Shown here in pieces: positions 1 through 64,000 of a DNA stretch of 64,000 nucleotides. Under the pieces are notes generated by a model. It saw nothing but the letters and a program-made list of their open reading frames with translations. It made no database searches and was not told where the DNA came from. Source of the stretch: Acuticoccus yangtzensis. Its GTDB lineage: Bacteria; Pseudomonadota; Alphaproteobacteria; Rhizobiales; Amorphaceae. A program made the position numbers and the translations under genes. How positions within the stretch are numbered: position 1 is the stretch's first letter; each line of letters starts with the position of its first letter. The stretch is from contig NZ_MJUX01000001.1 of assembly GCF_001927245.1 (NCBI RefSeq), positions 868,001 to 932,000 on the forward strand. The letters are read 5' to 3'.

Positions 1-52
1 GCTATGCGCGGCGAGCGGCGCTCACGGTGAGCGGGGCCGCGTCTCTATTTCG

Positions 53-64
53 TCAGTGTACTGA
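53..64. promoter_or_regulatory. Operator-like dyad, upstream copy
   Basis: TCAGTGTACTGA is a dyad (arms TCAGT and ACTGA around GT). Its reverse complement matches 262-273 at 10 of 12 positions, with nine consecutive identical bases (TCAGTGTAC at 53-61, GTACACTGA at 265-273). Two matching dyads about 200 bp apart suggest a dimeric regulator that can loop DNA. The regulator is not identified in the window. Confidence 0.35.
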
Positions 65-243
65 TGAATTGGCCGACTGCAATCGCGGATCGGCCATGCA
101 TTTACGGACGAAGCGGCGATCAACGCGCTATATCGCACATTTTTCGGCATTATTCGGACACACCGGCGCTCATCCGTGCAAAAATTGATCAGAGTGCCCG
201 AAATTTGAATGTCCAAACTTTGATCTTGCTCAATTTTCCGCCG

Positions 244-271
244 TTGACGGCCTCAGATTAGTTTGTACACT
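244..271 (+). promoter_or_regulatory. Candidate sigma70-type promoter of the aspartate dehydrogenase/ABC operon
   Basis: A -35-like TTGACG (244-249) and a -10-like TACACT (266-271) are 16 bp apart, about 115 bp before the first start codon. The -10 overlaps the second operator-like dyad (262-273), so a protein bound there would block polymerase. Box quality and spacing are seen directly. Promoter function is inferred. Confidence 0.45.
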
Positions 272-273
272 GA
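262..273. promoter_or_regulatory. Operator-like dyad overlapping the -10 box
   Basis: TTTGTACACTGA shares 10 of 12 bases with the reverse complement of the dyad at 53-64 and covers the -10-like TACACT. A protein bound here would be expected to repress the operon that starts at 387. Function is inferred from position only. Confidence 0.35.
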
Positions 274-386
274 CGGATATCGACGGGCCGCACCCCGCAC
301 AGCAATCCGCCAGCCGACCAGACCCAGGCGACCCCGCGGACCACACCCCGCATCCACACCGCGAAACGCCGGAGATTCCACGCATC

Positions 387-1214
387 ATGACGCGCCGCGA
401 CCCTTCCCAGCCGATCAAAGTCGCCGTCGCCGGCCTCGGCGCCGTCGGCATGACCGTCGTGCGCGCCATCGCCAGCGGGGACCTGCCGGGCTTCACCCTC
501 GCCGCCGTCTCCGCGCGCGACACCGAAGCCGCCGCCAAGCGCCTCGACGCGCTTGCAGTATCGGTGCCGGTCGTGCCGATCGACGCGCTGGAGCCCTACG
601 CCGACCTCGTCGTCGAAGCCGCGCCCTCCGAGCTCGTCCCGGCCATCGTCACACCATTCCTCAAGGCCGGAAAATCCGCGCTCGTCATCTCCGTCGGCGC
701 GCTTCTCGCCCACGAAGACCTCATCGCCGTGGCGCGTGAGCATGGCGGCCAGATCGTCGTTCCCACCGGCGCGCTCCTGGGGCTCGACGCGGTCACCGCC
801 GCCGCCGAAGGCACCATCCATTCCGTCACCATGGTGACGCGCAAGCCGCCGCGCGGCCTCAAGGGCGCGCCCTACCTGACCGACAACGCCATCTCGGTCG
901 ACGATCTGACCGAGGCCAAGCTCGTCTTCAGCGGCACCGCGCGCGAGGCGGCCAAGGGTTTCCCCGCCAACGTCAACGTCGCCGCCGCGCTCGGCCTCGC
1001 CGGGATCGGCGCCGACAGGACCACCATCGAGATCTGGGCCGACCCGGCGGTCACCCGCAACACGCACACGATCTCGGTGGATTCCGACAGCGCCAGCTTC
1101 ACCCTCGCGATCCAGAACATCCCGTCCGAGAATCCCAAGACCGGACGCATCACGCCGCTCTCCATGCTGGCGGCCCTGCGCAAGATGACGGCGCCCATCC
1201 GCGTCGGCACCTGA
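387..1214 (+). CDS. Aspartate dehydrogenase-like NAD(P)-dependent enzyme
   Basis: 275 residues. The start contains a Rossmann dinucleotide-binding fold (VAVAGLGAVGMTVVRAI, about residues 12-28), followed by the aspartate-dehydrogenase pattern of NadX-type proteins: ISVGALL near 110, VPTGALLGLDAV near 130 and the catalytic-domain segment FPANVNVAAALGLAG near 195-210. The family interconverts L-aspartate and iminoaspartate/oxaloacetate. Some members feed NAD synthesis and others degrade amino acids. No nadA or nadC is nearby. Instead it leads an operon with a NitT/TauT ABC importer 74 bp downstream, which suggests it acts on the imported compound or its product. Family call is firm; substrate is unknown. 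Confidence 0.8.
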   Translation: MTRRDPSQPIKVAVAGLGAVGMTVVRAIASGDLPGFTLAAVSARDTEAAAKRLDALAVSVPVVPIDALEPYADLVVEAAPSELVPAIVTPFLKAGKSALVISVGALLAHEDLIAVAREHGGQIVVPTGALLGLDAVTAAAEGTIHSVTMVTRKPPRGLKGAPYLTDNAISVDDLTEAKLVFSGTAREAAKGFPANVNVAAALGLAGIGADRTTIEIWADPAVTRNTHTISVDSDSASFTLAIQNIPSENPKTGRITPLSMLAALRKMTAPIRVGT

Positions 1215-1288
1215 CGCCGCGCGGCGACGCCGCCATCCCGGCCACGACCTTCCACCTCCCCCGCCCCTCCCGACCCGAGGAACTCACG

Positions 1289-2296
1289 ATGGACTTGAAG
1301 GCCCTCACCGCCCGCTTCGCCGGGCCGCTCACCGCGATCGCCGCCACGGCGAGCTTCGCCGCGCCCGCCGCCGCAATCACCGTCACGGTGGACGCCAGCG
1401 CCGTGCCCGTCTTCGTCGCCGCCGACCGCGGCTTCTTCGGTGACCTCGATGTCGAGGTGTCCCAGGTCGGTTACGCCCAGGTGCAGGCGCTCCTCATCGC
1501 CGGCGAGACCGATATCGGCTGGTTCTCCCCCATCGAGGCGGTCCAGTTCGTCACCGAAGGCTCGGACTTCAAGTACTTCTCCACCGCCGGCGCGCAGAAC
1601 ATGTACAACGGCGTCGTCGTGCGCGCGTCCGAAGGCGAAACGTACAACGACATCACCGACCTGAAGGGCAAGCGCCTCGGCATTCCGGGCTACGGCACCG
1701 GCACCTGGGCAAGCTTCGTCTCCTTCATGAAGGCCTACTACGACATCGACGATCCGCAGGCCGAATTCGAAGTCGTCACCGCCAGCTCCGGCGCCCTCCT
1801 CGCCCTCGTCGAGCGTGAGCAGGTCGACGGCGCGCTGCTCTTCTCCGGCTCCTCCGCCGCCGCCCGGTCGATGGACACGTTCAAAACCATCTTCTCCTTC
1901 ACCGAGGCGATGCAGGAGAACACCGGCCAGCCGCTCGTCATCACCGGCTCCATCGCCACCACCCCGTGGCTGGAAGAGCACGCCGAAGAGGCCGCCCAGT
2001 TCGTCGCCGGACTGGACGCCGCGGTCGAATGGATCATGGCCAACACCGACGCCTTTTCCGAAGGCGGCGAGTACGCCCACCTCGCCGAAGGCGCCGGCTG
2101 GCTCTCCTCCCCGGACACCACGTCCACCGTTCAGGGCCTCATCAAAGAGGGCAAGTGGTACCTGACCTCCGCCACCTACACCCAGGACTGGATCGACGCG
2201 ATCCACGGCCTGGTCGTCGCCGGCGGCACGCTCGAAACCGTCCCGGCCGCAGAGGACGTCTTCCTCGCCCCCGGCACGCTCTCCACGCCCGAGTAA
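1289..2296 (+). CDS. ABC transporter periplasmic substrate-binding protein, NMT1/NitT-TauT type
   Basis: 335 residues with a signal-peptide-like start ending in AAPAAAI near residue 30. The mature part reads as an NMT1/SsuA-type binding protein: VPVFVAADRGFFGDLDVEV, then QALLIAGETDIGW and the conserved LKGKRLGIPGYGTG stretch. It should deliver a small solute to the permeases encoded just after it (22 bp gap). Family members bind sulfonates, nitrate, pyrimidine precursors or aromatic acids, and the sequence alone does not choose. A GAGG motif lies before the ATG. Adjacent to an aspartate-dehydrogenase-like gene, an amino-dicarboxylate or related amine is possible, as inference only. Confidence 0.85.
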   Translation: MDLKALTARFAGPLTAIAATASFAAPAAAITVTVDASAVPVFVAADRGFFGDLDVEVSQVGYAQVQALLIAGETDIGWFSPIEAVQFVTEGSDFKYFSTAGAQNMYNGVVVRASEGETYNDITDLKGKRLGIPGYGTGTWASFVSFMKAYYDIDDPQAEFEVVTASSGALLALVEREQVDGALLFSGSSAAARSMDTFKTIFSFTEAMQENTGQPLVITGSIATTPWLEEHAEEAAQFVAGLDAAVEWIMANTDAFSEGGEYAHLAEGAGWLSSPDTTSTVQGLIKEGKWYLTSATYTQDWIDAIHGLVVAGGTLETVPAAEDVFLAPGTLSTPE

Positions 2297-2318
2297 CCCC
2301 CTTACAAGGCTTGGATTT

Positions 2319-3164
2319 GTGAGCACGTCCGCCGTCCCCACCGACGCCGCCGCGCAGCCGGCACGCCCCGCAAGGCGTGCCCTCCTGCCGCAGAACCCGC
2401 GCGCGCGAAACCTCACCCTCAACGCGCTGCCCGTCCTCGGACTCGTCGCCGTCTGGTGGTTCGTCACGGCCTTCGTGCTCGTCCAGCCGCGGCTCTATCC
2501 GACACCCCTCGCCGTCGCCGGCGAACTCGTGCGCATCCTCTCCGGCGACGGTCCCCTCGGCTCCACCTACGTCCACGCCGCGGCCACCTTCTCGCGGCTC
2601 CTGGTCGCCTGGTCCGGCGCCTTCGTCATCGGCACCGTCCTCGGCGTCATCGGCGGGCGCAACCGCTGGTTCTTCGACTTCTGCGCCAACCCGGTGTGGA
2701 TCGCGATGGCCGTCCCCTCGGTGGTCTGGGTCTACATCTTCCTGGTGCTGTTCGGGATCGACAATCTCGTCCCCATCACCGCGCTCCTGGTGCTCCTCAC
2801 CGCGCCGGTCTTCCTCGGCACCGCCGAGGGCGTGCGCGCCGTCTCGCCCGACATGATCGAGATGTGCGACAGCTACAAGATCGGCCCCATCCGCCGCCTC
2901 TTCCACTTCTACCTGCCGTCGATCGCGCCCTACCTCGTCGCCAATGCGCGCGTCTCCTTCGCGCTCGGCATCCGCATCGTCATCATCGCCGAGGTGATCG
3001 GCCTGCCCAACGGCGTGGGCCTCCTCGTCGGCTACTGGTCCGACTCGCTCTACATGGCGCCGCTGGTCGCCTGGGGCATCATCCTCATGCTCGTCGGCGT
3101 CGCCGTCGACCACCTCGTCTTCGTGCCGCTTCAGCGCCGCATCCGTCAGGAGACGGTCGGCTGA
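2319..3164 (+). CDS. ABC transporter permease, NitT/TauT (SsuC-like), first of two
   Basis: 281 residues, starting at GTG because that codon follows the binding-protein gene closely and no ATG gives a full N-terminus. About six membrane segments follow a 30-residue Ala/Pro-rich cytoplasmic start. The BPD_transp_1 coupling loop that contacts the ATPase is visible around IEMCDSYKIGPIRRLFHFYLPSIAP (stated here by position: roughly residues 185-210). It pairs with the second permease at 3992, giving a heteromeric channel around one ATPase. Substrate unknown. Confidence 0.85.
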   Translation: MSTSAVPTDAAAQPARPARRALLPQNPRARNLTLNALPVLGLVAVWWFVTAFVLVQPRLYPTPLAVAGELVRILSGDGPLGSTYVHAAATFSRLLVAWSGAFVIGTVLGVIGGRNRWFFDFCANPVWIAMAVPSVVWVYIFLVLFGIDNLVPITALLVLLTAPVFLGTAEGVRAVSPDMIEMCDSYKIGPIRRLFHFYLPSIAPYLVANARVSFALGIRIVIIAEVIGLPNGVGLLVGYWSDSLYMAPLVAWGIILMLVGVAVDHLVFVPLQRRIRQETVG

Positions 3165-3200
3165 CCCGCCGGCCTCCCTCTTTCACACGTTAGGCCGACC

Positions 3201-3992
3201 ATGACCGTCAAAGTGTCGCTCAGAGACCTTCACCTCGCGTTCCCGGGCCGGGACGGTGCGGGCGACAAGGTGATCTACGAAAACCTCAACCTCGACATCG
3301 ACGAGGGGAGCTTCACCGTGCTCCTCGGCCCGTCGGGCTGCGGCAAGTCCACCCTCCTCAACATCACCAACGGGCTGTTGAAGCCCACCTCCGCGTCCGG
3401 CATCATCGTCGACGGCAACGACCTGCGCGACCAGCCGGAGATGAGCCGCAAGATGGCCTACGTCTTCCAGGGCGCGCGGCTGCTGCGGTGGAAGACGCTG
3501 GCCCAGAACGCCGAATTCGGCCTCGCCGGGCTCAACGTTCAACCGAAGGAGAAGTGGCAGGGGCTGATGGAGAAATACTTCTCCGCCGTCGGCCTCAAGG
3601 ACTACATGAACCACTACCCGCACCAGGTGTCGGGCGGCATGCAGCAGCGCGCGTCCATCGTGCGGGCCTGGGTCAACGAGCCGGAAATCCTGCTCATGGA
3701 CGAACCCTTCAGCCATCTCGACGAGATCACCGCCGCCACCATGCGGCGCATCCTCATCGACCTGTGGCGCCAGGACGAGACGCGCCGCACCATCATCTTC
3801 GTCACCCACGACATCGCCGAGGCCGCGCAGATGGCGTCCGACATCGTCATGCTGACGCCGGCCCCCTCCTCCATCTGCTACCGCCGCAAGGTCGACATGC
3901 CCTGGCCGCGCGCGATGGAATCGGACGAGGTGATCGACCTGGAGAAAGAGCTGCGCCGCGCCTTCTCCGAAAAGGCCGGGATCCGCTTCTGA
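3201..3992 (+). CDS. ABC transporter ATP-binding protein, NitT/TauT type
   Basis: 263 residues. Walker A GPSGCGKST (about 43-51), signature VSGGMQQR, Walker B ILLMDEPF and the H-loop FVTHDIAEA are all present, so the ATPase should be active. It energises the importer built from the permeases on either side. Its stop codon overlaps the ATG of the next permease in an ATGA arrangement, indicating translational coupling. Confidence 0.9.
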   Translation: MTVKVSLRDLHLAFPGRDGAGDKVIYENLNLDIDEGSFTVLLGPSGCGKSTLLNITNGLLKPTSASGIIVDGNDLRDQPEMSRKMAYVFQGARLLRWKTLAQNAEFGLAGLNVQPKEKWQGLMEKYFSAVGLKDYMNHYPHQVSGGMQQRASIVRAWVNEPEILLMDEPFSHLDEITAATMRRILIDLWRQDETRRTIIFVTHDIAEAAQMASDIVMLTPAPSSICYRRKVDMPWPRAMESDEVIDLEKELRRAFSEKAGIRF

Positions 3993-4741
3993 TGACGGCC
4001 TCGATGCGCCTCAAGGAATATTCCGCGCAGCTCGCCTCGCTGGTGCTGATCATCCTCGGATGGGAGATCGCCGCCCAGACGATGAACACCAACGCGCTGC
4101 CGCCGGCCTCCACCGTGTTCGCCACCCTCGGCGGCCTCGTGGCGGACGGCGACGCGTTCGGCCCGCTCTTCTCCACGCTCCTGCGCACCGTGCTCGGCTT
4201 TGCCCTCGGCTTCCTCCTCGGCACCGCCTACGGCATATTCGCCGCCACCTTCAAAACCTTCGACGAGCTGACGAAGTGGCTGATCCAAATCGCCATCTTC
4301 ACGCCCACGCTCATCCTCATCTTCCTCTTCCTGGTGGCGATCGGGCGGACCAACTTCACCGTCATCATCCTCATCGCCCTCGTGGTGATGCCGATGATCG
4401 GCACCTATATCCGCGACGCGCTGAAGGACTTCGACCCGGACCTCGAAGGGATGGCCGTCTCCTACAAGGTGCCGCTCCACCAGCGGGTGACGGGCATGTA
4501 CCTGCCCTTCCTCATCCCGCCGATGCTGGCGGCCGGGCGCATCGGCTTCACGCTGTCCTGGAAGGTCGCGTTCCTGGCCGAGATCTTCGGCTTTCCCAAC
4601 GGCCTCGGCTGGCAGGTGCGCCAGACCTACCAGATCTACAACGTCGCCGGACTGCTGGCGTGGCTGTGCCTCTTCATCATCACGCTCATCGCCATCGAGC
4701 AGTTGATGCGCTTCGTCGAGCGCCGCGTCGTCACATGGTAG
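3992..4741 (+). CDS. ABC transporter permease, NitT/TauT type, second of two
   Basis: 249 residues; the ATG overlaps the stop of the ATPase gene (ATGA). It is an SsuC-like six-helix permease with the EAA-type loop LEGMAVSYKVPLHQR near residue 150. Only about one in three positions looks shared with the first permease by eye, so this is not a recent duplication but a true heterodimer partner. It is the last gene of the operon; a GC-rich hairpin follows at 4756. Confidence 0.85.
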   Translation: MTASMRLKEYSAQLASLVLIILGWEIAAQTMNTNALPPASTVFATLGGLVADGDAFGPLFSTLLRTVLGFALGFLLGTAYGIFAATFKTFDELTKWLIQIAIFTPTLILIFLFLVAIGRTNFTVIILIALVVMPMIGTYIRDALKDFDPDLEGMAVSYKVPLHQRVTGMYLPFLIPPMLAAGRIGFTLSWKVAFLAEIFGFPNGLGWQVRQTYQIYNVAGLLAWLCLFIITLIAIEQLMRFVERRVVTW

Positions 4742-4755
4742 GGAAAACCGCCCCC

Positions 4756-4779
4756 GGCGGGGCGCCCGTCCGCCCCGCC
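4756..4779 (+). terminator. GC-rich hairpin at the operon end
   Basis: Perfect 9-bp stem GGCGGGGCG / CGCCCCGCC with a 6-nt loop, 14 bp after the stop of the last permease. No T-run follows, so it is either a factor-assisted terminator or a 3' mRNA stabiliser. Confidence 0.4.
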
Positions 4780-4887
4780 CCCTCGACCCGGACGGCCCCA
4801 GGTGGTCAAAGTCCCCCCGGACCGTGAGGCGCCGCGCCGCCCGGTCCTGAAACTGAAGGCAAGTGGGATCGGGCGACTGGGATCGGG

Positions 4888-5913
4888 ATGGCGACCTTCT
4901 ACATTCACGCCGGCTACGGGAAATGCGGCTCCACGGCGATCCAGCGGTGGCTGCAAAATGCCGGCGCCTCGCTGCGCAAGGACGGCGCCTTCAACTGCGG
5001 CACCGGCCTGCAGCACTGCCCTGAGGCCCCCTTCGGCACCGTGCCCGAGATGATCCGCGCCATCCGCACCGACCCGGACGCCGCCGCGCGCGACATCGGC
5101 GCAGCGCTCGCCGCCGCGGGCGAGCGCCACTCCATCGTCATCTGGTCCTGCGAGGCGCTGCAGCTTCGCCACCGCCTGCTCGCCCCCATCATCGCCGAGC
5201 TGATGACCCGGCACGAGGTCAAGGTCGTCCTCTATCTGCGCAACCATGTGGCGTGGCTGCTGTCGGCCTATGCGCAATGGGGCATCAAGCACCCGACCTC
5301 GCGCCACAAGACCGCGCCCCACGCCGTCAGCTTCGCCGAGTTCGTGGAATCGCGGCGGCAGGACCTCGACTATGCCGGCGCCATCGCCGGGTGGGAGCGC
5401 ACCGGCGCCACCGTCCTCCCCCGCTCCTACGACGCCGCGCCGGATGTGGTGGACGACTTCATCGCCCTCGCCGGCCTCTCCGGCTCCAGCGACGGCGGGC
5501 GCGCCAACCCGCCGATGCAGCCCACCACTCTTGCGCTCTTGAAGGGCATCCAGAGCGTGCGCAAGGCCCCCGTCGGCATCGCCAGCTTCGAGAAGATGCT
5601 GCGCCGCTCAGCGCTCAGCCCCGGCGCCATCGAGACCACCTCGCTGGACCTCCTTCCCGAAGCGGACGTCGACCTCGCCGCCCTCCACGCCTCGTTCCAG
5701 GGCGAGCGCGACGCCTTGCGCACCCGCTACGGCCTCGACCTGACGGACAGCGCCCCGCGCAACCCCCTCACCCGCCCCTCCGGCACCAACGACGACGTCG
5801 TCGCCGTCCTCTCCCTCATCTGCCAGACCCTGCACGAGCGCGTGGAAACCCTGGAGGCCCGCCTCGCCACTCTGGAGGCCGAGCGCAAGGCCGCCCCCAC
5901 CGCCGAAGATTGA
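4888..5913 (+). CDS. Sulfotransferase-like protein (PAPS-dependent fold)
   Basis: 341 residues. The N-terminus FYIHAGYGKCGSTAIQRWL (about 4-22) matches the sulfotransferase 5'-phosphosulfate-binding loop (HxGxxKTGTT-like). A later stretch VVLYLRNHVAWLLSAYAQW resembles the 3'-phosphate-binding segment (R...S). The last ~40 residues form a short coiled coil rich in Leu/Glu (HERVETLEARLATLEAERK). It should transfer sulfate to a carbohydrate or other cell-surface acceptor. The next gene, 182 bp on, is a GT61-like glycosyltransferase, which fits a surface-glycan role. The acceptor is unknown and the coiled coil suggests self-association. Confidence 0.65.
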   Translation: MATFYIHAGYGKCGSTAIQRWLQNAGASLRKDGAFNCGTGLQHCPEAPFGTVPEMIRAIRTDPDAAARDIGAALAAAGERHSIVIWSCEALQLRHRLLAPIIAELMTRHEVKVVLYLRNHVAWLLSAYAQWGIKHPTSRHKTAPHAVSFAEFVESRRQDLDYAGAIAGWERTGATVLPRSYDAAPDVVDDFIALAGLSGSSDGGRANPPMQPTTLALLKGIQSVRKAPVGIASFEKMLRRSALSPGAIETTSLDLLPEADVDLAALHASFQGERDALRTRYGLDLTDSAPRNPLTRPSGTNDDVVAVLSLICQTLHERVETLEARLATLEAERKAAPTAED

Positions 5914-6095
5914 CGCCGCCCACATCCGCCCCTCCCGGCCGCCGCCACCATCCGGTCCGCCCCGCCCCCGGCCCGCGCCCCGGCGGGTTCCGGTGGGGTG
6001 AGAGGCGGCCGCGTCGGGGTGCGCTTGAACCGGCCGGCTCTTTGGCGCATGTCAACCGCGCCGGGCCGTCGTCCGGCGGCTTGAAAGGTGTCCCC

Positions 6096-7484
6096 TTGCC
6101 CGCACCCCTGTCAGACGCCCCGTCCGCAGCAATGCCCGCCGACGCACGTCGTGACTTCGTCGCCCTGGTCGAAGCGGCGCTGGCCAAAAGCGTGCGGCGC
6201 ATCGCCTTCGCCGATTTCGCCCGCGCGGGCCGCGAGATGGGCGTCCTCACCCCGCAGGAAATCACTGCCTGCCAGCGTGGCTCCAAGCTGCCGGACTGGA
6301 CCCTCGCCGCCCTCGGCCCCGCCCAGGACGTCACCACGGCGGACGGTCTCGCCCGAACCGACAGCATCCGCGAGCCCTTCGGCCCCGACAGCCCACCCGC
6401 TCACGCCGTCATCGCCCCTGCCGCCATCGCCCCCGCCATGACTGCCCCCGCAGCGGCCGTCGCAGCGCCGCCTGTCGCATCGACCACCGCCGCAGCGCCG
6501 CCCGTAGCGCCCGCGGACGCGGCGCCTGACACCGCGCCTCCCGCCGCCGCCACGGCGCCCGCCGCAGCCTCTCGCGCTCTCCCCCGACCCGCCGTCGCCT
6601 CCCACGGCGGACCGCTGCGCCTTTCGGTCCACAACCACAACCGCCTCGCTTTGGCGGGCGATGCCGTCGTCCCCGCCCTCTCCAACCCGCGGGCACACTG
6701 GCTCATCCCCCGCGTGCGCGCCGCGGAGGGCGTGCCGCACCTCACCGGCCACACCATCGACGCCGTGGTGGAAGGCGGCCCGCTCTTCTCCCACTTCCTG
6801 TTCGACGCTGTCCCCAAACTCCTCGCCCTGCGTCAGCGGCTCGACCCCGCCCGCGCGGACCACATCCTCTTCACCTCCCTGCGCAGCCCGTTCCACACCG
6901 AAACGCTGGAGCGCCTCGGCATCGACCCCGCCCGCTGCCTCACGCGCGAGGAACATGGGGCCCTCTTCGACGTCGAGCGCGTCACATGGGTTCGCCCGCT
7001 GCGGCGCGGCGGCAAGACGTCCGCCGGGCTCTACGAGGCGGTGCGCACCCTGTTCGGGGCCGACACGGCGACAGGCGGCCCCCGCCGCATCTACATTTCG
7101 CGCGGCAAGGCCAAACGCCGCCGCCTCCTCAACGAGGCCGACATGCTTCCCGCCCTCGCCCGCCACGGCTACGAGGTGGTCAATTTCGAGGATCACGGCG
7201 TTGCCGGCGCGGCGCGGCTTCTCGCCGGGGCCGAGCATATCGTCGGCCTCCACGGGGCGGGCTTCGCCAACATGGTCTTCGCGCCGGCCACCTGCCGCGT
7301 CACCGAACTCCACGGCCCCCACTGCAGCGCCGAATATCGCGATATCGCCGCAATCCGCGGCATGCCCTACGACCGGCTGGACTGCGGCCGAGGCGGGCAC
7401 GACTTCGCCGGCGACAGCTTCGCCATGAGCTACAGCGACGTCACCGTCGACCCCGCGGCCTTCGCCGCCCTGCTGCTGCCCTGA
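6096..7484 (+). CDS. Glycosyltransferase family 61 (DUF563)-like protein
   Basis: 462 residues from TTG 6096, chosen because GAAAGG (6083-6088) sits 7 bp upstream; ATG 6132 is the alternative. A small helical N-terminal module (about 15-80) is followed by an Ala/Pro-rich linker (about 105-170). The catalytic region then has VVEGGPLFSHFLFDAVPKL, RRIYISRGKAKRRRLLNE and the typical GT61 end IVGLHGAGFANMVFAP. Members add pentose or hexose residues to glycans. No polysaccharide polymerase or export genes are in the window. With the preceding sulfotransferase it may modify a surface polymer. Acceptor and donor unknown. Confidence 0.75.
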   Translation: MPAPLSDAPSAAMPADARRDFVALVEAALAKSVRRIAFADFARAGREMGVLTPQEITACQRGSKLPDWTLAALGPAQDVTTADGLARTDSIREPFGPDSPPAHAVIAPAAIAPAMTAPAAAVAAPPVASTTAAAPPVAPADAAPDTAPPAAATAPAAASRALPRPAVASHGGPLRLSVHNHNRLALAGDAVVPALSNPRAHWLIPRVRAAEGVPHLTGHTIDAVVEGGPLFSHFLFDAVPKLLALRQRLDPARADHILFTSLRSPFHTETLERLGIDPARCLTREEHGALFDVERVTWVRPLRRGGKTSAGLYEAVRTLFGADTATGGPRRIYISRGKAKRRRLLNEADMLPALARHGYEVVNFEDHGVAGAARLLAGAEHIVGLHGAGFANMVFAPATCRVTELHGPHCSAEYRDIAAIRGMPYDRLDCGRGGHDFAGDSFAMSYSDVTVDPAAFAALLLP

Positions 7485-7667
7485 CACGCTCCCGGCCCAG
7501 CGCGGCCCGTGAGGCGGAAGAACACGCCGGCGCCACGACCGCCGACGGGGCACCGGCCATTCGGACCCCGCCCGCCCCGCGCAGAGCCGAGCCCGTCGCC
7601 CCTCAACGCCCCACTCTCCGGCGCAGACGAGGCCCGATATCACGTCCCGATGCGTCGCAAGACGGGC

Positions 7668-8408
7668 TCAGCCGGCCGGCATCCACCCCGTGCGCGTGAC
7701 GTGCGCGATATCGGCCCGGCCATGGCGCTCCGCCTGCCGCGCCGCCGCCTCGTGGTCGTAGGGAACGGTGCGCAGCTCCACCCGCCAGCGCCCGCCGCGC
7801 CGCTCCAGCAGCGCATAGCGCGCATCGGGCGAGCCGGCCTCCATCACATGCGGCGCCGGCTCGTCGTCCGCATAGCCCGGCATTCCGACGCTGCCGGGAT
7901 TGACCACCAGCACACCGTCCACCATGACCGCGCGCGCCACATGGGTGTGGCCGCACAGGACCAGCCCCGCATCGCCGATGCCCTTCAGACGACCGCGGAT
8001 CGCGTCGCGCCCGGCAAGGCGCGTGCGGCCGGCACTCACGTCCTCCAACAAATAGGTGGTGTCGCCGCCGGTCGGACTGCCGTGACAGGCGAAGATCGCC
8101 CCGCCGTCCAGCACCAGCGTCGCCGGCAATGCGGCCATCCAGGCCAGATGAGCCGGCGTCAGCGCCGCGCGGGCGACGACGTCGGACGCGCCCTGTCCGC
8201 CCGCCAGAACCTGCCGCTCATGGTTGCCGGCAAGGGTCGCCGCGGCGAGCGCCATCTGCACGTCGGCCGCGCCCGCCGGATCATAAGGGCCCGACACCAG
8301 GTCGCCGAGATTGACCACGAGATCGGGCGCCGCGGCGGCGATGTCGGCCAGCACCGCGTCGAGGGCGATCAGATTTCCATGAACATCGGCAAGGACGGCG
8401 ACACGCAT
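7668..8408 (-). CDS. Calcineurin-like metallophosphoesterase
   Basis: 246 residues starting at MRVAVLADVHGN; an in-frame upstream ATG would put 14 residues before the first metal motif, so the shorter start is preferred. All five blocks of the family are present: DVHGN (8-12), GDLVSGP, GNHE, CHGS and GHTH. The enzyme should bind two metal ions and cleave a phosphoester, resembling YfcE/MJ0936-type phosphodiesterases. A GHTHVARAV...NPGSVG ending is typical. It is convergent with the GT61 gene and unrelated by context; natural substrate unknown. Confidence 0.85.
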   Translation of the reverse strand: MRVAVLADVHGNLIALDAVLADIAAAAPDLVVNLGDLVSGPYDPAGAADVQMALAAATLAGNHERQVLAGGQGASDVVARAALTPAHLAWMAALPATLVLDGGAIFACHGSPTGGDTTYLLEDVSAGRTRLAGRDAIRGRLKGIGDAGLVLCGHTHVARAVMVDGVLVVNPGSVGMPGYADDEPAPHVMEAGSPDARYALLERRGGRWRVELRTVPYDHEAAARQAERHGRADIAHVTRTGWMPAG

Positions 8409-8561
8409 GGGCGAAGCATAGAACCCGTCGCGAAGGCGGCAAAGAGGCAAACGAGCGTTTCGCGCCCCCGGCGACGGACCTCACCGCGTGGTGCGCGATG
8501 GCGCCGCCCCCTCAGCCTCTCCCTCAGCCGCCGGCCGGGGCTGCGGCGCGCGCGGCCTGCC

Positions 8562-8879
8562 TCAGTGGACGAGGCCGTAGAGGAGGTCGCCCTTGGTCAG
8601 CGCCGCCGAACCGGGGCCGTCCTGCGGCGCGTCGCCCGCATCTTCGGACAGAAGGTTCTGCTCCGACACGTAGGCGACGGACTCGACGCCGTTGTCGTCC
8701 ACCCTCAAGCGGTAAAAGGGCTGGTCCCGGTGCGGGCGACGGTCCTTGGGGATCGCCTGGTACCACTCTTCCGTATCGGCAAAGACCGGATCCACGTCGA
8801 CCACCATGCCCACGAAGTCATAATGACGGTGGCGCACCAACTGGCCGATGTTGAACTTGGCTTCTTTGACGATGATCAT
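8562..8879 (-). CDS. hspQ: Heat shock protein HspQ (YccV-like)
   Basis: 105 residues from ATG 8879, the usual family length. FNIGQLVRHRHYDFVGMVVDVDP and WYQAIPKDRRP followed by QPFYRLRVDD are the conserved HspQ/DUF525 blocks. In enterobacteria HspQ binds hemimethylated oriC and acts as a specificity-enhancing factor for Lon protease. An in-frame ATG 15 bp earlier (8894) is possible; neither has a strong ribosome site. It sits alone between the phosphoesterase and the histidine kinase. Confidence 0.85.
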   Translation of the reverse strand: MIIVKEAKFNIGQLVRHRHYDFVGMVVDVDPVFADTEEWYQAIPKDRRPHRDQPFYRLRVDDNGVESVAYVSEQNLLSEDAGDAPQDGPGSAALTKGDLLYGLVH

Positions 8880-9074
8880 GACACACACACCCATTCTTGA
8901 CCGCGTACGCAGCCGCAGAAACTCGGACCACTTGAAGAAACGGGCGGGACTGCAGACAACCCACGCTGTCAATCACCGCGCCCGTCGGAAGAAGTGCCGA
9001 GAGGCGGACCCGGTTCATCCCCGCCACTCCACGATGCAAGCCTCGGAACAGCCACGCCGGCCGGCCCGCCGCCC

Positions 9075-11768
9075 TCAGGCGATGCGGACCTTTGCGCTCC
9101 GTTCGTCCTCGAAGGCGATCGTGACGACACAGCGATAGCCTTCGTCGCTCCAGGACCGCTCTATCTCGATTTCCGGCCGACCGGCAATGGCGCGCATCAA
9201 TCGCGACCCTCCCCCTTCCTGAAGATCCCCAGCCGGTTGAATGCCGGGCTCCCTCCAATCGACGCAAAGGCGCACGAAATCGCCCTCCGTCTCGCCGCTG
9301 AGGGTGATGGCCACCGTCCCGTCGTGGGCCAGCGCGCCATGCTTGGCCGCGTTGGTGGCCAGTTCGTGGATCACCATCGAGACGTCGATCGCCAGCCCCG
9401 GCGGAAGCGGCACACGGCAGCTTCCGGTGATGGCGATGACCTGCTCCTCCTGGTCGAAGGGCCGCGTCTGCACGCGGATCAGCTCGGCGAGGTCCACCGC
9501 CGCATCGCGCCGGCTGACGTTGATGTCGTGCGCCAGCGCCAGAGCGCGCACCCGGCGCATCAGCCTGTCCGCTACCTCGGGCGGCATCGGCGCGTCCCGC
9601 AAGGTCAGGCGGATCACCGATTGCACGGTGGCGAGCGTGTTCTTCACCCGGTGCTGAAGCTCGTCCACCAGAATGCGGCGCTGCCGATCCGCCGCGTCGC
9701 GCCGCAGCGCCGCCGCCAGCACGTTGGCCGCCGACTGCAGGAACGCCGCATCGCGCTTGCTGAAGGTGCGGCGGCGGCGCGAATGCACGCCGATCACCCC
9801 GAACGGCTCTTCCGGCGCGCCGACGATGACGCTCATCCCGCTCACGATGCCCTCGTCCGTCAACAGACGGGGCTTGTCGAACCGCGCATCGGTGGCGAGG
9901 TCGGTGACGACGACCGCTTCCTGCACCGACAAGGTGTAGCCGGCCTGACTGCCGCGCCCGCCCTCCACGATTGTGCCGAGCGCGGCCGAAAAGCCGAACT
10001 TGGCCACCAGCTCCAGCGTATTGGAGGCAGGTACAACCTTGATGAACTTGGCGTATTCACACTTCAGCAGCGTCGCCAGGCGCTCCGGCAGTTCGGCGAT
10101 CATCGCCTCCGGCGGCATCCCCGCCAGACTGCGCCCTCCGAGGCGCGCCACATAGGCGTGCTGCTCGGCCCTCTGCTCGGCCACCGCTTGGGCGTGGGTC
10201 AGAGCCGAAATGTCGCGCGCGACGGCGATCACCCGCTTCGTCTCGCCGCTGCGCGACAGGACGGGGGCGGCCGAAAGGAGCACGTCGAAACTGCCGCCGG
10301 GGCCGACATAGCGGGCCTGCATGTCCTGCGCGACGCGGCCGGTCCGCCAGGCTTCGGCGGAGGGAAGCTCGTCCGGCCGCAGCTCGCGCCCATCCTTCAG
10401 CAGCATATAGGGGCCGACCGGAGAGCGTGGCGGGCCGAACTGCGAACCGAGGCCGAGCATCTTCTGGCCGTAGGCGTTGAGGTGGACGCGCTGGGAGAAG
10501 GGCGCATCGGAAATGGCGATGGAGATGGGCGCCAGGTCGAGCACGGTCTGAAGCGCGGCGAGCTCGGCCTCCAGCGCCGTGTTCATCGCGTCCATTCTGT
10601 CGTGCGCCTGCTTGAAGGCCGTCACCTCGACGAAGACGGCGACGATGCCGTCCACTTCGTGCGAGGCCGCATGGTAGCGGCTGAGCCGCATCAGGAAGGT
10701 GGACCCGTCGGCGTGGAGGCGAACCTCACGCTCCGATGCAGGGCCGCCCGCCATGACCTTGGCCGTCTCCTCCACCAGGTCGAGCCCGGCGATATGCGAA
10801 ACGACGTGGCAGATGGGCCGGCCGACATCCTCATCGGTGAGCGCCATCAGGCGCTGCATCGGCGGGGTGAAGCAGCGCACGCGGGCCGCACCGTCGAGGA
10901 AGAGGATGGCGACGTCGGTGGCGGCGAGGGATTCGGCGACGCCGGGCATGTTGAGCGCCGCCTTCTGCAGCGCCTCGACCCCGCCGATGAGCGAGGAGGT
11001 GATCATCTCGCGCCCCTCCGCCTGGAGCGCCGCTTCGGCGGCAGGGTCCGCCGCGACGGCCGACGATGTGGCGGACGGGGCGTTGTCCTGGGTCAGGCCC
11101 GGAAGCACCGGGGCGAGACTGTCGCCGCCGGCCTCCGCCACGCCTGCGCCGATGCCGACGTCCACGGAGCCGGGCGCTGCGGCCCCGTCATGACGGGGAT
11201 CGCCCATCACGACGGAGGGTGCAGCCGTGCTGGCCCCGGCCGCCCCGTAGGAGGCGGGGGCAAAAGCGTCGCCGGCGGTCTCGTCCGTCATGCAAATGTC
11301 GGCAGGGCCGGCGTGGACGCTCAGCGCATCCGCCCCCGCGATCTCGTCCTCGGCGGCGGCCGCAGCCGCTCCGCCGTCTTCCGGGGGCGCCTCCAATAGA
11401 ACGAGGTGACGCAGGCTCTCCCCGGCACCGCCGCCCACCGGGCGCAGGACGATCCGCACCGGCCGCGCCACGCCGCCCTCACCCCGGATCGCCGCCGTCC
11501 GTGCGATCGGCACGGCGGGGTTGGCGTCCTTCTCGACCCACAGCTCGGCCGCGGCGTGCGCCAGATCCGGGTGGAGGATGTCCGCCAACGACGCCTCGGC
11601 GCCCTCGACGGGAACAACCATGAGGCCGGACAAGGGGCCGCCCGTGTGAAGCACGCGGCCTTCAGCATCGACCAGGGCGAACGCCGGCCCCAACTCGTTC
11701 ACGATGATGCTGTGAATATGTTCGACCAGCGCGCGCGGTGTGCGCTCTCCGTCCACCGTCATCGACAT
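9075..11768 (-). CDS. Multi-PAS/GAF sensor histidine kinase of the HWE family
   Basis: 897 residues, starting at ATG 11768 with GGAGGAGAG about 8 bp upstream. No membrane helix is evident, so it is likely cytoplasmic. Order: N-terminal PAS-like domain, an Ala-rich linker (about 190-240), two further PAS domains (FLDGAARVRCFTPPMQRLM; HLNAYGQKMLGLG), a GAF domain (about 520-690) and the kinase core. The phospho-acceptor box LQHRVKNTLA (His ~706) and N-box HELATNAAKHGAL are the HWE/HisKA_2 hallmarks. These kinases often sense light, redox or stress in alphaproteobacteria. It is divergent from a receiver-only regulator at 12252, its likely partner. Signal unknown. Confidence 0.85.
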   Translation of the reverse strand: MSMTVDGERTPRALVEHIHSIIVNELGPAFALVDAEGRVLHTGGPLSGLMVVPVEGAEASLADILHPDLAHAAAELWVEKDANPAVPIARTAAIRGEGGVARPVRIVLRPVGGGAGESLRHLVLLEAPPEDGGAAAAAAEDEIAGADALSVHAGPADICMTDETAGDAFAPASYGAAGASTAAPSVVMGDPRHDGAAAPGSVDVGIGAGVAEAGGDSLAPVLPGLTQDNAPSATSSAVAADPAAEAALQAEGREMITSSLIGGVEALQKAALNMPGVAESLAATDVAILFLDGAARVRCFTPPMQRLMALTDEDVGRPICHVVSHIAGLDLVEETAKVMAGGPASEREVRLHADGSTFLMRLSRYHAASHEVDGIVAVFVEVTAFKQAHDRMDAMNTALEAELAALQTVLDLAPISIAISDAPFSQRVHLNAYGQKMLGLGSQFGPPRSPVGPYMLLKDGRELRPDELPSAEAWRTGRVAQDMQARYVGPGGSFDVLLSAAPVLSRSGETKRVIAVARDISALTHAQAVAEQRAEQHAYVARLGGRSLAGMPPEAMIAELPERLATLLKCEYAKFIKVVPASNTLELVAKFGFSAALGTIVEGGRGSQAGYTLSVQEAVVVTDLATDARFDKPRLLTDEGIVSGMSVIVGAPEEPFGVIGVHSRRRRTFSKRDAAFLQSAANVLAAALRRDAADRQRRILVDELQHRVKNTLATVQSVIRLTLRDAPMPPEVADRLMRRVRALALAHDINVSRRDAAVDLAELIRVQTRPFDQEEQVIAITGSCRVPLPPGLAIDVSMVIHELATNAAKHGALAHDGTVAITLSGETEGDFVRLCVDWREPGIQPAGDLQEGGGSRLMRAIAGRPEIEIERSWSDEGYRCVVTIAFEDERSAKVRIA

Positions 11769-12251
11769 GCGATCCGCTCTCCTCCCCCACCTATGCGGGC
11801 TTGATATGCGGTCGGTGGCTGGTCGAAACCGCGCGCAAAATCGCACCTCGCCCCCAGCACGGCCGAGTTTGAGGGCCACAATTTTTGGCTTAGCACCAAT
11901 GCGATTGTCAACTCGGCCGATGGACCATAAGAGCGCCTGCCTGACCCCTTTTCCGGCCGCAGACGCGGCCCATCCGCCACACGGCCGCCCGATTTGACAG
12001 TTCGACCACGCGCGATATCCCCAGCCCTCTCGCTTTCGGCGCGCGGTGCTCCATCTTCCTGCCGTGCTCCATCTCCTTCAGGTCATGGGGCTTCGCGCGC
12101 CGGCGTGGCGGACGGCGCGGGTCATGATCCCGATCCGGCATGCATCCTGCTGCCCGATCTGTCATATATCTGTCGCGAACGCCGCCACTGAGGTCCGTGG
12201 AGCTGATGTCTCTGAGTTGGTTCAATATGGTCGCCCCGAACGGGAATCCCC
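11769..12251. other. Divergent intergenic region between kinase and response regulator, 483 bp
   Basis: It separates the minus-strand kinase from the plus-strand receiver gene and must hold both promoters. It is locally AT-richer around 11870-11930. I found no clear sigma70 pair or EcfG-type GGAAC/GTT pair and no convincing gene. The far end carries the ribosome site of the regulator (CGGGAA before the ATG at 12252). Confidence 0.5.
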
Positions 12252-12692
12252 ATGTCTGACGACACACGCAGTATGTCCGACGACACATGCAGTTCATCGT
12301 CTGACGACAGGAGCAGTCCATCCGGCCTGCCGCGCGTTCTCATCGTCGAGGACGAAATGTTCATCGCACTCGAATTGTCGATGATCGTCGAAGATGCAGG
12401 GTTCGAGCCGGTCGGCCCCGCGGGCGACCCGGAGGCTGCCCTCGCCATCCTCGCCAGCGATACGCCCCATGCCGCCATCTTGGACATCAATCTCGGCCCC
12501 GGCGTCACCTCCGCCCCTGTGGCCGAGGCGCTGGCGGCCCGCGGCGTGCCGTTCATCTATCTGTCCGGCTACAACGCCAGCTTCGTGTCCGACAACATGC
12601 CCGCCGCGCCGCTGATGCCCAAACCCGTCGACCCGGCCGCCATCGTCTCCACCGTGCGCAGCGCCCTTCTCGCCACCGCCAGCGACGCCTGA
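12252..12692 (+). CDS. Receiver-only response regulator
   Basis: 146 residues. The CheY-like fold starts near residue 27: VLIVEDEMFIALELSMIVED with the acidic pair, phospho-acceptor Asp in HAAILDINLG (about residue 78), the conserved Ser in FIYLSGY and the Lys in PLMPKPVD. There is no output domain. Receiver-only partners of HWE kinases are known to relay phosphate to other proteins. The first ~24 residues are a triplicated Ser/Asp-rich tract (SDDTRSM, SDDTCSS, SDDRSS) encoded by imperfect 21-bp direct repeats. This tract is not part of the receiver fold, and a second in-frame ATG lies at 12273. Confidence 0.85.
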   Translation: MSDDTRSMSDDTCSSSSDDRSSPSGLPRVLIVEDEMFIALELSMIVEDAGFEPVGPAGDPEAALAILASDTPHAAILDINLGPGVTSAPVAEALAARGVPFIYLSGYNASFVSDNMPAAPLMPKPVDPAAIVSTVRSALLATASDA

Positions 12693-12830
12693 ACCGCGCA
12701 GCAGAGCGCCCGTGCCGGACCCGCCCGGCGCTCTCGGCCGGCTGCGCTCCCCGCATAATCGGCGCCTCACCGCTTTATCGCCGGACACGGGCGGGACTAT
12801 GCTGCGCCCGACCTGCCGACGAGAGACCCG

Positions 12831-13763
12831 ATGCCCGCCCCCACCAGCGACCACAAGACCACCCACGACGCCGCCGACGACCCGCGCAACGAGACGATCC
12901 TCATCTACGTCAACGGCGTGCTGAAGCCGAAGGCCGAGGCTACCGTCTCGGTCTACGATTCCGGCTTCATGCTGGGCGACGGCATGTGGGAAGGGATGCG
13001 CCTGCACAACGGCAAATGGGCCTTCTTCGGCGACCACATGGACCGCCTCTTCGAAAGCTGCAAAGCCGTCTCCCTCGACATCGGCATGACGCGCGAGGAG
13101 ATCGCCGCCGCCCTCGCCATGACCGCCGACGCCAACGGCATGACGAACGACGTCCACTGCCGCCTGATGGTCACCCGCGGCACCAAGGTCCGCCCCTTCC
13201 AGCACCCGTCCTTGTCGCGCTCCGGCCCCACCGTGGTCATCATCATGGAGCACTCGGTGCCGACCGCCGGCAGCGGACGCGGCATCCGCCTCGCCACCGT
13301 GCCCCAGGTGCGCGGCCTGCCGATGAGCCAGGACGCGAAATACAACTCCCACTCCAAGCTCAACTGCATCCTCGCCTGCCTCCAGGCCGAAGAGGCCGGC
13401 GCCGACGAGGGGCTGATGCTCGACCCCTTCGGCTTCGTGAACACCACCAACGCCTGCAACTTCTTCATCGTCAGGAAGGGCGCCGTGTGGACCTCCACCG
13501 GCGACTACTGCATGAACGGCGTCACCCGCCAGAAGGTGATCGACCTCTGCCGCGACAACGCCATCCCCGTGTTCGAGCGGAACTATTCCCTGTTCGACAC
13601 CTACGGCGCGGACGAAGCCTTCCTCACCGGCACCCACGGCGGCCAGACCCCCGTCGCGATGATCGACGGCAAACCGATCGGGACGCGCCCCGGCGGCGGC
13701 GGCCCTGTGCTGGACCGCATCCGCGCCCTCTACAAAGACCTCGTCGCCCGCGACACGGCCTGA
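12831..13763 (+). CDS. Class IV (branched-chain/D-amino acid type) PLP aminotransferase
   Basis: 310 residues. The fold-type IV pattern is clear: IYVNGVLKPKAEATVSVYDSG at 25-45, GDGMWEGMR at 49-57, and the PLP lysine in SHSKLNCILA (about Lys176), followed by DEGLMLDPFGFVNTTNACNFF. Members transfer amino groups to 2-oxo acids (BCAT, D-amino acid transaminase) or lyse aminodeoxychorismate; motifs favour a transaminase. The next gene, 16 bp downstream, is an AlaE-type alanine exporter. Alanine is therefore a plausible product (amino acid + pyruvate to oxo acid + alanine). Donor unknown. Confidence 0.8.
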   Translation: MPAPTSDHKTTHDAADDPRNETILIYVNGVLKPKAEATVSVYDSGFMLGDGMWEGMRLHNGKWAFFGDHMDRLFESCKAVSLDIGMTREEIAAALAMTADANGMTNDVHCRLMVTRGTKVRPFQHPSLSRSGPTVVIIMEHSVPTAGSGRGIRLATVPQVRGLPMSQDAKYNSHSKLNCILACLQAEEAGADEGLMLDPFGFVNTTNACNFFIVRKGAVWTSTGDYCMNGVTRQKVIDLCRDNAIPVFERNYSLFDTYGADEAFLTGTHGGQTPVAMIDGKPIGTRPGGGGPVLDRIRALYKDLVARDTA

Positions 13764-13779
13764 GCCCGCCGCCCCGCCC

Positions 13780-14208
13780 ATGCGCAGCTTCATCGCCGAC
13801 ACCCTCGCCCTCGTCGTCTTCTTCACCATCGTCGGCGCCCTCAACGAACACTTCATCGCCGGGATGACGTGGGCGGAGGTCGCCCGCTCACGCACCATCG
13901 GCGCCCCCTTGATGGTGCTCACCGCGCGGCCCTACGGCCTGTGGCGCGACGCGCTCGTCGCCCGCCTCGCCCCGCCGGTGCCGCGCGTCGCCGCCGACGC
14001 CCTCGCCCTCCTCCTCTTCCAGGTGCCGATCTATGTCGCCATCCTGTGGGTCAGCGGGGCCAGCGCGGCCGGTCTCGCGCAAGGCGCCGCGGGGTTCGCC
14101 GTCCTCATGTTCGTCGTCGGCCGCCCCTACGGCCTGTGGCTCGACTTCGTGCGCGCCCGCTTCGGCCTCACACCCGGCGGCATGAAACCCATGACGCTCG
14201 GCGACTGA
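13780..14208 (+). CDS. alaE: L-alanine exporter AlaE family
   Basis: 142 residues, close to the 149 of E. coli AlaE. It has four predicted membrane segments. The family landmarks are ADTLALVVFFTIVGALNE at the start, RPYGLWRDAL, DALALLLFQVPIYVAIL and the C-terminal GRPYGLWLDFVRARFGL. The protein should sit in the inner membrane and export alanine by proton antiport. It begins 16 bp after an aminotransferase gene, so the two are almost certainly cotranscribed. Confidence 0.85.
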   Translation: MRSFIADTLALVVFFTIVGALNEHFIAGMTWAEVARSRTIGAPLMVLTARPYGLWRDALVARLAPPVPRVAADALALLLFQVPIYVAILWVSGASAAGLAQGAAGFAVLMFVVGRPYGLWLDFVRARFGLTPGGMKPMTLGD

Positions 14209-14227
14209 GCACAGGGCGGCCGCGTCA

Positions 14228-14249
14228 CGCCGGACGAAATCGTCTGGCG
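14228..14249 (+). terminator. Hairpin after alaE
   Basis: CGCCGGACGA and TCGTCTGGCG pair over 10 bp with one G-T, around a tiny AA loop, 19 bp after the alaE stop. Only a weak AT tail follows, so termination is plausible but not certain. Confidence 0.35.
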
Positions 14250-14343
14250 AAATGTTGACACGGCCCCGCCCCGCGCCACAGTGACATCAAACGCCCGCCG
14301 CTCCACGACGGCGGGTCGACACAAAACGGGGAAGGACACGACC

Positions 14344-15387
14344 ATGACGGGTGCCGCGACACGCGACCCTCTCGGCGACGGGGCCGCGCCGCCCGCGCTC
14401 GAAGCCTGGCTTCAAACCAACGTCGCCGGCTACCAGGGCCCGGCCACGCTGGACAAGATCGCCGGCGGCCAATCCAACCCCACCTTCCGCGCCGTCGCCC
14501 CGTCCGGGCGCTACGTCATCCGCCGCAAACCGCTCGGCGAAACGCTGCCCTCCGCCCACGCCGTCGACCGCGAGTTCCGCGTCCTCTCCGCCCTCGCCTC
14601 CACCGACGTGCCCGTCCCCCCCGTCCACGCCTTGTGCGAGGATCCCGAAGTCGCCGGGCAGATGTTCTACGTGATGGACATGGTGCCCGGCCGCGTCTTC
14701 TGGGACCCGCGCCTCACCAACCTCACCGGGCCGGAGCGCGAAGGCATCTTCGCCTCCATGAACGAGACCATCGCCGCCATCCACCGGCTCGAACCCGCCG
14801 CCGTGGGGCTCGACGATTTCGGCAAGCACGGCGGCTATCTGGAGCGGCAGATCAACCGGTGGACGCGCCAATATCGCGCGTCGGAGACCGAGACGATCCC
14901 CGCCATGGAGCGGCTCATCGGCTGGCTCCCCGCCAACAAGCCCGCCGAAGGCCCCACCCGCCTCGTCCACGGCGACTACCGGCTCGACAACGTGCTGATC
15001 CATCCCACCGAGCCTCGCATCGTCGCCGTGCTGGACTGGGAGCTCTCCACCCTCGGCGACCCGCGCGCCGACTTCGCCTACCACGCGATGACCTGGCGCT
15101 TCGCCCCGGACCTCTTCCGCGGGCTGGAGGGGGCCGACCTTGCCGCCCTCTCCATCCCCTCCGAGGCCGACTACGTGGCCCGCTACGCCGAGGCCTCCGG
15201 CTTCGACCCGCGCGCCGACTGGACCTTCTTCCTGGCCCTCTCCATGTTCCGCATCGCCGCGATCGTGCAAGGGATCGCCAAGCGCGCGCTGGACGGCACC
15301 GCCGCCAATGCCGACGCCGCCGAGGTGGGCGCCAAGTGCCGCCCCATCGCCGAGCGCGCCTGCCGCATCATCGACGGCGAAGGCTGA
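14344..15387 (+). CDS. Aminoglycoside-phosphotransferase-fold kinase, ACAD10/LvaA-like
   Basis: 347 residues from ATG 14344, preceded by GGGGAAGGA. The APH-type kinase core shows an N-terminal lobe with YVIRRKPLGE and the catalytic loop VHGDYRLDNVLI followed by VLDWELSTLGDP, all key residues intact. This subfamily is found fused or adjacent to acyl-CoA dehydrogenases and SDRs. The characterised LvaA phosphorylates 4-hydroxyacyl-CoA. Here an SDR of the matching type follows 6 bp later, but no acyl-CoA dehydrogenase is present. Likely role: activation of a hydroxyacyl-CoA or small alcohol. Substrate unknown. Confidence 0.75.
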   Translation: MTGAATRDPLGDGAAPPALEAWLQTNVAGYQGPATLDKIAGGQSNPTFRAVAPSGRYVIRRKPLGETLPSAHAVDREFRVLSALASTDVPVPPVHALCEDPEVAGQMFYVMDMVPGRVFWDPRLTNLTGPEREGIFASMNETIAAIHRLEPAAVGLDDFGKHGGYLERQINRWTRQYRASETETIPAMERLIGWLPANKPAEGPTRLVHGDYRLDNVLIHPTEPRIVAVLDWELSTLGDPRADFAYHAMTWRFAPDLFRGLEGADLAALSIPSEADYVARYAEASGFDPRADWTFFLALSMFRIAAIVQGIAKRALDGTAANADAAEVGAKCRPIAERACRIIDGEG

Positions 15388-15393
15388 GCCGCC

Positions 15394-16173
15394 ATGCAGA
15401 TCGAAGGATGCCGCGCCCTCGTCACCGGCGGTGCCGCCGGCATCGGCCGCGCCCTCGCCGAAGCGCTCGCCGCCGCCGGCGCCCACGTCGTCGTCACCGA
15501 CATCGACGGCGACGGCGCCGCCCGCGTCGCCGCCGCCATCGGCGGCCGCGGCGCTGCGCTCGACGTCACCGACCCCGCCGCGATGGAAGCCCTCGTGGAC
15601 ACCGTGGAGGCCGAGGACGGGCCCATCGGCCTCATGGTCTCCAACGCCGGCATCGCCACCGGCTTCAACGCCTACGACAACGCCGCCGGGCCGGACGACG
15701 CCACGTGGCAAAAGGCGTGGGAGGTCAACGTTCTCGCCCACATCCGCGCGGCGCGCATCATGGTGCCGCGCATGAAGGCGCGCGGCGGCGGCCACTTCCT
15801 GCACACCATCTCCGCCGCGGGCCTCCTCAGCCAGATCGGCAGCGCGGTCTATTCCACCACCAAGCACGCCGCCGTGGGGTTCGCCGAAAACCTCGCCATC
15901 ACCCACCGCGACGACGGCATCCGCGTCACCATCCTGTGCCCGCAAGGCGTGGATACGGCGATGCTGGCGGCCATCGGCGGCGGCGCGGAATCGGCGGACG
16001 GGGTGCTGACGTCGGCCGATGTCGCCGCCGCCGCGCTCGCCGGCCTCAGGGAGGACCGCTTCCTCGTCCTTCCCCACGCCGAGGTCGCCGGCTACATGGC
16101 GCGAAAGGCGGCCGACTATGAACGGTGGATCGGTGGTATGGCGAAGTTCCAACGGACCCTGCGCCGAAGCTGA
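15394..16173 (+). CDS. Short-chain dehydrogenase/reductase
   Basis: 259 residues with the classical SDR set: TGGAAGIG cofactor loop (about 11-18), SNAG (about 86-89), and YSTTK (Tyr-x-x-x-Lys). It uses NAD or NADP to oxidise or reduce a hydroxyl/keto group. The C-terminus ([17 protein letters not shown]) resembles SDRs that accompany ACAD10-type phosphotransferases, and its gene follows one 6 bp upstream. An L-fucose dehydrogenase role next to fucU was considered and is less likely. Confidence 0.8.
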
Positions 16174-16188
16174 CCACGAGGCTGTGCC

Positions 16189-16626
16189 ATGCTGAAGACC
16201 ATCGACCCCCTCCTTTCGCCCGAACTCCTCTTCGCGCTTGCGGCCATGGGGCACGGCGACCGCATCGTTCTGGTGGACGCCAACTTCCCCGGCACCAGCG
16301 TCGCCGCCGACACCGTCACCGGCAACATCCTGCGCTGCGACGCGGACATCGTGAGCGCTCTCAAGGCCGTGCTCACCCTCCTGCCGCTCGACACCTTCGA
16401 GCCGAACCCCGCCGTCGGCATGCAGCCGGTGGACGACCCCGCCTCGATGCCGCCCGTGGTGGCCGAGATGGCCGCCGTGATCGCCGCCGAAGGCTTCGAA
16501 TACAGCGCCATCGGCCGCTACGACTTCTACGACGCCGCGCGCGAATCCTTCGCCGTGGTGCAGACCGCCGAGCGCCGCTTCTACGGCAACATCATTCTGA
16601 CCAAGGGCGTCATCCCGCCGGCCTGA
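16189..16626 (+). CDS. RbsD/FucU-family sugar mutarotase
   Basis: 145 residues. MLKTIDPLLSPELLFALAAMGHGD at the N-terminus carries the catalytic His of the family; FEPNPAVGMQPV and the C-terminal ERRFYGNIILTKGVI are FucU-like. It should interconvert alpha and beta anomers of a free sugar, probably L-fucose or a related one. It begins 15 bp after the SDR, so it may be transcribed with it. The fuconolactonase-like gene and sugar transporter follow after a 181-bp gap. Confidence 0.8.
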   Translation: MLKTIDPLLSPELLFALAAMGHGDRIVLVDANFPGTSVAADTVTGNILRCDADIVSALKAVLTLLPLDTFEPNPAVGMQPVDDPASMPPVVAEMAAVIAAEGFEYSAIGRYDFYDAARESFAVVQTAERRFYGNIILTKGVIPPA

Positions 16627-16807
16627 CGCCCGCCCCCGGCGGCTCGGCGTTCGGCCGCCCGCCCCCGCCCGGCACACCCCGTTGCGCGGGCGGTGTACAG
16701 GTCCGCTCTCCTTCGATTAGCATCCCCTCAGATGCTCGCCAGAAGCATCGACGGAGGACACGCATGAGGACGAGCGAACGGCCCCGCCCGCGCCGGACGG
16801 GTGCGGC

Positions 16808-17797
16808 GTGACGCACGACGCCGCCGCTGCCCCGCCGGGCGACGACGCCGCCCACGGCGCGGCCCCGGATCGCACGGCGCAAGATCCCGCCACCCGCGAC
16901 GGCGGCGCGCAGCAGGGCGCGCACCGGATCGATGCCCACTGCCACCTGTGGCGCCTGGCGCGCGGCGATTATGGCTGGCTGACGGGTGAGGACAGCGGCG
17001 ACGCGCTCGCCCCCATCCGCCGCGATTTCGAGCTTGCCGACCTCGCCGCCGTCACCCGCCGCGCCGGCATCCACCGCGCCGTCGCCGTCCAGGCCGCGCC
17101 CACGGTGGAGGAAACATATTTCCTCCTGCGTTTCGCACGCGAAACACCTCTGGTTGCAGGCGTCGTCGGCTGGGCCGACCTCTCCGCGCCGGATGCAGCC
17201 GCCACCATTGCCGCCCTCGCCGCCGATCCCGCCCTCAAGGGCCTGCGCCCCATGCTGCAGGACCTCCCGGAAGACGACTGGATCACCCGCCGCCCCACCG
17301 CCGCCGCCCTCGCCGCCATGAAGGCCGCCGCGCTGAGGTTCGACGCTCTGGTGATGCCGCGCCACCTCGCCCCCCTCCTGCGCTTCCTCACCGCCCACCC
17401 GGACCTTCCGGCGATCATCGACCACGCCGCCAAACCGGCGCTGGCCGCCCCGCCGGGCGACCCCCGCCACGCCCTCTGGCGCGCCGGCATGGCCGCCCTC
17501 GGCCGCGAGACCGGCGCCCGCGTCAAACTCTCTGGCCTCCTGACCGAGATGCCGCCCGTCACTTCGGCCGCCGAAGCCGCCGCCCTCCTCCGGCCGCTCC
17601 TCGCCGACCTGCTGGAATGGTTCGGACCGTCCCGCATCGTCTGGGGCTCCGACTGGCCGGTCCTCACCCTCGCCGCCCCCTACGCCCTGTGGGACGAGAC
17701 GACCACGCTGCTCCTGGCGGACCTCTCCCCGGACAACCGCGCCGCCATCCAGGGCGCCAACGCCGCCCGCTTCTACGGCCTGGAGGATGCGCCATGA
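16808..17797 (+). CDS. Amidohydrolase-2 family lactonase, L-fuconolactonase-like
   Basis: 329 residues from GTG 16808. After a ~38-residue Ala/Asp-rich start comes the metal motif IDAHCHLW (His44, His46). Later blocks are [40 protein letters not shown] and, near the end, [12 protein letters not shown] with the metal-binding Asp. This is the TIM-barrel sugar-lactonase group. With FucU upstream and a sugar ABC transporter overlapping downstream (ATGA at 17794-17797), hydrolysis of an aldonolactone such as L-fuconolactone fits. The extended N-terminus may be shorter in reality. Confidence 0.75.
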
Positions 17798-19353
17798 GCG
17801 TCACCCCCCTCATTTCGATGCGAAACATCGACAAACGCTTCCCCGGCGTCCACGCCCTCAAAGGCGTCTCGTTCGAGCTGCTGCCCGGCGAGGTCCACGC
17901 CCTGATGGGCGAGAACGGCGCCGGCAAGTCCACGCTGATGAAGATCCTCTCCGGCATCTACCCGCGCGACGGCGGCGAGATCCTCGTCGGCGGTACCCCG
18001 GCCGAGATCGACAGCCCCCGCGCCGCCCAGAGCCACGGCCTCGCCATCATCCATCAGGAACTCGCCCTGATGAACGACCTCACCGTCGCCCAGAACATCT
18101 TCATCGGCCGCGAGCCGCGCCTCTCCTTCGGCCGGCTCGACGAGAAGGCGCTGAACCGTAACGCCCGCGACATCTTCGCGAAACTGAACCTCCACCTCGA
18201 CCCGAAGACGCAGGTCGGCACCCTCACCATCGCCCGCCAGCAGCTCGTCGAGATCGCCAAGGCGCTGTCCTTCAAATCCCGCGTCCTGGTGATGGACGAG
18301 CCCACCGCCGCCCTCAACGACCGCGAGATCGACGAGCTCTTCATCATCATCCGCCAGCTCAAGGCGGAGGGCGTCGGCATCGTCTACATCAGCCACAAGA
18401 TGGACGAGCTGAAGCGCATCGCCGACCGCGTGACGGTGATGCGCGACGGCGCCACCGTCGGCACCGTCTCCGCCGCCGATACGCCCGTGTCCGAGATCAT
18501 CCGCATGATGGTCGGCCGCGAACTCGGCGCCGAGACGGTCGACATCCCCGACCTCGCCGCCGCCCCGCCGCTCCTCGAAGTGCGCGGCCTCACCCGCGGG
18601 CGCGCCGTTCGCGACGTGTCCTTCTCGGTCCGGCAGGGCGAGATCCTGGGCTTCGCCGGGCTGATGGGCGCCGGCCGCACCGAGGTCGCCCGCGCCATCT
18701 TCGGCGCCGACCGCAAGAACGGCGGCGAGATCCTCGTCCACGGCAAGGCCCTCACCATCCGCTCCCCCGCCGACGCGGTCGCCGCCGGCATCGGCTACCT
18801 GTCGGAAGACCGCAAGCACTTCGGCCTGGCGCTCGGCATGGACGTGAAGGACAACGTGGCGCTCGCCACCATGACCGACTTCGTGTCCCGCGTCGGCGCC
18901 ATCAACGATGCCCGCATGCGCGCCACCGCCCGCACCTTCATCGACCGCCTGCGCATCCGCACCCCGTCCGAGCGGCAGGAGGTGCGCTTCCTGTCCGGCG
19001 GCAACCAGCAGAAGGTGGTCATCGCCAAGTGGCTGCTGCGCAACTGCGACATCCTCATCTTCGATGAACCCACCCGCGGCATCGACGTCGGCGCCAAGTC
19101 CGAGATCTACCGCCTGCTCACCGACCTCGCCGCCGAGGGCCGGGCGATCATCGTCATCTCGTCCGAGCTTCCGGAAGTGCTGCGCCTCTCCCACCGCATC
19201 GCGGTGATGTGCGAGGGCCGCCTCACCGGCATCCTCCCCGGCGGCCCCGGCACCACGCAGGAGGACATCATGGACCTCGCCACCCGGCGCGCCCCCGCCA
19301 TGGAACCCGCATTCCCCCCGCCCCCAACGCCTGAAACGAGGGCCCCGCGATGA
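17794..19353 (+). CDS. Sugar ABC transporter ATP-binding protein (RbsA-like, two ATPase domains)
   Basis: 519 residues with two nucleotide-binding domains. The first is canonical: [10 protein letters not shown] Walker [12 protein letters not shown] Walker B. The second has the usual degenerate loop ([10 protein letters not shown]) and signature LSGGNQQKV with [14 protein letters not shown]. This is the carbohydrate-uptake CUT2 class. The ATG overlaps the stop of the lactonase gene and the stop overlaps the permease ATG, so the three genes are translated together. No periplasmic binding protein accompanies them. Confidence 0.9.
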
Positions 19354-20351
19354 CCACCGCCGACACGCCCCAGGGCGGCGCCCTCTCCCGCATCGGCTCC
19401 GCCGGGGCGATGCAGAAGATGCTCGCCTTCGGCAGCCTGGTGCTGCTCCTGGTGGGCTTCTCCCTCGCCTCGCCGCAGTTCATGCAGGTGTCCAACATCA
19501 TCGCCATCCTGCAGGCGACCTCGGTCAACGGTGTGCTGGCGGTCGCCGTCACCCTCGTCATCATCACCGGCGGGATCGACCTGTCCGTCGGCACCATGAT
19601 GACATTCTGCGCCGTCATCTCCGGCGTTGTGCTGACCTATTGGGGACTGCCTCTGCCGTTCGGCGTCCTCGCCGCCATCGGCGCCGGGGCTTTCTGCGGG
19701 CTGTGTTCCGGCACGTTCGTTGCGAAACTGAAGATCCCGCCCTTCATCGCCACGCTCGGGATGATGCTGATCCTCAAGGGCCTCGCCCTCGTCATCTCCG
19801 GCACCCGGCCGATCTACTTCAACGATACGCCGGGCTTCGACCTCATCTCCCGCGGCTCCCTCATCGGCTGGGTCTTCCCCTCCTTGCCGATCCCCAACGG
19901 CGTCCTCATCCTCTTCCTCGTCGCGCTCCTCGTCGCCTACATCCTCGGCCGCACCGTGCTCGGCCGCTACACCTTCGCGCTGGGGTCCAACGAGGAGGCG
20001 GTGCGGCTCTCCGGCGTCAACGTCGACGCGTGGAAGATCGGCATCTACGCCCTCTCCGGCGCCATCGTCGGCGTGGCGGGCATCCTCATCGCCTCCCGCC
20101 TCAACTCCGCACAACCCGCTCTGGGGCTCGGCTACGAACTGGAGGCCATCGCCGCGGTGGTGATCGGCGGAACGTCCCTGTCAGGCGGCCGCGGCACCGT
20201 CCTCGGCACAGTCATCGGCGCCCTCATCATGGCGGTGCTCACCAACGGCCTGCGCATCCTCTCCGTGGCGCAGGAGTGGCAGACGGTCGTCACAGGCGCC
20301 ATCATCATCCTCGCCGTCTACGCCGATCAGGCCCGGCGCCGGAAGGGCTGA
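19350..20351 (+). CDS. Sugar ABC transporter permease (RbsC-like)
   Basis: 333 residues, eight to ten hydrophobic segments. Family landmarks are [15 protein letters not shown] near residue 65, [12 protein letters not shown], and the C-terminal [26 protein letters not shown]. It forms the channel for the ATPase encoded upstream (ATGA overlap). The expected third component, a periplasmic sugar-binding protein, is missing: the next thing downstream is the structured repeat at 20381-20582. It must be supplied from elsewhere or the system is incomplete. Confidence 0.9.
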
Positions 20352-20380
20352 CCAGGGGCAGAACCCACACTCTCCTCCTG

Positions 20381-20582
20381 GCGGCAGCGCCTCAGCGAGG
20401 AGGGGTTCCCCTCCTCGCGCTCCTCTCCGCTTCGCCAGCGGGCAGGCCTTCAATCCGGAAGAGGATTGAAGGCTGCATCAAGGCTGAGAAGGAGCGTGAC
20501 GGCGTCAAGCGGCCGTCCTCCCCGTGCTCGCCCGCTGAAGAAGCGGCCTGCGCGCGGGTCCGGGCGACCACTTGACCCCGCC
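20381..20582 (-). repeat. Structured intergenic repeat, copy A (inverted relative to copy B)
   Basis: Read on the minus strand, the first 85 nt match copy B (56646-56730) at 82 of 85 positions; the rest is similar in plan but diverged. Helices in order: P1 11 bp (20566-20576 with 20504-20514, two G-T pairs) enclosing a CCGCT/AGCGG hairpin; P2 perfect 11 bp (20463-20473 with 20446-20456) with loop TCTTCC; P3 CCGCT/AGCGG around GGCGA (20427-20441); P4 perfect 11 bp (20395-20418). Stems vary between copies but remain paired, which supports structure at RNA level. It sits between two plus-strand operons. Class unknown; RIME-like intergenic repeats of rhizobia are the nearest known concept. Confidence 0.8.
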
Positions 20583-20697
20583 ACGATCCTTCAGACCCGC
20601 ATCATGCACGCCGCCGCTGGACAGGGCGGCGCGGGGCTTGCAGGATTTCGTGTCGCCGGATGAGGACCACCGCGGCGGGGCGATGAGAGGCGGGCGG

Positions 20698-21642
20698 ATG
20701 AGCGTTGAGATGGAGGAACCGGCAGGCGCGCCGGAAGGGGGACGCGGATTCGTCCCCTGGCTGAAGAGCATCGCCGTCGCGCTGCCGCCTTACCTCTGGC
20801 TCGTCGTCTTCTTCCTCGTCCCCTTCCTCATCGTGTTGCGGATGTCCTTCTCGGAAGCCGTCATCGCGATGCCGCCCTACGCCCCGACCTTCGATCTGTC
20901 CGAAGGCGTCTCCGGCCTCTGGGCGCGGGTGCAGGAATTCACGACCTTCAACTACACCTTCCTCGCCGAGGACTCGCTCTACTGGCGCGCCTACCTCTCC
21001 TCGCTGCGCATCGCCGCGATCTCCACCGTGATCGCGCTCCTCATCGGCTTTCCGATCGCCCACGCCATGGCGCGGGCGCCGCGGCGCTGGCGGCCGCTGC
21101 TGCTCGCCCTCGTCATCATGCCCTTCTGGACCTCGTTCCTCATCCGCGTCTATGCGTGGATCGGCATCCTGAAGCGGGACGGGCTGCTGAACGGCATCCT
21201 GCAATGGACCGGTGTGATCTCAGAGCCGCTGACGATCATGAACACCGACCTCGCGGTCTTCATCGGCATCGTCTACGCCTACCTCCCCTTCATGATCCTG
21301 CCCCTCTACGCCTCGCTGGAGCGGCAGGACCCGGCGCTGCTGGAAGCCGCCGCCGACCTCGGCAGCCCCCCCTGGCTCGCCTTCTGGCAAGTCACCGTGC
21401 GCCTCTCCCTGCCCGGTATCGTCGCCGGGTGCCTGCTCGTCTTCATCCCGGCGGTGGGCGAGTTCGTCATCCCGAGCCTCCTCGGCGGATCGGACACGTT
21501 GATGATCGGCCAGACCCTGTGGGACGAGTTCTTCTCCAACCGCGACTGGCCGCTGGCGAGCGCCGTGGCGGTGATCCTCGTCCTGGTGCTGGTGGTGCCG
21601 ATCACGCTGTTCCAGCGCGCCCAGGCGCGGCAGGCCGATTGA
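20698..21642 (+). CDS. Polyamine-type ABC transporter permease (PotB/PotH-like)
   Basis: 314 residues from ATG 20698 (GAGAGG upstream); ATG 20683 or 20710 are alternatives. Six membrane segments, and the coupling loop EAAADLGSPPWLAFWQVTVR (about residues 220-239) typical of spermidine/putrescine permeases, followed by PAVGEFVIPSLLGG. It pairs with the permease at 21653. Normally a binding protein and an ATPase are encoded with such genes; neither is in the window, and the repeat element lies directly upstream. Confidence 0.85.
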   Translation: MSVEMEEPAGAPEGGRGFVPWLKSIAVALPPYLWLVVFFLVPFLIVLRMSFSEAVIAMPPYAPTFDLSEGVSGLWARVQEFTTFNYTFLAEDSLYWRAYLSSLRIAAISTVIALLIGFPIAHAMARAPRRWRPLLLALVIMPFWTSFLIRVYAWIGILKRDGLLNGILQWTGVISEPLTIMNTDLAVFIGIVYAYLPFMILPLYASLERQDPALLEAAADLGSPPWLAFWQVTVRLSLPGIVAGCLLVFIPAVGEFVIPSLLGGSDTLMIGQTLWDEFFSNRDWPLASAVAVILVLVLVVPITLFQRAQARQAD

Positions 21643-21652
21643 GGGGGCCGCC

Positions 21653-22429
21653 ATGTCACGCTTCACCCGCCTCAACGGCGCCGCACTCGCTCTCGGCTTC
21701 GCCTTCCTCTACCTGCCGATCGTCATCCTGATCGTCTTCAGCTTCAACGAGTCGCGCCTCGTCACCGTGTGGGGCGGCTTCTCCACCAAGTGGTACGTGG
21801 AACTGTGGCGGAACGCGCAGCTCATCGACGCCGCGAAGGTGTCGTTGATGGTGGGGCTGACCACCGCGACCATCGCCACCGTGCTCGGCACCCTGGCGGC
21901 GGTGGCGCTGGTGCGCACCAAGCGCCTGCCCGCCCGCTCCCTCTTCACGGCGATGACCTATGCGCCGCTGGTGATGCCCGAAGTGATCACCGGACTTTCC
22001 ATGCTGCTGCTCTTCGTGGCGATCGGCGTCGACCGGGGGTTCTGGACGATCACCATCGCCCATACGACATTTGCGCTGTGTTTCGTTGCGGTCGTCGTTC
22101 AGTCGCGCCTGTCCGCCTTCGACCTCAGCATCGAGGAGGCGGCGCAGGATCTGGGCGCGCCGCCGTGGAAGGCGTTCTGCCTGGTGACGCTCCCGGCGAT
22201 CGCCCCGGCGGTGGCCGCCGGGTGGCTGCTGGCCTTCACCCTGTCGCTGGACGATCTGGTGATCGCGAGCTTCACCTCGGGGCCGGGGTCCACCACGCTG
22301 CCGATGCGCATCTTCTCCTCGGTGCGCCTCGGCGTGTCACCTGACATCAACGCGGTGTGCACGATCCTTATCGGCTGCGTGGCGGTGGGCGTGATGACGG
22401 CGACGCTTGTGACGCACCGCCGCCGCTGA
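21653..22429 (+). CDS. Polyamine-type ABC transporter permease (PotC/PotI-like)
   Basis: 258 residues, ten bases after the preceding permease with GAGGGGG as ribosome site. The PotC-type start LPIVILIVFSFNESRLVTVWGGFS and the coupling loop EEAAQDLGAPPWKAFCLVTL are clear, as is the FTLSLDDLVIASFTSGPG block. It forms the second half of the importer channel. The operon ends here, 3 bp before the stop of a convergent gene, so no room exists for an ATPase gene. Confidence 0.85.
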   Translation: MSRFTRLNGAALALGFAFLYLPIVILIVFSFNESRLVTVWGGFSTKWYVELWRNAQLIDAAKVSLMVGLTTATIATVLGTLAAVALVRTKRLPARSLFTAMTYAPLVMPEVITGLSMLLLFVAIGVDRGFWTITIAHTTFALCFVAVVVQSRLSAFDLSIEEAAQDLGAPPWKAFCLVTLPAIAPAVAAGWLLAFTLSLDDLVIASFTSGPGSTTLPMRIFSSVRLGVSPDINAVCTILIGCVAVGVMTATLVTHRRR

Positions 22430-22432
22430 GCG

Positions 22433-23431
22433 TCATCTCATGGTGACGACGACCTTGCCGATGGCCTGGCGCGAGGCGAGGTGGGCGATGGCGGTGGCGC
22501 CCTCGGCGAGCGGCCATGTGCGGCTGACGCGCGGGCGGATCTTGCCCTCGCCCCACCAGGTGAAGAGCTGCGCGATATAGGCGCGGTTCTTCTCCGGATG
22601 GCGGCGGGCGAAGGCGCCCCAGAAGACGCCGCGCACGTCGCAGCTCTTCAGAAGGGTGAGGTTCAGCGGCAGGCGCGGGATGCCGGCGGTGAAGCCGGTG
22701 ACGAGGTAGCGCCCTTCCCAGCCGATCGAGCGGAGCGCGGGCTCGGCATAGTCGCCGCCGACGGGGTCGTAGATCACGTCGGCCCCGTCCTCGCCTGTGG
22801 CGGCCTTGAAGGCGGCGGCAAGCGCTTTGGACGCGTCCTTGTCCAGCGGGCCGCGGGGGTAGATGACGACCTCGTCGGCGCCCGCCTCACGCACCGCCGC
22901 CGCCTTCTCCTCGCTGGACACGGCGGCGACGACGCGCGCCCCGACCGCCTTGCCGATCTCCACCGCCGACAGGCCGATGCCGCCCGCCGCGCCCAGGATG
23001 AGCAGCGTTTCGCCGGCCTTCAATTCGCCCCGGTCGAGCAGCGCGTAGATGGTGGTGCCGTAGGTGAAGAGGAGCGCGGCGCCGTCGGTCGGGTCGAACC
23101 CGTCCGGCAGGTGGAAGGCGTCCTCCTCGGCGGCGGTGGCCTTGGTGGCGAGGCCGCCGAAGCGCGTGTCGGCGATCACCCGGTCGCCCGGCTTGAAGGC
23201 GGTGACGCCCTCCCCCACCGCCTCGACGGTGCCGGACACCTCGCCCCCCGGCGCAAAGGGGCGGGCGGGCTTGTACTGGTACTTGTCCTCGATGACGAGG
23301 ACGTCCGGGAAGTTGAGGGCGCAGGCGTCGACGGCGATGAGGATTTCTCCGGCGGCGGGCACGGGGTCGGGCGTCTCGGCCAGCTCCAGCGTCTCGGGGG
23401 GGCCAGGCTGGCGCGACAACAATGCCTTCAC
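22433..23431 (-). CDS. MDR-superfamily NADPH:quinone oxidoreductase-like protein
   Basis: 332 residues from GTG 23431, chosen because AAGGAGG lies 6 bp upstream; a longer frame lacks this. The medium-chain reductase pattern is complete: GEILIAVDACALNFPDVLVIEDKY, FAPGGEVSGTVEAVGEGV and the cofactor loop LILGAAGGIGLSAVEIGKA. There are no zinc-binding cysteines, as in quinone reductases and crotonyl-reductase relatives. It should reduce a quinone or enone with NADPH. It is monocistronic and convergent with the Pot permeases (3 bp between stops). Confidence 0.85.
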   Translation of the reverse strand: MKALLSRQPGPPETLELAETPDPVPAAGEILIAVDACALNFPDVLVIEDKYQYKPARPFAPGGEVSGTVEAVGEGVTAFKPGDRVIADTRFGGLATKATAAEEDAFHLPDGFDPTDGAALLFTYGTTIYALLDRGELKAGETLLILGAAGGIGLSAVEIGKAVGARVVAAVSSEEKAAAVREAGADEVVIYPRGPLDKDASKALAAAFKAATGEDGADVIYDPVGGDYAEPALRSIGWEGRYLVTGFTAGIPRLPLNLTLLKSCDVRGVFWGAFARRHPEKNRAYIAQLFTWWGEGKIRPRVSRTWPLAEGATAIAHLASRQAIGKVVVTMR

Positions 23432-23578
23432 GGGGTATCCTCCTTGTTTGACGCGCACTTTAATGACTGAGGCGCGCCTGTGAACCGCCGGAGAGGGGTC
23501 CGCGCCGCCCATGCGGTGACGCGATAACAGCTAGGCGCAAGGCGCGGCGGGCAGTCTGCCTCCCAAAGGGGAGGCGCT

Positions 23579-24415
23579 ATGCCAAGTGTTGGGAACGTCG
23601 TCGCGATGATCGACGGCTCGGTCTACTCCACCAGCGTGTGCGACCATGCGGCGTGGCTGTCGCGGCGGTTGGACGTGCCGCTTGTGCTCGCCCATGTGAT
23701 CGGCCGGCGCGACGTGGAGCTGCTCGGCCAGGGCGAGAACAACGAGCTGATGCAGAAGCTGAAGGAGGTGGACGGGCACAGGTCCGAGCTTCTGGAGGCG
23801 ATCGGCGAGCAGATCCTGGCGGACGCGGCGGAGCGTGCGCTGAGCGCGGGCGCCCCCGCCGTGCACCGGCGGCTGCGGCGCGGCGACCTCCTCGACGCGC
23901 TGGCCGAGCTGGAGGTGGATTCGCGCTGCATCGTCATCGGCAAGCGCGGCGCGGCGGCGGACTTCGCCAAGCTGCACCTCGGGTCCAACATCGAGCGGGT
24001 GGTGCGCGCCTCGCGGGTGCACGTGATGGTGGCGAGCCGCGCGTTCGTGCCGATCAAGCGGTTCCTGGTGGCCTATGACGGCGGGCCGACCTCGGTGAAG
24101 GCGCTGAAGCTGATCTCGCGCAGCCCGGTCTATGATCATCTGGAGCCGCATATTCTGACCGTGACCAACGACGAGGCGGAGGGGCGCAAGGCGCTGATCG
24201 CCGCGGAGGAACTGCTGAACTGGTCGGGCAAGGTGGTGACCACGGTGGCGAGCGGCGCGCCGGAAAAGGCGATCGCCGATTACGTGGAGAACCGCGCGGT
24301 CGATCTCGTGGTGATGGGCGCTTATGGGCACAGCCGCGTGCGCAATCTTCTGGTGGGGTCGACGACGTCGCAGATGATGCAGTCGTGCAAGATCCCGATC
24401 GTGATCGTGCGCTGA
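23579..24415 (+). CDS. Tandem-domain universal stress protein
   Basis: 278 residues, two Usp domains (about 4-150 and 157-278). The second ends with the ATP-binding pattern VVMGAYGHSRVRNLLVGSTTS, so it likely binds ATP; the first has a degenerate IGKRGAAADFAKLHLGSN version. Such proteins respond to oxygen, starvation or membrane stress. GGGGAGG sits before the ATG. Divergent from the MDR oxidoreductase, with 147 bp between starts. No regulator is adjacent. Confidence 0.85.
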   Translation: MPSVGNVVAMIDGSVYSTSVCDHAAWLSRRLDVPLVLAHVIGRRDVELLGQGENNELMQKLKEVDGHRSELLEAIGEQILADAAERALSAGAPAVHRRLRRGDLLDALAELEVDSRCIVIGKRGAAADFAKLHLGSNIERVVRASRVHVMVASRAFVPIKRFLVAYDGGPTSVKALKLISRSPVYDHLEPHILTVTNDEAEGRKALIAAEELLNWSGKVVTTVASGAPEKAIADYVENRAVDLVVMGAYGHSRVRNLLVGSTTSQMMQSCKIPIVIVR

Positions 24416-24533
24416 GCCGGGAAGGCGACGCGCCGGGCGGGCGCGCGTTCAGGCGGCGAACGGGGGCGGCGCGGCACGGGAAGTGGCCGGGCGAGCGAGA
24501 GGCCGAGCCGGAGCGGCCGGGCGGAAGATTTTG

Positions 24534-24570
24534 GCGCCCGGACCGGTGAGGAGCGAACCGGTCCGGGCGC
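24534..24570. repeat. Perfect 14-bp inverted repeat (hairpin)
   Basis: GCGCCCGGACCGGT and ACCGGTCCGGGCGC pair completely around the 9-nt loop GAGGAGCGA, 118 bp after the universal stress protein stop. No T-run on either strand, so it is not a standard intrinsic terminator. The purine-rich loop contains GGAG, which resembles a ribosome site. Confidence 0.5.
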
Positions 24571-24841
24571 TGGTCGGCCGTTCGGCGGAGCAGCGTTCGG
24601 TGAGCCACCACACTCGCCCGAACGCCCATCATGTCCGCCGGTCCGTGGGCCCCGCCTGGGAGACGGGGGGACCGCAGGCGGCCGACGCGACCGCAAGACG
24701 GCCGGACGACGGACCCGCAGAGCGGGCCGTGGCCGAGGGGCCATCTGATGTCATCAACCGGGCACGGCCGGAATGGGCCGGGCGGGTTGCAGCCGGAAGA
24801 CCGGGCCGAGGGCGGCAGGGGCGCTTGGCCGCTGGCCCTGT

Positions 24842-24893
24842 GGCGCTGGCCGCTGGCGCTTCGGCGCTGGCCGCTGGCGCTTCGGCGCTGGCG
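24842..24893. repeat. 21-bp tandem repeat, about 2.5 copies
   Basis: The unit GGCGCTGGCCGCTGGCGCTTC occurs at 24842-24862 and 24863-24883 without mismatch, then partially. It lies in non-coding DNA and is itself rich in GGCGCTGG / GCTGGCGC sub-repeats, so slippage is likely. Confidence 0.7.
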
Positions 24894-25224
24894 TGGGTGC
24901 GCTGCGGTCTTCTGCCGAAGACTGCAGCCCGATCATGGCGACTTTGCGAACCGGGCCGGCAGAGGACACGGGTCGCACTCATGTTGGACGGCGATGGCGG
25001 CCTGCCACGTCGTGGCGGCGGCCATCGGGGGGATGGGGTCGACGGACGATCCTGTTGATCGGCCCTATGGAGACTAAATGGCCGCGCGGTTCGGCACGTC
25101 AACATTCAAAATTGACGTTCCGCTATGTAGAACCGATGGCATTCACCTCGCGAACGGGCGGTCCTGCATCCCCGGGACGGACGGCGGACGGCGGATCGAC
25201 CGAGCGGCCTGGCGCTTGCGCGGG

Positions 25225-26151
25225 TTAGAAAGTGGCGGCGTGCAGGGCGTTGGAGGCGGTCCGGCCGGCCTCCATGACCGCGGGCGCGACCTCGCGGATG
25301 CGCTGGCGCGAGAGCCGCTGGGTGGGGCCGGAGAGGCCGATCGCGGCCACCACGTCGCCGTTGGCGGCGAAGACGGGCGCGGCGACCCCGGCGAGGTCTT
25401 CCTGCCATTCGCCGGTGTTGCGGGCGTAGCCGAGACGTCTGACCTGGGCCATTTCGGTGTCCAGCGCGTCGGCCCCGGTGATGGTGCGCGCGGTGAAGCG
25501 CGTCATGGTGGCGAGCACGGCGGCGCGCAGGCTCTCATAGTGGTGGGCGAGCAGCACTTTGCCGGTCGCCACGCAGTAGAGCGGCACCCTCTCGCCGCGT
25601 TCGATGGCGGCGCGCACGCTCTGGCCGCTGTCGACGGTGTCGATATGCATCGCCTCGGCGCCTTCGAGCACCGAGAGGTGCGCACTTTCGCCGGTGGCCC
25701 GCATGAGGCTGTGCATGGCGGGCGCGCAGAGGCCGGCGAGGCGGTGGTGGCCCATCAGCGTGCTGCCCATGCGCCACAACTTGAGGCTGGCGCGGTAGGT
25801 TCGGTCAGGGTCCTGCGCGGCATAGTTCATCTTGCACAGCGTCTTCACGAGGCGGTGCACGCTGGACTTGTTCATGGCGAGCTGCGCTGCGATCTCGGTG
25901 ATGCCGAGCGGGCGGGGAGATGCGGCGAGGACTTCGAGGATCTGAAGGCCTTTCGTCAAAGTGCTGTCCACGCGTTCGGCCATGGGTCCGTCGGTGGTGG
26001 CGCCGTCGGTGGTGGCGCCGTCGGTGGTGGCGCCGTCGGTGGTGGCGCCGTCGGCCACGGCGCCGCCGGCCACGGGGGTGTCCGCCATGGTGGTGCCGGG
26101 CGTGGAATTTTCGGACGTGGTGCGCTCGAACGTGGTGCGCTCGGACGGCAT
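25225..26151 (-). CDS. IclR-family transcriptional regulator
   Basis: 308 residues. Winged-helix part about 58-120 (STLTKGLQILEVLA, LGITEIAAQLAMNKSSVHRLVKTL), then the IclR effector domain with GQSVRAAIERGERVPLYCVATGKVLLA and a C-terminal GLSGPTQRLSRQRI. It probably binds a small carboxylate and controls the divergent glyoxalase-like gene and itself. The start is uncertain: 56 residues precede the usual N-terminus, including a GATTD pentapeptide repeat from a 15-bp tandem repeat. ATG 26088 and 25983 are alternatives; none has a good ribosome site. Confidence 0.85.
   Translation of the reverse strand: MPSERTTFERTTSENSTPGTTMADTPVAGGAVADGATTDGATTDGATTDGATTDGPMAERVDSTLTKGLQILEVLAASPRPLGITEIAAQLAMNKSSVHRLVKTLCKMNYAAQDPDRTYRASLKLWRMGSTLMGHHRLAGLCAPAMHSLMRATGESAHLSVLEGAEAMHIDTVDSGQSVRAAIERGERVPLYCVATGKVLLAHHYESLRAAVLATMTRFTARTITGADALDTEMAQVRRLGYARNTGEWQEDLAGVAAPVFAANGDVVAAIGLSGPTQRLSRQRIREVAPAVMEAGRTASNALHAATF
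25988..26062 (-). repeat. 15-bp tandem repeat inside the 5' end of the iclR gene
   Basis: CCGTCGGTGGTGGCG (plus strand) is present four times without mismatch (25988-26047), followed by one degenerate copy. Copy changes would add or remove five residues (GATTD on the coding strand) without a frameshift, so length may vary between strains without disrupting the protein. Confidence 0.75.
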
Positions 26152-26203
26152 GCGCTTAACCTAGACTTTCAGATAGCTTGAGGTTCTTAACACAGCGTGC
26201 CAT

Positions 26204-26227
26204 TATACGGAACCGTAGTTCCATATG
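26204..26227. promoter_or_regulatory. Candidate IclR operator
   Basis: TATACGGAAC and GTTCCATATG are inverted repeats (8 of 10 matching) around CGTA in the 147-bp region between the divergent iclR and glyoxalase-like genes. A GGAAC-N4-GTTCC core between divergent genes is typical for autoregulating IclR proteins. Binding is inferred. Confidence 0.45.
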
Positions 26228-26298
26228 TTGGAAGGGCCGGTCCCGCCGACCAGAGGTTGCGGCGTCGCCATAGGGGCTGATGCGCGCGGAGAACACAC

Positions 26299-26940
26299 GT
26301 GAACAATGTTATCGACCATGTCGCCGTTGGCGCGACGTCGCTCGAATCGGGCACCGCCGCGCTCAAGGAGCTGCTGGGCGTCGAGCTCGCACCGGGCGGC
26401 AAGCACCCCGACATGAGCACCCACAATCGCCTGACGCGCACGGGCCCGAGCGAGTTTCTGGAGCTGATCGCGATCGACCCGGAGGCCCCGAAGCCCGCGC
26501 ACCCGCGCTGGTTCGGGCTGGACGAGCCGGAGACGGCGGCGCGGCTGGAGGACGGTCCGTCGCCGGTGTCCTGGGTGGTGCGCACGGACGATCTTGAGCG
26601 CGTGATGGAGCTGGCGCCGGAGAGCGTCGGCACGCCGCGCCGGTTCAGCCGGGGTGACCTCAAATGGACGCTGACGGTGGCCGACAGCGGCGTGGCCGGG
26701 CTCGGCGGTCTGGTGCCGTCGTTCATCCAGTGGGACGGTGATCCTCATCCGGCGACGAAGATGGCGGACGATGGATTGTCGCTGGCGCAGATCACCTTGA
26801 AGACGCCGGAGCCGGAGCGGATGACGGCCTTCCTGGAGGCGCTTGAGATCGCGCATCTCGCCGTGGTGGAGAAGGCGGATGCGCCGGCGCTGAGCTTCAC
26901 CTTCCGCACGCTGGACGAGCGGCTGATCACCATCGGCTGA
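26299..26940 (+). CDS. Glyoxalase-like (VOC-fold) domain protein
   Basis: 213 residues from GTG 26299 with GGAGA 6 bp upstream. IDHVAVGATSLESGTAALKELLGVEL is the start of a VOC module, with the metal-type His in the first strand. NRLTRTGPSEFLELIAIDPEAPKP follows, and a second half starts near residue 150. It looks like the Glyoxalase_3 group of unknown reaction. Being divergent from an IclR gene suggests a catabolic or detoxifying role under that regulator. Confidence 0.7.
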   Translation: MNNVIDHVAVGATSLESGTAALKELLGVELAPGGKHPDMSTHNRLTRTGPSEFLELIAIDPEAPKPAHPRWFGLDEPETAARLEDGPSPVSWVVRTDDLERVMELAPESVGTPRRFSRGDLKWTLTVADSGVAGLGGLVPSFIQWDGDPHPATKMADDGLSLAQITLKTPEPERMTAFLEALEIAHLAVVEKADAPALSFTFRTLDERLITIG

Positions 26941-26983
26941 GGGGACCCCTCCCCGGCTTTGCCCGGAGAGGCTCAATAAAAAC

Positions 26984-27014
26984 GGCGACCGGCCGATGGC
27001 TGGTCGCCTTTTTT
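26984..27014. terminator. Bidirectional intrinsic terminator
   Basis: GGCGACCGGCC pairs with GGCTGGTCGCC (11 bp, one G-T) around GAT. TTTTTT follows on the plus strand, and the flanking AATAAAAAC gives GTTTTTATT on the minus strand. It ends the glyoxalase-like transcript and the converging L,D-transpeptidase transcript. This is the clearest intrinsic terminator in the window. Confidence 0.85.
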
Positions 27015-27043
27015 ATTGTGGCTCGGGGCGAGGCCCCGCGTCG

Positions 27044-28378
27044 TCAGTTGAAGAGTTTGCCGGCTTGGCGGAAGAGGCCGCGGCTGCTTTTGGCGACGGA
27101 GTTGAAGAAGCCGGCATCGTCATCCTCGGCGGCGTAGCCGAGGGGGGCTGCGGCGTCCGGCGCGGCGGTGGAGGCGACGGGCGTCTCGGCATCGACCGCG
27201 GAGGGGGACGGCACGGTGGCGACCGACGTGGATGCCACCGGAGCAGTCTGGGCCGGCGCGGTCTGAGCCGGCGCGGATGTGGAGGCGACCGCGGTGGACG
27301 ACACGGCCGGTTTGGGCGGCGATACGCGCGGAACGGGAACGGTGCCCGAGGCGGTTGCCGTCGCTGCGCCGGTGGCGGTTGCCGCGTCCTCGCCGGCCGG
27401 GGCGGGCGCGTCGTCGGACCGGGCGCGGTTGAAGAAGCCGGCGATGGCGGCCTCACGCTCGGCCCAGCGTTCCTCGCGCTGTTCCTGCATCTGCACCTTG
27501 GCGATGACGGTGGCGCGCTTTTCGAGGTCGGACGCCTTCTTGGCGGCGACCAGCTTTTCGACGCCGGGGTCGACCGTGTAGCTGGGGCAGGCGGCGCTGG
27601 GGTTGAAGCTGCCCGACGCGCTGGCGTTGAAGACGTAGCGCTGGTTGCACACGTCCACCTTCGGGGCGACGCCGGTCACCTCGAAGTGGTCGGAGCCCTC
27701 CTTCAGCATCTCCCAGAAGGCGAGATGCTCGCTGTTCGCATGCTTGGCCATGTTTTCGGGCGTCATGCGGAAGGGGAAGGCCTGGACCTGGAAGGCCTGC
27801 TGGCCGCCCATGAACGCTTCACGCGCGAGGGCGTAGATCTCTTCGATCGCGTCGTCCTCCATGGCGTAGCAGCCGCGCGAGGAGCAATCGCCGTGGACCA
27901 TCAGGTGCGACCCGGTGCGGCCGAGGGAGCGGTCGAAGCGGTTCGGGAAGCCGAGGTCGAAGGAGAGGTGGTAGGAGGAGTTCGGGTTCATCTGGCCGCG
28001 GCTGACGGTGTAGAAGCCTTCGGGCGCCTGGCGGTCGCCCTCCTTCTTCTTCGGTCCCAGCTCGCCGGACCAGGCGCAGATGTCGTAGGTCTTCAGCAGC
28101 TTGTACTGGCCGGCCTTGTCGCGCTTCCAGACCTCGAGCGAGTCCTCTTCCTTGAAGATGCGCAGCATGATGGGCGAGCGGGCGTCCATGCCCATCCGGT
28201 CGATCTTGAGGGCCAGCGCGGAGGGGACGGGGGCGAGGTGGGCCTCGCCGACATTGCCGATGTCGGACACCTGGCAACCGGCCAGGAGTGTCGCGGCGAG
28301 AAGGAGCGCACCGATACCGGGTGCCGCGCGGCCGAGCCGGCGGGTGGATCGGTTCATACGCCGTTGGTCATGCGTCAT
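27044..28378 (-). CDS. L,D-transpeptidase (YafK/YkuD type) lipoprotein
   Basis: 444 residues. A signal peptide ends in the lipobox LLAGC (about residue 35), so the protein is probably lipid-anchored. The YkuD domain (about 60-235) includes the catalytic block HGDCSSRGCYAM with the active-site Cys. The C-terminal third is an Ala/Pro/Val-rich tail with two short FFNRAR/FFNSVAKSSRGLFRQ patches. YafK-like enzymes either crosslink peptidoglycan or release bound lipoprotein. ATG 28357 is an alternative start. It neighbours accA and xerD as in core alphaproteobacterial regions. Confidence 0.8.
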   Translation of the reverse strand: MTHDQRRMNRSTRRLGRAAPGIGALLLAATLLAGCQVSDIGNVGEAHLAPVPSALALKIDRMGMDARSPIMLRIFKEEDSLEVWKRDKAGQYKLLKTYDICAWSGELGPKKKEGDRQAPEGFYTVSRGQMNPNSSYHLSFDLGFPNRFDRSLGRTGSHLMVHGDCSSRGCYAMEDDAIEEIYALAREAFMGGQQAFQVQAFPFRMTPENMAKHANSEHLAFWEMLKEGSDHFEVTGVAPKVDVCNQRYVFNASASGSFNPSAACPSYTVDPGVEKLVAAKKASDLEKRATVIAKVQMQEQREERWAEREAAIAGFFNRARSDDAPAPAGEDAATATGAATATASGTVPVPRVSPPKPAVSSTAVASTSAPAQTAPAQTAPVASTSVATVPSPSAVDAETPVASTAAPDAAAPLGYAAEDDDAGFFNSVAKSSRGLFRQAGKLFN

Positions 28379-28530
28379 GCGTGCATCCCGCGGGTCATGG
28401 GCGGCAGAAACGCGCCGCCGACAGTGGCGTCTACCCTGAGGCGGCGCACTTTACAAATTACAGCCCTGCCTTGTTCCCAACTTGCGTGGGCGAATCGCGC
28501 GGTGGTGCGACTCTTGGGCCACGGTAAAGC

Positions 28531-29487
28531 TCAAACTTCGAGCGTGCGGCCGATATTCAGGAAACGTTGGGCCCGCATCGCCTTCAGCGCGCTGCGGTCG
28601 TCGCCGGCGAGTTCGCGCAACGAGCGGGCGATGGCCTCACCGACCGAATCGATGGCGGCGGCGCGGTCGCGGTGGGCGCCTCCGGTGGGCTCCTCGATCA
28701 CCTCGTCGATGACGCCGAGCTTGAGGAGGTCCTGGGCGGTGATCTTCATGTTGGCGGCCGCGTCCTGGGCGCGGGCGGCGTCGCGCCACAGGATGGAGGC
28801 GGCGCCTTCGGGCGAGATCACCGAGTAGATGGCGTGTTCCAGCATGAGGACGCGGTTGGAGGCGGCGAGCGCAAGCGCCCCGCCCGAGCCGCCCTCGCCG
28901 ATTACGACGGCGACGGAGGGCACGGTGAGCATCAACGCCTGCTCGGTGGAGCGGGCGATGGCTTCGGCCTGACCGCGTTCCTCGGCGCCGATGCCGGGAT
29001 AGGCGCCTGCGGTGTCGATCAGGGTGACGACGGGCATGTTGAAGCGCTCGGCCATCTGCATGATGCGCTTGGCCTTGCGGTAGCCTTCGGGCCGGGCCAT
29101 GCCGAAATTGTGCTTCAGGCGGCTTTCGGTGTCGACGCCGCGTTCGTGGCCGAGGACGGCGACGGATTTGCCGTCGAAGCGACCGACGCCGGCGATGATG
29201 GCGGCGTCCTCGGCGAAGGCGCGGTCACCGGCGAGCGGGGTGAAGTCCTCCAGCAGCCGGGCGATATAATGCGAGGTGTGCGGCCGGTCGGGATGGCGGG
29301 CGACCTCGGTCTTCTGCCAGGGGGTGAGCTTAGAGTAGATCTCGCCCAGCGCCTTCTCGGCCTTGTCCTTCAGCTTCTGGATTTCGTCGCGGGTGTCGAC
29401 CGTGGACGAATCGCCTGCGGAGCGAAGCTCCTCGATCTTGCCGAACACGTCGGCGACGGGCTTTTCGAAGTCGAGGAATGTGCGCAT
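28531..29487 (-). CDS. accA: Acetyl-CoA carboxylase carboxyltransferase subunit alpha
   Basis: 318 residues, the normal family length. Landmarks are LDFEKPVADVFGKIEEL, PWQKTEVARHPDRPH, FNMPVVTLIDTAGAYPGIGAEERGQ and EGGSGGALALA. It carries half the carboxyltransferase site that passes CO2 from biotin to acetyl-CoA, making malonyl-CoA for fatty acids. AccD is not in this window. It lies 84 bp downstream of xerD on the same strand. Confidence 0.95.
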   Translation of the reverse strand: MRTFLDFEKPVADVFGKIEELRSAGDSSTVDTRDEIQKLKDKAEKALGEIYSKLTPWQKTEVARHPDRPHTSHYIARLLEDFTPLAGDRAFAEDAAIIAGVGRFDGKSVAVLGHERGVDTESRLKHNFGMARPEGYRKAKRIMQMAERFNMPVVTLIDTAGAYPGIGAEERGQAEAIARSTEQALMLTVPSVAVVIGEGGSGGALALAASNRVLMLEHAIYSVISPEGAASILWRDAARAQDAAANMKITAQDLLKLGVIDEVIEEPTGGAHRDRAAAIDSVGEAIARSLRELAGDDRSALKAMRAQRFLNIGRTLEV

Positions 29488-29571
29488 CTCGTCCAGGGGT
29501 ACTCATTGGCTGTCGGGCGGGACCGTTGAAGTGGCCCCCCACCGCTGTCAAGCCTCGGCCGCGCCTTTCGC

Positions 29572-30450
29572 TCAGCCGAGGGGGTGGCAGTCGGCGATGA
29601 CGGCGGCGAGGTGGTCGTTCCCGACGTGGGTATAAATTTCCGTCGTGGCAATATCCTGATGGCCCAAAAGGGCCTGGACGATGCGCAGGTCCGCCCCGCG
29701 TGCGACGAGATGCGTGGCGAAGGCGTGGCGCAGGACGTGGGGCGAGACCGCCTCGGCGCGCAGCCCGGCGGCGGAGGCGAGGACCTTGAGTTCGCGGGCG
29801 AAGGCCTGGCGGGTGAGGTGGCCGGCCTTGGAGGCGGCGGGGAACATCATCCGCGACCGGCCGCGCACGGTGCGCCAGCGGGCGACGGCGGCCTTGGCCT
29901 GGGGCGTCAGCGGCACGAGGCGTTCCTTTTCGCCCTTGCCGCGGACGACCATCATATCTTCGTCATCGCGCAAGGCGGCGTCGGGCAGGCCGACGAGTTC
30001 GGAGACGCGCAGGCCGCCGGAATAAAGGAGTTCCACCAGGGCGGCGCGGCGGATGGCGCCGGGGTCGCCGCGCCCGGCGGCCTCTTCGGCGAGGGTCAGA
30101 AGACGGTCCACCTCCTCGACGGAGAGCACCTTGGGGAGCGGGCGGCCCTTCTTCGGGCTGTCGACCTGGGCGCCGGGGTCGTCGCTGCGGGCGCCCTCGG
30201 CATAGAGGAAGCGCAGGTAGCGGCGCACGGCGGAGAGGCGCCGGTTCTGGGTGGCGACGGCGGCCCCCTCGCCCGCCATGGCGGCGACGAAGGCGCGGAT
30301 GTCGTCGGCCCCGGCGGCGTCGGCCTTCACGCCGCGGCGGGCGCAGTGGCCGGCGAAGGTGGTGAGGTCGCGCTTGTAGGCGTCGAGCGTATGGGCCGAG
30401 GCGGCTTTTTCCACCGCCATCATTTCAAGGAATGCGTCGAGCCAGTCCAT
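29572..30450 (-). CDS. xerD: Site-specific tyrosine recombinase XerD
   Basis: 292 residues from ATG 30450. N-terminal SAM-like domain (3-90) and catalytic domain with Arg148 (SGGLRVSEL), Lys172 (RGKGEKERLVPL), His238/Arg241 (PHVLRHAFATHL), His264 (LLGHQDIATTEIYTHV) and Tyr273. Together with XerC it resolves chromosome dimers at dif. Its place beside accA and divergent from aroK argues for the chromosomal recombinase rather than a phage integrase. Confidence 0.9.
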   Translation of the reverse strand: MDWLDAFLEMMAVEKAASAHTLDAYKRDLTTFAGHCARRGVKADAAGADDIRAFVAAMAGEGAAVATQNRRLSAVRRYLRFLYAEGARSDDPGAQVDSPKKGRPLPKVLSVEEVDRLLTLAEEAAGRGDPGAIRRAALVELLYSGGLRVSELVGLPDAALRDDEDMMVVRGKGEKERLVPLTPQAKAAVARWRTVRGRSRMMFPAASKAGHLTRQAFARELKVLASAAGLRAEAVSPHVLRHAFATHLVARGADLRIVQALLGHQDIATTEIYTHVGNDHLAAVIADCHPLG

Positions 30451-30718
30451 CGCCAATCTCCACCGGGTGGGGCGAGCATGGCGGGCGCGGCGTTGCCGCG
30501 GCGTCGCGTTCCTGCCGATAATTTTACCGATCCTGCGAGGTGGCGGCGGGCCGGACACTTCGCCGCTTGACCGTGACGCGGGGTTCCGGCAGCAGAGCGG
30601 GCTGAGCCGACCGGCCGGGAGGGACTTGCCCTCGGCGCGGTTTTCGGGTCCGCTGATGGATGCGCCGTGCCCCATGCGAGGGTGGCGAACGAGCTTGGCG
30701 GGGATCAAGCGAACGGGG

Positions 30719-31360
30719 ATGGAGACGAGGTTGAGCCAGGATCGGCCTGGACTGGTGACGGCACTCGGGCGCAATCCGGTCCTGGTGGGTCTGCCGGGCG
30801 CGGGAAAATCGAGTGTCGGCAAGAGGCTGGCCACCCGGCTCGGCGTTCCCTTCGTGGATGCCGACACCGAGATCGAGAAAGCCGCCGGCATGACGATCGA
30901 CGAGATCTTCAAGATGCATGGCGAGCCGGCGTTTCGCGATGGCGAGGCGCGGGTGATCGCGCGTCTGGTGCAGGCGGGTCCGCATGTGATCGCGACCGGC
31001 GGCGGCGCCTTCATGCGGGCCGACACGCGCGCCGCGATCGCCGAGGGCGGGATCGCCGTATGGCTCGACGCGCCGACGGATGTTCTGATCGCGCGCATCA
31101 TGCGGCGGGACAATCGCCCGCTCTTCCACAATGTCGACCCGCGCCAGAAGCTGCTCGACCTCAGGGCGATACGCGATCCGCACTTTGCCGAGGCGCCGGT
31201 GAAGGTGCTCTCCTCGGCGGGGCCGCATGATCGTGTGGTCAACGCCATCGTGCGTGAACTTCAGCGCTGGGCCGACCGGCAGAATGGTGCGCCCTCCTCC
31301 TCTGGCGGCGAGCCCGGTTCGGACGCTGCCCCTTTACCGGAACCTGCGGTCAACTCCTGA
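30719..31360 (+). CDS. aroK: Shikimate kinase
   Basis: 213 residues from ATG 30719; TTG 30731 with GGAG 7 bp upstream is an alternative. Walker A GLPGAGKSS (about 24-32), DADTEIEKAAGMTIDEIF, FRDGEARVI and the GGG motif IATGGGAFM are diagnostic. It phosphorylates shikimate in aromatic amino acid synthesis. The stop overlaps the aroB start (TGATG), a conserved aroK-aroB arrangement. The C-terminal ~25 residues are a Ser/Pro-rich extension. Divergent from xerD across 268 bp. Confidence 0.95.
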   Translation: METRLSQDRPGLVTALGRNPVLVGLPGAGKSSVGKRLATRLGVPFVDADTEIEKAAGMTIDEIFKMHGEPAFRDGEARVIARLVQAGPHVIATGGGAFMRADTRAAIAEGGIAVWLDAPTDVLIARIMRRDNRPLFHNVDPRQKLLDLRAIRDPHFAEAPVKVLSSAGPHDRVVNAIVRELQRWADRQNGAPSSSGGEPGSDAAPLPEPAVNS

Positions 31361-32487
31361 TGAACGCTCCTTTATCGACGCTCGCCCCGCGCACGGTCCA
31401 CGTGCCGCTGGGCGAGCGCGCTTATGATGTCCTGATCGGCGACAACCTGATCGCCGAGGCGGGCGGCCACATCGCCGCGCGGCTCGGCAAGCGCCGTGCG
31501 CTGGTGGTGACGGACGAGGTGGTGGCGGGGCTGCACCTTTCGCCGCTGATGGCCTCGCTGGAGGCGGCGGGGATCGGCGCCACGGCGCTGGCGCTGCCGG
31601 AGGGCGAGGCGACCAAGTCGGCCGAGCGGCTGCTGCAGACCGTCGATGCCATTCTGGACGCGGGGCTCGAGCGCTCGGACATCGTGATCGCGCTGGGCGG
31701 CGGGGTGATCGGCGATCTGGCCGGCTTCGCGGCGGCGGTGGCGCGGCGCGGCATGCCCTTCGTGCAGGTGCCGACGACGTTGCTGGCGCAGGTGGACTCC
31801 TCGGTGGGCGGCAAGACGGGCATCAACGCGCGGCAGGGCAAGAACCTCGTCGGTGCGTTCCATCAGCCGTCGCTGGTGCTGTCGGACCTTTCGGCGCTGG
31901 CGACCCTGTCCGAGCGGCACAGGCGGGCGGGCTATGCCGAGATCGTGAAGATCGGCCTCCTCGGCGACGCGGCCTTCTTCGACCGGCTGGAGGCGCTCGG
32001 CCCCCGCGTCTTCACCGACGGGCTCGCCGAGGCGGTGGCGACGGCGGTTGCGGCGAAGGCCGAGGTCGTCGTTACGGACGAGCGCGAGGCGGGACGGCGC
32101 GCCCTCCTCAATCTCGGCCACACCTTCGCCCACGCGGTGGAGCGGTGTGCGGGCTATGACGGCCGCGTGGTGCATGGCGAGGCTGTCGGACTGGGCCTTG
32201 CCCTCGCCTTCCGCTTCTCGCAAGCTCTTGGATATTCGAGCGGGCAGGACACGGTGCGGGTGGAGCGTCACCTTGCCGCGGTGGGTCTTCCGACGAGGTT
32301 CGATGAGGTGCCTGTTCCGCTAAATGCGGCGTCGATGATCGCCGCGATGGCGCAGGACAAGAAGGTGAAGGACGGCATCGTGCGTTTCGTTCTCGTGAAC
32401 CGGATCGGCGATGCCTTCGTTTCAAGCGGTGTTGCGCCGGGTGCGCTCCGGGATTTTCTCAGCGCGGAGGGCCTTGCGGCGGCATGA
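31360..32487 (+). CDS. aroB: 3-dehydroquinate synthase
   Basis: 375 residues. The NAD and metal-binding blocks are present: LPEGEATKSAERL, IVIALGGGVIGDLAGFAAA, PTTLLAQVDSSVGGKTGIN, RRALLNLGHTFAHAVE and VVHGEAVGLGL. It converts DAHP to 3-dehydroquinate, the second shikimate-pathway step. The start overlaps the aroK stop, so both are produced together. A CorC-like gene follows 44 bp downstream. Confidence 0.95.
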   Translation: MNAPLSTLAPRTVHVPLGERAYDVLIGDNLIAEAGGHIAARLGKRRALVVTDEVVAGLHLSPLMASLEAAGIGATALALPEGEATKSAERLLQTVDAILDAGLERSDIVIALGGGVIGDLAGFAAAVARRGMPFVQVPTTLLAQVDSSVGGKTGINARQGKNLVGAFHQPSLVLSDLSALATLSERHRRAGYAEIVKIGLLGDAAFFDRLEALGPRVFTDGLAEAVATAVAAKAEVVVTDEREAGRRALLNLGHTFAHAVERCAGYDGRVVHGEAVGLGLALAFRFSQALGYSSGQDTVRVERHLAAVGLPTRFDEVPVPLNAASMIAAMAQDKKVKDGIVRFVLVNRIGDAFVSSGVAPGALRDFLSAEGLAAA

Positions 32488-32531
32488 GTGCGTTCACCTT
32501 TCCCGCAACGGCAATCAATCGAGCCTAGACA

Positions 32532-33803
32532 GTGATGGACTGGGACCTGTGGCTGACCGTGGGCGCGATCATCGTGCTTCTTGCCATGTCGGCCTTCTTC
32601 TCCGGCTCCGAGACGGCGCTCACCGCCGCCTCGCGGGCCAGGCTGATGCAGTTCGAGAAGCAGGGCTCGCGCCGTGCCGGAACCGCGTCCAAGCTGATGG
32701 AGATGCGCGAGCGGCTGATCGGCGCCCTTCTGGTCGGCAACAACCTCGTCAACATCTTGTCCTCGGCGCTGGCGACGCAGGCGCTGTTGCAGATCTTCGG
32801 CGACACGGCGATCGTCTACGCGACGTTCATCATGACGGCACTGGTGCTGGTCTTCTCCGAGGTGCTGCCGAAGACGCTGGCGATCCTGCGGCCGGAGGCG
32901 TTCGCGCTGGTGGTGGCGCCGGTGGTCAGGGTGATCGTCATCATCTTCGCCCCGGTGACGAACCTCGTGAACCGGATCGTGGCGTTGATCCTGCGCGCCT
33001 TCGGGGTGCGGGCGGACATGGCGAGCGTACAGTCGGCGCGCGAGGAGATCCGCGGTGCTGTGGATCTGCAGCATGCGGACGGGGCGCTGCACAAGTCGGA
33101 CCGCGATCGCTTGGGCGCGATCCTCGACCTTGCCGAGCTCGACGTGTCGGACGTGATGGTGCACCGCACGCGCATCCGCATGCTGGACGTGGCGCTGCCG
33201 CCGGCGGAGCTCGTGGCCGAGGCGGCGGCCTCGCCCTACACGCGCATGCCGCTGTTCGAGGGTGAGAGCGACAACATCGTCGGCATTTTGCACGCCAAGG
33301 ACCTGTTGCGGGCGGTGCAGTCGCTCGGCGGCGACATGGACAAGCTGAACGTCAGGGCGATCGCCAAGCCGCCTTGGTATGTGCCCGAGTCGACGATGCT
33401 GCACGACCAGTTGAACGCCTTTTTGAAGAAGAAGGCGCATTTCGCTCTGGTGATCGACGAGTATGGCGAGGTGATGGGGCTCATCACCTTGGAGGACATC
33501 ATCGAGGAGATCGTCGGCGAGATCGAGGACGAGTACGACAACGAGGTCGAGGGTCTGCGCGTGGAGCCGGACGGCAGCGTTCTGGTGGACGGCTCGGTGT
33601 CGATCCGCGATCTGAACCGCGCGCTGGACTGGGATCTGCCGGACGACGAGGCGACGACGGCGGCGGGTCTGGTGATCCACGAGGCGCAGATGATCCCGGA
33701 CGTCGGCCAGGCGTTCACATTCCACGGCGTGAAGTTCGAGGTGGCCGAGCGTGAGCGCAACCGCATCACCTTGTTGAAGGCGACGCGGCAGGAGACGGAG
33801 TGA
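32532..33803 (+). CDS. CNNM/CorB-CorC-type transporter with CBS domains
   Basis: 423 residues; GTG 32532 directly precedes ATG 32535, which may be the true start. DUF21 transmembrane region (about 5-150, opening with SAFFSGSETALTAASRARL), a CBS pair (about 205-325, VMVHRTRIRMLDV and VIDEYGEVMGLITLEDIIEEIVGEI) and a C-terminal CorC_HlyC domain. These proteins take part in magnesium/cobalt export or resistance. The aroK-aroB-corC order is shared by many Rhizobiales, so this is core genome. Confidence 0.9.
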   Translation: MMDWDLWLTVGAIIVLLAMSAFFSGSETALTAASRARLMQFEKQGSRRAGTASKLMEMRERLIGALLVGNNLVNILSSALATQALLQIFGDTAIVYATFIMTALVLVFSEVLPKTLAILRPEAFALVVAPVVRVIVIIFAPVTNLVNRIVALILRAFGVRADMASVQSAREEIRGAVDLQHADGALHKSDRDRLGAILDLAELDVSDVMVHRTRIRMLDVALPPAELVAEAAASPYTRMPLFEGESDNIVGILHAKDLLRAVQSLGGDMDKLNVRAIAKPPWYVPESTMLHDQLNAFLKKKAHFALVIDEYGEVMGLITLEDIIEEIVGEIEDEYDNEVEGLRVEPDGSVLVDGSVSIRDLNRALDWDLPDDEATTAAGLVIHEAQMIPDVGQAFTFHGVKFEVAERERNRITLLKATRQETE

Positions 33804-34291
33804 GGCCCCGTTTGAAGGCGCTGCCGTTCGGGGCTGAAATGTGGCGAACTGAACCTTTGCGTGCGCCGCACTCTTAACGAATTTGCAAGAATAGCCTCGA
33901 AAACCGCGCTGAATCGCATCAATCCCAACGATCAACCGCATGAAGTTGGGTCAAATTGTGGGGAATCCGGGTTGACCCTACACCGATAGATTGTTAGCGC
34001 TATGCATGTTTCCCTGGTGCTTTTCCGTGTCCGTCGCGGTGATCCGCAACGGCTTTAAAGGTACCGGGCCGGTTTCCTGCCGATTTGAAGGAACTGCGTT
34101 TTTATGTATGCCCGTTCGAGTGTCGAAAATTGCTGGATCGAAACCTCGTCGAGATCGGGAGAGGTGAAGTAAAATAACAATTTCCTGGGGTTCGCGCGTT
34201 TGACGCTTCCCCGGCCTGTTATTCTTCATCTCTTTTAATCTTTTGGTGCGCCTTTCCAAATTTTCTGCGGCAGCACCGCCACGAGGTTCCC
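33804..34291. other. AT-richer intergenic region before the giant surface protein, 488 bp
   Basis: Composition drops noticeably from about 33840 to 34290 compared with the flanking genes. A -35-like TTGACC is at 33972-33977 but no well-spaced -10 follows. No gene is supported. The region probably holds regulatory sites for the gene at 34292, whose ATG has GAGG 7 bp upstream. Confidence 0.5.
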
Positions 34292-37200
34292 ATGTCAATT
34301 TTCGGCGTCGGCGGAACAAGCCCCTTTTCTGTCAAATATACGAACCCCTGGTGGAACAACACCGGCGGGACCATTGAAATCACCTTCACCGTCCCGGCCG
34401 ACATTCCCGGCGGAACCGTGTCGCTCTTCTCCATCGTTCCGACCTATACCGGCGGCGGGACCATCTCCAATGCGTGGCTGAGCGGCTATAATGGCGGCTT
34501 GCCGCAGCAGCCCAACGCCGGCAACGGTTTCGCGATCGAGACCGGCGGACACGGCGTACCGGTCCTGAAGCCGGGCGACACCATCACCCTCGGCTTCAAC
34601 ATCAACGGCCCGTTCGATCCGTCGGCCTTCACCTTCGACTTCACCGATCTCGACGACCCTGCGACCCCCGGTGCGCCGCAGACCGACCCGCTCGTGACCA
34701 TCGGAACCGAGGGGGACGACAGCCTTTCGGGGTCGAGCCGCAACGACGTGATCCACGCCAACAACGGCACGAACCAGGTGGACGCGGGCGGCGGCAACAA
34801 CACCGTCACCGGCGGCAACGGCGACGATACCATCACGACCGGCGCCGGCAACGACACGATCCACGCCAACGACGGGCGCAACTGGGTCGACGCGGGGGAC
34901 GGCGACAATTCCGTCACCGGCGGCAACCACGAGGACACCGTCTTCACCGGCTCGGGCGACGATATCGTCCACGTGAACGGCGGCAACGACACGGTGCAGG
35001 TTGGCGGCGGCACGAACACCGTCTCGCTCGGCGAGGGTGACGACACCTTCATCATCGACTGGACGCAGTCCCAAGGCGCGACCAACACGGTCTATGCCGG
35101 CGGCGGGACGGACACCGTGCGCTTCGTCCTCACGAAGGACGAGGCCGAGGACGAGGACGTGCGCGGAGAGATCCGCGCGATGCAGGCGGTCGCCAACAGC
35201 GCGTCGACCAACATGCACACCTTCTCGGCGGGTTCCGGCCTCGCCGGCACGCTGTACGATTTCGAGCGCGTCGCCATCGTCGCGCCCGTCGTCGCCGAGG
35301 ACGACACGGCGGAGGCGAACGAGAACGACGTCTTCACCATCGACGTTCTCGCCAACGATCGTGACCTCCTCGGCGATCTCGCCAATCTGGCGGACGACAA
35401 TGCGGCGCTGACCATCACCGGCGTGACGAGCACCCTCGCGGGCGATGCCACCGTGGCCGTCTCCGGCGACGGGCGCCGCCTGGAGGTCGATCTCGGCACC
35501 GCCTACGACTATCTCGCGGTCGACGAGACGGCGACGGTGACGCTCACCTACACCATCGCCGACGATCAGGGGTTCGAGGACACCGCCGACGTCACGCTGA
35601 CGATCAACGGCACGAACGATGCGCCGCGCGTTGCCAATCTGACCGGCCCCGTCACCGTCGAGGAAGGCGACGGGCCGTTGACGGCGACCGGCACGTTCAG
35701 AGTCGTCGACCTCGACCTCAGCGATAACGTCACGATCGGCCTCACCAACCTCTTCATCGCCGATCTGGCGCTTGCTCCGCGGTTCGACCGGGGCGCGCTG
35801 GCGGAGATGTTCACCTTCCCCGCCGTGATCGACGCCGACCCTGCGGCGGGCAACCTCTTCACCTGGACCTTCACCGCGCCCCCCGGCACCTTCGACATGC
35901 TGCCCGAAGGCGCCTCCCTGCCGATCCGCGTCGGCTGGGCCTTCAGCGACGGGCACACCACCGTGCCCCGCAGCATGCTGATCACCGTCACCGGCACGAA
36001 CGACGCCCCGACGCTCAGCGTCGCGGCGGACGACAGCGCCGCGGAGAGCGTTTCCGAAGACGCCGCGTCGGCCGCCGGCACCCTGTCCGCCGGCGACGTC
36101 GACCTCGGCGACGTGCTCGAAGCGCGCGTGACGGGTGTGACGCTCGCCGCCGCATCCGGCCAACGTGTTCCGGCCGATCTCACCGAGACGGCGCTTCTCG
36201 GCCTCTTCGAGGTCACGGCCGACCCCATCACCCCGAACACCGGCCAAAATCTCGACTGGGAATTCACCGGGGGCAGCAGCTTCGACTTCCTCGCCGTCGG
36301 CGAGAGCGTGACTCTCACCTACATGGTCGAGGTGGAGGACCGTGAAGGGGCGACCGCCGCCCTCCCCGTGTCGATCACGGTCACAGGCGCCAACGACGGG
36401 CCTGCCGTCTACCGCGCCTCTCCCGGCCATACGGCGCTCTCCGAGGACGGCCCGCTCTTCGCCGAGGGTGCCTTCACCGTCACCGACGCCGACCTTTCCG
36501 ACACGGTGACGATGGCCCTCGCCGGGGTGACGCTGTCCGGAGATCCGGCAGCTGTCGCGGCCTTCGATCCGGCCGACATCCTGGGCCTCTTCGCCTTCGA
36601 CGCGACACTCCCCGCCGACCCCGGCGCCGTGAAGAACGCCACCTGGTCCTTCACCGCCCCGAACGGCACCTTCGACGCGCTCGCCGACGGCATGACGCTG
36701 ACGATCCACGCCCCGTTCACGTTCACGGACGGCAACAGCCTGCCGCGCACCCGCACCGTGACGATCGGCATCGAGGGCACCAACGACAAGCCGGTGGTGC
36801 GTTACGCCATCCGCGAGATCGACCTCGTCGAGGGTGACGGCGCTCTCGAGACGGGCGGCACCTTCACCGTCACCGACGTGGACCTCGGCACCACCATCGC
36901 CGTGACCATGACCGAGGTCGAGATCCTCGACCCCGCCTTCGCCGACGTGTTCGACGCCGAGGCGCTCGCCACCCTCTTCGAGGTTCCGGACACCGTGCCC
37001 GGCGTCGCCACGGCCACCGACAACGTCGCCTGGACCTTCAAGGCCCCCGCCGGCACCTTCGACGCCCTCCCCGAGGGCGCCGTCCTCCCGCTCAAGGCCA
37101 CCTTCACCTTCAGCGACGGCATCGACACCGTCACCCGCCGCGTCTCCATCGACATCACCGGCACCAACGACAAGCCGGTGGTGCGTTACGCCATCCGCGA

Positions 37201-40165
37201 GATCGACCTCGTCGAGGGTGACGGCGCCCTCGAGACGGGCGGCACCTTCACCGTCACCGACGTGGATCTCGGCACCACCATCGCCGTGGCCATGACCGAG
37301 GTCGAGATCCTCGACCCCGCCTTCGCCGACGTGTTCAACGCCGAGGCGCTCGCCACCCTCTTCGAGGTTCCGGACACCGTGCCCGGCACCCCGACGGCCA
37401 CCGACAACGTCGCCTGGACCTTCAAGGCCCCCGCCGGCACCTTCGACGCCCTCCCCGAAGGCGCCGTCCTCCCGCTCAAGGCCACCTTCACCTTCAGCGA
37501 CGGCATCGACACCGTCACCCGCCGCGTCTCCATCGACATCACCGGCACCAACGATGCGCCGGTGCTGACGAACGTGCGCGCCATCGGCACCGAGGAAGAC
37601 ACGTCGATCCGCCTCCAGACGGCGTTCGGGGCCCGGATGGACGACGGGCAAATCCGCAAGCTCCTCATCGCCGACCCGGACGGCGGGGGCGACACCGCCT
37701 ACACGATCAAATTCACCTACGACACCGCCGAAATCGCGACGCTGCAGCTCACCAATCCGGTGAATGGTCCGGCCGCCTTAACCGCGACCGACGAGCCGGG
37801 CGCGCTCACCATCGCGTTCCATTATGCGGACGCGCTCGCCCGGCTGAACAACCTTCTCCAGAACGGCGCCATCGTCGCCACCCCGGCGGCCGACTGGTAC
37901 GGAACCGCCAGCATCGCCTACACCGTCACCGACGGCGAAGGCGGCACCGACAGCGGCACCATCGACCTCGTCGTCGATGCGGTGAACGATCTTCCCGTTG
38001 TCTCGGTGGCGCTCGGCGACCTCGACGGCACCACCATCGACGAGGAGAATTCCGCGACCCTTTCGGTGAGCGGCTCCCTCACGGTGACCGACGTCGACCC
38101 CGACGATACGGTCACCGCACGGGTGAAATCCGTCTCCACCAGCGGGACGGATGGCGGGATCTCCGTCACCACCGCCCAGCTCCTCACCTTTCTCACCGTC
38201 AACGGCGGTGCGATGGCGGCGGACGGCGAGACCGGCAACCTCGTGTGGAGCTTCGACAGCCGCGGCGTCGGATATCAGGAGCGGTTCGACTATCTGTCCG
38301 CCGACGAGGAGGTCACACTCGACTATGTCGTCGAGCTGACGGATTCGGCCGGCGCCACAGTCGATCACGTCCTTTCGATCACGATCGACGGGGCGAACGA
38401 CCTGCCGAAATGGATCGACAAGGGCCCCATCCCTGTGGCGCTCCAGGAGGCGGATGGCCCCCTCACCAGCTTCGGCAGCATCGCCGTCGGCGACCGGGAT
38501 CTGTCCGACAGCCTGACCATCACCGGCGCGGTGACGGGCGTCAGCGGCAACCGCGGCACGCTGACGGATCAGGCGATCACGGCGATGTTCGAGGTGACCA
38601 CACCGTGGCTGGAGGGCGACCTCGATGCCACGGTCTACCCGGCGGTCTATTCCGACACGGCCGATTGGAGCTTCACCTCGGGTACCGAGACTTTCGACTA
38701 TCTCGCCGCGGGCGAGACGGTGACCTTCACCTACACCATGAACGCCAGCGACGGGGTGCATCCGTGGGATGTCACGACGTCGGTGGAGCTGACCATCACC
38801 GGCACCAACGATGCGCCGGTCTTCAACCGCGTGCAGGATTTCACCACCGCCGAGGACACGCCGATCGGCCTGACGGCGGCGACGCGCGTTTGGACCGGGA
38901 CGCAAAACCTCACCTGGTCCTTCTCGGACGTGGACGACCGGCTCGGCGACATGGCCACGGTCACGTTCAAGATCGCACCGGGAAGCGGCACCTTCTCGGT
39001 CAATCCGACCCACGTGAACATGGCGACCAGCACCGTCACCATGGACGAGGCGGCCGGCACTTTCACCATCACCTCGACCGGCACGGTGAACCGGACCGGA
39101 CTCGACCACATCAACGCGATCATCACCGGTAACGGCGGGCTGATCTTCACCCCCGCGGCGGATCTGAACGGCACCGTGGCGGTGGGCTACACGGTCTCGG
39201 ACGGGACGGAGGAGACCAGCGGCAGCTTCGCGCTCGACGTGACGCCGGTGAACGACGCGCCAGAGCTCGCGATCACGGACATCCAAGGGACAGAGGACAC
39301 GCCGATCGTGCTGAAGGACGTCTTCAGCGGGTCGAATGCGCTGGTCGTGGCGGACCCGGATGCGGCGGACGACGCCAGCATGTCGCTGACCTTCACGATG
39401 GACCCGGCGGACGTGTCGCTGAGCATCAATTCAACTCAGGGCGCAGCCGGCTGGGATGTGGCCGACGACGGCAACGGCACGGTCACGCTGACCACGCACA
39501 CCGCGAACAGCATGAGCGCGCTGGACCGGATGAACCACATCCTGAAGTTCGGTGAGATCACGTTCACGCCGACCGCGAATTTCGACGAGACGACGACGGT
39601 GTCCTACGAGATCGCCGACGACGAGGGCGGATCGTCGGGAGATGCGTTCGATATCGCGTTCGCGCCGGTGAACGACCCGGAAACGATCGTCACGTTCGAC
39701 TTCGATGACGGGCAAAACATAACAAACCAGGCCCCCACTAGGGATGGCTTCAAGTTCTCGTTTTCTGGCAGCTATTATACCGATAGCACTCCACTCTTAG
39801 GTTACTACACCAGCAACAACTGGCCGGATTACGACAGTGAAGCGTATAACGGGTTCGGCTTCAAATACACAACTATCAAGCGAGCCGACGGAGAAAAATT
39901 TCAATTTGTTTCTGCAGAATTTGGCCTGGATTACAGTCAAAACCGGACCAATCTCGGAGGAACAGAACTCACCGTAAACGGCCTTGAGGATGGCCACCTT
40001 GTATTTAGCGAAACCGTCAATACAACAAATTCTATGATGCTTCATAATTTCCCAACTGATGAAATCGATCAGCTCGACATCACAGTGACAGCTGGAGGAC
40101 AGAGCGGTTATGGCGTCACGAATACGGGTTTCTATAGCGTCGATAACTTAGTGTTTATCGCGTAG
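34292..40165 (+). CDS. Giant RTX/VCBS-repeat cell-surface or secreted protein
   Basis: 1957 residues. About 1-130: aromatic-rich beta module of unknown type with no Sec signal. About 137-255: glycine/aspartate nonapeptide repeats (GGNGDDTIT, GAGNDTIHA) that should bind calcium in a beta-roll. About 330-1800: a chain of VCBS/cadherin-like modules, eleven of which end in an NDxP-type joint (TNDAP, TNDKP, VNDLP). About 1800-1957: a distinct beta-rich end. Two modules are almost identical (36781-37548). The lack of a Sec signal plus RTX repeats suggests type I secretion, but no T1SS genes are nearby. Likely adhesin or biofilm protein; ligand unknown. Confidence 0.8.
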   Translation: MSIFGVGGTSPFSVKYTNPWWNNTGGTIEITFTVPADIPGGTVSLFSIVPTYTGGGTISNAWLSGYNGGLPQQPNAGNGFAIETGGHGVPVLKPGDTITLGFNINGPFDPSAFTFDFTDLDDPATPGAPQTDPLVTIGTEGDDSLSGSSRNDVIHANNGTNQVDAGGGNNTVTGGNGDDTITTGAGNDTIHANDGRNWVDAGDGDNSVTGGNHEDTVFTGSGDDIVHVNGGNDTVQVGGGTNTVSLGEGDDTFIIDWTQSQGATNTVYAGGGTDTVRFVLTKDEAEDEDVRGEIRAMQAVANSASTNMHTFSAGSGLAGTLYDFERVAIVAPVVAEDDTAEANENDVFTIDVLANDRDLLGDLANLADDNAALTITGVTSTLAGDATVAVSGDGRRLEVDLGTAYDYLAVDETATVTLTYTIADDQGFEDTADVTLTINGTNDAPRVANLTGPVTVEEGDGPLTATGTFRVVDLDLSDNVTIGLTNLFIADLALAPRFDRGALAEMFTFPAVIDADPAAGNLFTWTFTAPPGTFDMLPEGASLPIRVGWAFSDGHTTVPRSMLITVTGTNDAPTLSVAADDSAAESVSEDAASAAGTLSAGDVDLGDVLEARVTGVTLAAASGQRVPADLTETALLGLFEVTADPITPNTGQNLDWEFTGGSSFDFLAVGESVTLTYMVEVEDREGATAALPVSITVTGANDGPAVYRASPGHTALSEDGPLFAEGAFTVTDADLSDTVTMALAGVTLSGDPAAVAAFDPADILGLFAFDATLPADPGAVKNATWSFTAPNGTFDALADGMTLTIHAPFTFTDGNSLPRTRTVTIGIEGTNDKPVVRYAIREIDLVEGDGALETGGTFTVTDVDLGTTIAVTMTEVEILDPAFADVFDAEALATLFEVPDTVPGVATATDNVAWTFKAPAGTFDALPEGAVLPLKATFTFSDGIDTVTRRVSIDITGTNDKPVVRYAIREIDLVEGDGALETGGTFTVTDVDLGTTIAVAMTEVEILDPAFADVFNAEALATLFEVPDTVPGTPTATDNVAWTFKAPAGTFDALPEGAVLPLKATFTFSDGIDTVTRRVSIDITGTNDAPVLTNVRAIGTEEDTSIRLQTAFGARMDDGQIRKLLIADPDGGGDTAYTIKFTYDTAEIATLQLTNPVNGPAALTATDEPGALTIAFHYADALARLNNLLQNGAIVATPAADWYGTASIAYTVTDGEGGTDSGTIDLVVDAVNDLPVVSVALGDLDGTTIDEENSATLSVSGSLTVTDVDPDDTVTARVKSVSTSGTDGGISVTTAQLLTFLTVNGGAMAADGETGNLVWSFDSRGVGYQERFDYLSADEEVTLDYVVELTDSAGATVDHVLSITIDGANDLPKWIDKGPIPVALQEADGPLTSFGSIAVGDRDLSDSLTITGAVTGVSGNRGTLTDQAITAMFEVTTPWLEGDLDATVYPAVYSDTADWSFTSGTETFDYLAAGETVTFTYTMNASDGVHPWDVTTSVELTITGTNDAPVFNRVQDFTTAEDTPIGLTAATRVWTGTQNLTWSFSDVDDRLGDMATVTFKIAPGSGTFSVNPTHVNMATSTVTMDEAAGTFTITSTGTVNRTGLDHINAIITGNGGLIFTPAADLNGTVAVGYTVSDGTEETSGSFALDVTPVNDAPELAITDIQGTEDTPIVLKDVFSGSNALVVADPDAADDASMSLTFTMDPADVSLSINSTQGAAGWDVADDGNGTVTLTTHTANSMSALDRMNHILKFGEITFTPTANFDETTTVSYEIADDEGGSSGDAFDIAFAPVNDPETIVTFDFDDGQNITNQAPTRDGFKFSFSGSYYTDSTPLLGYYTSNNWPDYDSEAYNGFGFKYTTIKRADGEKFQFVSAEFGLDYSQNRTNLGGTELTVNGLEDGHLVFSETVNTTNSMMLHNFPTDEIDQLDITVTAGGQSGYGVTNTGFYSVDNLVFIA
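36781..37548 (+). repeat. Two tandem 384-bp near-identical repeats in the VCBS gene
   Basis: Copies 36781-37164 and 37165-37548 encode 128-residue modules starting NDKPVVRYAIREIDL. They differ by only a few bases (for example GVATAT versus GTPTAT and DAEAL versus NAEAL). The similarity holds at silent positions, so the duplication or conversion is recent. All other modules of the protein have diverged. Confidence 0.85.
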
Positions 40166-41417
40166 AGGCAGAGGGGTCGGCGGCGGCAATCTCTGCCGCC
40201 ACCAGCGCCTGCAATCGCCACAGATTGCGGTCGTGGATGCCGAAGGCCTCGAGGTGCGAAACCGTGTTGAAGAGATATTCGGCGCATGAGCCCACGGGGC
40301 CGCAGGCGCGGGCGAGGATCGGAGCCACCTCCTCCAACGGGAGGCGGCTCTGGATGCGCGGCCCCGTCGGCCCGGCCCAGAAGACCAGGACACGCAGCGG
40401 CCCCTCCTCGGCGTGAACCTTGATCCACCGGACCATCGACACGTTCTGGTGGAAGCGCACCTCGCGGCGGAGCATGCGGCGGACCTGGGCGAAGCGGTCG
40501 TCGTCGGGCATGCGGTAGATCACACCGTCGCAGCGGCCGCCGCGCTCCAGCGCCATCATCAGGCCCGGCGTGTCGGGCGAGCCGCGCCAGCGCCGCATGG
40601 TCATGCAGAAGGAGCGGTGCCAGCCGTAGGCGGTCGCGCGCTGGTGGCCGATCGCCTCGAAATCGGGCTTCCAGATCAGCGATCCGTAGGCGAAGACCCA
40701 TAGCGGATCGGTGCCGGATTGCGCGGTCCAATCCGCCGCCAGCGCGTCGAGCTCCTCCTCCGACAGCGCGGTCCATCCCTCTTCGGGGCCGAGGTCGGGC
40801 ATCTCGCGCACCGTGCGAGCGACGAGGTCCGGCGTCAGCGCCATGCGCTTAAGGCGCCGTGCCCCTGCGCGCTCGGCCTTGCTTTGCCCCGGCGCCTCCT
40901 CGTGGCCCGGTGAGGTGAGGCCGTCCTCGGCCTCGGCGGCGGTCTCCGGTGCCAGCGCGGCCGCCGCTGGAGCATCCGCGGGGCGACGCCCGGCCGCCCC
41001 CGTCGCGGAGGCGTGCTCGCCATCAGACACAGCGGAGGCGTGCTCGCCATCAGACACAGCGGAGGCGTCCGCGCCGTCCGGCGCAGCGGAGGCGTCCTCG
41101 CCATACGGCGCAGCGGCGGCGTCCTCGCCATCCGGCACGGCGGCGGCGTCTTCGTCGACCGGTGCGGCGTCGTCGCCATTCGGCGTGGCGGCGGCGGTCA
41201 CGCCGTCCGGCACGGTGGAGGAGTCCGCGTTGTCCGGCGCAGCGGTGGCTTCTTCGCCGACCGGCGCGGCGACATCGTCGTCCGGCACGCCGGCGGCGTC
41301 TTCGTCGACCGGCGCGGCGATCTCGCCATCCGGCACAGCGGAGGCGTCTTCGCCGGACCGCGCTGCGGCGTCCTCATCATCCGGCGCGGCGGCGGGGTGC
41401 CGTTCAGCCTTCGTCAT
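40155..41417 (-). CDS. ChaC-like gamma-glutamylcyclotransferase with an N-terminal repeat domain
   Basis: 420 residues from ATG 41417 with AAGGAGG upstream. About 12-137: acidic Ala/Pro/Asp tract with a 9-residue period (GEDASAVPD-like) encoded by 27-bp repeats. About 210-415: ChaC domain with the substrate loop WVFAYGSLIWKPDF and the YRMPDDD and YLFNTVSHLEAFGI blocks. ChaC enzymes release 5-oxoproline from glutathione. A disordered front of this length is unusual for the family, which is about 200-230 residues. Last gene of the minus arm; its stop overlaps the end of the VCBS gene by 11 bp. Confidence 0.75.
   Translation of the reverse strand: MTKAERHPAAAPDDEDAAARSGEDASAVPDGEIAAPVDEDAAGVPDDDVAAPVGEEATAAPDNADSSTVPDGVTAAATPNGDDAAPVDEDAAAVPDGEDAAAAPYGEDASAAPDGADASAVSDGEHASAVSDGEHASATGAAGRRPADAPAAAALAPETAAEAEDGLTSPGHEEAPGQSKAERAGARRLKRMALTPDLVARTVREMPDLGPEEGWTALSEEELDALAADWTAQSGTDPLWVFAYGSLIWKPDFEAIGHQRATAYGWHRSFCMTMRRWRGSPDTPGLMMALERGGRCDGVIYRMPDDDRFAQVRRMLRREVRFHQNVSMVRWIKVHAEEGPLRVLVFWAGPTGPRIQSRLPLEEVAPILARACGPVGSCAEYLFNTVSHLEAFGIHDRNLWRLQALVAAEIAAADPSASTR
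41005..41380 (-). repeat. 27-bp repeat array inside the chaC-like gene
   Basis: Plus-strand units such as GCGGAGGCGTGCTCGCCATC... repeat every 27 bp. The copies at 41005-41031 and 41032-41058 are identical; those further right diverge and some are shortened by 6 bp. The array encodes about 125 acidic residues with a 9-residue period. In-frame copy change is expected, so this may be a length-variable tract. Confidence 0.8.
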
Positions 41418-41472
41418 CGCGGCCTCCTTGGACCGGTGTCGGAACAGCGCCGGGCCGCGACGGTGCGGGCGG

Positions 41473-43149
41473 TCAAAACAGCCCCTCGACCTCGCCCCCC
41501 GGCCCAAGACGGATGCGCTCGGCGGCAGGCGCGGCCGGAAGGCCCGGCATCGTCATGATGTCACCGCAGATGGCCACGACGAAACCCGCACCAGCGGATA
41601 GCCGCACCTCGCGCACGGGGAGGCTGTGGCCGGTCGGCGCGCCGCGCAAGGTGGGATCGGCGCTGAAGGAATATTGCGTCTTCGCCACGCAGATCGGCAG
41701 GCCGCCGTGCCCCGCGGCCTCCCAATCGGCGAGCTGGGCGCGCACGGAGGCGGGCGCCGTCACCTCGCCGGCGCGGTAGATGCGGGTGGCCGTCGCCTCG
41801 ATCTTCTCCCACAGCGGCAGATCGTCGGGATAGAGCGGGCGGAAGTCGGCGCCGCCGGAGGTCGCGAGGCGCGCCACGGTTTCGGCCAGCTCGGTGATGC
41901 CGGCGCTCCCCTCGGCCCAGTGGCGGCAGACGATCGCCTCCACGCCCATCGCCGCGACCGCCTCGCGCACGGCGGCGATCTCGGCCTCGGTGTCGCCGGT
42001 GAAGTGGTTGATGGCGACCACCACGGGCACGCCGTAACCGGCGACGTTCTCCACATGGCGGGCGAGGTTGGCGCAGCCGGCGGTGACGGCGGCGACGTTC
42101 TCGGCGCCGAGGTCGTCCTTGGCGACGCCGCCGTTCATCTTCAGCGCGCGCACGGTGGCGACGACCACCGCGGCGTCCGGCGACAGGCCCGCCTTGCGGC
42201 ACTTGATGTCGAAGAATTTTTGCGCGCCGAGGTCGGCGCCGAAGCCGGCCTCGGTGACGACGAAATCAGCGAGCTTCAGCGCGGTGCGGGTGGCGATGAC
42301 GGAGTTGCAGCCGTGGGCGATGTTGGCGAAGGGCCCGCCGTGGACCAGCGCCGGGTTGTTCTCCAGCGTCTGCACCAGGTTGGGAAGGATGGCGTCCTTC
42401 AGGAGCACGGCCATCGCCCCGTCGGCCTTCAGGTCGCGGCAGGTGACGGGCGTCTTGTCGCGCGTGTAGGCGACGATCATGTCGCCGAGCCGGCGCTCCA
42501 GGTCGGCGATGTCGGAGGCGAGGCAGAGGATCGCCATCACCTCGGAGGCGACGGTGATGTCGAACCCGGTCTCGCGCGGGAAGCCGTTGGCGGGGCCGCC
42601 GAGACCGGCGGTGACGGTGCGCAATGCGCGGTCGTTCATGTCCACCACGCGGCGCCAGGTGACGCGGCGCACGTCGATGCCGAGGGCGTTGCCCCAGTAG
42701 ACGTGGTTGTCGATCATCGCGGCGAGGAGGTTGTGGGCGGCGCCGATGGCGTGGAAGTCGCCGGTGAAGTGGAGGTTCATGTCCTCCATCGGCACCACCT
42801 GGGCGTAGCCGCCGCCCGCCGCCCCGCCCTTCAAGCCGAAATTGGGGCCGAGCGAGGCCTCGCGGATGCAGGTGATGGCGCGCTTGCCGATGCGGTTCAG
42901 CCCGTCGCCGAGGCCGACGGTGGTGGTGGTCTTGCCCTCCCCGGCCGGTGTCGGGTTGATCGCGGTGACGAGGATCAGCTTGCCGTCCGGCCGGTCCGCC
43001 AGGCTGTCGATGGTGGCGGCGGTGATCTTCGCCTTGTCGTGGCCGTAGGGAATGAGGCCTTCGGGCGGGATGCCGAGCGCGCCGCCGATCTCCATGATGG
43101 GGCGCTTATGGGCGGCGCGGGCAATCTCGATATCGGTTTTGACGGCCAT
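41473..43149 (-). CDS. fhs: Formate-tetrahydrofolate ligase
   Basis: 558 residues, usual length. [20 protein letters not shown] is the nucleotide loop. [39 protein letters not shown] and the C-terminal TMPGLP are diagnostic. It joins formate to THF using ATP, feeding the one-carbon pool. It is encoded 55 bp before the ChaC-like gene and 163 bp after the carbamoylase-like gene in the minus arm of a catabolic locus. This suggests that formate or a formyl unit appears during degradation of the imported compound. Confidence 0.95.
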
Positions 43150-43312
43150 TCGGTCTCGGTACGTCCTCGGTGGTTCCTGTCGTCGCGTTCTGTGATGGCA
43201 CAGATCGCGCTGCGGATGCAGGCACCGGGCGGCTGAAGTCGAAAGATTGTGCAACAACCCAGGAATGCGCTGAGGAAAAGGCCGCGCGGTGCCAAAGCCG
43301 TGCGCCCGAGGC

Positions 43313-44242
43313 TCAGACGGCCTTGCGGATGGCGCCGCCCGCGGGATCCACCAGAGCGCCGTAGAGGTCCGGCTGGCGGTGCTGGGCGAAGTCGAAGATG
43401 TTCTTGCGGATCTCGCGACAGGTGTCGAAGTCGATGTCGGCGACGACCACCTCGTCGCCGCGTGTGGTGGCGAGCGCGATGATCTCGCCGGTGGGGGCGA
43501 TGATGGCCGACCCGCCGATGAGTTCGCACCCCTCCTCCAGCCCCGCCTTGGCGGCGCCGATGACGTAGGTGCCGTTCTGGTAGGCGCCGGCCTGCATGGA
43601 GAGGTGGTTGTGGAAGTCCTGCAGCCGGTCGTGGCCGGGGGCGTTCGGATAGTGCTGCGGCGTGTTGTAGCCGAGGCAGACGAGTTCGGCGTCCTGAAGG
43701 CCCATGAGGCGCCAGGTTTCGGGCCAGCGGCGGTCGTTGCAGATGCACATGCCGATGCGCCCGCCGAGCGCGTCCACCACCGGGAAGCCGAGATTGCCGC
43801 GCTCGAAGTAGCGCTTTTCGAGGTGCTGGAAGGGGCGCCACGGCTCGTCGTCCCAGTGCCCCGGCAGGTGCACCTTGCGGTATTTGGACAGGATCGCGCC
43901 GTCCGGGCCGACGAGGATCGCGGTGTTGTAGCGGTGCGGCCCGTCGATCTCCGCATAGCCGAGGTGGAAGGCGATGCCGAGGCGGCGGGCGGCGTCGAAC
44001 AAGGGCGCGGTGTCCGCGGACGGCATCTCGGCCTCGAACCAGGCGTCGACGGAGGGCTGGTCGGCCATGAACCAGCGCGGGAAGAAGGTGGTGAGGGCAA
44101 GCTCGGGGAAGACGACGAGCGCGGCGCCGCGGGCGGAGGCCTTCTCCATCATCGCCACCATGCGGGCGACGGCGGAGGCGCGCGGCTCGTCCTTGGCGAT
44201 GGGGCCGAGCTGGGCGGCGGCGACGGTGAGAGGGCGTGACAT
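43313..44242 (-). CDS. N-carbamoyl-D-amino-acid hydrolase-like enzyme (nitrilase superfamily)
   Basis: 309 residues, close to the 304 of Agrobacterium D-carbamoylase. The catalytic triad is visible as Glu47 (VVFPELAL), Lys123 (YRKVHLPG) and Cys168 ([14 protein letters not shown]). The Cys motif and the stretch [19 protein letters not shown] are those of D-carbamoylases rather than plain nitrilases. It would release a D-amino acid, CO2 and ammonia from N-carbamoyl-D-amino acids (hydantoin pathway). It lies 77 bp after a TRAP binding-protein gene. Other ureido substrates are possible. Confidence 0.85.
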
Positions 44243-44319
44243 GAGCGCGGGTCCTGAAGGCGGGATCGAGTGGCCGCCCGCCGAGGGGGCGGACGGCCTC
44301 GGATGGTATCTGCTGGCGA

Positions 44320-45384
44320 TTATTCGCCGGACATGAAGACCGACGCGTTGGCCTTGGCGACCTCTTCCTTGAAGAGCGCGACCAGGGCCTGGCCCTCTTC
44401 GGACAGGTTCTCGTCGACATGCTTGTCGAACGCGGCCTGGGTGACTTCGCGCATCTTCACGCGGTCTTCGGGCGACAGGGCGGTGATCTTCATGCCCTTG
44501 GAGAGGCCGGCGATGCCGCGGTCCGACGCCTCGATGATGCGCGACAGGCCGCGCGAGGCGGACACGCACGCCTGCGTGGCGTACTGGACGATGTTCTTGT
44601 TCTCGTCCGACAGGCTGTCATAGACGTCCTTGTTCATGACGAGCGTGTAGGGCGAGAAGAGGTGGTTGGTCAGGGTCATGAAGCCCTGGACTTCCTGGAA
44701 GTTGGAGAAGGAGATGATGGGGATCGGGTTCATCTGACCTTCGATGACGCCGGTCTGCAGCGCCGAATAGACTTCGCCCCAGGCGAGCGGATAGGCCTCC
44801 GCGCCGAGCGCGTTCATGATCGCCTGGTGGGACGGCACGGTCATGGTGCGCACGCGCACGTCCTTGAAATCGTCCAGCGTGGCGATCTCGTGCACCGAGT
44901 TGGTGACGGCGAAGAAGCCGCCGGTGTCCGGGAAGCCGAGGATCTTCACGTCGCCCAGCGTCGCTTCCATGTCGGCGGCGAGCGCGGCGCCGAACTTGCC
45001 GTCGAACACCTCGTAGGTGGCGCCGTTGTCGGCGAAGGCGAAGGGCAGGTTCAGAACGTCGATGTTCGGGTAGTAGGGCGCCATCGCGCCGGTGGAGGAC
45101 AGGCTGATCTCGATGATCCCGTCACGCACCATCTGCACCGCCTCGGTCGCCGTGCCGATGGAGGCGTTGGGGTAGATCTCGACCGCCACGTCGCCGTTGC
45201 TGTCGGTCTCGATGATGTTCTTCAGCACCGCGGCGCAGGCGTGGGCCGGATTGTCGTAAGGGTCCGGGTTGTTGTCGTGGGCGATGCGGATCTGCGCGCT
45301 CTGGGCGAAGGCGGCGGGGGCGGCGCCCGCCACCATGGCAATGACGGCGGCGCCGGTGAGAAGACGGGGGAAGAGAGAGGCCAT
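44320..45384 (-). CDS. TRAP transporter solute-binding protein (DctP-like), minus arm
   Basis: 354 residues from ATG 45384 with AAGGAAA upstream. Signal peptide to AAFAQS (about 28). DctP-type core: IRIAHDNNPDPYDN, VAVEIYPNASIGTATEAVQMVRDGIIEIS, a VRTMTVPSHQAIMNALGAEAYPLAWGEVYSALQTGVIEGQ-like ligand block (about 178-215) with the conserved Arg for a carboxylate. It collects an organic acid in the periplasm for the membrane pair encoded before it. Ligand unknown. Confidence 0.9.
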   Translation of the reverse strand: MASLFPRLLTGAAVIAMVAGAAPAAFAQSAQIRIAHDNNPDPYDNPAHACAAVLKNIIETDSNGDVAVEIYPNASIGTATEAVQMVRDGIIEISLSSTGAMAPYYPNIDVLNLPFAFADNGATYEVFDGKFGAALAADMEATLGDVKILGFPDTGGFFAVTNSVHEIATLDDFKDVRVRTMTVPSHQAIMNALGAEAYPLAWGEVYSALQTGVIEGQMNPIPIISFSNFQEVQGFMTLTNHLFSPYTLVMNKDVYDSLSDENKNIVQYATQACVSASRGLSRIIEASDRGIAGLSKGMKITALSPEDRVKMREVTQAAFDKHVDENLSEEGQALVALFKEEVAKANASVFMSGE

Positions 45385-45416
45385 GGGGTGTTTCCTTGTG
45401 TGGTGGGACAAGTGGC

Positions 45417-46697
45417 TCACAGGAAGCCGAGGAGACGCGGAACCAGGAGGGCGAGGCCGTCCCAGTAGGCGAAGAGGAGGAGGACGCCGATCTCGGCGAT
45501 GAGGAAGGGCCACAGCTTCATGGCGATCGCCTCCAGCCTCTCGCCGGTGACGGACGAGAGGACGAAGAGGCAGGCGCCGACGGGCGGTGTCATCAGCGAG
45601 ATGTTGAGGGCGAGGACGAAGATGATGCCGGAATGGATCGGTTCGAGGCCGATGGCGGTGGCGAGAGGCACCAGCACCGGGGCGAGGATGATAAGGATGG
45701 CGGTGATGTCCATCACCATACCGACGAGCAGGAGCACGGCGACGATGAGGAGGATGATCACCCACTTGTTCTCAGAGATCGCGAAGACCGCCTGGGCGAT
45801 GGCCTGGGGCACGCGCTCGAAGCTCATCCACCAGCCGAGCATGGAGGCGAAGGCGATGATGACAAAGATCACGCCGGTGATGCGCGCGGTGGACAGGAGC
45901 ATCGCGTAGAGGTCGCGCGCGCCGAGATTGCGGTAGACGACGACGCCGAGGAAGAAGGCGTAGGCGACGGCGACGGACGCCGCCTCGGTGGGGGTGACTA
46001 CGCCGCCGAGGATGCCGCCGAGGATGATCACCGGCATCAAGAGCGCGGCGAAGGACTTGGCGAAGGTCTTGGCGACGACCTTCAGCGGGGCGCGCGGCTC
46101 GGGATCGGGCAGTTTGTTGCGCTTGGCGCCCAGGGCGATGATGCCCATGCACACGGCGCAGATGAAGAGGCCGGGCAGGATGCCGGCGGCGAACAGCCCA
46201 CCGATGGAGACGCCGAGCAGCGAGCCGTAGACCACCATGAGGCCGGACGGCGGGATGGTGGGGCCGATGATGGACCCCGCCGCGGTGACCGCGCACGCAT
46301 AGTCGCGCCGGTAGCCCTGGGCGACCATGGCGGGGACGAGCGTCTTGCCGAAGGCGGCGGCGTCGGCGGTGGCCGCGCCCGTGAGGCCGGCGAAGAACAC
46401 CGAGGCGATCATGTTGGCGTGGGCGAGGCCGCCGCGGAAGTGGCCGACGAGGACGTGGGCGAAGCGCATCAACTGCTGCGTGATGCCGATGTGGTTCATG
46501 ATCTCGCCCGCCAGGATGAAGAAGGGCATGGCGAGGAAGGGGAAGGAGTCGAGCCCGGCGAAGAGCTTGGAGACGCCGGTGGCGAGGAAGCGCTCGCCGC
46601 CCATGGAGACGAGTCCGGCGAGGCCCGCGAGGCCGATCGTGAATCCGATCGGCATGCCGATGAGGAGGAGGACGAGGAAGATGGCGCCGACGAGCAT
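45417..46697 (-). CDS. TRAP transporter large permease (DctM-like), minus arm
   Basis: 426 residues, about 12 membrane segments. FLVLLLIGMPIGFTIGLAG at the start, GAATADAAAFGKTLVPAM near 115 and GSIIGPTIPPSGLMVVYGS near 150 are the TRAP-M hallmarks. It catalyses sodium-driven uptake with the DctQ subunit encoded 3 bp upstream. The binding protein gene follows 32 bp later (Q-M-P order). Confidence 0.9.
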   Translation of the reverse strand: MLVGAIFLVLLLIGMPIGFTIGLAGLAGLVSMGGERFLATGVSKLFAGLDSFPFLAMPFFILAGEIMNHIGITQQLMRFAHVLVGHFRGGLAHANMIASVFFAGLTGAATADAAAFGKTLVPAMVAQGYRRDYACAVTAAGSIIGPTIPPSGLMVVYGSLLGVSIGGLFAAGILPGLFICAVCMGIIALGAKRNKLPDPEPRAPLKVVAKTFAKSFAALLMPVIILGGILGGVVTPTEAASVAVAYAFFLGVVVYRNLGARDLYAMLLSTARITGVIFVIIAFASMLGWWMSFERVPQAIAQAVFAISENKWVIILLIVAVLLLVGMVMDITAILIILAPVLVPLATAIGLEPIHSGIIFVLALNISLMTPPVGACLFVLSSVTGERLEAIAMKLWPFLIAEIGVLLLFAYWDGLALLVPRLLGFL

Positions 46698-46700
46698 GGC

Positions 46701-47204
46701 TTAGACTTCCCCGCCCTGGTCGATGATGGATTGGGAACCGCCGTCGCGCACCATGCACAGGCCGAGCTGGAGGGCGCAGAGGGCGGCGGCGGCGGGGACG
46801 GCGGCGAAGGCCGGCGCCATGGACATGCCGAAGATCATCGCGCGGCGGGTGGCGCCGCCCATGGCGAAGCCGATGCCGTAATAGAGGACGTAGAGGAAGA
46901 GGCCGATGGCGAGCACGTCGCACAGGACGAGCGCGCCGCGGCGCAGGACCACCGGCAGCCGGTCGATGACGATGGACAGGCCGATATGCTCGCGCCGGGC
47001 GATGCCGCAGGAGATGGCGAGCAGCGCCATCCAGATCATCAGGTAGCGCGCCATGATTTCGGGCCAGGGGAGCTGCCAGCGGAACATGTAGCGGTCCATC
47101 ACACCGACCCACACGTCGAGGACGAGGAGCGCCATCAGGAGGACGACGACGGCCTCCACGACCTGATTGAGGCGGTGACTGGCGAGTCCGGCGAATTCTC
47201 TCAT
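46701..47204 (-). CDS. TRAP transporter small permease (DctQ-like), minus arm
   Basis: 167 residues, four membrane segments. The block WPEIMARYLMIWMALLAISCGIARREHIGLSIVIDRL (about 45-82) has the WxE...R...H pattern of DctQ. It forms the membrane complex with the DctM protein (3 bp apart). First transporter gene of the minus arm, 29 bp after the RpiR regulator, so it is likely transcribed with it. Confidence 0.85.
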   Translation of the reverse strand: MREFAGLASHRLNQVVEAVVVLLMALLVLDVWVGVMDRYMFRWQLPWPEIMARYLMIWMALLAISCGIARREHIGLSIVIDRLPVVLRRGALVLCDVLAIGLFLYVLYYGIGFAMGGATRRAMIFGMSMAPAFAAVPAAAALCALQLGLCMVRDGGSQSIIDQGGEV

Positions 47205-47233
47205 AGGCGCGGTGTTTCCTGGGGTGGCGGCGG

Positions 47234-48121
47234 TCAGTCGCCGATGGGGCGGTGGCAGTTGGACATGCCGAGCGCGGACAGGCTGCGGCGGATGCGACGC
47301 AGGCCCTCCAGCACGTCGGGGCCGATGGCTTCGGCGACGGAGGTGGCGAGCACGTCGACCACCGTGAGGAGGGCGTAGCGGGCGGCCGACGGCTTGATCA
47401 CCTGCCCGTCGCCGGGGACGGAGAAGCCGAGGACGATCTCCGCCTCACGGGCGAGCTGGGAGGCGGGATCGGTGATGGCGATGGTGGTGGCGCCGTAGAG
47501 CCGGGCGATCTTGGTGGCTTCGACGACCGAGTGGGCCGAGCCGGATGCCGAGAGGGAGATGGCGACCGTGGCCTCCCCGGCGACGGCGGCGACCATGCGC
47601 TGCATCTGCCCGTCTGTATGGGCGGTGACGGGAATGGAGAAGCGGAACAGCCGGTTCTGCAGCTCCACCGCGCCGAGCGAGGAGACGCCGCCGGACCCGA
47701 AGGTGACCACCTGGCGGGCGGCGGCGATGGCACGGGCGGCGGCCGCGACGGTGTTCATGTCGAGCGAGGCGGCGGCGCGTTCGATGGCGGCGATGGCCCC
47801 GTCGCGCACGGAGGTGATGATCTCCTCGTCGTGCGGGCTGCGCGAGACGGGCTCGGGAAACATGGTGAAGCCGCCGATGGCGATGACCTGGGCGAGGCGC
47901 AGCTTGAAGTCGCGCAGGCCTTCACACTCCAGCGCGCGGCAGAAGCGGGTGACGGTGGGTTCGGACACGCCGGCGCGCGCGGCGAGCTCGTTGATGGGGG
48001 CGAGCGAGGCGGCGTGGGCATCGCCGAGGACGATCTCGGCGAGCCGCTTCTCGGCCGGGCTTCCCTCCAGAGAGAGCCGGCGCAGGCGGTCCACCATGTC
48101 GATCGTGCGTGCTCCGTCCAC
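47234..48121 (-). CDS. RpiR/MurR-family regulator (HTH + SIS)
   Basis: 295 residues from GTG 48121, preferred because AAAGGAG lies 11 bp upstream; the longest frame adds 19 Arg-rich residues. HTH_6 domain (about 10-85; INELAARAGVSEPTVTRFCRALECEGLRDFKLRLA-type pattern) and a SIS sugar-phosphate-type domain (about 125-255; TFGSGGVSSLGAVELQNRL, ISLSASGSAHSVVEA). It heads the minus arm and faces the plus arm across 392 bp, so it is the natural controller of both. Effector unknown; SIS folds also bind non-sugar ligands. Confidence 0.9.
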   Translation of the reverse strand: MDGARTIDMVDRLRRLSLEGSPAEKRLAEIVLGDAHAASLAPINELAARAGVSEPTVTRFCRALECEGLRDFKLRLAQVIAIGGFTMFPEPVSRSPHDEEIITSVRDGAIAAIERAAASLDMNTVAAAARAIAAARQVVTFGSGGVSSLGAVELQNRLFRFSIPVTAHTDGQMQRMVAAVAGEATVAISLSASGSAHSVVEATKIARLYGATTIAITDPASQLAREAEIVLGFSVPGDGQVIKPSAARYALLTVVDVLATSVAEAIGPDVLEGLRRIRRSLSALGMSNCHRPIGD

Positions 48122-48262
48122 GTCTCGTCCGGCTCCTTTCAGCTTGCGCGGGCGGCGGCGTGTCCGGCGTACGGGCACGTTGACTGCTCCGCGGCGCTGT
48201 GTCGCGGCATGGCGGCCGCGTCACCGGGTGTGTCGCAGCCAGAAGACGCGAGGGTGACGCCG

Positions 48263-48285
48263 TAAATGTCAGTTTGCAACATAAA
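48263..48285. promoter_or_regulatory. Imperfect dyad in the divergent control region
   Basis: TAAATGT and ACATAAA (6 of 7 positions complementary) flank a 9-bp spacer. It lies 37 bp from the perfect palindrome and could be a second regulator site or part of a promoter. Confidence 0.3.
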
Positions 48286-48321
48286 GAATTGATCGACTTT
48301 CGTCCAAACCTTAGCCAACGG

Positions 48322-48336
48322 GGTCAAAATTTGACC
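48322..48336. promoter_or_regulatory. Perfect 15-bp palindrome, candidate RpiR operator
   Basis: GGTCAAAATTTGACC has perfectly matching 7-base arms around one central A. It is the only such site seen in the divergent region and lies 178 bp before the RidA start and 200 bp before the RpiR start. Binding by the adjacent RpiR protein is inferred. Confidence 0.55.
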
Positions 48337-48513
48337 AGATGCAGGAAACTTACATTGCCTGGCTTGCGGATCATGCGGGACTGATTTTAGGCTGAGGTGA
48401 ACCTGTCGACTGAACGGGCACCAGCGCACGCCCCGCCTTTTCCGGCCGCCGATGTGGCGGTGAAGGCCGCGAGTTCGTGCGCCCGCTGACCCATTTCACA
48501 AGGAGTCTCTTCC

Positions 48514-48879
48514 GTGGCGAAAGAATGCTTCGGCGCCGCCGCAGTCCCGCTGTCCCCGGCCGTGCGCGCGGGCGATTTCATTTATGTGTCCGGTCAGGTG
48601 CCGGTGGGCGCGGACGGTGAGATCGTCGGCAGCACCGTCGGCGTGCAGACGCGCCAGGTGCTGGACAACATCAAGGCCGCGCTGGCGCTGGCGGGCGCGG
48701 AGATGAAGGACATCGTCAAGACGACGGTGCTGCTGGAGGACGCGCGCGACTTCGGCGCCTTCAACAAGGCCTATGCGGAATATTTCCCGTCCGAGCCGCC
48801 GGCCCGCACGACGCAGGAATGCCGCCTGATGATCGACATCAAGGTCGAGATCGACGCGATCGCCTACAAGCCGCGCTGA
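48514..48879 (+). CDS. RidA-family enamine/imine deaminase
   Basis: 121 residues from GTG 48514 with AAGGAG 8 bp upstream. GDFIYVSGQVPVGADGEIVG, QVLDNIKAALALAGAEMKDIVKTTVLLED and FPSEPPARTTQE with the substrate-binding Arg are typical. RidA hydrolyses reactive enamine/imine products of PLP enzymes. As first gene of an operon that also encodes two PLP enzymes, it probably protects against or completes their chemistry. Confidence 0.9.
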   Translation: MAKECFGAAAVPLSPAVRAGDFIYVSGQVPVGADGEIVGSTVGVQTRQVLDNIKAALALAGAEMKDIVKTTVLLEDARDFGAFNKAYAEYFPSEPPARTTQECRLMIDIKVEIDAIAYKPR

Positions 48880-48964
48880 GCGGCAGGCCATCCCGGCGGA
48901 CGGTGCGCCGCCCGCCTCCCCCTTCCCCCGACATCGCGCGCCAGGCCGCGCAACAGGATCCATT

Positions 48965-50101
48965 ATGAGCGCGGACCTCGTCCTGAAGGGCGGGCGGGTG
49001 ATCGACCCGTCCCAAGGCCTCGATAAGATCGCCGACGTCGCCTTCGAAGGCGGCGTGGTCACGGCGATCGGCGATGGCCTCGACACCGCCGGCGCCGAGG
49101 TGCGCGACGTCACGGGCAAGATCGTCACCCCCGGCATCATCGACCTGCACACGCACGTCTATTGGGGCGGCACGTCGCTCGGCGTGGACCCGACGATGTT
49201 CGCGCAAGACAGCGCGGTGACGACGATGATCGACACCGGCTCGGCGGGCCCCGGCAACTGGCCGGGCTTCCGCAAGCACGTGATCGAGCCGGCGGAACCG
49301 CGGATCCTGGCCTATCTCCACGTGTCCTTCGCGGGCATCTACGGCTTCCACACGGCGCTGATGGTGGGCGAGAGCCATGATTGGCGGCTGATGGCGCCGC
49401 GCCTCGCGGTGGAGGTGATCGAGGCGAACCGGGACGTCATCATCGGCGTGAAGGTGCGCATCGGGCGGCATGCGTCCGGCCCGTCCGGCATCGACCCGCT
49501 GATCGTCGCGCTGGACGTGGCGCAGGAGACCGGACTGCCGGTGATGTGCCACATCGACGAGCCGCCCCCGTCCTACGAGGCGGTCGTCTCCATGCTGCGC
49601 GAGGGCGACGTTCTCACCCACTGTTTCCGCCCCTTCCCCAACGCCCCGGTGGACGGCAAGGGCAACGTGAAGCCCGAGATTTTGGCCGCGCGCGACCGCG
49701 GCGTCTATTTCGACATCGGCCACGGCATGGGGTCGTTCTCGTGGAAGACGGCGAAGGCGATGATGGCGGCGGGCTTCCCGCCCGACACCATCTCGTCGGA
49801 CGTCCACGCCTTCTGCATCGACGGCCCGGCCTATGACCAGCTCGTCACCATGTCGAAGTTCCTGGCGCTGGGGATGCCGCTGGCGGAGGTGATCGAGCGG
49901 TCCACGGTGGTGCCGGCGAAGGCGCTGCAGCGGCCGGAGCTCGGCCATTTCGGCCCCGGTAACGTGGGCGATGCGTCGATCCTGACGCTGGAGGAGGGCT
50001 CCTTCCCGCTCGCCGACGTGCAGGGCGTGGTAGAGACCGGAACGCAGAAGCTGAAGGCCGCGGGCGTGGTGCTCGGCGGGCGTTGGTGGCACGGGTCCTG
50101 A
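48965..50101 (+). CDS. Amidohydrolase/deacetylase-family metallohydrolase (dihydroorotase-like)
   Basis: 378 residues. The HxH motif is IIDLHTHVYW (His62, His64). A Lys for carbamylation lies in IIGVKVRIG, later metal His in VMCHIDEPP and DVLTHCFRP, and the catalytic Asp in SSDVHAF. This is the group close to dihydroorotase and hydantoinase, often labelled deacetylase (EF_0837). A cyclic amide or N-acyl substrate is likely. It is followed 4 bp later by a creatininase-family gene, so successive ring-opening or amide steps are plausible. Exact reaction unknown. Confidence 0.8.
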   Translation: MSADLVLKGGRVIDPSQGLDKIADVAFEGGVVTAIGDGLDTAGAEVRDVTGKIVTPGIIDLHTHVYWGGTSLGVDPTMFAQDSAVTTMIDTGSAGPGNWPGFRKHVIEPAEPRILAYLHVSFAGIYGFHTALMVGESHDWRLMAPRLAVEVIEANRDVIIGVKVRIGRHASGPSGIDPLIVALDVAQETGLPVMCHIDEPPPSYEAVVSMLREGDVLTHCFRPFPNAPVDGKGNVKPEILAARDRGVYFDIGHGMGSFSWKTAKAMMAAGFPPDTISSDVHAFCIDGPAYDQLVTMSKFLALGMPLAEVIERSTVVPAKALQRPELGHFGPGNVGDASILTLEEGSFPLADVQGVVETGTQKLKAAGVVLGGRWWHGS

Positions 50102-50105
50102 GCGC

Positions 50106-50885
50106 ATGTACTGGGAGCGCATGACGGCGCCGGAGCTGAACGCGCTCGACCGCAACGTTCCGCTCGTCTTGTCCGTGGCCGCCGTGGAGCAGCACGGGCC
50201 GCATCTGGCGAGCGGGACCGATTCCATCATCGGCGCCCACTTCCTTCAGGCGCTGGAGGCGGCGCGGCCGGACGGCGTGGTGGTGCTGCCGCAGGTCAAG
50301 GTGGGATGCTCGGAGCATCACATGGACCTCGGCGGCACGCTGACCGTGAGCCACGCCGTCTTCATCGACTATGTGTGCGAGCTGGCGGGGTCGGCGCTCA
50401 GGCACGGCTTCCGCAACCTCGTCATCCTGAACAGCCACGGCGGGAACATCGCCGCGGCGGGGGTGATCGGCGAGCGGCTGGGCCTCGCCTTCCCGGCCTG
50501 CCGCATCGTCGTTGCGACGTGGTGGCGGCTGGCGGCGGAGGGTCTGTTGCCGATCAACCTGGGTGGCCCCGGCTCGGTCGGCCATGCGTGCGAGTTCGAG
50601 ACGTCGGTGGTGATGTGCGCGGCGCCGGGCGAGGTGCGCGGCGACAGGATCCCCGAACGCGGCGACGCGGCGACCTTCCCGTGGGCGGAGGGCGACCTCT
50701 TGCGCGGCTCTCCGGCGGTGCTGGTGCGCACGATGGCCGAGATGACGGGCGGCACCGGGGTGCTGGGGACGCCGGCGCTGGCCTCCCCGGACCACGGTGA
50801 GCGCATCACGGGTGTGGTGGTCGATGCGTTGACCTCTGTCGTCGACACTCTTTTCGCCGCGCAACCCAAAGAACACGTTGAGTAA
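50106..50885 (+). CDS. Creatininase-family amidohydrolase
   Basis: 259 residues. Metal-binding blocks are intact: VAAVEQHGPHLASGTDS (Glu, His, Asp), NSHGGNIAAAG (His) and VGHACEFETSVV (Glu). Family members open small cyclic amides (creatinine), hydrolyse formamides in riboflavin/F420 synthesis or act in peptide maturation. Four bases after the amidohydrolase gene and before a TRAP importer, a role in degrading an imported amide is most likely. Not necessarily creatinine. Confidence 0.8.
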   Translation: MYWERMTAPELNALDRNVPLVLSVAAVEQHGPHLASGTDSIIGAHFLQALEAARPDGVVVLPQVKVGCSEHHMDLGGTLTVSHAVFIDYVCELAGSALRHGFRNLVILNSHGGNIAAAGVIGERLGLAFPACRIVVATWWRLAAEGLLPINLGGPGSVGHACEFETSVVMCAAPGEVRGDRIPERGDAATFPWAEGDLLRGSPAVLVRTMAEMTGGTGVLGTPALASPDHGERITGVVVDALTSVVDTLFAAQPKEHVE

Positions 50886-51051
50886 ATTCTGATCGCGGCG
50901 CCCACCCTTCGCGCATCATCCGCGAGAAGGACGGGCATTCTCCCTCTTGATTCGCGATGGAGAAGTCTGCGAACCTGAAAAATATCAGGCGCTCTTCTTG
51001 CCTAAAACCACTGCAACGGCGCGCCGCAGGCCACTAACCCCCGAGGAAACC

Positions 51052-52137
51052 ATGAAGATTTGGGCTGACACTGTCCGGCTGCGTCACACGGCTTCGGCCA
51101 TGGCCCTGGCCGCCGGGCTGGCATTCCCCGGCGCCGCCAGCGCCCAGGAGTTCACGCTCGCCATCGCCCACCTCCTGCCGGAAGAGATGAGCAACGAGGT
51201 TCAGCCCGCGCTCGTCCACTTCAAGAGCCTGGTGGAATCGAAGACCAAGGGCGAGGTCGAAGTGGAGATCTTCGGCGCCGGTCAGCTCGGCTCGGAGGTG
51301 GAGACCGCCAAGCAGGCGCAGGACGGCATGCTGCTTCAGTCGACCGTCATCTCCTCGGGGGCGATGAGCTCGTTCTACCCGGAATATCAGGTCATTACGG
51401 CGCCCTTCCTGTTCCCGAACTACGAGGTCGCCCACGCCTTCTTCGACGGCGAATGGTTCGCCAACTTCATGAAGGGCACGATCGAGTCCTCGGGTCTTCG
51501 CTATCTCGGCACGTTCGACGATGGCGGCGGCTTCGTGGCCTTCACCAACAACGGCAAGCCGATCAAGACGGTGGCCGACCTCGAGGGGATGAAGATCCGC
51601 GTCGAGGAGAACCCGGCGCACGTGGCGACGATGAAGGCGCTCGGCGCCTCGGCGACGCCACTGCCGTGGGGCGAGGTGATCACCGCGCTTTCCACCGGCC
51701 TCGCGGACGGGCAGTTCAACGCACCGGGCGTGTCGAAGAACTGGAAGCTGTGGGAAGTGAACGACTACACGACCCTGTCAGGCCACGTGTACAATTCGCA
51801 GTCCTGGCTGATTTCGGAAGAGTTCTACCAGTCCCTGCCGGACGAGTACAAGGAAGCCGTCATCACCTCCGCGCGCGAAGCCATCGAACTGGCGCACGGC
51901 ATCTCCGCGCTTGCGGCGATCGAGGGGTGGAACGTCTCCTGCGAAGAGTTCAAGGAGTGCTACGTTCTGCCGGAGACCGAGCGCACGGCGATGGCCGAGA
52001 TCGCCCGCCCGGCCTGGCAGACCTGGATCGTCGACGACTTCGGTGTCGACGCCTCGCTGGTCGAGGAGATGTTCGCCACGGTGGCCGACCTCACCACCTC
52101 CGTCGCCGCGACGGACATGGAAAAGTACGGCCAGTAA
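51052..52137 (+). CDS. TRAP transporter solute-binding protein (DctP-like), plus arm
   Basis: 361 residues from ATG 51052 with GAGGAAA upstream; signal peptide to AASAQE (about 33). FTLAIAHLLPEEMSNEVQPALVHF, EVEIFGAGQLGSEVETAKQAQDGM and MKIRVEENPAHVATMKALGASATPLPWGEV (about 180-210; ligand Arg) define it. Two Cys near residue 305-310 may form a disulfide (NVSCEEFKECY). It differs clearly from the minus-arm DctP, so the two systems likely take up different compounds. Confidence 0.9.
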   Translation: MKIWADTVRLRHTASAMALAAGLAFPGAASAQEFTLAIAHLLPEEMSNEVQPALVHFKSLVESKTKGEVEVEIFGAGQLGSEVETAKQAQDGMLLQSTVISSGAMSSFYPEYQVITAPFLFPNYEVAHAFFDGEWFANFMKGTIESSGLRYLGTFDDGGGFVAFTNNGKPIKTVADLEGMKIRVEENPAHVATMKALGASATPLPWGEVITALSTGLADGQFNAPGVSKNWKLWEVNDYTTLSGHVYNSQSWLISEEFYQSLPDEYKEAVITSAREAIELAHGISALAAIEGWNVSCEEFKECYVLPETERTAMAEIARPAWQTWIVDDFGVDASLVEEMFATVADLTTSVAATDMEKYGQ

Positions 52138-52145
52138 AGGCCGCC

Positions 52146-52168
52146 GGGCGGGGCGCCGCGCCCTGCCC
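52146..52168 (+). terminator. Attenuator-type hairpin between dctP and dctQ
   Basis: GGGCGGGGCG pairs with CGCCCTGCCC (10 bp, one G-T) around CCG, 8 bp after the DctP stop, followed by CTTTCC. Such hairpins behind binding-protein genes let the periplasmic subunit be made in excess over the membrane subunits. Confidence 0.45.
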
Positions 52169-52254
52169 CTTTCCGCACCTTCCGGCCGCCCGCCCCGCGC
52201 GGGTGGCCGGTGTTCCGGGGGTCACGCCCCGCTCGCCTCTCCGGGGACCTCACC

Positions 52255-52794
52255 ATGGCGCCCACCTTCTCGCGCAGCCGCCTGTCGGCCGGGTTGAACC
52301 AGACCATCACCGCGCTCTGCGTCCTTTTCATCCTGGCGATGCTGGGGATCTCCTTCTCCGGCTTCTTCTACATGATCCTGACCGGGGACGCGCTGTCCTG
52401 GACCTATTCGCTGGCGCGGCTCTTCATCCCGTGGCTCGGCCTCCTGTCGCTCACCGTCGCCTTCTGGCACGGCGAGCACATCGCCATGACGGCGATCATC
52501 GGCGTCCTGCCCAAGCCCGCGGTGACGCTGCTGCACTGGGTCAACACAGCGCTGGTGGCGCTCTTTGCGGGGCTTCTCATCTGGTACGGCTGGCGCTTCT
52601 TCATGCGCTCCAGCGACATCTACATGGTGTCCGACGCGATCCAGGTGCCGGCGAAGTTCGTCACCGCCTGCCTTCCGGTGACCGGCGCGGTGCTGATGGC
52701 GCACGTGCTGCTCGGCGCCAACCTCCTCATCGAAGAAAGCCCGATGGACGAAGCGCGCGAGCTGGCGGCGGGCGAGAAGGACAACCGCCCGTGA
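52255..52794 (+). CDS. TRAP transporter small permease (DctQ-like), plus arm
   Basis: 179 residues from ATG 52255, GGGGA upstream; an in-frame GTG at 52210 would add 15 residues. Four membrane segments. LSWTYSLARLFIPWLGLLSLTVAFWHGEHIAMTAI (about 45-80) has the DctQ pattern with the conserved Arg and His. It works with the DctM protein encoded 49 bp downstream. Confidence 0.85.
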   Translation: MAPTFSRSRLSAGLNQTITALCVLFILAMLGISFSGFFYMILTGDALSWTYSLARLFIPWLGLLSLTVAFWHGEHIAMTAIIGVLPKPAVTLLHWVNTALVALFAGLLIWYGWRFFMRSSDIYMVSDAIQVPAKFVTACLPVTGAVLMAHVLLGANLLIEESPMDEARELAAGEKDNRP

Positions 52795-52843
52795 CCGCGC
52801 CGACGCGCCGCCGCCCCGCCCCCTCCCCGCTCCGGACTCTGTC

Positions 52844-54121
52844 ATGACATCGGCCATCGTCGTCTTCGCCGTGCTGCTTCTGATCGGCACGCCCATCGCG
52901 CTCCTCATGACGCTGTCGGGCCTCGCCGGAAGCTGGGAGCTGGGCGGCCTCAGATTCGTGCAGATCATCGCCGAGCGCATGTTTTCGGGCGTCTCGGGCT
53001 ATCTGTTGATGGCCATCCCCTACTTCATCTTCACGTCCGAGCTGATGAACCAGGCGGGGCTGACGGAGCGCCTGATCGCCTTCAACAACGCGCTGCTGGG
53101 GCGCATCCGCGGCGCGCTCAGCCACGTCAACATCGTCGTGTCGCTGTTCTTCTCCGGCCTCACCGGCGCGGCGATCACCGACACGGTGGCGATCGGCAAG
53201 ATCATCATCCCCGCCATGAAGCGCGAGGGCTATACGCCCGCCTATGCCGCCGCCGTCACCGCGTGCTCGTCGATCATCGGGCCGATCATCCCGCCGTCGG
53301 TCATCATGGTGGTCTATGCCTCCATTTTGCAGAACGTGTCGGTGCTGGACCTCTTCGCGGCGGGCATTGCGCCCGGCATCCTGATGACGGCGTCGCTCCT
53401 CGTCGCCTCCTTCGTGATGGCGTGGCTCTATAAATTCCCGCGCCACGGCGACACCAATCTGCGCGCCGCCGCGCGGGCCTTCGTGCCGACGATCCCGGCG
53501 CTTCTGGTGCCGGTGATCATCCTCGGCGGCATCCTGGGCGGGCTCACCACCATCACCGAGGCCTCGGCCTTCGCGGCGATGTACACGCTGATCCTCGGCT
53601 TCCTCGTCTACCGGACGCTGACCGTTCGCAAGGTGTGGGACTGCCTGGTGGCGACGGTGCGGTTCTCGGGCGTCGTCTTCTTCCTGCTCGCCTCGTCGAC
53701 GGTGCTCGGCTGGTTCGTCACCCGCTCGGGCCTGGCGCGGGACGCGGCGTCCATCATCACCTCCATCTCCGACAACTGGATGGTGCAGATCGGGCTCGTC
53801 AACGTCCTCCTCATCCTGCTCGGCACGGTGCTGGACGTGTTGCCGGCGCTGGTGGTGGTGGCGCCGGTGCTGGTTCCGGCGATGGTGCAGCTCGGCTTCG
53901 ATCCGCTGCACTTCGCCATCGTGATGATCATCACGCTGAACGTCGCCAACATCACGCCGCCGGTGGGGATGACGCTGATGACCGCCTCGCAGATCGCGGG
54001 TGTGCCTTATGAGCGTGCGATCCTGACCTCGCTGCCGTTCTATCTCAGCCACCTCGCGGTGATTGCGATCGTGTCGCTGTGGCCGGCCTTCGTGCTCTTC
54101 ATCCCCGGCCTCTTCGACTAA
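52844..54121 (+). CDS. TRAP transporter large permease (DctM-like), plus arm
   Basis: 425 residues, about 12 membrane segments, with FAVLLLIGTPIALLMTLSGLAG at the start, GLTGAAITDTVAIGKIIIPAM and CSSIIGPIIPPSVIMVVYAS in the middle and PPVGMTLMTASQIAG near the end. It is the sodium-symport channel of the plus-arm TRAP system. The aminotransferase gene follows 39 bp later with AGGAG. Confidence 0.9.
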   Translation: MTSAIVVFAVLLLIGTPIALLMTLSGLAGSWELGGLRFVQIIAERMFSGVSGYLLMAIPYFIFTSELMNQAGLTERLIAFNNALLGRIRGALSHVNIVVSLFFSGLTGAAITDTVAIGKIIIPAMKREGYTPAYAAAVTACSSIIGPIIPPSVIMVVYASILQNVSVLDLFAAGIAPGILMTASLLVASFVMAWLYKFPRHGDTNLRAAARAFVPTIPALLVPVIILGGILGGLTTITEASAFAAMYTLILGFLVYRTLTVRKVWDCLVATVRFSGVVFFLLASSTVLGWFVTRSGLARDAASIITSISDNWMVQIGLVNVLLILLGTVLDVLPALVVVAPVLVPAMVQLGFDPLHFAIVMIITLNVANITPPVGMTLMTASQIAGVPYERAILTSLPFYLSHLAVIAIVSLWPAFVLFIPGLFD

Positions 54122-54160
54122 CTTTGCGGCCGGCGGATCCGGCCATTCAGGAGTCACCCC

Positions 54161-55534
54161 ATGGCGCTCGACGCCCCGACGAATTCCACCATCATCGCCG
54201 AATTTCGCGACCGCACGCGGCGGTCGGCCGAGCAGGCGGCGGCCGCGCGGAGCGTGTTCCCGTCCGGCATCACGCACGATGCGCGGCGCATGTCGCCCTA
54301 CCCGGTCACGGTCGACCAGGGCAAAGCCGGCCGGAAGTGGGACATCGACGGCAACGAATATGTCGACTATTTCGGCGGCCACGGGGCGCTGCTGCTGGGC
54401 CATTGCCACCCGCGGGTGACGGCGGCGATCAAGGCGGCGCTGGACGACGGGACGCAATTCGCCGCCTCCACCACGCGCGAGTACGAGTGGGGCCGCGCGG
54501 TGATCGACATGGTGCCGTCGGCCGAGCGGGTGCGCTTCACCTCCTCCGGCACCGAGGCGACGCTTCTGGCGCTGCGGCTGGCGCGAGCCTTCACCGGCCG
54601 CACCAAACTCCTGCGCTTCGCGTCCTATTTCCACGGCTGGCACGACCACATGACGTCCGGCTACAACAGCCACTTCGACGGGTCCGCGACGGCGGGCGTG
54701 CTCCCGTCGATCGCCGCGGACGTGGTCCTGGTGCAGCCGAACGACATCGAGGGCGCCCGCGCGGCGCTGGCGGCGGGCGACATCGCGGCGGTGATCATCG
54801 AGCCGACGGGCGCCTCGTTCGGCCGTGTGCCGATCGCGGACGGTGTGCTGGCGGCGCTGCGCGAGGCGACGGAGGCCACCGGCACGCTCCTCATCTTCGA
54901 CGAGGTGATTTCAGGCTTCCGCTGCGCCCCCGGCGGCGCGCAGGAGGCCTACGGCATCACGCCCGACCTGACGACGATGGCGAAGATCGTGGCGGGCGGG
55001 CTGCCGGGCGGCTGCGTCGGCGGCCGGGCGGACATCCTGGAGCGGCTCGACTTCGACGCGGCGGCCGAAAAAGGGTTCGAGAAGATCGGCCACCCCGGCA
55101 CCTTCAACGCCAATCCGGTGTCGGCGGCGGCGGGGATCGCGGCGCTCGACATCATCAAGACGTCCGGCGCGTGCGAGACGGCGAACGCCTACACGGCGGA
55201 GCTGCGGGACCGGCTCAACCACCTCTTCGCCGAGACCGGAACGCCGTGGGCCTGCTATGGCACCTTCTCGGGCTTCCAGATCTTCCTCAACACCCAGAAG
55301 CGCGCCATCGACCCGGTGAACTTCAACCCTTTCGCGGTGCCGTTCATGGAGCTGAAGGCGGCACCTGGACCGCTGGTCGACCGCTTGCGCATGGCGATGA
55401 TGCTGAACGGGGTGGACCTGTCCGGCTGGCCGGGCGGTCTCGTCAGCGCGGTGCACACGGCGGACGACATGGCGCACACGCTGGCGGCGTTCAAATCCGC
55501 CCTCGCCCGCCTGAAGGACGAGCCGGACCTATGA
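54161..55534 (+). CDS. Class III PLP aminotransferase, glutamate-1-semialdehyde mutase-like
   Basis: 457 residues. SVFPSGITHDAR at the start, SSGTEATLLALRLARAFTGR (PLP phosphate-binding), IFDEVISGFR and PLP Lys275 in TMAKIVAGGLPGG give a HemL-like enzyme. It is a transporter-linked paralogue rather than biosynthetic HemL. Relatives act as aminotransferases, aminomutases or amino-acid racemases. In this operon with a D-carbamoylase opposite and a D-threonine-aldolase-like partner overlapping downstream (ATGA), a D-amino acid or beta-amino acid is a plausible substrate. Confidence 0.85.
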   Translation: MALDAPTNSTIIAEFRDRTRRSAEQAAAARSVFPSGITHDARRMSPYPVTVDQGKAGRKWDIDGNEYVDYFGGHGALLLGHCHPRVTAAIKAALDDGTQFAASTTREYEWGRAVIDMVPSAERVRFTSSGTEATLLALRLARAFTGRTKLLRFASYFHGWHDHMTSGYNSHFDGSATAGVLPSIAADVVLVQPNDIEGARAALAAGDIAAVIIEPTGASFGRVPIADGVLAALREATEATGTLLIFDEVISGFRCAPGGAQEAYGITPDLTTMAKIVAGGLPGGCVGGRADILERLDFDAAAEKGFEKIGHPGTFNANPVSAAAGIAALDIIKTSGACETANAYTAELRDRLNHLFAETGTPWACYGTFSGFQIFLNTQKRAIDPVNFNPFAVPFMELKAAPGPLVDRLRMAMMLNGVDLSGWPGGLVSAVHTADDMAHTLAAFKSALARLKDEPDL

Positions 55535-56619
55535 GCACGCGCGCCGCGACACCGCCTCCCGCCACGCTGGCCGAGATCGATACGCCCGCCGTCCTCATCG
55601 ACACGGCGAAGGTGGAGGCCAACCTTGCCCGCGCGCAGGCCTATGCGGATGCGCACGGGCTGGCGCTGAGGCCGCACATCAAGACGCATAAGTTGCCGCT
55701 CTGGGCGCAGCGGCAGGTGGACCTCGGCGCGGTCGGCATCACCTGCCAGAAGCTCGGCGAGGCGGAGGTGATGGCGGACGCGGGGATCCGCGACATCTTC
55801 ATCCCCTACAACATCCTGGGCGCGGCGAAGCTCGACCGTCTGGCGGCGCTGCACGAGGCGATCACCATCGCCGTCGGCGCCGACAGCGAGATCACCGTGG
55901 CGGGTTATGCGGCGCGCTTCACCGACCCCGCCAATCCCCTCCCCGTGGTGGTGGAGGTGGACACGGGGGCGCTCAGATGCGGGGTGACCTCGGTGGAGGC
56001 GCTGGTGGATCTGGCGCGGCAGATCGAGGGAGCGCCGGGGCTGACGTTCGAGGGTCTCTTCACCTATCCGCCGCGGGACAAGGCGGGGGAGATCAACGCC
56101 TTCTTCGGCGAGGCGATCGCGGCGTTGACGGCGGCGGGGTGTCCGCCGCGCCGGGTTTCCAACGGCGGATCGCCGAACTTCTACAGCGCGGCGGACGTGA
56201 CCCACGCGACGGAGCACCGCCCCGGCACCTACATCTATTCGGACAGGATGCAGGTGGCGTTCGGCCACGGCACGCTGGAGGACTGCGCGCTTACCGTTCT
56301 CCTGACGGTGGTGAGCGCGCCGGTCCCCGGCCGCGTTGTGCTGGACGCCGGCTCGAAGGGTCTGGCGGCCGACCTCGCCCCGGTGCCGGGCCACGGCCAT
56401 CTGGTGGAATATCCGGAGGCGGTCATCACCTCGCTCAGCGAGGAGCATGCGGTGGTGGACGTGTCGGCCTGCCCCGTCCCGCCGAAGATCGGCGAGCGGG
56501 TACGCGTCATCCCGAACCACGTGTGCGTGATCTCGAACCTGTTCGACGCGGTGCATCTGATGGACGGCGACAAGGTGAGCGCGCTCGTCCCGGTCGCGGC
56601 GCGCGGGTTGATGGCCTGA
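55531..56619 (+). CDS. D-threonine aldolase / D-serine dehydratase-like PLP enzyme
   Basis: 362 residues; the ATG overlaps the aminotransferase stop. Fold-type III: N-terminal alanine-racemase barrel with LRPHIKTHKLPLWAQ (PLP Lys51), VVVEVDTGALRCGV and SNGGSPNF phosphate-binding loop. The C-terminal domain has the metal pair seen in D-threonine aldolases and DSD1 (SEEHAVV and PNHVC). Members cleave beta-hydroxy-D-amino acids or dehydrate D-serine. Last gene of the plus arm; repeat copy B begins 27 bp later. Product may be glycine plus an aldehyde or an oxo acid. Confidence 0.85.
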   Translation: MSTRAATPPPATLAEIDTPAVLIDTAKVEANLARAQAYADAHGLALRPHIKTHKLPLWAQRQVDLGAVGITCQKLGEAEVMADAGIRDIFIPYNILGAAKLDRLAALHEAITIAVGADSEITVAGYAARFTDPANPLPVVVEVDTGALRCGVTSVEALVDLARQIEGAPGLTFEGLFTYPPRDKAGEINAFFGEAIAALTAAGCPPRRVSNGGSPNFYSAADVTHATEHRPGTYIYSDRMQVAFGHGTLEDCALTVLLTVVSAPVPGRVVLDAGSKGLAADLAPVPGHGHLVEYPEAVITSLSEEHAVVDVSACPVPPKIGERVRVIPNHVCVISNLFDAVHLMDGDKVSALVPVAARGLMA

Positions 56620-56645
56620 TCGGGCGCTTTTTTCCGAAGAGATGA

Positions 56646-56851
56646 GGCGGGGTCAAGTGATCGCCCGGACCCGCGCGCAGTCCGCTTCTTCAGCGGGCGA
56701 GCACGGGGAGGACGGTCGCTTGACGCCGTCTCGTCTCTTCACAGGCTTGATGCAGGGTGTCAGCTCGGGCTTCTTCAGCCCGATCTGACCCCTGCCCGGT
56801 GGCGAACCGGGGGGAGCGCGAGGGGGGAACGCCCTCGCGGGGCGCTGCCGC
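56646..56851 (+). repeat. Structured intergenic repeat, copy B
   Basis: About 206 nt between converging operons, inverted relative to copy A. Helices: P1 11 bp (56652-56662 with 56714-56724, two G-T) enclosing CCGCT/AGCGG with loop TCTTC; P2 long stem opening GCAGGG and closing CCCTGC with inner TCGGGCT/AGCCCGA around TCTTC (about 56752-56796); P3 CCGGT/ACCGG around GGCGA (56796-56810); P4 CGCGAGGG/CCCTCGCG (56817-56839). In P1 and P3 both partners change together relative to copy A. The G-T pairs are stable only if this strand is the RNA. Class not recognised. Confidence 0.8.
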
Positions 56852-56888
56852 GGGGACGACTGCGCAAGTGAGGACGGGTGGCGCCGCC

Positions 56889-58454
56889 TCAGGCCCGCGC
56901 TCTGATCCGATGGAGTTCCGGCAGCACCCGCCCCAAGTCGGCGGCACGGCCTTCGCCGAACGCGAAATAGACATCGCGGAACAGGGCGAAGAGGTCGGCG
57001 TAGGCCGGGGCGGCGGTGGGGTCCGGCGTGAAGGTGCGCATGGGCGGGCAGAGCGCGGCCTGGCCTTCGGCGATGGTGGCGAAGGCGCCGGCGGCGAGAC
57101 CTGCGAAGACGCAGGAACCGACGCCCACGGGCGAGGCCGTCGGCACCAGGATATCGCGCCCGAGGGCGTTGGCGTAGACTTGGTTCAGGACGTCGCTGCG
57201 CTGGGGGATGCCGCCGGCGTTGATGATCCGCTCGGCCGGAACGCCGCCCTCCACCATCCGCTCGATGATGATGCGCACGTGCAGCGCCATGCCTTCGATG
57301 GCGGCGAAGAGCTCGTCGGCGGCGGTGGAGCCCAGCGTCCAGCCGAGGGTGAGGCCGCCGAGGTCGGGGCGCACGAGAACGGTGCGGTCGCCGTTGTCCC
57401 AGGGGACGCGCAGGAGGCCGGTGGAGCCGGGGCGCATGGCGTCCAGCCCGGCCGAGAGTTCGGCGATGGGCACACCGGCGCGGCGGGCGATGGCGTCGAA
57501 CACGTCGCCGGTGGCGGACTGGCCGGCCTCGACGCCCATCAGGGCCGGGTCGACGCTACCGGGGACGAGGCCGCAGAGCCCGGCGATGGTGCCGAGGTCC
57601 GGCGGCCCCACGGCGATGATGCAGGTGGAGGTGCCCACCACGTTGACGATATCGCCGAGGCGGCAGCCGGAGCCGATGGCGTCCCAGTGCGCATCAAAGG
57701 CGCCGACGGGGATGGGGATGCCCTCCGCGAGGCCCAGTTTGTCGGCCCATTCGGCGCTGAGGTGGCCGGCGAGGCGGTCGGATGTGGCGACGGGACCGGC
57801 GAGGCGGTCGTTGATGCCGGCCAAGAGCGGGTCGATGCCGGCGAGGATCTCCTGTGGCGGGAGGCCGCCCCATTTGGGGTTCCACATCCACTTGTGGCCC
57901 ATAGCGCAGGCGGAGCGCACGACGTCTTGCGGGCGCTTCACACCGGCGAGCGTTGCGGCGACCATGTCGCAATGCTCGACGGCGGAGGCGATGCGGGAGG
58001 CGTCAGGCGCATGGCGCAGGGCGTGGAGGAGCTTGGCGTAGCCCCATTCGTGGGAGTAGACGCCGCCGCACCAGTCGATCGCCTCGTGACCTGCGGCGCG
58101 GAAGGCGGCGGTGATCTCGGCCGCCTCGCGGTGGGCGCGGTGGTCGCACCAGAGGTAGTAGTCGCCGACGGGTTGAAGGTCCTCGTCCACGGGGAGGACG
58201 CTGGAGCCGGTGGTGTCGCAGGCGATGGCGGCGACGGAGCGCCCGTCGATCCCGGCATCGGTGACGGCGGTGCGCGCGGCGGTGGCGAGCGCGGCCATAT
58301 GGTCGGCGTGGGACTGGGTGGCGCGGAACGGGTCGGCGGGGTCGGTGTGGAGGGGGTAGGAGGCGATGGCGGTGGAGAGGTGCTCGCCGCCGGTTTCCAT
58401 GAGGGTGACGCGCACCGAGAGGGTGCCGAAGTCGACGCCTGCGACGATGGCCAT
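56889..58454 (-). CDS. FGGY-family carbohydrate kinase, ribulokinase-like
   Basis: 521 residues from ATG 58454 with GGGAAGGG about 8 bp upstream. GVDFGTLSVRVTLME at the start (phosphate 1), ACDTTGSSVLPVDE, WCDHRAHREA and the adenosine-type blocks VVGTSTCIIAVG, INAGGIPQRSDVLNQVYANALGRDI match AraB/ribulokinases (about 560 residues in E. coli). It would phosphorylate L- or D-ribulose or a related ketose. Last gene of the operon with an AraD-like epimerase. No AraA isomerase is present, so a ketose or a polyol-derived ketose is the likely entry sugar. Confidence 0.85.
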   Translation of the reverse strand: MAIVAGVDFGTLSVRVTLMETGGEHLSTAIASYPLHTDPADPFRATQSHADHMAALATAARTAVTDAGIDGRSVAAIACDTTGSSVLPVDEDLQPVGDYYLWCDHRAHREAAEITAAFRAAGHEAIDWCGGVYSHEWGYAKLLHALRHAPDASRIASAVEHCDMVAATLAGVKRPQDVVRSACAMGHKWMWNPKWGGLPPQEILAGIDPLLAGINDRLAGPVATSDRLAGHLSAEWADKLGLAEGIPIPVGAFDAHWDAIGSGCRLGDIVNVVGTSTCIIAVGPPDLGTIAGLCGLVPGSVDPALMGVEAGQSATGDVFDAIARRAGVPIAELSAGLDAMRPGSTGLLRVPWDNGDRTVLVRPDLGGLTLGWTLGSTAADELFAAIEGMALHVRIIIERMVEGGVPAERIINAGGIPQRSDVLNQVYANALGRDILVPTASPVGVGSCVFAGLAAGAFATIAEGQAALCPPMRTFTPDPTAAPAYADLFALFRDVYFAFGEGRAADLGRVLPELHRIRARA

Positions 58455-58456
58455 CG

Positions 58457-58804
58457 TCAGCGCCCTTCCCCGCGGCGCCGGCCATGGCCGCGCCGTTCCC
58501 CGCGGCGCCGGCCATGGCCGCGCCGTTCGCCCCGGTGCAGGTCCGCGCCGTGGAGGTCGCGGCCATGCCGGTCGGCGCCGTGCGGGTCGCGGCCGCGCCG
58601 ATCGCTGCCGTGGAGTCCGGCGCCAGGCCGGTCACTGCCGTGGACGCCGCCCCCAGGCAGGTCGCTGCCATGCCGGTCGCCGCCGTGCCGGTCGCCGCAG
58701 GACCAGTGCGCATTGGCCCGAGACGCGGCGCGCCCGTCCTTGACCTGCCCATCCCTGACCTGGCCGTCCCTGCCCTGCCCGCGCATCGTGCGGCTACTGG
58801 CCAT
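58457..58804 (-). CDS. Possible small His/Arg/Asp/Gly-rich repeat protein between araD and the kinase
   Basis: 115 codons starting inside the last bases of the araD-like gene and stopping 2 bp before the kinase ATG. It encodes ~16 pentapeptides of the type GDRHG (GSDRP, GRDLH, GADLH) and then two 10-residue GERRGHGRRR repeats. It matches no family I know. No ribosome site was seen before it, and other frames are also open in this GC-rich repeat DNA, so translation is doubtful. Its exact fit between the two genes is the reason to list it. If not coding, this 339-bp gap is a repeat spacer. Confidence 0.3.
   Translation of the reverse strand: MASSRTMRGQGRDGQVRDGQVKDGRAASRANAHWSCGDRHGGDRHGSDLPGGGVHGSDRPGAGLHGSDRRGRDPHGADRHGRDLHGADLHRGERRGHGRRRGERRGHGRRRGEGR
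58466..58525 (-). repeat. 30-bp direct repeat, two identical copies
   Basis: A 30-bp unit beginning TTCCCCGCGGCGCCGGCCAT occurs at 58466-58495 and 58496-58525 with no mismatch. Farther right, to about 58680, the DNA continues as degenerate 15-bp repeats (GTCGC(T/C)GCC-like). It lies between the epimerase and kinase genes. Confidence 0.75.
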
Positions 58805-59483
58805 AGGTGGCGGCGGCGCCGTGCTTGCGCAGGTAATGGCGGTCGCGCAGGTGGTCGGTGATGGCGGGGGCGGCGGGGGCGAGCGTCAAAGTGAGGTAGG
58901 CCATGCGGGCGATCTCTTCGAGCAGGAAGGCGTTCTCCACCGCGGCCTCTGGCGTCTCGCCCCAGACGAAGGGCCCGTGGCCCTGCACCAGAGCGGCGGG
59001 CACCTCGCCGGGGTCGCGCCCGGCGAACGCCTCGACGATGACGCGGCCGGTGGCGGCGACGTAGTCGGCACCCGTCTCGTCCGGCCGCAGCGCCCGGGTG
59101 ACGGGCACGGGGCCGCGAAAATAGTCGGCATGGGTGGTGCCGAGGCAGGGGATGGGCCGGCCGGCCTGGGCGAAGATGGTGGCGTAGGTGGAATGGGTGT
59201 GGACGACGCCGCCGATCCCCTCGAAGGCGCCGTAGAGCACCACATGGGTGGCAAGGTCGGAGGACGGCTTGAAGCGGTTGTCCTGCGGCACACCGTCCAT
59301 GGTGGTGAGGACGATCTGCTCGGCGGTCAGCGCATCATAGGGCACGCCGCTCGGCTTGATGGCGATGCGTCCGGCCGCGCGGTCGGCACCGCTGACGTTG
59401 CCGAAGGTGGAGATCACGAGGCCGCGCGCCACCGTTTCGACGTTGGCGGCCCGCACCCTCTCTTTCAGCGCATCAAGTGTCAT
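58794..59483 (-). CDS. L-ribulose-5-phosphate 4-epimerase (AraD-like class II aldolase fold)
   Basis: 229 residues, typical length. LVISTFGNVSGADRAAGRIAIKPSGVPYD at the start, then VVHTHSTYATIFAQAG (zinc His pair), TTHADYFRGPVPVTR and VQGHGPFVWG (third His). It epimerises L-ribulose 5-phosphate to D-xylulose 5-phosphate, linking the pathway to the pentose phosphate route. It is encoded 96 bp after the sugar-binding protein. Other sugar-phosphate aldolases share the fold, but the GNVSG and Asp motifs favour the epimerase. Confidence 0.9.
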   Translation of the reverse strand: MTLDALKERVRAANVETVARGLVISTFGNVSGADRAAGRIAIKPSGVPYDALTAEQIVLTTMDGVPQDNRFKPSSDLATHVVLYGAFEGIGGVVHTHSTYATIFAQAGRPIPCLGTTHADYFRGPVPVTRALRPDETGADYVAATGRVIVEAFAGRDPGEVPAALVQGHGPFVWGETPEAAVENAFLLEEIARMAYLTLTLAPAAPAITDHLRDRHYLRKHGAAATYGQ

Positions 59484-59508
59484 CGGTTCGTCCGGTCATC
59501 GAGGGGTT

Positions 59509-59533
59509 CGCCGCCGCACACGGCGCGGCGGCG
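59509..59533 (-). terminator. Hairpin between the binding-protein and epimerase genes
   Basis: CGCCGCCGC and GCGGCGGCG form a perfect 9-bp stem around a 7-nt loop, 47 bp after the binding-protein stop. No T-run. It may stabilise the upstream message so that the binding protein is made in excess. Confidence 0.4.
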
Positions 59534-59579
59534 GGAGGAAGGCCGCACGCCCACCATGGGGCGCGCGGGCCGTTCGGCG

Positions 59580-60527
59580 TCAGCGCGGGTCGGTCCAGCC
59601 CTTGTACTCTTCCAGGTTGTCGGCGGTGATCAGCTCGGGATCGAGGAGGACGGTGTCCTCGGCCGCCTTGTTACCCTGGAAGGCGTCGACGCCCATCTTC
59701 AGCGCCTGGCCGGCCATCACGTAAGGGTCCTGCGAGGCGGACGCCTTGATGAGCGAGGAGCCGCTTTCCAGCTCCTTCTCGATGTCGGGCGCACCGTCCA
59801 CGGCGGTGATGATGAACTCCGAGCGGCCGAGCTGCTTGGCGGCGAGCGCGGCGCCGATCGCGGTCGGATCGTTGATGGCGAACACGCCGTCGATATCGTC
59901 GAAGCGGGTGAGGAGGCCCTGCATGACGGCAAGGCCGCCCTCGCGCGAGCCCTGGCCGTTCTGGTCGTCGGACAGGACGGTGATGCCGGAATGGGCGGAG
60001 AAGACCTCCTTGCAGCCCTCGACCCGGTCGATGATCGACGACGAGGCGGGACCGTTGATGATGATCACGTTCCCCTCTTCGCCGATCTGGTCGATGATGT
60101 ACTGGCAGGCCTTGCGACCGGCGGCGACGTTGTCGGTCATGACGGTGACGTCAGCGCCGGGCGCGGACACGTCGAATGCGGCGACGGTGATGCCGGCATT
60201 TTGGGCGCGCTTCACGGCGGGGGCGATGGCCTTGGCGTCCACCGCGTTCAGCATGATGATGTCGACGCCGGCGGCGATGAAGTTGTCGATCTGGCTGACC
60301 TGCTTGTTGAGGTCGTAGTCGGCGGACACGGACGTCACCTGCACGTCCGGATTGATCTCCTTGGCGCGGTCCTCGATGCCCTTGATTGTGGCGACGAAGA
60401 ACGGGTTGCCGAGGAGGCCGACGGAGATGCCGATGGACTTCAGCTCCTTATCCTGAGCGGACGCGCCGGTTACGGCGAGCATCCCGGCGATGGCGGTGGT
60501 TGCGAGAAGCGTGGTGATTTTGCGCAT
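59580..60527 (-). CDS. Sugar ABC transporter periplasmic binding protein (RbsB-like)
   Basis: 315 residues from ATG 60527 with GGGAGGAAA upstream; signal peptide to TGASAQD (about 26). Peripla_BP_4 pattern: IGISVGLLGNPFFVATIKGIEDRA, QVSQIDNFIAAGVDIIMLNAVDAKAI, TVMTDNVAAGRKA and FAINDPTAIGAALA. It binds a monosaccharide or polyol for the permease and ATPase encoded before it. With the kinase and epimerase the ligand is probably a pentose, pentulose or pentitol. Confidence 0.9.
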   Translation of the reverse strand: MRKITTLLATTAIAGMLAVTGASAQDKELKSIGISVGLLGNPFFVATIKGIEDRAKEINPDVQVTSVSADYDLNKQVSQIDNFIAAGVDIIMLNAVDAKAIAPAVKRAQNAGITVAAFDVSAPGADVTVMTDNVAAGRKACQYIIDQIGEEGNVIIINGPASSSIIDRVEGCKEVFSAHSGITVLSDDQNGQGSREGGLAVMQGLLTRFDDIDGVFAINDPTAIGAALAAKQLGRSEFIITAVDGAPDIEKELESGSSLIKASASQDPYVMAGQALKMGVDAFQGNKAAEDTVLLDPELITADNLEEYKGWTDPR

Positions 60528-60556
60528 TATTGTTTCCTCCCAGAAGTGTTGCCGCG

Positions 60557-61552
60557 TCAGCCGCGGGTGCCCTTGAGCCGGTAGCGGTCGAGGGCGACGG
60601 CGACGATGATGACGAGGCCTTTGATGATGAACTGCCAGATGTCCGACACGCCGGTCAGGATGAGACCGTTCGAGAGGACGGCGATGATGAGCGCGCCGAT
60701 GAGCGTGCCCCAGATGGACCCGACGCCGCCCACGAAGGAGGTGCCGCCGAGGATGACGGCGGCGATGGCGTCGAGTTCGTAGGCCTGGCCCAGTTGCAGG
60801 CCGTTGGCCGCGTAGAGCCGCGCGGCGGACATGACGCCGCCGAGCCCCGCCATGAGACCGCTCATGGCGTAGACGAAGAGGAGGACGAGGCTGACCTTGA
60901 TGCCGGTCAGGCGCGCGGCCTCCATGTTGCCGCCGATGGAGTAGATCCACAGGCCGAGCACGGTGCGGCGCAGGATCACCCACGACAGGACGATGACGCC
61001 GACCGCGATGATGGCGAGCCACGGCACGCCGAAGAGCGAGCCGTTGCCGATCGCCTCGAACGGCAGGTCGGAGTTGAAGACGGTGGTGTCGCCGCCGAGG
61101 AGCCGGGCGAGGCCGCGCACGGCGGTGAGCGTTCCGAGCGTGACGATGAAGGGTGGCAGGCCGAGGTAGGCGACGAGCCCGCCGTTCACCAGGCCGCAGG
61201 CGAGGCCCATGGCGAGGGCGAGCGGGATGCCGACCATGCCGATATCGGGCCACAGCGAGGCGATGACGGCGACCATGGCGGAGGCGGCGAGCACGGAGCC
61301 GACGGACAGGTCGATGCCACCGGTGAGGATGACGAAGGTCATGCCGGCGGCCAGCACGATGTTGATCGACGCCTGCTGCATGACGATCGACAGGTTGTTG
61401 ACCGTCAAGAATTTGCCGGACATGACCTCGAAGCCGATGCCGAGGAGGATGAGGACCGGCAGCATGCCGAGCGCGGTGAAGAGAACGCGCAATTGCTGCT
61501 TGCGGTCGGCGTTGGCGGCGGAGGGCGCCGCCTGATTGGTCGCGGTGCTCAC
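60557..61552 (-). CDS. Sugar ABC transporter permease (RbsC-like)
   Basis: 331 residues, eight to ten hydrophobic segments. [40 protein letters not shown] and [25 protein letters not shown] are diagnostic for CUT2 permeases. The start overlaps the ATPase stop (ATGA at 61549-61552). The binding-protein gene follows after 29 bp. Confidence 0.9.
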
Positions 61553-63108
61553 GCTCGTGCTCCTTCGCTGGGCAGCGGTCGGCCGCTCCGGCCGACGCCC
61601 GAAGCGCCGGTGGAGAAGGCCATGATGTCTTCCTGGCGGATCGGCTCGCCGCGCGGGGGTGCGACCTCGCCGGCGATGGTCCCCTCGCGCATCACGAGGA
61701 CGCGGTCAGCGACGCCGACGATCTCCGGCAGCTCGGACGAGATGACGACGACGGCGATGCCGTCGCGCGCCAAGGCGTCGATCAGCCGGTAGATCTCGGA
61801 CTTGGCGCCGACGTCGACGCCGCGGGTCGGCTCGTCGAGGATGACGACGCGGGGGCCGAGTTCCAGAAGCCGCGCCAGGAGCACCTTCTGCTGGTTGCCG
61901 CCGGAGAGGGCGCTGGTGTTGAGCCGGGTGTGAGGGGCGCGGATGGAAAGGGCGCGCATCGCCCCGTCGGCACGGCGCGTTCCGGCGGCGAAGTCGATGA
62001 GGCCGCCGGCCTTGGCGTCGCGCTGCAGAACGCCGATGTTGACGTTCTCGCCGATGGTCATGTCGAGGAAGAGGCCGAGGCCTTTGCGGTCCTCGGTGAG
62101 GTAGGCGATGCCGTGGGCGAGACCGTCGCGCGGGGTGGCGATGGAAAGCGTCTCGCCGTTCAGGATCACGCGGCCGGCGGCGGGTTTGTCGGCGCCGTAG
62201 ATGAGGCGGGCAAGCTCGGTGCGGCCGGAGCCGACGAGGCCGGCGATGCCCACCACCTCGCCATGGCGCACGGTGAACGAGCAGTCGCGCACGAAGCGGC
62301 CGTCGCCGAGGCCGTCGACCTGAAGCACCACGGCGCCGGGTTCGGCGGCGGCGGCGTGGTCCTTCTTGTAGAAGGTGGAGAGGTCGCGCCCGACCATCAT
62401 GGAGACGACGCGCTCGGCGGTGATCTCGTCCTTCGCGAGGGTGCCGACGAGTTCGCCGTCGCGCAGCACGGTGCAGCGGTCGGCGAGCGCGTAGACCTCG
62501 TCCATGCGGTGGGAGATGTAGATGATCGCGATCCCGTCCGCCTTGAGCTGGGCGATGACGGCGAAGAGCTTGTCCGTCTCGCGCTCGGTCAGCGCGGTGG
62601 TGGGTTCGTCCATGACGATGATGCGCGCGTTGGTGGAGAGGGCGCGGGCAATCTCCACCATCTGCCGTTCGCCCAGCGACAGGCGGCCGAGTTGGGTCTG
62701 GGGCGAGAAGGACAGGCCGAGCCGGTCCTTCAGGATAGCGCCGGCCTTGGCGTTCATGGTGCGGCGGTCGACGAAGGGGCCGCGCCGCGGCTCGGCGCCG
62801 AGGAAGATGTTTTCCGCCACCGTAAGGTTCGGCGAAAGGGCGAGCTCCTGGTAGATGACGGCGATGCCGGCGGCCTTGGCAAGCTTGGGGTCGCCGGTCG
62901 CGATCTCCTGCCCGTCGATGAGGATGGCGCCGCCCTTGTCGGCCACGTAGGCGCCGGAGAGGATCTTCATCAGCGTGGATTTGCCGGCGCCGTTCTCGCC
63001 CATCAGGGCGTGCACCTCGCCGCGCTCGACCTCCAGCGACACGTCCGCCAGGGCGCGCACGGGGCCGAAGGTCTTGGAGATGCCGCGCATCTGGAGGATC
63101 GGCGTCAT
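61549..63108 (-). CDS. Sugar ABC transporter ATP-binding protein (RbsA-like)
   Basis: 519 residues with two nucleotide-binding domains: [34 protein letters not shown] and [11 protein letters not shown] in the first; [29 protein letters not shown] and [14 protein letters not shown] in the second. Same length and class as the ATPase at 17794 but with an obviously different sequence, so these are separate systems. The start overlaps the DeoR stop and the stop overlaps the permease start. Confidence 0.9.
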
Positions 63109-63887
63109 TGCGGCCCCGCGCTTGTTTCGGCGACGATGAGGTTCACGCCCGCGTCGCGCACCATACGCTCGTCCGCGGCGGAGATGCCGTCGTCGGTAAC
63201 GAGGGTGGTGATGCGCGACAGTGGCAGCGCGACGACCGGCGGGCAGAGGGCGAACTTGGACGAGTCGACGAGGACGATGATCTCGTTCGCCCGCTCGCTC
63301 ATCTCCTTGACGAAGCGCACCAGGAGCGGGTGCTGCTCGAGGATCCCCTGCCCCGACACGCCGAGCGCACCGACATAGAATTGGGCGGCATAGTGCGTGG
63401 GGCCGGGAACGGGGTCGTAGAGGATGCCGGGCTCGCGGTGGATGTCGCCGCCGCCGACGGTGAGATGGCAGGTGCCGTTTTCGGCGAGGTAGGCGGCGAG
63501 CGGCATAGAGTTGGTGAAGACACGCACGTTGCGGAGCGCCAGCCTGCAGCCGAACGTGAAGCAGGTGGACCCGGCGTGGACGATGACGGACGAGCCGTCG
63601 CGCACCAGTCCTTCGGCGGCGGCGGCGATGGCGCGTTTCTGCTCGACGGCGAGGTCGCGGTTTTCGACGAAGGGGAGAGCGGAGGGCGGGCGGCGCCAGA
63701 GGTTGTCCTCAAGCGCGGCGACACCGCCATACACCTTGCGCGCGACTCCGGCGTCGTTGAGCTTGTCGATGTCGCGGCGCACGGTGGCGGCCGAGACGCC
63801 CAGCACCGACTGGAGGTCCCGCACGGACACGAATGTTTGTGATGACAACATGTCAACGATGGACTGTTGCCGCTCCAGATCGCTCAT
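63105..63887 (-). CDS. DeoR/GlpR-family regulator of the pentulose operon
   Basis: 260 residues. HTH_DeoR at 3-57 ([39 protein letters not shown]) and a DeoRC sensor domain (about 75-235) with [13 protein letters not shown] and the [11 protein letters not shown] and VDSSKF blocks that hold phosphorylated sugar effectors. It is the first gene of the operon, overlapping the ATPase start, and should repress the whole unit until a sugar phosphate appears. Its own promoter must lie in the last 110 bp of the window. Confidence 0.9.
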
Positions 63888-63951
63888 CCCTACCGCCGTT
63901 TTGTCACGACTTGAGCAAGAGGTTAGCGCACTCGCTCACATGTGCAAGGCC

Positions 63952-63973
63952 GAATGATCGACTTCAATCATTC
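63952..63973. promoter_or_regulatory. Candidate operator upstream of the DeoR-type gene
   Basis: GAATGAT and ATCATTC form a perfect 7-base inverted repeat around an 8-bp spacer, 65 bp before the DeoR start and inside its presumed promoter region. Autoregulation by the encoded repressor is a reasonable inference. Confidence 0.45.
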
Positions 63974-64000
63974 TGCAGTGCGAACGGCGTGACCGCGCCT

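Follow-up and report, generated by a model that had tools for sequence, protein, structure and literature searches.

A folded non-coding element dispersed over Acuticoccus chromosomes, with relatives on plasmids, as a candidate single-strand promoter

Two intergenic stretches in a 64,000-nt window of the genome of the marine bacterium Acuticoccus yangtzensis (the window being the whole stretch of DNA analyzed, positions 868,001 to 932,000 of contig NZ_MJUX01000001.1) resemble one another in sequence and fold, raising the question of what such an element is and what it might do. A preliminary description had placed one copy (A) on the minus strand and one (B) on the plus strand, and both were found at the positions it gave. 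Reading A from 20582 down and B from 56646 up, we recovered the 82 of 85 shared bases on the 5' side that it had counted, and two of the three differences do make up a single pair of the first stem (P1), G-C in A and A-T in B. Single-sequence folding also predicts the P2 and P4 hairpins as they had been drawn for each copy, and the change in P3 from CCGCT/AGCGG in A to CCGGT/ACCGG in B around the same GGCGA loop. The boundaries, however, had been set too narrowly. P1 begins further 5', at 20592 in A and 56636 in B, and this longer 5' arm pairs with the sequence directly after the shared 85-base block; the box originally drawn cuts through P1, with the 17 nt before GGCGGGG belonging to the element and the outer stem lying partly outside. 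Nor is the element merely present twice, as had been thought: the 5.04-Mb genome holds 39 full-model sense copies, of which two lie inside the window. It is a folded non-coding element of about 210 nt, scattered over dozens of sites in Acuticoccus chromosomes.

Taking the end of P4 as the 3' end of the element (20395 in A, 56839 in B), copy A runs from there to the outer base of P1 and occupies 20395..20600 of the minus strand, as judged by folding and a covariance match of 191.5 bits, with the full-model match itself covering 20397-20600. Copy B occupies 56628..56839 of the plus strand (209.2 bits, plus folding). P1 (A, 20488..20592, minus; B, 56636..56740, plus, the latter supported by covariation and folding) is a long imperfect stem with an internal and an apical hairpin, and its outer part is locus-specific in sequence yet complementary. 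Its 3' arm contains a -35-like TTGACG at 20503..20508 (minus) in A, where TTGAC pairs with GTCAA and the last G faces a conserved G, and at 56720..56725 (plus) in B, as identified by the geometry count and hairpin-promoter scan given below. Sixteen nucleotides past TTGACG comes an unpaired, -10-like motif of the form nAnnCT: CAGCCT at 20481..20486 (minus) in A, and CAGGCT at 56742..56747 (plus) in B. Three further hairpins follow, each resting on covariation and folding: P2 (A, 20444..20477, minus; B, 56751..56794, plus), which varies in sequence and length among copies; P3 (A, 20427..20441, minus; B, 56796..56810, plus), with a nearly invariant GGCGA loop; and P4 (A, 20395..20418, minus, GCGAGGAGGGG / CCCCTCCTCGC; B, 56817..56839, plus), whose sequence is highly conserved.

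Copies were collected with two covariance models, R1, built from 31 sequences, and R2, built from 48. In the 5.04-Mb genome R1 returned 61 rows at E <= 0.1, comprising the 39 full-model sense matches and 22 others that were antisense to the near-palindromic P1, partial or weak; a 43-nt partial match (L259) was excluded from the counts. Searching the same genome at the DNA level yielded 56 matches, a good many being fragments. The element was found in 8/8 Acuticoccus genomes, and at E <= 0.01 each of them returned between 3 and 59 match rows, some of which are antisense to P1. No match turned up in two genomes from a different genus of this family, and among other genomes of the order at least 1 of 389 had one. 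In 6/8 genomes the best identity within the genome exceeded that between genomes (for instance 96% vs 83% in G007); the exceptions are G003, where the two were equal, and G004, which had no within-genome match. Five copies of the window's own genome (L014, L021, L023, L024 and L029) have ~60 to 70 extra nt between CTGCC and P4, and several of these inserts carry a hairpin of the CCCAACTGCGC...GCGCAGTTGGG type that recurs between copies.

The preliminary description had proposed selection on a fold, and this is now strongly supported. As DNA, copy A folds into P1-P4 with z = -7.1, and copy B gives z = -7.4 as DNA and -8.5 as RNA, with 0/200 shuffles as low in each case. Alignment A3 comprises 114 matches, of which 12 are antisense to P1. 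Pairing held in 91.2% of its cells vs 74.0% after shuffling, and two-sided changes occurred at 51/62 pairs vs 37.7 in shuffles. Sliding the pair partners dropped pairing to 36-41%, and the covariation score of 0.364 compares with 0.113 for shuffled and at most 0.063 for slid pairs. A model-fitted alignment favors its own structure, but compensatory change of the same kind was seen for P1 in a MAFFT alignment of 31 sequences made before any model was built. The outer P1 arms differ from locus to locus and are still complementary to each other. Across all 123 sense rows (alignments A3 and A4), G.T cells outnumbered A.C cells 349 to 92; selection on the other strand would invert this ratio, and the fold of the reported strand is therefore the selected one. 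Building a covariance model, the check that had been suggested earlier, thus yielded many more copies, and covarying ones, rather than two copies only, with compensatory change spread over more than 100 copies. Nor did the copies show a protein or insertion-sequence match, as far as a count of their open frames can tell. Neither the covariation nor the G.T/A.C asymmetry distinguishes a fold made in RNA from one made in DNA; the two look alike to both. These data also bear on whether the element is a coding sequence or insertion-sequence remnant that folds by chance in GC-rich DNA. Many copies do have open frames (34/39 G000 copies are >90% open on the sense strand), yet this is expected in GC-rich DNA, and P1 and P2 change length among copies in non-triplet steps. 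With fold z-scores of -7 to -8 and covariation far above controls, we consider a remnant very improbable indeed.

Some parts of the element hardly change at all. Although paired, the central GTCAA/TTGAC of P1 scarcely varies, in contrast to many other P1 pairs. A script located the core in 112 of the 123 sense copies, spuriously in one case (L257). Among the other 11 are copies with a variant core (for example GTCGA, GTCAG, GTCAC or GTCCA), two that match weakly, one that carries an insert and one truncated where its contig ends. In 95 of the 112, nAnnCT begins exactly 16 nt past TTGACN, and the looser nAnnnT does so in 105; at any other spacing from 11 to 21, nAnnCT occurs in at most three copies each. 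A non-standard pair beside TTGAC, mostly G.G, is retained in 94/113 cells of A3, and G.G stands there in 28/31 sequences of the MAFFT alignment. Within the 16-nt spacer four pairs are largely conserved and most of the others change on both sides; the spacer is therefore not free in sequence. Rich in G and C, the -10-like box agrees with TATAAT at two positions only. In the 3' part, TGCC behind P2, the GGCGA loop of P3 and a G-rich run into P4 are constant. When the window was scanned for hairpin-promoter geometry, copy B ranked first on the plus strand and copy A second on the minus strand, although in one of five control loci (L116) the top match was not the element. The same scan found at most 0.73 paired in a stretch with the M13 origin; in a stretch of F, its best plus-strand match was 0.83 paired, with the box GTGGCA, in the Frpo2 region upstream of ssb. 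The latter match has a poor -35 and is suggestive.

The A and T of nAnnCT fall on the two bases on which a -10 box depends most. A nearly invariant duplex TTGAC, ~16 bp of largely free duplex and an unpaired A/T motif fit what a single-strand promoter would need, and we tentatively propose, at well short of even chances, that the element may be a folded single-strand promoter or priming site. On this proposal the fold would act in single-stranded DNA, where P1 would rebuild the -35 box (TTGAC) and a spacer of ~16 bp as duplex and leave the -10-like nAnnCT single-stranded at the base of its helix. RNA polymerase with the main sigma factor might then bind at P1 and start RNA into the 5' flank, so as to prime the second strand or to transcribe that flank, as at a single-strand promoter or initiation site. 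P2-P4 and the conserved 3' sequences would form a second recognition module. On plasmids, the element would help convert single into double strands; in Acuticoccus, it would have spread over the chromosome, mostly to gene ends.

The closest parallel is Frpo of the F plasmid, described in passages of PMC9849209 and PMC11541004 as a single-stranded DNA hairpin that rebuilds -35 and -10 boxes. Like Frpo and the ssi single-strand promoters of F and ColIb-P9, as those passages present them, the family studied here is non-coding, folds into hairpins and is plasmid-borne, and covariation, strand asymmetry and folding all point to a stable hairpin kept by selection on one strand, as in a Frpo-type promoter. 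Unlike those promoters, it lies at gene 3' ends, is dispersed in chromosomes and has the extra conserved hairpins P3 and P4; its -10-like box is unpaired and GC-rich, and its promoter role is predicted. Homology to Frpo was rejected, as a search of the F leading region (52.0-66.5 kb) with R2 found nothing at E <= 1. A likeness of P2-CTGCC-P3-P4 to the complementary-strand origin of phage G4, a DnaG-dependent ssi that also combines several single-stranded DNA hairpins with CTG, was considered and likewise rejected: by eye the order of hairpins and start differs in G4 and alpha3, and no model matched.

The plasmid homes of its relatives fit the single-strand promoter reading. A pattern scan of genome contigs gave at least 99 matches, many by chance. 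We scored 71 scan loci with R1, namely 66 of 80 listed (the 14 Acuticoccus matches being left out) and five from viral contigs, and obtained 14 rows at E <= 1, with six loci at E < 1e-7 and one more, truncated where its contig ends, at 3.7e-7; none of the five viral-contig loci was among these R1 matches. The relatives among the matches listed lie on contigs labeled Hyphomicrobiales, Afipia, Rhodospira, Sneathiella and Rhodobacteraceae. Two more are on contigs labeled Muricauda and Thermomicrobiales whose adjoining rep and par genes are alike, and these two labels may be binning errors. As a query against plasmids and phages, copy B found no matches. The diverged copy L122 found 88 plasmid records; in 20 of these the match extends over at least 80% of the query, and each of the 20 bears the name of a Hyphomicrobiales genus. 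A second diverged copy, L124, found four plasmid records (Phaeobacter, Sulfitobacter, Roseivivax and Pelagovum), three covering at least 80%. Phage queries with L122 and L348 returned nothing or chance matches.

On the six plasmids inspected, the element or match lies upstream of a recombinase cluster with integrase genes in two, adjoins a coupling-protein gene or is one gene away from it in two, and is near rep or par genes in the others, where the model matches in part only. The two with the recombinase cluster, L347 and L348, are rhizobial-type plasmids on which a tyrosine recombinase and two ~600-aa proteins annotated as integrase or hypothetical lie directly downstream of the element (cluster at 12262-17554 in L347 and 12293-17601 in L348). 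On L346 (580-830), a 2.95-kb RepA plasmid found in Pseudomonas and other gammaproteobacterial records, the order of P1 core, P2, CTGCC and GGCGAA can be followed by eye; P4 differs from that of the Acuticoccus element and the models match in part only. Small RepA plasmids of this kind are many in gammaproteobacterial records. L351 has a partial P1-type match and a full element as an inverted pair (5124-5206, minus, and 7012-7182, plus; R1), as does L350 (461-541, minus, and 2016-2217, plus; R1), and L124 and L137 show such a pair with R1 too. These pairs would suit paired initiation sites. The inverted partial matches were not recovered by R2 at E <= 1 except on L346, and because R2 mostly missed them we slightly lowered the chances that we give to the single-strand promoter reading.

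Model R2 extended the family to at least 5/384 other genomes of the class and at least 13/397 other genomes of the phylum, in draws that overlap; in searches over more than 40 genomes five to six candidates were scored per genome, and these counts are lower bounds. Seven of the 13 phylum genomes belong to one family, inferred from gene content to be Rhodobacteraceae-like, whose elements have a similar P1 and a different 3' half with CCTCTCAGC or a near variant. Within that Rhodobacteraceae-like family, 9/31 genomes had matches at E <= 0.01, with up to 11 rows in one. Nine loci (L373, L374, L375, L377, L379, L382, L383, L384 and L369; element at ~1501-1640, oriented) represent a second multi-copy family on Rhodobacteraceae-like chromosomes, which shares the P1 core, has a different P2, ends in CCTCTCAGC or a close variant and carries GANTC in many arms; several copies start directly after a stop codon.

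The promoter-like spacing is less regular among these relatives. Across the class, phylum and Rhodobacteraceae-like searches, in a table of 38 loci that leaves out ten further ones, the scripted core was present in 29; nAnnnT stood at 16 nt in 19 of these and nAnnCT in 13, and the P1 arms and mostly the 3' halves differ from the Acuticoccus copies. In a set of 16 tabulated relatives, nAnnCT lay at 14 nt in nine (two identical in sequence), at 15 in two, at 16 in two and at 17 in one; the remaining two lack nAnnCT, with nAnnnT at 18 in one and likewise in the other. The nine relatives with the 14-nt spacing have an outer stem that is for the most part not paired (5 to 9 of 17 positions, without gaps), and such a spacing with a weak outer stem, as seen in many plasmid-type relatives, counts against the single-strand promoter reading. 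So do the GC-rich -10-like box, the four conserved spacer pairs, the retained G.G mismatch, for which this reading has no explanation, and the failure to find a relation to F Frpo.

Gene context was assessed for the 119 of 123 sense copies for which a simple GC3 script called both neighbors. The element lies between convergent genes in 62, tandem genes in 48 and divergent genes in nine, compared with 45 convergent and 89 divergent among 252 background gaps measuring 100 nt or more; convergent gaps are enriched (62/119 vs 45/252, p = 3e-11) and divergent gaps depleted. The upstream gene is a median of 24 nt away and co-directional in 86/119 copies, and in 33/119 it is not. In Acuticoccus, RNA started as we propose would mostly (86/119) enter a gene from its end, in antisense direction, another point against the single-strand promoter reading. 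The GC skew on the element strand was positive in G000, G003 and G005 and negative in G006 and G007 (p <= 0.05 each). We rejected a strict replication-strand rule, as this bias is weak, opposite in sign between species and absent overall; it too counts against the single-strand promoter.

For three of five G003 copies, both flanks map close together in G005 (19, 56 and 340 nt apart) with no element between. Sites filled in one species are thus empty in a sister, and the element therefore moves or turns over. A target-site duplication is not resolvable at these three sites, where the intergenic DNA is too diverged, and at two of them the gap has, by eye, a terminator-like hairpin instead. For copies A and B, no element was found within 1.5 kb of one neighbor's ortholog in six and three relatives, respectively. 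The second neighbor was detected beside that ortholog only in G005 for A and in no relative for B, and because it is so rarely detected these sites are weak empty-site evidence. Simple mobility is at odds with four G003/G005 pairs that have their position and one or more adjacent genes in common. Three pairs of copies (L224/L285, L231/L331 and L316/L325) lie in the same gene neighborhood in two species with opposite orientation relative to the genes.

How far do these observations favor other readings? The element could be a MITE- or REP-like mobile repeat whose fold is the recognition site of an enzyme of single-stranded DNA transposition, with no host role; the conserved stem and unpaired motif would then be protein contacts or a cleavage site. 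A non-coding sequence with 39 full-model copies in one genome, a presence in 8/8 genomes of the genus, mostly greater identity within than between genomes, three empty sites, a bias towards convergent and away from divergent gaps, and modular inserts in some copies would all follow naturally. Mobility alone, on the other hand, does not account for the TTGAC-16-nAnnCT geometry or for positions common to different species, and terminal inverted repeats (at least 9/12 complementary end bases, at model-set ends) were found in 0/123 copies, contrary to a MITE. We regard this reading as a serious but doubtful possibility. No mobilizing gene came to light. Mobilization by the plasmid recombinase cluster was set aside after one of its genes matched nothing in the genus at E <= 1e-10, in a search run without a positive control, where an empty result proves little.

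An element acting as RNA is rather unlikely in our estimate. It would be read from the upstream gene as a 3'-UTR structure, a small RNA, a bidirectional terminator or an mRNA stabilizer, and such a role would agree with the strand-specific fold, the short distance to a mostly co-directional upstream gene, the preference for convergent genes and the terminator-like hairpin that replaces the element at two G005 sites. The 33 copies that are not co-directional argue against it, as do the lack of a U-tract after P4 in the copies read, the occurrence of plasmid copies ahead of genes too, or close to rep and transfer genes, and the near-invariant sequence in a long helix, which is unusual for a terminator. 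No Rfam 15 family reached its gathering threshold in the whole window or in seven relatives, and a permissive search with copy B returned four miRNA rows only, far below threshold; the earlier statement that this is not a named RNA agrees with that result. The earlier alternative of a structured RNA family or a structured mobile repeat can thus be weighed anew: copy number and the three empty sites strengthen the mobile repeat, and the structured RNA stays hypothetical, as promoter geometry and plasmid relatives fit single-stranded DNA at least equally well.

Other repeats offer partial parallels. The RIME repeats of Rhizobium are intergenic palindromic mosaic repeats, and the CIR repeats of Caulobacter contain the CcrM site, GANTC. 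CIR, the CcrM-associated repeats of Chen and Shapiro (2003), are strictly intergenic and alphaproteobacterial, according to a passage of PMC10969869 that cites them. Our element shares both traits with CIR, which we compare by description only, and the P1 5' arm contains GANTC in 18/29 tabulated relatives; unlike CIR, GANTC falls in the first 125 nt of just 3/123 Acuticoccus copies, compared with 444/4817 flank windows. CIR may overlap with the Rhodobacteraceae-like branch. In Bradyrhizobium (Hyphomicrobiales), Br-REP1/2 are intergenic palindromic repeats in 3'-UTRs and also between convergent genes, and Br-REP2 belongs to a longer element that Afipia has as well, as set out in PMC5082802; the consensus sequences given there (~20 and 40 nt) have, by eye, no evident likeness to the element. 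In literature on plasmid leading regions, single-strand initiation, alphaproteobacterial repeats and Acuticoccus, no title described it.

Extending the single-strand promoter reading, one may picture a mobile class of such promoters, common to alphaproteobacterial plasmids and chromosomes, in which a fold with a built-in sigma70-type promoter, its -35 and spacer double-stranded and its -10 pre-opened, would prime its own second strand, with swappable 3' modules and amplification to dozens of copies in Acuticoccus; we think this broader picture improbable, though worth stating. Whatever its role, the element founds a family with extensive covariation outside any Rfam family. Even if it is a mobile repeat only, the models detect a family that we did not find described, near gene ends in this genus and on plasmids of other genera. 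If the single-strand promoter reading is true, the element would provide a defined sequence for studying how incoming strands are converted in Alphaproteobacteria, whether in conjugation, rolling-circle replication or uptake, and the route from a plasmid priming site to a chromosomal repeat would become testable.
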